Positions 1 to 19,834 of a stretch of DNA of 19,834 nt are shown here, piece by piece. Position 1 is the first letter of the stretch, and each line of letters opens with the position of its first letter. The translations under genes were made by a program, and so were the position numbers. The notes below the pieces were generated by a model. The model saw nothing but the letters and a program-made list of their open reading frames with translations, had not been told where the DNA came from and did no database searches. The stretch spans positions 1 through 19,834 of the forward strand of contig PXTR01000118.1 of assembly GCA_003023245.1 (NCBI GenBank). Reading direction: 5' to 3'. The DNA is from Bacteroidetes bacterium QS_8_68_15 (GTDB taxonomy: Bacteria; Bacteroidota; Rhodothermia; Rhodothermales; Salinibacteraceae).

Positions 1-2096
1 ATAAAGACAAACGGCGGGTCCCCGCTGAAAACGCCCGCGCCGCCGCGAATCTGCGTCGAGAAGTCGGTGGCCAGCCCCGTGGCGTCGAAGTTAAACCCGA
101 AGCGCGGGGAAAAAAGCAGGTTGTCGAAGCCGCTGGCGGTGTTGGTCGTAGAGAAGCCTGGGAAGGCCGCCTCCACATCGAAGGTCTCGCCACTGCCTTG
201 GCGCACGCCCGTCGTGCCGCTCACAAGCGGGTTCTCGGTCGGCTCCTCGGGCAGGTAGGGCACGTCCGCGCGCAGCCCCAGCGTCAGGTTCAGGCGGTCG
301 GTGGCCTGCCACTCGTCCTGCGCATAGAGGCCGAAGAGCAAGCCGCTGAACTCCGAGCGCGGCGTCTCGCCGGTGGGCTCGCCGTTCGGCCCGATGGCGT
401 ACTGAAACTCGTACTGCGCGGGCTGGCCCCGCTGAAACGCCTCCAGCGCCGTCGCCAAGAGCTCCCCGTCCTCCCCCTCGATGGGCTCGAAGGTGTAGCT
501 GCCCCGGTAGTTGGGAATGAAGAGGTTCGAGAAGGCGAAGAGCTGGTTGTTCGTTCCGAAGGTCAACTGGTGGTCGCCGAGCGTCCAGGTGAGGTTGTCG
601 GTAAACTCGAAGAGGTCCTGGTCGAGCGCGTTGGCCTGCTCGAAGGTCCCGATGCCCAGGCCCACGCCGCCGGTCCCGCTGGCCGGGTTGATGTCCACGC
701 TGGGGAAGGGGTTGGACACGGGGTCGCGCCGGTCGCGGATGCGCGTGTAGACGAAGCGCGCCTCGTTGGAGAGGTCACTCGAGAGCGTAGAGTTGAGCTG
801 GGCGGTCAGGGAGTTCTGCACGCTGGTGAACTGGTACTGCGTGTTGCGGAAGTCGTAGGACTCCGCGCCGCGCCCCGGGCCATTGTCCTGGTAGGCGTTC
901 ACGTAGTTGTTGCGCACCGTCAGGCGGTGGTCGTCGCTGATGTTCCAGTCGAGCTTGGCGAAGACTTTCACGTTGTCCTCGCGCTCCGAGAGTGCGCCGA
1001 GACCGCCGGCGTCGTACCCGTAGGTCGAGTCGGCGACGGTGCTGATGCCCTGCACGAGCGCCGTCTCGTCGTCGATGTCCGGGCCGCCGAACTCGTCGAG
1101 CTGGCTGCGCGAAAAGTCGAGGGCGTTGGCACGCCCTTCCCCCAGCCCGGCCAGAACGGGAATGGCCTCGCGCACGACTTCGACGTTGGTGAAGAAAAAC
1201 AGCTCGTCTTCGACGATCGGCCCGCCGACGTTGCCGACGAACAGGTTCTCGTCGAACTCCCCCTGGTAGGCGCGCCCGTCGAAGTCGCCGATGAAGGCGT
1301 CCCCGCCGCGCCGGTAGCGCAGCGAGCCTTCGAACTCGTTGGTGCCGCTCTTGGTGACGGCGTTGATCTGCCCACCGGTAAAGCCGCTGTTGCGCACGTC
1401 GTAGGGCGCAATCGACACGTTGAACTCTTTGATCGCGTCGAGCGAAACCGGCTGCGTGCCGGCCTGCCCGCCGGGCGTGCCGGAAGTCGAGAGGCCGAAC
1501 ACGTCGTTGAGCGTGGCCCCGTCGATCTGAATGTTGTTGTAGCGGGCGTTGCGCCCGGCCAGGCTGTTGCCGCCGCGGCCGGTGGAGAGCGGGCTCAGGC
1601 GCGCAAAGTCCGAGAGGCTGCGCTCGATGGTGGGCAGCTGCTCAATGTCCTCCTCGCTGATGTTGGTCGAGGCGCCGGTGCGGTTGGCGTTGATGACCGT
1701 CGAGCGCTGGGCCACGACCTGCACCTCTTCGAGCGTCTGCGCCTGCTGCGCGAGGCGGAAGTCGATGGTGCGCGTCTGGCCGAGCGTCAGGTCGAAGCCT
1801 TCTTCGGTCACGTCCTGGTAGCCGACGAACGAGACGGTCATGCGGTAGGGGCCGCCCACGCGCAGGCTCTGGAGGTTGTAGCTGCCGTTCTCGTCGGTGG
1901 AGGCGCCGTAGCGCGTGCCGGTGGGCTGGTGCACGGCCAGCACGCTGGCGCCGGGGAGCGGCTCCCCGTCCTGGTCGACGACGACGCCGCGCAGAGCGGC
2001 GGTGGTGTTCTGCGCCTGCGCGTCGAAGGCGAACGCGAGCGCCGAAAGGAGAGCAATCCCGACGCAGAACGCGAGCGGGCGAGGCAACGACTTCAT
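1..2096 (-). CDS. TonB-dependent outer-membrane receptor, Oar-like, C-terminus cut by window edge
   Basis: The frame is open from an ATG at 2096 to the window edge, giving about 698 residues. Residues 1-28 form a signal peptide (MKSLPRPLAFCVGIALLSAL onward, cleavage near AQAQ). Residues 32-115 are a carboxypeptidase-regulatory-like beta-sandwich (LRGVVVDQDGEPLPGASV, then a typical SFVGYQ segment). A plug domain follows, with QLPTIERSLSDFARLSPL, YNNIQIDGATLNDVFGLS, and APYDVRNSGFTGGQINAVTK before the barrel begins at GTNEFEGSLRYRR. Later segments show alternating barrel strands such as LFGLYAQDEWQATDRLNL. This layout matches the Oar-like receptors of Bacteroidota and Myxococcota, which import or export ligands across the outer membrane using TonB energy. 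The substrate cannot be told from the sequence. The gene stands alone, transcribed away from infC. The missing part is the end of the beta-barrel. Confidence 0.93.
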   Translation of the reverse strand, partial: MKSLPRPLAFCVGIALLSALAFAFDAQAQNTTAALRGVVVDQDGEPLPGASVLAVHQPTGTRYGASTDENGSYNLQSLRVGGPYRMTVSFVGYQDVTEEGFDLTLGQTRTIDFRLAQQAQTLEEVQVVAQRSTVINANRTGASTNISEEDIEQLPTIERSLSDFARLSPLSTGRGGNSLAGRNARYNNIQIDGATLNDVFGLSTSGTPGGQAGTQPVSLDAIKEFNVSIAPYDVRNSGFTGGQINAVTKSGTNEFEGSLRYRRGGDAFIGDFDGRAYQGEFDENLFVGNVGGPIVEDELFFFTNVEVVREAIPVLAGLGEGRANALDFSRSQLDEFGGPDIDDETALVQGISTVADSTYGYDAGGLGALSEREDNVKVFAKLDWNISDDHRLTVRNNYVNAYQDNGPGRGAESYDFRNTQYQFTSVQNSLTAQLNSTLSSDLSNEARFVYTRIRDRRDPVSNPFPSVDINPASGTGGVGLGIGTFEQANALDQDLFEFTDNLTWTLGDHQLTFGTNNQLFAFSNLFIPNYRGSYTFEPIEGEDGELLATALEAFQRGQPAQYEFQYAIGPNGEPTGETPRSEFSGLLFGLYAQDEWQATDRLNLTLGLRADVPYLPEEPTENPLVSGTTGVRQGSGETFDVEAAFPGFSTTNTASGFDNLLFSPRFGFNFDATGLATDFSTQIRGGAGVFSGDPPFVF

Positions 2097-2526
2097 GGGA
2101 CGGTTCGGCAGCGCGGAAGACGAGACGATGGGAAAGCACGGGCCGCGCGGCGCGACACGGCGCAACGCACGGTGTGTACCGGAAATGTACTACCATTGTA
2201 AAAAACGGAGCTCTGCGGTGCCCTCCGAATAGCGCAAAGATTCGGTGCAATAACGTTTTGATAATGAAGCGTTTTGCGCCTGTCAATCGTCATTCTTTTC
2301 ACTGAGATGACTCTTGCGGCGTTGTCTCGAAAAGTTGAAGGCTTGGGTTGCCCACCCGCCCGCATGTTTCAACACATTCGGCTTCGGCGGCCAAACATTT
2401 TTATGAGCTGCGGCCTATTGGCCTATTGTTCGTGCAACAAAGCCCTCGCCCGAAACCTATTCCCGCCGTCGCACGTGTTTTGAGTCCACCAAGGCGCCTT
2501 TTCCCTCACCACCCGCCTGAAGACCC
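2097..2526. promoter_or_regulatory. Divergent gap between receptor gene and infC; promoters expected, none certain
   Basis: This 430-base gap separates two genes transcribed away from each other, so it should hold both promoters. It is clearly richer in A and T than its surroundings between about 2180 and 2420. On the minus strand, TACATTTC (2189 to 2182) resembles the Bacteroidota -7 element TAnnTTTG, but no convincing -33 element lies at the right distance. I saw no heptamer array, no tRNA or riboswitch signature, and no believable small gene here. No L20-type leader structure could be recognised by eye ahead of infC. Confidence 0.4.
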
Positions 2527-3045
2527 ATCGCCAAAGCCGACAACGCCCGCGTCAATGAGAACATCCGCGCCGAGGAGGTGCGCGTCGTCGAACCCGACGG
2601 CGAGCACAGCGTCGTGTCGCTCGACGAGGCCTACGACATCGCCGCCGAGTACGAGCTCGACCTCGTCGAGATTGCCCCGGACGCCGAGCCGCCCGTCTGC
2701 AAGGTGCTCGACTACGGCAAGTACCGCTACGAGCAGCAGAAGAAGGAGAAGGAGCGCCGCAAGAAGTCACAATCTATGCAGCTCAAGGAGCTGCGCTTCC
2801 GCCCGCGTACCGCCGACCACGACTTCAACTTCAAGCTCGATCACGCGCGTGACTTTCTCGAAGACGGCGACAAGGTGAAAGCCTACGTGCAGTTCCGCGG
2901 CCGCGACATCATCTACAAGGATCAGGGCATGGACCTGCTGCGCCGCCTGATCGAAGACCTCCAGGACATCGCCAAGATCGACCAGCCGCCCGAGATGGAG
3001 GGCCGCCGCATGACGACCATCCTCTCCCCGCACAAGAACAAGTGA
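2527..3045 (+). CDS. infC: Translation initiation factor IF-3, with apparent ATC start codon
   Basis: IF3 binds the 30S subunit, checks the initiator codon-anticodon pair and keeps subunits apart. The frame encodes the conserved N-terminal stretch DNARVNENIRAEEVRVVE, then LVEIAPDAEPPVCKVLDYGK, a lysine- and arginine-rich linker (YRYEQQKKEKERRKKS), and the C-terminal domain ending MEGRRMTTILSPHKNK. The conserved N-terminus begins upstream of the first conventional start (GTG 2578, which falls inside EEVRVV). An in-frame TGA at 2518-2520 leaves no room for any ATG, GTG or TTG upstream. The only fitting codon is ATC at 2527-2529, giving 172 residues, close to the family's usual 170-180. Non-canonical AUU or AUC starts are known for infC, where they allow IF3 to repress its own translation. 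It heads infC-rpmI-rplT. The family call is near certain; the exact start is inferred. Confidence 0.95.
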   Translation: MAKADNARVNENIRAEEVRVVEPDGEHSVVSLDEAYDIAAEYELDLVEIAPDAEPPVCKVLDYGKYRYEQQKKEKERRKKSQSMQLKELRFRPRTADHDFNFKLDHARDFLEDGDKVKAYVQFRGRDIIYKDQGMDLLRRLIEDLQDIAKIDQPPEMEGRRMTTILSPHKNK

Positions 3046-3219
3046 GTGCGGGGGCGTTGATAGGCAACGTGGCGGCAAGATTCGGCGAAATCTGTGGCGC
3101 GCGCATTCCGGTAGCCGCCTTCATTCAAAGCCTCCGCGCCTATACCCGCTCCCTCCGTACGTAGCGACGACCCCTGAACTCCAAATCCCGAATCCCCCAA
3201 TCCCAAACTGCACCGCCCT

Positions 3220-3411
3220 ATGCCCAAGATGAAGTCCCGCAGCGCCGTCCAGAAGCGCTTCAAAAAAACCTCCAACGGAAAAGTGAAGCGCAGAAAGGCC
3301 AAGCGTTCCCACATCCTGACCAAGAAAAGCCCGAAGAAAAAGCGCCAGCTCCGCCGCGACACGGTCGTCAGCAAGGCCGACGAGAAGCGCATCAAAAAGA
3401 TGCTGGGATGA
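3220..3411 (+). CDS. rpmI: 50S ribosomal protein L35
   Basis: This is a 63-residue, very basic protein beginning [20 protein letters not shown] and ending EKRIKKMLG. That is the hallmark of L35: a PKMKTxxAxxKRFKxTxxGK opening, then an [20 protein letters not shown] segment. The length is typical (about 64-66). It sits between infC and rplT in the usual order and is probably co-transcribed with them. The 174-base gap from infC contains no gene, but its last 45 bases before the start codon are C/A-rich with an approximate 7-base rhythm (CCAAAT, CCGAAT, CCCAAT steps, about 3173-3208). There is no Shine-Dalgarno sequence before the ATG, in keeping with Bacteroidota-type initiation. Confidence 0.97.
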
Positions 3412-3412
3412 T

Positions 3413-3515
3413 AGCTGTCGGCTGTTAGCTGTCGGCTGTTAGCTTCTCATCTCGACAAGCCAACGGGCAACAGCCGAAACCCGAAACCCCGAACCCCAAA
3501 CCCGCCACCGCACCG
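3413..3515. repeat. Inverted pair of heptamer arrays between rpmI and rplT
   Basis: Directly after the rpmI stop codon, AGCTGTC and GGCTGTT alternate exactly for four units (3413-3440) plus three more bases. A second array, CCGAAAC twice, then CCCGAAC, CCCAAAC and CCGCCAC (3474-3508), runs up to the rplT start. The two meet as a perfect 9-base inverted repeat: TCGGCTGTT at 3432-3440 and AACAGCCGA at 3469-3477, with a 28-base loop. There is no T-run after it, so it does not look like a Rho-independent terminator. Confidence 0.7.
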
Positions 3516-3517
3516 CC

Positions 3518-3865
3518 ATGCCTCGCGCCAAAAACCGCGTCACCTCTCGCAAGCGCCGCAAAAAGATTCTCAACCACGCCAAAGGCTACTGGGGCGCCCG
3601 CTCGAAGCTCTTTCGCACGGCCAAGGACGCCGTCGAGAAGGGCTGGCAGTACGCCTACCGCGACCGCCGCCAGAAAAAACGCCAGTTCAAGCGCCTCTGG
3701 ATCACCCGCATCAACGCGGCAACGCGCCAGCACGGGATGAGCTACTCGCGCTTCATGGGCGCGTATCGCCAGTCCGACCTCGACCTCAACCGCAAGGCGC
3801 TCGCCGATCTCGCCGTTCACGACCCCGACGCCTTCGAGCAAATCGTCGACCACGTGCGCGGGTAG
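3518..3865 (+). CDS. rplT: 50S ribosomal protein L20
   Basis: The 115-residue basic protein opens [20 protein letters not shown] and continues [42 protein letters not shown], the classic L20 arrangement of a long basic N-terminal helix followed by the globular domain ([20 protein letters not shown], then [10 protein letters not shown]). L20 is an early assembly protein that binds 23S rRNA, and in several bacteria represses its own operon. The length matches the family (about 114-118). It is the last gene of infC-rpmI-rplT, and a strong hairpin terminator follows 32 bases after the stop. The ATG is preceded by C/A-rich heptamers rather than a Shine-Dalgarno sequence. Confidence 0.97.
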
Positions 3866-3897
3866 CTGGTCAGGCCGCCCCGTCTCGATTGCAAAGT

Positions 3898-3935
3898 CCC
3901 CGCTGCCGTCAGGCCGGTCGGCGGGGTTTTCTTTT
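3898..3935 (+). terminator. Rho-independent terminator after rplT
   Basis: CCCCGCTG at 3898-3905 pairs with CGGCGGGG at 3919-3926 (seven Watson-Crick pairs and one G-T), followed at once by TTTTCTTTT (3927-3935). It lies 32 bases after the rplT stop and before pheS, so it should end the infC-rpmI-rplT transcript, at least in part. Confidence 0.8.
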
Positions 3936-3957
3936 GCGGTACGCCCGTTGCGCTCAC

Positions 3958-4025
3958 TTCTGGTTTCTTGATTGGTGAGTACACCCCAAAAACCAAACAC
4001 CAAAACCCGAAGACCAGAACCCCAA
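3958..4025. repeat. Heptamer arrays in inverted orientation ahead of pheS
   Basis: The right-hand array is exactly six 7-base units long (3984-4025), starting CCCCAAA, AACCAAA and continuing with CACCAAA, ACCCGAA, GACCAGA and ACCCCAA. It ends one base before the pheS start codon. The left-hand array (3958-3978; TTCTGGT, TTCTTGA, TTGGTGA) is T/G-rich and roughly complementary to it, for instance TCTGG against CCAGA and TTGGTG against CACCAA. The period is clear on the right arm; the left arm is more degenerate. It lies just downstream of the rplT terminator. Confidence 0.6.
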
Positions 4026-4026
4026 G

Positions 4027-5055
4027 ATGCCCGATGACACTCCAGACGCTGTCGAAGCGCTCCGGCGCGAAATCGAGGCGGAAACGATCGACAGCGAAGA
4101 GGAGGCCGAAGCCTTTCGCGTGGCCTACCTCGGGCGCAAGCGCGGCAAAGTCGGCGCGCTCTTCGACCGCATTCCCGAGCTGGACCCCGAGGAGCGTCCC
4201 GCCTTCGGAAAAGCGCTCAACGCGCTCAAGGACGACGCGCAGGCCAAGCTCGACGCGGCTCGTGAGCGGTTAGCCGAACAAGAGGACGACACGCTGCCGG
4301 ATCTGGACCTCACCCTGCCGGGCCGTCCCCCGGCGCCCGCCGGCTCGCTGCACCCGCTCGCCGAAACGCTCGACGAAGTCGCCGCCGTGTTCGAGCGCTT
4401 CGGGTTCTCCGTCGCCGAAGGTCCCGAGATCGAGGACGGCTGGCACAACTTCGGCGCGCTCAACTTCCCGCCCGATCACCCCGCGCGGGACATGCAGGAT
4501 ACCTTTTTCCTCGAAAAACACGACGGCGGCGGGGACGACCGAGACGTGGTGCTGCGCACCCACACCTCGCCGATGCAGATTCGCGTGATGGAGGAGGGCG
4601 AGCCGCCGTTTCGGGTGGTCGTGCCCGGGCGCGTGTATCGCAACGAAGCCATTTCCTACAAGTCCTACTGCTGCTTTCACCAGGTCGAGGGCCTCTACGT
4701 CGACGAGGGTGTCTCGATGAGTCACCTCAAGCAGACGCTGACCCTCTTTGCGCGCTCGTTTTTCGGCGAGGACGTCGAGACGCGCTTTCGCCCGAGCTAC
4801 TTTCCATTCACTGAGCCGAGCGCCGAGATGGACGTGTGGTGGGAAACAGAATCGGAGGGAGAAGGGCAGTGGATGGAAATCTTGGGCTCTGGCATGGTGC
4901 ACCCCCGCGTGCTCGAAAGCGCGGGCGTCGACCCCGAGCGCTACACCGGCTACGCCTTTGGCATGGGCATCGACCGCGTCACGATGCTGCGCCACGACAT
5001 CACCGACATCCGCACGCTCTTCGACAACGACGTGCGCTTCCTCCGGCAGTTTTAG
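4027..5055 (+). CDS. pheS: Phenylalanine-tRNA ligase alpha subunit
   Basis: PheS carries the catalytic core of the alpha2-beta2 enzyme that charges tRNA-Phe. The 342-residue product has an N-terminal acidic helical arm (about 1-90), then motif 1 around [19 protein letters not shown]. Next come [14 protein letters not shown] and [19 protein letters not shown] (motif 2), [19 protein letters not shown], the [17 protein letters not shown] segment that forms the phenylalanine pocket, and motif 3 [17 protein letters not shown] near the C-terminus. The length is normal (about 330-350). The [12 protein letters not shown] variant is typical of Bacteroidota-type PheS. pheT follows after 75 bases and the two are almost certainly co-expressed. 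The start is the first ATG and sits right after the heptamer array. Confidence 0.97.
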
Positions 5056-5059
5056 GTCT

Positions 5060-5103
5060 TCGGGCTTTGGTTCTCCATGAGCTAACGAATAACCAAGTCC
5101 CAA
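5060..5103. repeat. Imperfect inverted repeat in the pheS-pheT gap
   Basis: TCGGGCTTTGGTT (5060-5072), starting five bases after the pheS stop, can pair with AACCAAGTCCCAA (5091-5103) through ten Watson-Crick pairs and one G-T. The right side continues with CCAA- and CCCA-containing steps toward the pheT start. This is a weaker version of the stop-adjacent and start-adjacent complementary arms seen in the neighbouring gaps. The 7-base period is blurred here. Confidence 0.45.
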
Positions 5104-5130
5104 GAGCGAGCGTACCAAATCCCAGGTCTC

Positions 5131-7689
5131 ATGAACATTTCCCGCCGCTGGCTCGACCAGTACGTCGCGACCGATCGTGCCGACGACGCCATCGCCGAGA
5201 CGCTCACGATGGGCGGGCTGGAGGTGGACGGCATCGAACGCACGGGGCCGTCGCTGGAGGGCGTCCTCGTGGGGCGCGTCGAGCGCGTGCGGCCGCATCC
5301 CAATGCCGACCGGCTCGTGCTCTGCGACGTGGCGCTGGGCGAATCGGAGAACGGATCGTCCGAGGAGCCGGTGCAGATCGCCTGCGGTGCGCCCAACGTG
5401 GCCGAGGGGCAGCGCGTCCCGGTCGCCCCAGTCGGCACCGAACTGATGCTGCCTTCCGAGGATGGCGAAAATGGCGGCGAGCGTTCGCCCGTGACCATCG
5501 AGGCGGTCGAACTGCGCGGGGCGCGCTCCGAGGGCATGATCTGTTCGGCGCACGAGCTGGGGGTGGGCGAGGACGCGAGCGGGATTCTGGTGCTGGACGA
5601 GGACGCCCGCGTCGGCGCGCCGCTGGCGGAGCACCTCGCCGCACGCGGAAACGACCCTTCCGACACGGTCTTCGACATTGACCTGACGCCCAACCGTCCC
5701 GACGCCGCCAGCCACCTCGGCGTGGCGCGCGACCTGGCGGCCCTCACCGGCGCCGAGCTGGAGCGCCCCGCCGTGGACCTCCCGGAGGAAGGCGGCGAAA
5801 CCGCCGAGGCCGTCGCCGTCGAAATCGAGGACGCCGAAGCGTGCCCCCGCTACGCCGCGATGCTCGTGCGCGGCGCGGAAAACAGCGAGTCGCCCGCGTG
5901 GCTGAAAGCGCGCCTCACCGCGGTCGGCCTTCAGCCGCGCAACGCCGTGGTGGACGTGACCAACTTCGTCATGCACGAGTGCGGCCAGCCGCTTCACGCT
6001 TTCGACTTCGACACCATCCGCGACGGGTGGGTCGTCGTCCGCTCCGCCTCCGACGAAACCACGCTCACCACGCTCGACGGCGCCGAGCGCACCGTCCCGC
6101 CGGGCTCGCTTTTGATTTGCGACGCCGAAAGACCCGTGGCCTTCGCCGGCGTGATGGGCGGGGCAGACACCGAGGTCACGCGCGAGACGACCGACGTGTT
6201 GATCGAGAGCGCCTACTTCGATCCTTCCACGATTCGCCGCGCGGCCACGGCGCTGGACCTCTCGACTGACGCTTCCTACCGCTTCGAGCGGGGCGTGGAC
6301 CGCGACGGGCAGGTCTGGGCCGCCGCCCGCGCCGCCCGCTTGATCGCCGATATTACCGGCGGCACGGTCGCGCCCGGCCTCGTGGACGTGCAGCCGCACG
6401 GCCCGCCGGAGCCGCGGCGCATCCATTTTCGCCCGGCGCGCGCCAACGCCGTGCTGGGCACCGACCTGTCGTCTTCGGAAATGGGCGCGCTGCTCACGTC
6501 CGTGGGCCTGGAGCCGAGCGGCGAAAGCCACAGCGACCCGGGAGAACAGTTTTCGTACGTCGCCCCGACGTTCCGCCCCGATCTCACGCGCGAGGAAGAC
6601 CTGATCGAAGAGGTCGCCCGCCTGCACGGCTACGACCGCATCCCTGCGCCGGCGCACGTGCCGCTGCCGGCGCGCCCACCGCGCGAGGGCCGCGCCCGAC
6701 GTCTACGCCGCCGTGTGCGCGAGCTGCTGGCCGGGGCGGGCCTGCGCGAAATTCAGACCAACAGCATGCTCTCGAAGCCGCAGGCCGAACGCTTCCTTGC
6801 CCCCGACGGCGGTGACGACCGCAGCGAAAATGGCCCCGGAAACAGCGGCGTCGTCGAGACGCTCAGGCCGATCTCCGAGGCGATGGCTGCGCTGCGTCCG
6901 CGCCTGTTGCCCGGCGCGCTCGACGCGATGCGCTTCAACCAGAATCAGGGGCCATCTGCCGGGCTGCGCTTCTTCGAGTTTGGGCGCGTCTTTCGCCGGA
7001 GTGAGCGCGGCACGACCCTCCCCGGCTACGCCGAGCACGAAGCCCTCCTCGTCGCCCTGAGCGGCCCCGCGCAGGCGGCCGGCTGGAGCGACGATGCCTC
7101 CGACCCCCGCGCGGCGGACTTCTACGACGCGAAGGGCGTCGTAGAGCACGTGCTGCTCCACCTCGGCGCGAGCGGCGAGGTGGACATGGAGCCGTTCGGC
7201 GCCGGGGCGGACCCGAACTTCGCCTTCGGGCTGCGCCTGACGACGACCGAAGGAACGCCGCTGGGCGTCGTCGGCAAGGTGGAGGAGGCGGCCGCCGCGG
7301 AGTTCGACCTGGAGCACGACGTGTTCGCCGCCGAGCTGCGCTGGCCGACGCTTGCCGAGGTGTCTGCGCCGCGCCGCGCACGTCGCTACGAGCCGCCGCG
7401 CCGCTTTCCCGCCGTGGAGCGCGACCTGGCCGTCGTCGTGCCGGAGGCCGCACCCGCCGGGGGCGTCCGTCGCACCATTGAGGAGGCGGAGAGGACGCCG
7501 CTCCTACGCGAGGTGCGGCTCTTCGACGTGTACGCCGGTGAAGGCGTCGGCGACGGGCGCAAGAGCCTCGCGTTCGAGCTGCGCTTCCAGGCCGAGGGGC
7601 GCACGATTTCCGGCGACGAAGTGGACGCCGAGGTCGAACGTCTCGTGTCGTTGCTCGCCGAGGAGCACGACGCCGAGCTGCGCGGGTGA
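5131..7689 (+). CDS. pheT: Phenylalanine-tRNA ligase beta subunit
   Basis: The 852-residue product starts MNISRRWLDQYVATDRADDA, followed by an EMAP/OB-fold tRNA-binding region (about residues 40-160, with GRVERVRPHPNADRLVLCDV, IACGAPNV and GARSEGMICSAHELGV). The B3/4 editing domain follows (FDIDLTPNRPDAASHLGVAR, then NAVVDVTNFVMHECGQPLHA and FAGVMGGADTEVT), then the B5 domain (EDLIEEVARLHGYDRIP). A catalytic-like domain and a C-terminal anticodon-binding FDX-ACB domain complete it (PPRRFPAVERDLAVVVPE to the end). The beta subunit edits mischarged Tyr-tRNA and recognises tRNA-Phe. It is slightly longer than the E. coli protein (795), with acidic inserts (for example SEDGENGGERSPV) that could fit a halotolerant proteome. 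It pairs with pheS upstream. Confidence 0.97.
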   Translation: MNISRRWLDQYVATDRADDAIAETLTMGGLEVDGIERTGPSLEGVLVGRVERVRPHPNADRLVLCDVALGESENGSSEEPVQIACGAPNVAEGQRVPVAPVGTELMLPSEDGENGGERSPVTIEAVELRGARSEGMICSAHELGVGEDASGILVLDEDARVGAPLAEHLAARGNDPSDTVFDIDLTPNRPDAASHLGVARDLAALTGAELERPAVDLPEEGGETAEAVAVEIEDAEACPRYAAMLVRGAENSESPAWLKARLTAVGLQPRNAVVDVTNFVMHECGQPLHAFDFDTIRDGWVVVRSASDETTLTTLDGAERTVPPGSLLICDAERPVAFAGVMGGADTEVTRETTDVLIESAYFDPSTIRRAATALDLSTDASYRFERGVDRDGQVWAAARAARLIADITGGTVAPGLVDVQPHGPPEPRRIHFRPARANAVLGTDLSSSEMGALLTSVGLEPSGESHSDPGEQFSYVAPTFRPDLTREEDLIEEVARLHGYDRIPAPAHVPLPARPPREGRARRLRRRVRELLAGAGLREIQTNSMLSKPQAERFLAPDGGDDRSENGPGNSGVVETLRPISEAMAALRPRLLPGALDAMRFNQNQGPSAGLRFFEFGRVFRRSERGTTLPGYAEHEALLVALSGPAQAAGWSDDASDPRAADFYDAKGVVEHVLLHLGASGEVDMEPFGAGADPNFAFGLRLTTTEGTPLGVVGKVEEAAAAEFDLEHDVFAAELRWPTLAEVSAPRRARRYEPPRRFPAVERDLAVVVPEAAPAGGVRRTIEEAERTPLLREVRLFDVYAGEGVGDGRKSLAFELRFQAEGRTISGDEVDAEVERLVSLLAEEHDAELRG

Positions 7690-7736
7690 GTAGGACGGTG
7701 GACGACCGGCGGCGGCGGCGGACGGCAAGCGCGACG

Positions 7737-7767
7737 TTGCGGAAGTCAGAGCCGAGCGTTAGATTGT
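7737..7767 (+). promoter_or_regulatory. Possible Bacteroidota-type promoter for the coiled-coil/zapA pair
   Basis: TTGC at 7737-7740 and TAGATTGT at 7760-7767 are separated by 19 bases, close to the TTTG and TAnnTTTG elements of Bacteroidota housekeeping promoters. The pair lies in a 199-base gap between pheT and the next gene, where an internal promoter is reasonable. The match is partial and made by eye. Confidence 0.3.
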
Positions 7768-7888
7768 TCCCACGCTCTGCCACGCGCTTCCTTCGCCCCG
7801 GCCCTCTGATTCTGGCCGCTGCACTTTTCGCCGACGGCGACCACTCCTCGTTCGCCCTCACCCGGAACCCGCAAGCGAAACGCGCGCC

Positions 7889-8191
7889 ATGCCCGACGAC
7901 GACGCTTCCGGCGACGACGCCCTCGCCGACGGCGACCGCGAGGCCCTGCCCGCGCTGGAGGAGCTGCGCGACGCCGTGGCCCGCGCCACGCGCGAGATCG
8001 ACCGCCTGCGTGAGGAGAACGCCCGCCTCGAAGACGAAAACGACCGCCTGCGCGAGCGCATCGACCAGCTCGAAGCCGACCCTGCCGCCGGACGCGACGG
8101 CACCGCCGTCCTCCTCGATGACGAGCCGGAGGACTTGCGCGAGCGCATCGACCGCTTCATCGACGCCATCGACGCGCACTTGGAAGCGTAA
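7889..8191 (+). CDS. Small acidic coiled-coil protein upstream of zapA
   Basis: This 100-residue protein has an acidic, low-complexity start (MPDDDASGDDALADGDREA). A leucine- and glutamate-rich heptad region follows at about residues 20-65 (EIDRLREENARLEDENDRLR and onward), which should form a parallel coiled coil. The C-terminal segment LRERIDRFIDAIDAHLEA is amphipathic. There is no signal peptide or membrane segment. No enzyme family is recognisable. Proteins of this size and character often sit just before zapA in Bacteroidota, and the resemblance to ZapB-like division coiled coils is suggestive. That link is inference from position and composition only. The stop codon TAA (8189-8191) lies inside the left arm of an inverted heptamer repeat. 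Confidence 0.75.
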   Translation: MPDDDASGDDALADGDREALPALEELRDAVARATREIDRLREENARLEDENDRLRERIDQLEADPAAGRDGTAVLLDDEPEDLRERIDRFIDAIDAHLEA

Positions 8192-8260
8192 CGCGTATTG
8201 CAACCCCGAGCGTACTCGTATCGTGTGCTGTCATTACGCAATACGCATTACGCAACACGC
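8186..8260. repeat. Best-preserved inverted heptamer element, between coiled-coil gene and zapA
   Basis: The left arm GCGTAACGCGTATTGC (8186-8201) is complementary to the right arm GCAATACGCATTACGC (8238-8253) at 15 of 16 positions, with a 36-base loop. The right side is a clean heptamer array (8233-8260): ATTACGC, AATACGC, ATTACGC again, then AACACGC. The left arm also has period 7 (GCGTAAC, GCGTATT). The TAA inside GCGTAAC is the stop codon of the upstream gene. There is no T-run to make it a standard terminator. Confidence 0.75.
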
Positions 8261-8328
8261 CCCCGCTTCACAAAGTCAGGCTGAAGGAAGGCAGAGACGA
8301 CAAATTCGAATAGTCAACGGCCGCACCA

Positions 8329-8679
8329 ATGAAAACCCCCGTTCGCGTCGAAGTGCTCGACCGCGAGTTCACGTTGCAGGTCGAGGAAAGCAACGCCGAG
8401 CGTACGCGCCACGTCGCCGAGCAGGTGGACCGCCGGATGCGCGCCTTCCAGCGCCAGCATTCCGGCCAGGCCAAGCTGACGACGGCCATCGTCACCGCCC
8501 TCGCCGTGGCCGAGGATCTGGAGCAGGAACGCGACGCGCGCACCGAGCACGACGCTGCGCTCTCCAATGATCTTCGGGCGCTTACCACGCGTCTCACCGA
8601 GGCGCTCGACGAAGAAGAGGCGTTCGGCGAACACAGTGCGGCTGAAAACCCGTCGCCTGCCGATGCCGAAGCGCCTTGA
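8329..8679 (+). CDS. zapA: Cell division protein ZapA
   Basis: ZapA bundles FtsZ protofilaments at the division site. The 116-residue product starts MKTPVRVEVLDREFTLQVEE, matching the beta-strand opening of ZapA (VxVxIxGxEYxLRxxE). SNAERTRHVAEQVDRRMRAF then corresponds to the conserved helix, and TTAIVTALAVAEDLEQERDA starts the long coiled-coil helix that tetramerises. The tail from about residue 88 is acidic and looks disordered. The length is a little above the usual 95-110. It follows a small coiled-coil protein and precedes a structured non-coding region; in many bacteria zapA is followed by the 6S RNA gene. Confidence 0.88.
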   Translation: MKTPVRVEVLDREFTLQVEESNAERTRHVAEQVDRRMRAFQRQHSGQAKLTTAIVTALAVAEDLEQERDARTEHDAALSNDLRALTTRLTEALDEEEAFGEHSAAENPSPADAEAP

Positions 8680-8686
8680 CAATGAA

Positions 8687-8860
8687 TGCGCACCGCCGCG
8701 AGGTTCTTCCCCGTCCCGCCGTGCGCCAGACCCGTACGCCGGCCCGTCGATTTTTTTGCTGAACCGCCCCGACGAGTCTTCGTGCTCGCCGGGGTTTCTG
8801 CTGTTTGAGGGCGTCTGGTCGGAGGCTGAGCAGGGCGGGAACGCACGCCGGAATGTGCGC
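8687..8860 (+). ncRNA. ssrS: Candidate 6S RNA
   Basis: This non-coding stretch begins eight bases after zapA and can fold as one long interrupted hairpin of about 173 bases, the usual size of 6S RNA. GCGCAC (8688-8693) pairs with GTGCGC (8855-8860), GTCCCGCC (8713-8720) with GGCGGGAAC (8834-8842, one bulge), and CCAGAC (8726-8731) with GTCTGG (8813-8818). An apical stem CCCCGACGAG/CTCGCCGGGG (8767-8776/8785-8794) has one mismatch and loop TCTTCGTG. The unpaired stretches between the second and third stems would form the central bubble that mimics an open promoter and binds RNA polymerase. The location directly after zapA is the known genomic home of 6S RNA in many phyla. The call rests on synteny and hand folding. 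Alternatively, the apical hairpin plus TTT could simply be a terminator for zapA. Confidence 0.45.
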
Positions 8861-9050
8861 TAAAGCCACCATCGGAAAGCGGACGCTCCGCGGCCCGGGA
8901 GCCGATGGACGCCGCAGTGGGTCCAACATCCGGTGAATCCGGCGGCCGCGCGATGGCGCAGGAGCCGGCGAACGGAACCGCCTCGTGACGCTGGATTTCA
9001 ATCGCCTCCCGCAGTTCTTCTCTTCCCCCAAAGCCGATTGGTGAAGTATC
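8861..9050 (+). other. GC-rich structured non-coding stretch before the haem lyase gene
   Basis: There is no gene here. CCATCGG (8869-8875) pairs perfectly with CCGATGG (8902-8908), enclosing a second perfect stem GCGGA/TCCGC (8879-8883/8887-8891). Further on are two CCGG steps around TGAAT (about 8930-8941). It could be the leader of the downstream gene or part of the preceding RNA. I could not match it to a known riboswitch: the consensus boxes for cobalamin, TPP and SAM are not visible. Confidence 0.35.
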
Positions 9051-11561
9051 ATGGTCGGCATAATTGGTGAACTTTCGCTCCTGGTCGCGCTGGTTGCCAG
9101 CGGCGTGAGCGGCGCGGCGTTTTTCTGGTCCGCTCGGTCGTCGGGCGGGGAGTCGAGCCGGCGGTGGAGGCCCGTTGCGCGAGGGGCGTGGTACGCGATG
9201 GGCGCGGCGCTCGTCGTCGCCTCGGGGCTGCTCTTCTGGATGCTCCTGACGCACCAGTACGAATACGCCTACGTCTACAAAAACACCTCCAACAGCCAGC
9301 CGCTGAAGTACCTGATTTCGGCCTTCTGGGGCGGACAGGAGGGGTCGCTTCTGCTCTGGGGCCTCGCGGCGACGGGCATGGGCAGCGCCGTCCTGTGGCT
9401 CGCGCCGAAGCGCTGGCGCCCCCCGGTGATGACGGTCATCGCCGTGCACCAGACCGTGCTGCTTACGATGGTGGTGGGCCTTCAACTGGGCGGTTTCGAG
9501 CTGGGGGCTTCGCCGTTCGACACGCTGGCGGAATCGATGCCCGAGGCGCCGGTCTTTCAGCAAAATCCCGGCTTCGTTCCCGCCGACGGCACCGGGCTGA
9601 ACGACCTTTTGCAGAACCCGTGGATGGCGATTCACCCGCCGGTTATGTTCACGGGATTTGCGGCGATGCTCGTGCCGTTCGCCTTCGCGCTGTCGGCGCT
9701 CTGGAAGCGGCGCTATACGCAGTGGGTCAAGCCAGCGCTGCCGTGGGCGCTCTTCGCGGCGATGATGCTGGGGACCGGCATCGCGATGGGCGGCTACTGG
9801 GCCTACGTGACGCTCAACTTCGGCGGCTACTGGGCGTGGGACCCCGTCGAAAACGCCTCGCTGGTGCCGTGGCTCGTGGGGCTGGCGGCGCTGCACACGA
9901 TGCTGGTGCAAAAGAAGAGCGGCCGCGCGCACAAAGCGTCGCTCCTGCTCACGATTCTGGCCTACGTGCTGGTCGTCTACTCGACGTACCTGACGCGCTC
10001 GAACGTGCTCTCCGACGCCTCCGTCCACGCCTTCGTGGATCTGGGCATGTCGGAGCAGCTGTTGGCGTGGGTGCTCGGCACGCTCGGGGCCGGCGTCGGG
10101 ATGCTGGTGTGGCGCTGGGGCGATCTGCCGGTTCCGCAGAAGGAGGCGCGCTTCCTCTCGCGCGAGTTCATGATGTTCAGCGGGGCGTTGCTGCTGGCGG
10201 CGATTGCGGTGGTGGTGACGGTGGGCACGTCCTCCCCAATCCTGGGGCAGCTCTTTCGCAACAGCCCGTCGGGCGTGCCGGTGGAGTTTTACAATCGGTG
10301 GACGCTGCCGCTGGCGCTGGGGGTGGTCTTTCTGGCGGGCCTCGGGCAGCTTTTCTGGTGGAATAAGATGACCGTCGAGCAGCTCAACCGCGCACTATTG
10401 AAGCCCATCGCGGGCGCGGTGACCGCGACGGTGGCGGTGCTGATCTTCACGCCGTTCGCGCAGCAGACGGTGGGGCGCGTGCCTTCAGGCGGCGCTTCCG
10501 GCGGCGGAGCGGCGACGCAGGCGGCGGGCGTCTCCTCGGTCGGCATCGAAGGCGCCTTCGCGTCGCTGTCGAATTTCTGGGCGGTCTACGGGCAAGGCCT
10601 GCTGCTTATTCTGCTGGTGTTCGCGGCGTTCTTTGCGCTCTTCGGCAACGGGCTGGTGATGTGGCGCATCGGGCGGGGCCAACCCAAGATGGCCGGCGGG
10701 GCGATGAGCCACATCGGCTTCGCGCTGGTGATGCTGGGCGTGGTCGCGTCGAGCGCGTTCAGCGACCCGATTGCGCCGCGCTCGCTCAACAGCGCTGGCG
10801 AAGAACGCACCGCCTTCGTCGCGGCGAAGGGCCGCGCGCAGCAGGTCGACGGCTACACCGTCACCTACGAGGGCAAGACCAAAAACGAACGCGGGCGCGG
10901 CGTCTACGAGCTCAGTTTCGAAGCGCCCGGTGGCGACACCTTCACGCTGCGGCCCGTCGCCTACCAGGGTAGCGGCAAGCAGTGGTTCATGCACCCGGAC
11001 CTCAAGCACTACTTCTCGAAAGACATCTACGCCTCGGTCACCCCGCGCGAGGCGACGGGGGAGTCCTCCTCCGGGGAAAACGGCGGCGAGATCACGCTCG
11101 GCAAGGGCCAGCGCCGCACCCTCGGCACCGACCGCTTCGACGTGACCTTCGAAGGCTTCGCGGCAGACGTGCCTTCGGCCCGCACGCCTGACTCGACCCA
11201 GATCGCCGTGGCCGCGCGCCTCAAGGTCACCAACCGTCGCACGGACGAGACGCGCCGCCTCCAGCCGATCTACCTCGTCATGCAGGACCGCTCGGAGCGC
11301 TACGGGCAGGTCGAGATCGAAGACTGGGGGCTCACGCTCACCTTTACGGGCATGAACGTAGACAGCGGCGAAGCACGCCTCGCCATCGAGGGCGTGCAGG
11401 TGATGCCCGACGACTGGCTGGTCGTGCAGGCGAAGGAGAAGCCCTTCATCGGCGTGCTCTGGGCGGGCATCCTGACGCTCTCGATGGGCCTGGGGCTGGC
11501 GATGTACCGCCGCACGCGCGAGCTGGCCTTCAGCGAAGACCGGCGCGGCGAGGAGGTGTGA
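9051..11561 (+). CDS. ccmF: CcmF/NrfE-family cytochrome c haem lyase
   Basis: CcmF-type proteins attach haem covalently to apocytochrome c on the outer face of the inner membrane. The 836-residue product is a polytopic membrane protein. Near residue 85 it has NSQPLKYLISAFWGGQEGSL, the family's equivalent of the S-x-x-WxxxEGSLLLW signature. Next comes NPWMAIHPPVMFTGFAAML, with a conserved haem-ligand histidine. The WWD haem-handling motif is at about residues 247-272 (YWAYVTLNFGGYWAWDPVEN, then ASLVPWL). A large soluble domain follows at about 570-800 (GYTVTYEGKT and onward), and a last membrane helix ends RRTRELAF. The length is somewhat above the usual 640-680. No other ccm gene lies within the window, so it is isolated from partners such as CcmE or CcmH. 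The start at 9051 fits the first membrane helix. Confidence 0.9.
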   Translation: MVGIIGELSLLVALVASGVSGAAFFWSARSSGGESSRRWRPVARGAWYAMGAALVVASGLLFWMLLTHQYEYAYVYKNTSNSQPLKYLISAFWGGQEGSLLLWGLAATGMGSAVLWLAPKRWRPPVMTVIAVHQTVLLTMVVGLQLGGFELGASPFDTLAESMPEAPVFQQNPGFVPADGTGLNDLLQNPWMAIHPPVMFTGFAAMLVPFAFALSALWKRRYTQWVKPALPWALFAAMMLGTGIAMGGYWAYVTLNFGGYWAWDPVENASLVPWLVGLAALHTMLVQKKSGRAHKASLLLTILAYVLVVYSTYLTRSNVLSDASVHAFVDLGMSEQLLAWVLGTLGAGVGMLVWRWGDLPVPQKEARFLSREFMMFSGALLLAAIAVVVTVGTSSPILGQLFRNSPSGVPVEFYNRWTLPLALGVVFLAGLGQLFWWNKMTVEQLNRALLKPIAGAVTATVAVLIFTPFAQQTVGRVPSGGASGGGAATQAAGVSSVGIEGAFASLSNFWAVYGQGLLLILLVFAAFFALFGNGLVMWRIGRGQPKMAGGAMSHIGFALVMLGVVASSAFSDPIAPRSLNSAGEERTAFVAAKGRAQQVDGYTVTYEGKTKNERGRGVYELSFEAPGGDTFTLRPVAYQGSGKQWFMHPDLKHYFSKDIYASVTPREATGESSSGENGGEITLGKGQRRTLGTDRFDVTFEGFAADVPSARTPDSTQIAVAARLKVTNRRTDETRRLQPIYLVMQDRSERYGQVEIEDWGLTLTFTGMNVDSGEARLAIEGVQVMPDDWLVVQAKEKPFIGVLWAGILTLSMGLGLAMYRRTRELAFSEDRRGEEV

Positions 11562-11564
11562 CTC

Positions 11565-11592
11565 GTGGAACGTCCGACGTGGAACGTTCCAG
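11565..11592. repeat. Heptamer array in the convergent ccmF-nfi gap
   Basis: Four 7-base units begin four bases after the ccmF stop codon: GTGGAAC, GTCCGAC, GTGGAAC and GTTCCAG. The last two fuse into the perfect 12-base palindrome TGGAACGTTCCA (11580-11591). It sits in the 48-base gap between the converging ccmF and endonuclease V genes, where a two-way transcription end is expected, but there is no T-run. Confidence 0.65.
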
Positions 11593-11609
11593 GCGGCACG
11601 CGCAGCATG

Positions 11610-12284
11610 TCACTCCCGCTGGCTCAATTTGTGCGCTGCGCGCGTCGGTTCGGGGATCTTGTAGCGCGGGCTGCATCGCAGCGTCACGTCCACCGCTTCG
11701 TCGAGCGTGATGCGGTGGCCGATGCTGACGTAGACGGGGTTGGTGTCGTCGCGCGTCCGCACCACCGCGCCGAGGGTTTCGCCGGGGTCGTCTTCGGCGA
11801 GGAGCGGCACGCGGCTTCCTTTTTCGGGGGAAAGGTCGCCTGCGCGCTCGCCGGTGAGGCGCGACTTGGCGACGCCGAGGGCGGGCCGGCCGGTCACGAC
11901 GCCGAAGTGGCAGGCCAGTCCGAAGCGGCGCGGGTGTGCCCGGCCCTGACTGTCGAGCATAAAGAGGTCCGGCGGCGTCTCCAGCTTCTCCAGCGCGGGC
12001 AGCAGCGCCGGCATCTCGCGGAAGCTGAGCAGCCCCGGCACGTAGGGAAACGGAACGTCGCAGCGGTGAATGGCTTCGGCGACGACCTCCAGCCCCGGCA
12101 GGCGCAGCACCGAGATCGCCGCCTGCGCGAGGTCGCCGCGAATCGACACGTCCACCCCCGCGACGGTCTGCGGCGGATGCGGCAACGATTCGGCGCACAC
12201 CTTCGGCGCGAGACGCTTCTGGATGGCTTTCGCCTCGTCGGTCGAGACGTTCCACGGGTGGTCGTGTTGGAGGGCGAGATCCAT
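11610..12284 (-). CDS. nfi: Endonuclease V (deoxyinosine 3'-endonuclease)
   Basis: Endonuclease V nicks DNA one base 3' of hypoxanthine, starting repair of deaminated adenine. The 224-residue product carries all the family motifs. VAGVDVSI has catalytic Asp45, YVPGLLSFREMPALL has Glu90, and LFMLDSQGRAHPRRFGLACH has Asp111 and His117. GVAKSRLTG has Lys140, and PVYVSIGHRITLDEAV is near the end. The PYxPG wedge (residues 80-84) that reads the lesion is present. The length agrees with E. coli Nfi (223). The gene is transcribed alone, convergent with ccmF and divergent from the DUF4112 gene. The ATG at 12284 gives the expected N-terminus. The 195-base divergent gap to the DUF4112 gene (12285-12479) carries no obvious repeat. 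Confidence 0.95.
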   Translation of the reverse strand: MDLALQHDHPWNVSTDEAKAIQKRLAPKVCAESLPHPPQTVAGVDVSIRGDLAQAAISVLRLPGLEVVAEAIHRCDVPFPYVPGLLSFREMPALLPALEKLETPPDLFMLDSQGRAHPRRFGLACHFGVVTGRPALGVAKSRLTGERAGDLSPEKGSRVPLLAEDDPGETLGAVVRTRDDTNPVYVSIGHRITLDEAVDVTLRCSPRYKIPEPTRAAHKLSQRE

Positions 12285-12479
12285 CGGATCGTAGAGGGGA
12301 GGAAATCAGGCACGGTTGGGGAGCGGAACGGGCGGTGTAATCCTTTTGGAAGCCGCCGCCGCGCAGCTTGCGGGGAAAGGATCTCCGTCCGGTCGCGTTC
12401 GTGCTTCTTTTCGGACCAATAGTCTTGCTGAACGCGCTTCCCGACGCGCTCTTTCTTTTTCCCGTTCCGATTTTCCGTC

Positions 12480-12893
12480 ATGGCTTCTTCCTCCGACGCG
12501 ACCATCACGCTCGACGACTATGAGAACTTCGACACCACCGCCGAGCGCGAGGCGGCGCTGAATCGCATTCGCCGCTTCGCCGAGCTCCTGGACAGCGCCT
12601 TCACGGTGCCGGGCACCAACTTCGAGATGGGCCTGGAGGGCCTGGTGGGGCTCATCCCCGGCGTGGGCGACTTTGCCTCGGCGGTCGTGTCGCTCTACGT
12701 GCCCTTCGAGGCGATCCGCATGGGCGCGCCCTGGGCGAAGGTCGCGCAGATGCTGCTCAACATCCTGATCGACGCGCTGCTGGGCTCGATCCCGGTCATC
12801 GGCGACCTCTTCGACGTGGCGTTCAAGGCGAATAATCGCAACGTGCGTGTTCTGGAGGAGTACCTGGGGCGCTCGTCCGAGGAGCCGGCGTGA
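12480..12893 (+). CDS. DUF4112 family small membrane protein
   Basis: The 137-residue protein has a short acidic start (MASSSDATITLDDYENFDTT), then RFAELLDSAFTVPGTNFEMG. Two hydrophobic segments each contain an IPG/VGD-type turn: LVGLIPGVGDFASAVVSLYV at about residues 57-76, and LLNILIDALLGSIPVIGDLF at about 91-110. After these comes DVAFKANNRNVRVLEEYL. This is the complete DUF4112 pattern, in which the paired GxIPxxGD motifs are conserved and the function is unknown. The two segments probably form membrane or membrane-associated helices. The start is the first ATG. It has its own divergent upstream gap with endonuclease V and converges on the EnvC-like gene. Confidence 0.9.
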   Translation: MASSSDATITLDDYENFDTTAEREAALNRIRRFAELLDSAFTVPGTNFEMGLEGLVGLIPGVGDFASAVVSLYVPFEAIRMGAPWAKVAQMLLNILIDALLGSIPVIGDLFDVAFKANNRNVRVLEEYLGRSSEEPA

Positions 12894-12903
12894 GGTGCGC
12901 GGG

Positions 12904-13156
12904 GCGTTTGGCGCAGGGCGCTTGGCGTTTTTTCAGGGTGCGGGCGTTTCGCGATGAGCACGACCGCAGCGATTTTCGGAAGTGGCTAAGGGCGCGGCTC
13001 AAGTGATCGAGGCGTTCGAGTAGCTCATCGAGCGTCTCCGCACTCACGATGCCGCGTTTGTGCAGCAGAACAAGGATGTTGGCATTTTCGAAGATGAAAC
13101 GGCGCCATCGTTCTGTTTTGTCGCACGTAAACAGGAAAACGCCAGGCGCCTCCGCC
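12904..13156. repeat. Inverted heptamer arrays flanking a 204-bp insert, DUF4112-envC gap
   Basis: The left array (12904-12931) is GCGTTTG, GCGCAGG, GCGCTTG, GCGTTTT and starts eleven bases after the DUF4112 stop. The right array (13136-13156) is AAAACGC, CAGGCGC, CTCCGCC and runs into the stop codon of the convergent EnvC-like gene at 13163. Read as its reverse complement, the left array is AAAACGC, CAAGCGC, CCTGCGC, CAAACGC: identical in the first unit and 6 of 7 in the second. The pair therefore acts like terminal inverted repeats around the 204-base interior, which contains a coding-like fragment. Confidence 0.6.
12964..13140 (-). pseudogene. Decayed coding fragment, possibly the C-terminal part of a four-helix-bundle protein
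   Basis: In one minus-strand frame the 59 codons read like real protein: CDKTERWRRFIFENANILVL, then LHKRGIVSAETLDELLERLD and HLSRALSHFRKSL. The hydrophobic spacing is that of amphipathic helices. The last part resembles the C-terminal helix of four-helix-bundle (23S rRNA intervening-sequence type) proteins, but I recall this only loosely. There is no plausible start codon upstream: the frame continues into the 3' end of the EnvC-like gene in the wrong phase. Downstream it runs on through heptamers and into the DUF4112 gene. Base composition is more A/T-rich than the neighbouring genes. It lies entirely between the two inverted heptamer arrays. It could also be a chance open frame. Confidence 0.35.
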
Positions 13157-13162
13157 ACGCGC

Positions 13163-14380
13163 TCAGCGCTCGCGCAGCCAGTCGGCTGGGTCGAAGGCGG
13201 TGCCGTCGCGGAAGAGCGCGAAGAAGACGCCCGCCCCGCGCGGCTCGCCGTCGGTGCCGGCGCGGCCGACGGGGGCGCCGGCGTCGATGGTTTGCCCCTC
13301 GCTGGCATAGACCAGTGAGAGATTGCCGTAGAGGGAAAGGTACTTCCCGTGGCGCACGAAGACGATCGTGCCCAGGTCGGGGATGGCGTCGATCTTGGTG
13401 ATTTTCCCCTCGAAGACGGCCTGCACCTGCTTTTGCGGCTCGGTGGCGATCATGACGCCGGGGTTGGGCGTTTGGGTGCCGTGCACCGGGTCGGTCTGCA
13501 TCCCGTATTGTTCGGTGACGACGCCGTCGGCCGGCCAGGGCAGGTTGCCTTCGTTTTTTTCGAACGAGCCGGAGAGGCGCTCGAAGGCGGCACGGCGCTG
13601 GGGGGAGGGCGCGTCGCTTTCCTCTTCGGCGGCGGTGCGGCGCGCGCGTTCGACGAGGCGTTCGAGCTGGGCCTGCAGCTGCTGCTCTGAGGCGCGCTTC
13701 TGGCTAATGTTTTCCTCGATGGACTGTTGCTGCTTGCGCAGTTCGCGCACCATCGAGCGGCGGCTCTGGCGCAGGCGCGAGAGGCGTTGGCGCTCGCGGT
13801 CGGCTTCCTGCAACAGGGTGCGCACCGAGTCGCGCTTGCGGCGCATCGCGCGGCGCTGCGTCTTCATCCGGCGGCCGGCGGTGCGCAGCCCCTCGAGCTT
13901 GTCCTTGCGCTGCTGCGTGAAGCGGCGCAGGTAGTGGATGCGCACGAGCATCTCGTTGATCGAGCGCGCGGCCAGGATGAGCGCCAGGTCGTGGAGGCGT
14001 CCGTGCTTGTAGGCGTGCGTGGCGCGGCGCCGGTATTCGCTTTTGAGTTTGCCGAGTTGCTGTTGCTGCCGCTGCAGCGAGCGCCGTAGCGAGTCCTCGC
14101 TCTGGCGGATTTCTTCGAGGCGCTTCTGGTAGAGCGATACCAGTTCGCTGCGTTCGGCGATGCGGCGGTCCAGGTTGCGAAGCTGCTGCTGGGAGGCGCG
14201 TTCCGCTTCGGCCGTTTCCGAGAGCCGTTTCTCGCTGGCCTGGATCTGTTCCCGGACGGCTTCGAGCCGCTGCTGTGTCTGCGAACGCTCCTCGCCGCCG
14301 ATGCTGCTCTGGCCCGCGGCGGAAAACGACGGCAGCACGAGCAGGACAGTGGCGAAAACAACGGCGGCGACGCGGCGCAT
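13163..14380 (-). CDS. EnvC-like murein hydrolase activator with degenerate LytM (M23) domain
   Basis: The ATG at 14380 gives 405 residues with a signal peptide (MRRVAAVVFATVLLVLPSFS, cleavage near AAG). A long coiled coil spans about residues 30-250 (EKRLSETAEAERASQQQL, QRQQQQLGKLKSEYRRRATH and onward), and a LytM/M23 domain runs from about 285 to the end. The domain's zinc site is eroded: the first-histidine position reads NPGVMIATE, VRHGKYLSLYGNLS keeps the central histidine, and the final HxH position reads VFFALFRDG. Coiled coil plus inactive LytM is the EnvC architecture, which activates amidases during cell separation instead of cutting peptidoglycan itself. It is the last gene of the TPR-DUF4292-EnvC cluster, a familiar order in Bacteroidota. 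A possible earlier start would translate a heptamer array and is less likely. Confidence 0.88.
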   Translation of the reverse strand: MRRVAAVVFATVLLVLPSFSAAGQSSIGGEERSQTQQRLEAVREQIQASEKRLSETAEAERASQQQLRNLDRRIAERSELVSLYQKRLEEIRQSEDSLRRSLQRQQQQLGKLKSEYRRRATHAYKHGRLHDLALILAARSINEMLVRIHYLRRFTQQRKDKLEGLRTAGRRMKTQRRAMRRKRDSVRTLLQEADRERQRLSRLRQSRRSMVRELRKQQQSIEENISQKRASEQQLQAQLERLVERARRTAAEEESDAPSPQRRAAFERLSGSFEKNEGNLPWPADGVVTEQYGMQTDPVHGTQTPNPGVMIATEPQKQVQAVFEGKITKIDAIPDLGTIVFVRHGKYLSLYGNLSLVYASEGQTIDAGAPVGRAGTDGEPRGAGVFFALFRDGTAFDPADWLRER

Positions 14381-14390
14381 GGAGGGTCCC

Positions 14391-14425
14391 GTGATGCGTA
14401 TTTCGTGATGCGTATTTCGTGATGC
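14391..14425. repeat. Exact alternating heptamer array upstream of the EnvC-like gene
   Basis: Five 7-base units alternate perfectly, GTGATGC and GTATTTC, in the order ABABA on the plus strand. The array ends 10 bases before the EnvC-like start codon (14380, minus strand), so it probably lies in its leader or in the DUF4292-to-EnvC spacer of the operon. Beyond it is an unrelated perfect 8-base inverted repeat, ATGCCCTT (14422-14429) and AAGGGCAT (14448-14455). Confidence 0.75.
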
Positions 14426-14502
14426 CCTTCTGAAGCACTCGTGCCACAAGGGCATGGCGCAAAGCCCTTCGCTTCGCTCACAGCGCGTGACGGTGGCCGC
14501 CG

Positions 14503-15324
14503 TTACCGCGCCACCAGCGTGCGCTCCGCGCCGTCGGGCGCGTCGAGGGCGAAGGGCGGCAGCGACGACGGATTGAGCGTGAGGTTGCGGTAGAAGAGGG
14601 ACGCCGAGCTGTTTTGCGGCGGCCGGCGCAGTTCGACGCGGCGCGGGAGAAAGCGCCCGGCGAAGCGCCCGAACTCCGAAAAGACGCGCTCTTCGAGCAG
14701 CGTTTCGCCGGAGGAGGAGCGCTCGGTGTAGCGCACGGCCCGCCAGCGCGACGGGTCCACCACGAGGCGTCGCCGGCGGCGTCCGTCGCCACTGGTGAGG
14801 ACGTAACGGCGCTTCCCGTCGCCGAGCGTGCGGGGGTGCACTTGCCAGTCGAGCCCGGCGCGCGGGGCGGTGAGGCCGAGCAGGTTTTCAAACGCCTTCC
14901 CGGTGCGCAGCGGGGCCGGCAGCATGCCGCCGGCGCTGGAAAGCGCCCCGTAGGTCAGTTCATTTTCGAGCGCGTTGTATACGAAAAAGCTGTCGGGCGT
15001 GACGAGGATGCGCGCCGCCTCGATGCCGAGCTTGCGGAGCGACAGGTAGAGCGAGTCGCCCGTCGGCCCGCGGCGCGCGCGCACGTCGGCGGAGACGTTG
15101 CGGTCGAACTCGGGCGTGTCCAGCGAGAGGCGCACCTCGGCGGTGAAGGCGCGGAGCGAGTCGGCCCCGTGGGTGAGCGCCTGCCGGATGTCGTCGAAGG
15201 AATGGTTCGGGTACGCCTCGGGCAGCTCGCCGGTCGCCGCGGGGGGCGGGGCGGGCGAGCATCCGACGCCGGCCGTCAGCGCCAGAACGGCGGCGAGCAG
15301 GAGCGAGAGCGTGGGGCGGGACAT
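14503..15324 (-). CDS. DUF4292 family lipoprotein
   Basis: From the ATG at 15324 the product is 273 residues, starting MSRPTLSLLLAAVLALTAGV and then GC, a type II signal peptide with the acylated cysteine at about residue 22. The mature part has FDDIRQALTHGADSLRAFTA, VSADVRARRGPTGDSLYLSL, and a mid-region KLGIEAARILVTPDSFFVYN that matches the DUF4292 pattern. It ends with beta-rich segments such as LFYRNLTLNPS. DUF4292 proteins are Bacteroidota envelope lipoproteins of unknown function with an open beta-sheet fold reminiscent of LolA/LolB. The gene lies between a TPR lipoprotein and an EnvC-like protein on the same strand, suggesting one envelope operon. The start chosen avoids translating the heptamer array at 15331-15358, which begins seven bases upstream. 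Confidence 0.85.
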   Translation of the reverse strand: MSRPTLSLLLAAVLALTAGVGCSPAPPPAATGELPEAYPNHSFDDIRQALTHGADSLRAFTAEVRLSLDTPEFDRNVSADVRARRGPTGDSLYLSLRKLGIEAARILVTPDSFFVYNALENELTYGALSSAGGMLPAPLRTGKAFENLLGLTAPRAGLDWQVHPRTLGDGKRRYVLTSGDGRRRRRLVVDPSRWRAVRYTERSSSGETLLEERVFSEFGRFAGRFLPRRVELRRPPQNSSASLFYRNLTLNPSSLPPFALDAPDGAERTLVAR

Positions 15325-15330
15325 GGGGCG

Positions 15331-15474
15331 TATTGCGTAAAGCGTATTGCGTAATGACAACAGGTTGAGCGGATTTTGCTCGGGGTCTACCGGCAACGCT
15401 ATTCAGAACGTGTTGACGCTCGAATGTTCTATCGGCATTTGCAAACGAGCAACCTTACGGAATACGCAACACGC
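15331..15474. repeat. Dispersed element, copy A: inverted heptamer arrays around a conserved core
   Basis: On the plus strand the left array is TATTGCG, TAAAGCG, TATTGCG, TAATGAC (15331-15358). The right array is CTTACGG, AATACGC, AACACGC (15454-15474), in roughly inverted complementary sense. Between them lies a core that, on the minus strand, begins CATTCGAGCGTCAACAC (15426 to 15410) and is recognisably related to the core of copy B at 19542 onward. It fills the gap between DUF4292 and the TPR gene together with the REP-like element at 15538. The whole gap is noticeably less GC-rich than the genes. Confidence 0.65.
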
Positions 15475-15537
15475 ACCGGTGCTGAGGAAAAAACGTAACC
15501 CAAGTTGTGGGGTATGGCGAAAACCAATCAAACCAGC

Positions 15538-15652
15538 GTGTCATCCCGCACTTGATGCGGCGCTGCGAAAGCAAGTGCTCCTGGGGCGGATCTCCCTCGG
15601 TTTGGCTGCCAATAATCCGAATGAGATTCCGGATCGGGGTCCGGAATGACAC
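15538..15652. repeat. REP-like 115-bp palindromic element inside the 3' end of the TPR gene
   Basis: The ends are GTGTCATCCCG (15538-15548) and CGGAATGACAC (15642-15652), inverted with one mismatch in 11. Each end also holds its own small stem: CCGCA/TGCGG (15546-15550/15556-15560), and CCGGA/TCCGG close to the right end (about 15629-15643). The two-arm shape with TGTCATTCCGG-type termini is that of the small REP/palindromic-unit elements spread through many bacterial genomes. It has no coding capacity of its own but is read through by the TPR lipoprotein gene. Confidence 0.7.
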
Positions 15653-17148
15653 ATTTTCTGATAGGTGGGAGCGTCCTGCCGGTCGTACAGGCGGGCGAGC
15701 GTGTCGTGGAAGCGAGCGGCGCGCTCGACTGGCGCAGCGGCGGCCCCGTCGTCGAGCAGGCCTTCGGCCTTCATGACGCGCAGGGCGTCCTCGAACCGGC
15801 GCGCGGCAGCGGCGGGTTGCCCGTCGCGCGCGAGAGCGGTGGCGTGAGCGCGCAGGAGCGGAAGCCGGCCGGGAAAGAGCAGCAGGCCTTCGTCGGCCAT
15901 CGCCGCGGCGCGTGCGGGGCGGCCGGCTTCGAGAAACGCCTGCGCGGCGCGGGCCCACCGTTTCGGCGCGCGCGGGTCCTGCGCCAGCGCGCGTTCGAGC
16001 AGCGCAGCTGCCTCGGCGAAGGCGCCGGCCTCGAAGCGCAGGCGGCCCAGCAGGGCGAGCGACGCGGCGTGCGTGGAGTCCTTGGCCAGCGCTTCTCGTA
16101 GCAGGCGCTCGGTCGCGTCGTCGGCGTCGCCGTCGCGGTAGCGGAGGCGGGCGCGCTCCGCGAGTTGGTCGGCGGAGGCGCCGGCGGCGTTGAAGCGGGC
16201 GGCGGACTGCTCCTCCAGCGCGGCGGCCTGCTCGGGGCGACCGGCGGCGCGATACGCGTCGGCCAGGAGCGCCGTCGTTTCAGGGTCGGTCGGGGCGCGG
16301 GCGAGGGCTTCTTCGAGCACAGCAGCGGCTTCGCTCGGGCGGTCTCGTTTCCGGTAGAACCGCGCCAGCGCGCGGCGATGCGCGTTGCGGTCGGGCGCGC
16401 GCCGGATCAGCGTGTTCAGCGTGCGTTCGGTGCCGGCGGCGTCGCCGGTTCGGCGGTAAAGCGCCAGCATTTCGGTGAGAATGGCGACCGGCGGCCCGGT
16501 GGTGGGAGCGTCGGCGTGCCCGTCGGTGAGGCGTTCGTAGGCGTCGAGCGCCCGCTGCGGCTGCCCGGCCCCGGCCTGGAGACGCGCGAGCGAGCGGAGC
16601 GCCCGGCGGTCGTCGGGCGCGCGCTCCAGCAGCGCCCGGTACGTCGCGACGGCCTGCTTCGTCTGCCCGGCCTGCCGGTAGAGGCGCGCGAGCTGACGGG
16701 TGTAGTGCGCGTCGTCGTTACCATCGGCGGCGGCGGCGGTCCCGAACCGGCGCGCCCGACGAGCGTGGTAGAGCGCGGTCGAGAGGTCGCCCCGCGCGGC
16801 CTGCGCGTCGGCGAGCGCCGAGAGGACGGCGGGGGCCTCCGGGGCGGCTTCGAGCGCGCGCCGGTAGTGCCGGACGGCCGAAGCCGTATCGCCGACTCGC
16901 GCGCGTGTGAGGCCGCGAATGAGGTGGCGGCGCGCGTAGGCGTCGTTGGCTTCGCCGAGCGCCTCTTCGGCTGCCCCCGGACGTTTCGCCGGCGCCGGCT
17001 GAGCGCGGCGCGGCGCGGGCTTCTCCGCTTCGGTGTCGGCGCGGCCGGTAGCGGAGGACGCGCATCCGCTGCCCAGGCTCGCCGCGCCGCCCAGCAGAAG
17101 CAGCAGCGCGAACGACGTGAGCAATGATCGGAATCCGATCGTGACCAT
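15541..17148 (-). CDS. TPR-repeat lipoprotein, C-terminus overwritten by a REP-like element
   Basis: The ATG at 17148 gives 535 residues. MVTIGFRSLLTSFALLLLLG and then GAASLGSGC form a lipoprotein-type signal with the cysteine at about residue 29. A proline- and alanine-rich linker follows, then at least ten TPR-like units from about residue 75 to 490. Examples are AVRHYRRALEAAPEAPAVLS, AVATYRALLERAPDDRRALR, AAVLEEALARAPTDPETTAL and AAALLERALAQDPRAPKRWA. The natural sequence seems to end at DRQDAPTYQKM. The last 36 residues (CHSGPRSGISFG onward) and the stop codon are encoded by the palindromic element at 15538-15652. TPR lipoproteins of this kind scaffold envelope complexes; here the gene leads a likely operon with DUF4292 and the EnvC-like gene. 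Upstream in-frame starts (up to 17331) exist but would bury the signal peptide. Confidence 0.85.
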   Translation of the reverse strand: MVTIGFRSLLTSFALLLLLGGAASLGSGCASSATGRADTEAEKPAPRRAQPAPAKRPGAAEEALGEANDAYARRHLIRGLTRARVGDTASAVRHYRRALEAAPEAPAVLSALADAQAARGDLSTALYHARRARRFGTAAAADGNDDAHYTRQLARLYRQAGQTKQAVATYRALLERAPDDRRALRSLARLQAGAGQPQRALDAYERLTDGHADAPTTGPPVAILTEMLALYRRTGDAAGTERTLNTLIRRAPDRNAHRRALARFYRKRDRPSEAAAVLEEALARAPTDPETTALLADAYRAAGRPEQAAALEEQSAARFNAAGASADQLAERARLRYRDGDADDATERLLREALAKDSTHAASLALLGRLRFEAGAFAEAAALLERALAQDPRAPKRWARAAQAFLEAGRPARAAAMADEGLLLFPGRLPLLRAHATALARDGQPAAAARRFEDALRVMKAEGLLDDGAAAAPVERAARFHDTLARLYDRQDAPTYQKMCHSGPRSGISFGLLAAKPREIRPRSTCFRSAASSAG

Positions 17149-17255
17149 GTGCCCAGTGAGGCTCGCTGACTTCAACAAGAACAAGCATTTCCCCGTTACG
17201 ACGGCTCGAATCGGGAGGTTTCCGCGGGAGTGCGGGAGAAAAACGGCGCGCAAAC

Positions 17256-17274
17256 TTGACATTGTAAACGTCAA
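17256..17274. promoter_or_regulatory. Candidate operator palindrome in the divergent TPR/ligase gap
   Basis: TTGACATTGTAAACGTCAA is an imperfect palindrome with seven of nine base pairs matching (TTGAC at one end, GTCAA at the other). It stands in the 310-base gap 17149-17458 between the divergently transcribed TPR operon and the ligase gene, 108 bases before the TPR start codon. It could be a regulator's binding site, or one half could serve as a -35-like element. The rest of the gap shows no gene and no heptamer array. Confidence 0.35.
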
Positions 17275-17374
17275 TCTGGAGGCACGATCGTTACCAGCCC
17301 GAAGCCCCTGAGGGCAAACCGCCATTGACACGACTGGATACCGTTACCGCCCTCGAAGCGAGACGGATTTCGCA

Positions 17375-17405
17375 TTGGCAACTTGCCGCGCAGGGCGTTA
17401 CTTTG
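17375..17405 (+). promoter_or_regulatory. Possible promoter of the GCS2-CBS gene
   Basis: TTGG (17375-17378) and TTACTTTG (17398-17405) are 19 bases apart, near the Bacteroidota TTTG and TAnnTTTG pattern, and end 53 bases before the ATG at 17459. If correct, transcription starts around 17412, which rules out the longer in-frame start at 17375. Confidence 0.35.
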
Positions 17406-17458
17406 AGAATCCTCTTTCCGACCTCACGGACCTGTTTTTTCGTTCGCCCCCCGTCTCG

Positions 17459-19453
17459 ATGGGACAACATGACGTTCAGCAGACGATCGACGAGGCCGCG
17501 CTGCGCGACTTTACACGCCACCTCATCCAGGACGTGCGCGCCCTGGAGTACATGCTCGAGCGCGGTCGCTTCGAGACCGACGTGCGCCGCATCGGGGCCG
17601 AGCAGGAGCTTTTCCTGGTGGACGACCGCTGGCAGCCGGCCCCCATCGTGAACGACGTGCTCGACGAGGCCGAGGACGACCGCCTCGTCACCGAGCTGAC
17701 GCGCTTCAACCTCGAGTTCAACATGGAGCCGGTCGGCTTCGGGGACACCTGCCTGCGCGGAATCGAGACGGAGCTCTCCGAAACGCTCGCCTCCACGCGC
17801 GAGCTCGTGCGCTCCGTCGGCGGCGACATCGTGCTGACGGGCATTCTGCCGACGGTCCACCTCTCGGACCTGGCACTCGACAACATGACGCCCAGCCCGC
17901 GCTACTACGCGCTCAATGATGCGCTCATGAAGCTGCGCGGCGGCCCGGCGCAGTTTCAGATCCGCGGGGTCGACGAGCTGTTCGTCAAGCACGACTCGAT
18001 CATGCTGGAGGGCGTCAACACCAGCTTTCAGACGCACTTCCAGGTCGCGCCCGATGAGTTCGCCCGGTTTTACAACATCGCGCAGGTCGTCGCCGCGCCG
18101 TGCCTGGCGGCCGCGACCAACTCGCCGCTGCTGTTCGGCAAGCGCCTCTGGCGAGAGACGCGCATCGCGCTCTTTCAGCAGGCGGTCGACACGCGCTCCT
18201 CGAACCTCTACCTGCGGGAGATGTCGCCGCGCGTGCACTTCGGCACCGGCTGGGTCGAGGAGTCGGTCATGGAGATTTTCAAGGAAGACATTTCACGCTT
18301 CCACGTCATCCTCACCACCGACCTGAACGAGAACCCGTTCGAGGTGCTCCAGAACGGGGGCGTGCCCGAGCTTCAGGCGCTTTCGCTGCACAACGGCACG
18401 GTCTACCGATGGAACCGCCCCTGCTACGGGCTCACCGACGGCGAGCCGCACCTGCGCATCGAAAACCGCATTCTGCCGAGCGGCCCCACGCCCGCCGACG
18501 AGGTGGCCAACGCGGCGTTCTGGTTCGGCCTCGTCAGCGGCCTGGCCGAGCGCTACGACGACATCCGCGACGTCATCTCGTTCCCGAAGGCGAAGAACAA
18601 CTTCGTCGCCGCCGCGCGCGAGGGGCTGGCCTCGCAGTTCGCCTGGCTGGAGGGCCAGAAGCAGATACCCGCCCACCGGCTCATCCTCGAAGACCTCCTG
18701 CCGACGGCCGAGAACGGGCTGCGCACCTCCGGCGTGGACGAGGGCGACATCGACCGCTATCTCGGCATCATCGAGAAGCGCGTCGAGAGCGGGCAGACCG
18801 GCTCGCAGTGGCAGCTCGATTCGCTCGACGCGATGGAGGAGCAGGCCGGGGTTGGCACCGGCGGAGCGCGCGCTGAACGGCTCACCGCACTGGCGGCTGC
18901 GATGGTGACGCGGCAGGAGGAGGGCGCGCCCGTGCACGAGTGGCCTCTCGCGAAGCGGGGCGAAGGCACCGTCCCGGAGCGGATGCAGCGCTCGCGCGTG
19001 GAGCAGCACATGACGACGGATCTCTTTACCGTCCACGACAACGAGCCCGTCGAGTTCGTCGCCTGCCTGATGGATTGGCAGCGCATCCGCCAGGTGCTCG
19101 TGGAGGACGAGCAGCACCGCCTCGTAGGATTGGTAAGCCACCGCAACCTGCTGCGCTACCTCGCCGATCGCAACGCCGAGCGCGACGAAGTCGTCCCCGT
19201 CCCCGTCTGCGACGTCATGGTCGAAGACCCGGTCAGCGTCTCGCCGGAGACCTCGACCCTCGACGCCATCGAGCTGATGCGCGAGCGCCAGATCGGCGCG
19301 CTCCCGGTCGTGCGCGAAGACCAGCTCGTCGGCATCGTGACCGAGCGCGACTTCGTCGAGATCGCCGGCCAGCTGCTCGACGACTCCTTCGGCGGCCCGG
19401 CCGCCCCGCAAGAGCCTCCGCCTTCCTCGCAGGCGCCGGACGCGGCAGAGTGA
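17459..19453 (+). CDS. Glutamate-cysteine-ligase-like (GCS2 family) carboxylate-amine ligase with C-terminal CBS pair
   Basis: The 664-residue product starts MGQHDVQQTIDEAALRDFTR. Residues about 40-420 match the GCS2 (carboxylate-amine ligase) fold: RRIGAEQELFLVDD (the ATP/metal strand GxExE-like motif), LTRFNLEFNMEPVGFG, NTSFQTHFQVAPDEFARFYN, LREMSPRVHFGTGWVEES, and HLRIENRILPSGPTPADEVA. Such enzymes join an amino group to a side-chain or alpha carboxylate using ATP, gamma-glutamylcysteine synthesis being the best-known reaction. The substrate here is unknown. Two CBS domains follow, at about 518-570 (MTTDLFTVHDNEPVEF and onward) and 583-640 (VCDVMVEDPVSVSPETSTLD, then GALPVVREDQLVGIVTERDF). 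CBS pairs bind adenine nucleotides, so the enzyme is probably tuned by energy charge. The acidic proline-rich tail looks disordered. The stop codon lies at the edge of a heptamer array. Confidence 0.85.
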   Translation: MGQHDVQQTIDEAALRDFTRHLIQDVRALEYMLERGRFETDVRRIGAEQELFLVDDRWQPAPIVNDVLDEAEDDRLVTELTRFNLEFNMEPVGFGDTCLRGIETELSETLASTRELVRSVGGDIVLTGILPTVHLSDLALDNMTPSPRYYALNDALMKLRGGPAQFQIRGVDELFVKHDSIMLEGVNTSFQTHFQVAPDEFARFYNIAQVVAAPCLAAATNSPLLFGKRLWRETRIALFQQAVDTRSSNLYLREMSPRVHFGTGWVEESVMEIFKEDISRFHVILTTDLNENPFEVLQNGGVPELQALSLHNGTVYRWNRPCYGLTDGEPHLRIENRILPSGPTPADEVANAAFWFGLVSGLAERYDDIRDVISFPKAKNNFVAAAREGLASQFAWLEGQKQIPAHRLILEDLLPTAENGLRTSGVDEGDIDRYLGIIEKRVESGQTGSQWQLDSLDAMEEQAGVGTGGARAERLTALAAAMVTRQEEGAPVHEWPLAKRGEGTVPERMQRSRVEQHMTTDLFTVHDNEPVEFVACLMDWQRIRQVLVEDEQHRLVGLVSHRNLLRYLADRNAERDEVVPVPVCDVMVEDPVSVSPETSTLDAIELMRERQIGALPVVREDQLVGIVTERDFVEIAGQLLDDSFGGPAAPQEPPPSSQAPDAAE

Positions 19454-19646
19454 TGCGTGACCTGTGATGCGTGACCCGTGCGTGATGCGTGAGGCTGCGA
19501 GGCTATGACCTTCGTCCCCGGATCTGCAGACGTGGAATGAGCATTCGAGCGCCAACACTTTCGGCAGGATGTCGCCGGTAGGTCGGAGCGCAAGCCGTTC
19601 GGGAGGGCGCCATTACGCAACACGAAATACGCAATACGCAGACGGA
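19450..19646. repeat. Dispersed element, copy B: inverted heptamer arrays around a conserved core
   Basis: The left array (19450-19495) has GTGATGC alternating with GTGACCT, GTGACCC and GTGAGGC, with one 4-base interruption at 19478-19481. It begins inside the final codons of the ligase gene: the TGA of its first GTGATGC is the stop. The right array (19612-19646) is ATTACGC, AACACGA, AATACGC, AATACGC, AGACGGA, in the opposite sense. The core from 19542 (CATTCGAGCGCCAACAC) to about 19611 is related to the minus-strand core of copy A. It occupies most of the 292-base gap before the ferredoxin gene. Confidence 0.65.
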
Positions 19647-19745
19647 GCCCCTGTGAAAGCCGCCCGCCGTTCGGCACAAGCGCTACGCCGGAGCGGTTGT
19701 CTCAAAGCTATCCTCCTTCCGTTTGCGAAAGCATCCCGAGCGAAC

Positions 19746-19834
19746 ATGGAAACCCCATACGAGCGTGAGATCGAAGGCTTCACCGTGCGCATCGAGCGCG
19801 ACCTGTGCATCGGGTCGGGCAACTGCGTGAACCT
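19746..19834 (+). CDS. Ferredoxin, N-terminal fragment cut by window edge
   Basis: Only the first 29 codons are present: METPYERE, then IEGFTVRIERDLCIGSGNCV and N. The DLCIGSGNCV segment is the first cysteine pair of ferredoxins of the CxGxGxC type, which bind a [3Fe-4S] or [4Fe-4S] cluster and pass electrons to enzymes such as cytochrome P450s or desaturases. The remaining cysteines lie beyond the window, so the cluster type cannot be decided. The ATG has no clear Shine-Dalgarno sequence. It follows the ligase gene at some distance with a repeat element between. Confidence 0.75.
   Translation, partial: METPYEREIEGFTVRIERDLCIGSGNCVN

Follow-up and report, generated by a model that had tools for sequence, protein, structure and literature searches.

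Many intergenic gaps in the window (the whole stretch of 19,834 nucleotides analysed here) and in its relatives carry tandem heptamer arrays, and the two arms of a gap tend to be complementary to each other. This gap-specific matching is limited to the family level and involves a limited set of unit families, one of which has a lineage-specific copy number and is present, absent or inverted at three orthologous gaps. The match between arms seems to stem from both belonging to one dispersed repeat family, not from base-by-base upkeep of a hairpin. The pattern is real, and the reading we favour is that of mobile-element-like palindromes, grouped in families and ending in heptamer arrays, the movement of which we infer. 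The nearest named relative found was the MAG Bacteroidetes bacterium SW_9_63_38 (PheT 54%); three closer relatives of the same class, G192 (PheT 82%), G190 (75%) and G191 (75% over part of the protein), were used for comparison.

The gap that drew attention lies between a ZapB-like gene and zapA (8183-8328). Its arms pair at 15 of 16 positions (Table 1), and its arm score of 13.5 was equalled by none of 300 dinucleotide shuffles (mean 6.7, s.d. 1.0). The earlier note had described two heptamer arrays at 8186-8260 forming these arms. The pairing holds, and the right side (8232-8260) is a genuine array with period 7/14, but the left arm contains only about two units, was not listed by Tandem Repeats Finder and takes its first six bases from the upstream gene, as that gene's last codon and stop codon. 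With that gene end excluded (8192-8328), the arms came down to 9 bases and were equalled by 9 of 300 shuffles. The RNA fold of 8180-8270 had a z of -2.76, with equally good folding in 2 of 200 shuffles. By eye, the start of the linker, AACCCCGAGCGTACT, appears similar to the start of an insert resembling element B (described below) in the lipoprotein-TPR gap of G192. The gap may be a small member of one of the families, and its linker could be the remnant of a second dispersed element.

The genes of the window comprise infC, rpmI, rplT, pheS, zapA, a CcmF-like gene and genes for a DUF4112 protein, an M23 peptidase and a CBS/GCS2 protein. The ZapB-like gene scored slightly below its cut-off, and pheT, the endonuclease V-like, lipoprotein-like and TPR-like genes and the last, ferredoxin-like gene carry putative names that we assigned by reading the sequence. 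Genes were called by a home-made caller, and some small genes and starts are wrong. For each gap of the window the best arms were compared with those of 300 shuffles, and 6 of the 14 gaps examined have arms reached by at most 15 shuffles. The pairing had been proposed for four companion gaps as well: it is clear at rpmI-rplT (0 of 300 shuffles as good) and at the convergent DUF4112-M23 gap (1 of 300), and weak at pheS-pheT (7 of 300), where the best arms are not exactly the segment originally pointed out. At 3958-4025, however, the arms (3957-3966/4003-4012) are at chance level in the window (139 of 300), while the orthologous gap in G192 has strong arms (score 14.5). Unit sequences do differ from gap to gap, as had been claimed.

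Table 1. Arms, arrays and element copies in the window.
Feature	Position	Strand	Context
Left arm GCGTAACGCGTATTGC	8186..8201	+	About two GCGTNNN units; upstream gene ZapB-like
Linker	8202..8237	+	Starts with AACCCCGAGCGTACT
Right arm GCAATACGCATTACGC	8238..8253	+	Within heptamer array 8232-8260 (TACGCAA units); zapA downstream
Left arm, CGGCTGTTAGCTGT-type units	3418..3437	+	rpmI-rplT gap
Right arm	3458..3477	+	rpmI-rplT gap
Left arm	5062..5071	+	pheS-pheT gap; weak in window, strong in G192, other units in G190 and G191
Right arm	5114..5123	+	pheS-pheT gap
Left arm GGCGCTTGGCGTTTT	12917..12931	+	Convergent gap DUF4112-M23 peptidase
Right arm	13136..13150	+	Convergent gap DUF4112-M23 peptidase
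Heptamer array, CATCACGAAATACG on minus strand	14390..14425	-	Immediately upstream of minus-strand M23 peptidase gene
Element A copy 1, left arm array	15334..15354	+	Arms of the gap reached by 6 of 300 shuffles
Element A copy 1, core and right arm	15389..15473	+	Inverted in orthologous gap of G192; not found in G190, G191
Element A copy 2, core and right arm	19479..19579	-	Same orientation in G192; not found in G190, G191
Heptamer array GTGATGC	19450..19492	+	Overlaps stop codon of upstream gene
Heptamer array TACGCAA	19614..19640	+	Opposite end of element A copy 2

Two further features of the window lie apart from these arms. A palindrome-like stretch (CATTCCGGACCCCGATCCGGAATC) outside element A occupies the minus strand at 15520-15657, in the gap after the TPR-like gene, and a motif, CTGTGAAAG...CGGCACA, upstream of the last gene (19641-19680) is kept in the window, G192, G190 and G191. 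Rfam returned no match anywhere in the window, this motif included.

The genome-scale tests covered the window and parts of G192 (722 kb), G190 (161 kb) and G191 (193 kb), which together hold 769 gaps and 187 testable heptamer arrays. Gaps containing N were left out of the array counts and arm searches; the lag tests still included runs of N, two of which are among the lag-counted arrays, both as AC-rich arrays on the right. In co-directional gaps self-matching peaks at lag 7 (z 18.6), with z 16.6 at lag 14 and 12.1 at lag 21; since lags 2, 3, 8 and 15 are likewise raised (z 12 to 15), the lag test by itself is not clean. The signal sharpens when arrays scoring at least 10 are counted: lag 7 has 62 and lag 14 has 72, each of lags 4, 5, 6, 9, 10, 11 and 12 has between 3 and 7, and lags 8, 15 and 16 have 22, 17 and 28. 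Octamer arrays (lags 8 and 16, for example GCACCCCC or CCCGCACTCCCACGCT) occur alongside the heptamer arrays on contigs L156, L152, L137 and L161 of G192.

Per 10 kb of gap, lag-7 arrays number 8.3 in G192, 3.2 in G190, 3.7 in G191 and 4.5 in 17 loci of more distant relatives, compared with 0.36 in 16 Bacillota and 0.41 in 44 proteobacterial loci; 7 Chloroflexota loci had none (12 of the 79 loci from other bacteria were left out of this control). The pattern is patchy: one genome of the class (G197, 419 kb) is at background level (z 0.5, n=8), another (G151) gives z 2.1 (n=11), and arm matching in the loci of more distant relatives has z 2.5 (n=25). Exact three-unit patterns are infrequent across the class: ATCACG was found in 15 of 244 genomes, with 33 overlapping matches in G192, and its reversed control in 3 of 244. 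The corresponding AAGACC pattern occurred in 7 of 244 genomes, below its reversed control (12 of 244), and is therefore uninformative on spread. Unit families recur: the ten commonest account for 76% of 180 arrays, compared with 48% for letter-shuffled units (8 shuffles), after 15 of 195 arrays with a consensus agreement below 0.75 had been set aside.

The arrays have a strong, though not absolute, polarity. Gap edges are G/T-rich on the left and A/C-rich on the right in all gene orientations, and among the 195 arrays 69 of 96 on the left are GT-rich and 84 of 99 on the right are AC-rich. Being the same in all three gene orientations, the polarity is tied to the gap, not to transcription. Arrays also lie close to genes: 120 of 195 are within 10 nt of a gene edge, where random placement would give 47.6. 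Left arrays adjoin TGA stop codons in 39 of 54 cases, compared with 349 of 598 stops elsewhere. We considered a role of the arrays in supplying stop codons and set it aside: this excess is mild, and only 4 of the 54 stops are in register.

The earlier note had expected arms of one gap to be more complementary than arms taken from different gaps. Indeed, for the 187 arrays (8 of 195 were left out for having less than 20 nt of partner sequence) the best inverted match elsewhere in the same gap averages 7.79, compared with 6.22 (s.d. 0.14) after re-pairing with other gaps of like length (z 11.0, 0 of 2,000 re-pairings); direct-orientation matches average 5.56. The advantage was found in each genome (G192, z 9.3, n=144; G190, z 3.3, n=15; G191, z 4.3, n=22) and in each gene orientation (co-directional, z 9.2; convergent, z 4.2; divergent, z 4.1). 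This array-anchored test took the place of a half-gap test that gave weak signals (z 2.0, 3.6 and 0.7 for co-directional, convergent and divergent gaps).

When arrays were re-paired within one unit family, however, the advantage disappeared (8.08 versus 7.90, z 1.0, n=109). Two other clustering cut-offs gave 8.23 versus 8.16 (z 0.3, n=97) and 7.98 versus 7.83 (z 1.0, n=133), the ATCACG/CAATACG family alone gave z 0.8 (n=45), and in 35 copies of element A (3 of 38 left out) arms of the same copy matched at 9.41 versus 9.86 for re-paired arms (z -1.0). Planting full-length same-gap copies in a quarter of the cases raised z to about 9; coevolution weaker than full-length copying could escape the test. 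Where arrays were detected in both halves of a gap, 8 of 16 gaps had the same family in both, versus 1.8 expected. Arms thus match through their shared family and not through compensatory change gap by gap. This result does not support the proposal that covarying arms reveal maintained folding, and the compensatory change expected of a structured RNA between the paired arms of one locus gave no signal.

A conserved core could be recognised in the families of three elements only, which we call A, B and C. The ATCACG/TACGCAA family has a core with the consensus ACCGGCAACGCCATTCAGAAAGCGTTGACGCTCGAATG..., several copies of which match their own opposite strand, so that element A is an imperfect palindrome. 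An alignment of 13 hand-picked copies spans roughly 140 bp with a mean column identity of 60%. With a model trained mainly on G192 copies, which may miss diverged ones, we found 38 copies of element A: 34 in G192 (722 kb), 2 in the window, 1 in G190 (161 kb) and 1 in G191 (193 kb). The first window copy occupies the lipoprotein-TPR gap; the second follows the CBS/GCS2 gene, in a gap whose arms are no better than chance (251 of 300 shuffles as good); by eye, the second copy in G192 has an AGC-type hairpin inside. Element B has 8 matches, all in G192, some of them within or beside heptamer arrays of different families, and element C has 6. Element B, about 60 bp long, is embedded in the heptamer arrays of two families at L138:14007-14063 and L138:17764-17820.

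Other palindromes were noticed in the same genomes. A compact one resembling GGGCACGATATATCGTGCC forms a BLAST cluster of 7 gaps (L134, L140, L141, L158, L168 and L198 in G192; L188 in G191), and a profile search for it as an element D returned no matches. A convergent gap of 346 nt in G190 (L179) holds two copies of GTTTCACGTGAAAC, which we take to be a ParB-site-like palindrome.

Orthologous gaps show how the families turn over. At several of them both arms have switched together as whole families, and other gaps share their family. At pheS-pheT the units are GGTCTTG/CCAAGAC in the window and G192 but GGTGAGT/ACTCACC in G190 and G191; at DUF4112-M23 the window, G192 and G191 share GGCGCTT-type arms, and those of G190 are of the GGACGGC type. 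In short gaps such as pheS-pheT, the new hairpin stands in place of the old one and not beside it. Across 85 orthologous pairs, drawn from four genomes and therefore not independent (23 of 108 were left out by length or N), arms score 7.39 within a species versus 6.78 across species (p = 0.015), and 9.70 versus 7.53 in the 15 pairs with arms in both partners, a subset picked on arm scores. The advantage of same-gap arms therefore extends to orthologous gaps with changed units, which supports the earlier note on this point. Element A occurs in 7 of the 108 pairs (3 distinct gaps), in one partner only in 6 and in both but inverted in 1. Neither a target-site duplication nor a clean empty site could be demonstrated, because nothing outside the genes can be aligned in partners that lack the element.

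We give about an even chance to an explanation by short palindromes dispersed among intergenic sites, non-autonomous and resembling mobile elements, which have the paired arms as their ends and of which the lineage holds many families. Each family would have its own heptamer word, and arrays of that word would cap a copy on either side in inverted orientation. Two arms would match when one family fills their gap, and orthologous gaps would swap families wholesale. Some activity presumably moves the families, by transposition, conversion or recombination between arrays, and selection against damage to start and stop regions may set the array polarity. Bacterial MITEs and REP/BIME palindromes are likewise short, dispersed, intergenic and non-coding, with variable presence at orthologous sites. 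As in MITEs, homologous copies are dispersed (38 of element A, 8 of B, 6 of C) and the ends are inverted repeats, here heptamer arrays that match at family level. Among the two transposase families searched, neither provided an autonomous partner: the Y1 transposase (PF01797) was found in none of the three draft genomes of relatives and in 5 of 14 control genomes, and DDE_Tnp_1 (PF01609) gave one partial match in one of the three. The absence of the Y1 transposase from these drafts led us to reject a REP/RAYT system. Several observations count against mobile palindromes: neither a target-site duplication, a clean empty site nor, in the two families searched, an autonomous partner was found, recognised cores are confined to the families of elements A, B and C, arrays abut gene edges beyond random placement, which plain insertion does not require, and there are the hairpin replacement at pheS-pheT, the chance-level arms of one element A copy and the patchiness within the class.

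Heptamers might instead arise and turn over in place as slippage microsatellites, with hairpin-templated strand switching copying one arm onto the other. The 7/14/21 periodicity and the wobble-neutral pairing across all gene orientations agree with this, as does the survey of Mrazek et al., as told in the available text of MacGregor (PMC4679880), in which heptamers are the most abundant long repeat class in most of the genomes covered and slippage is invoked. Same-gap copying, however, predicts matching above the family level, which was not seen although strong copying is detectable, and unit families recur at unlinked gaps more than shuffled units do; we regard slippage as a rather improbable source of the pattern. 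It is unlikely, too, that the arms are paired multi-site targets of nucleoid or regulatory DNA-binding proteins, one protein per family. Such targets would suit the polarity and the nearness to gene edges, and in Geobacter metallireducens putative global regulator sites are, in the available text of the paper (PMC2700814), mostly paired, one of them consisting of five tandem heptamers. Yet the family in housekeeping gaps (pheS-pheT, rplT-pheS, DUF4112-M23) differs among close relatives, an ill fit with a conserved regulator.

Arms that fold in the transcript, for example coupling translation of neighbouring genes, would be in line with the RNA fold at 8180-8270 and with co-directional gaps holding 114 of the 168 hairpins that score at least 9; hairpins without array arms even have slightly more G-U (50) than A-C (34) mismatches. 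The array hairpins of co-directional gaps, however, have 13 G-U versus 28 A-C mismatches (47 versus 44 for all co-directional hairpins), and convergent and divergent gaps show comparable matching (z 4.2 and 4.1). The sense strand is the more stable in just 33 of 116 co-directional array gaps, a result that, as gaps without arrays lean likewise (72 of 200), shows only a lack of sense-strand preference. Neither Rfam in the window nor a compensatory signal within families lends support. Intrinsic terminators would also place stems between genes, but among 56 array hairpins just one has a T-rich tract (at least 5 of 8) after its right arm, versus 11 of 169 others. Given that G-U wobbles are not favoured and T tracts are nearly absent, we consider RNA hairpins very improbable and terminators hardly credible. 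Of the cruciform, RNA hairpin and terminal-inverted-repeat element offered by the earlier note, the last fits best, and the same wobble counts and missing T tracts tell against RNA folding. A G-quadruplex reading was also rejected, as the commonest family, GTGATGC/GCATCAC, has no G tract.

The mobile palindromes could, more speculatively, represent a class of bacterial selfish elements with heptamer-array ends. One genome would harbour dozens of families, each with a word read by its own partner. They would settle at gene borders with a preferred polarity, and one family would replace another as a block, even where the neighbours are ribosomal-protein and tRNA-synthetase genes; the heptamers of Xanthomonas, Nostoc, Beggiatoaceae and Geobacter would be relatives or remnants of this class. 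We hold this wider proposal only tentatively and think it rather unlikely as a whole. Heptamer repeats are seen in several bacterial phyla, and there is no consensus on what causes them. With matching at family level and no detectable local coevolution, a loose notion of structure becomes a claim on the spread of repeat families that can be tested, and this lineage offers families that turn over at known orthologous gaps.

The earlier note had thought the system undescribed, which holds in part. Paired heptamer arrays of several families were not found in the literature searched, which covered the class only as Salinibacter and mostly excluded subscription journals, but inverted heptamer-array pairs have been published for Xanthomonas. 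In the available text of Rehm et al. 2015 (PMC4692102), GGGNATC and GGGGA(C/T)T arrays are known from Xanthomonas and Nostoc, with 70 convergent inverted pairs in Xcc and 75 in Xac, and convergent inverted pairs with the polarity reported there are present in this lineage. Those arrays too are heptameric and mostly intergenic, vary in repeat length and sequence among relatives, and have the G-rich strand after stop codons or, in antisense orientation, before starts. In the same text, however, one unit type with G-quadruplex potential is studied per genome, whereas many families coexist here and the commonest (ATCACG) lacks the G tract; the pair type is usually preserved among relatives there, and both arms switch family at some orthologous gaps here. 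The TAACTGA direct repeats of Beggiatoaceae, Cyanobacteria and some Bacteroidetes (MacGregor 2015, PMC4679880) are likewise intergenic heptamers near start codons, with mixed heptamers in Microcystis and larger assemblages in Elizabethkingia; unlike here, the available text analyses one unit, gives a single inverted case in the main genome and proposes a translational role. The heptanucleotide elements of Geobacter metallireducens resemble ours as tandem heptamers that are dispersed, multicopy and mostly paired by site class, and differ in being described, in the available text, as putative regulator sites (PMC2700814). Compared with MITEs and REP/BIME palindromes, the elements differ in having heptamer arrays as ends and in the Y1 (RAYT) transposase not being found in the three relatives. 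As far as our searches go, the number of coexisting families, the demonstration of family-level matching and the exchange of both arms at orthologous gaps are new, and the pattern extends a little-explained kind of bacterial repeat seen in other groups.
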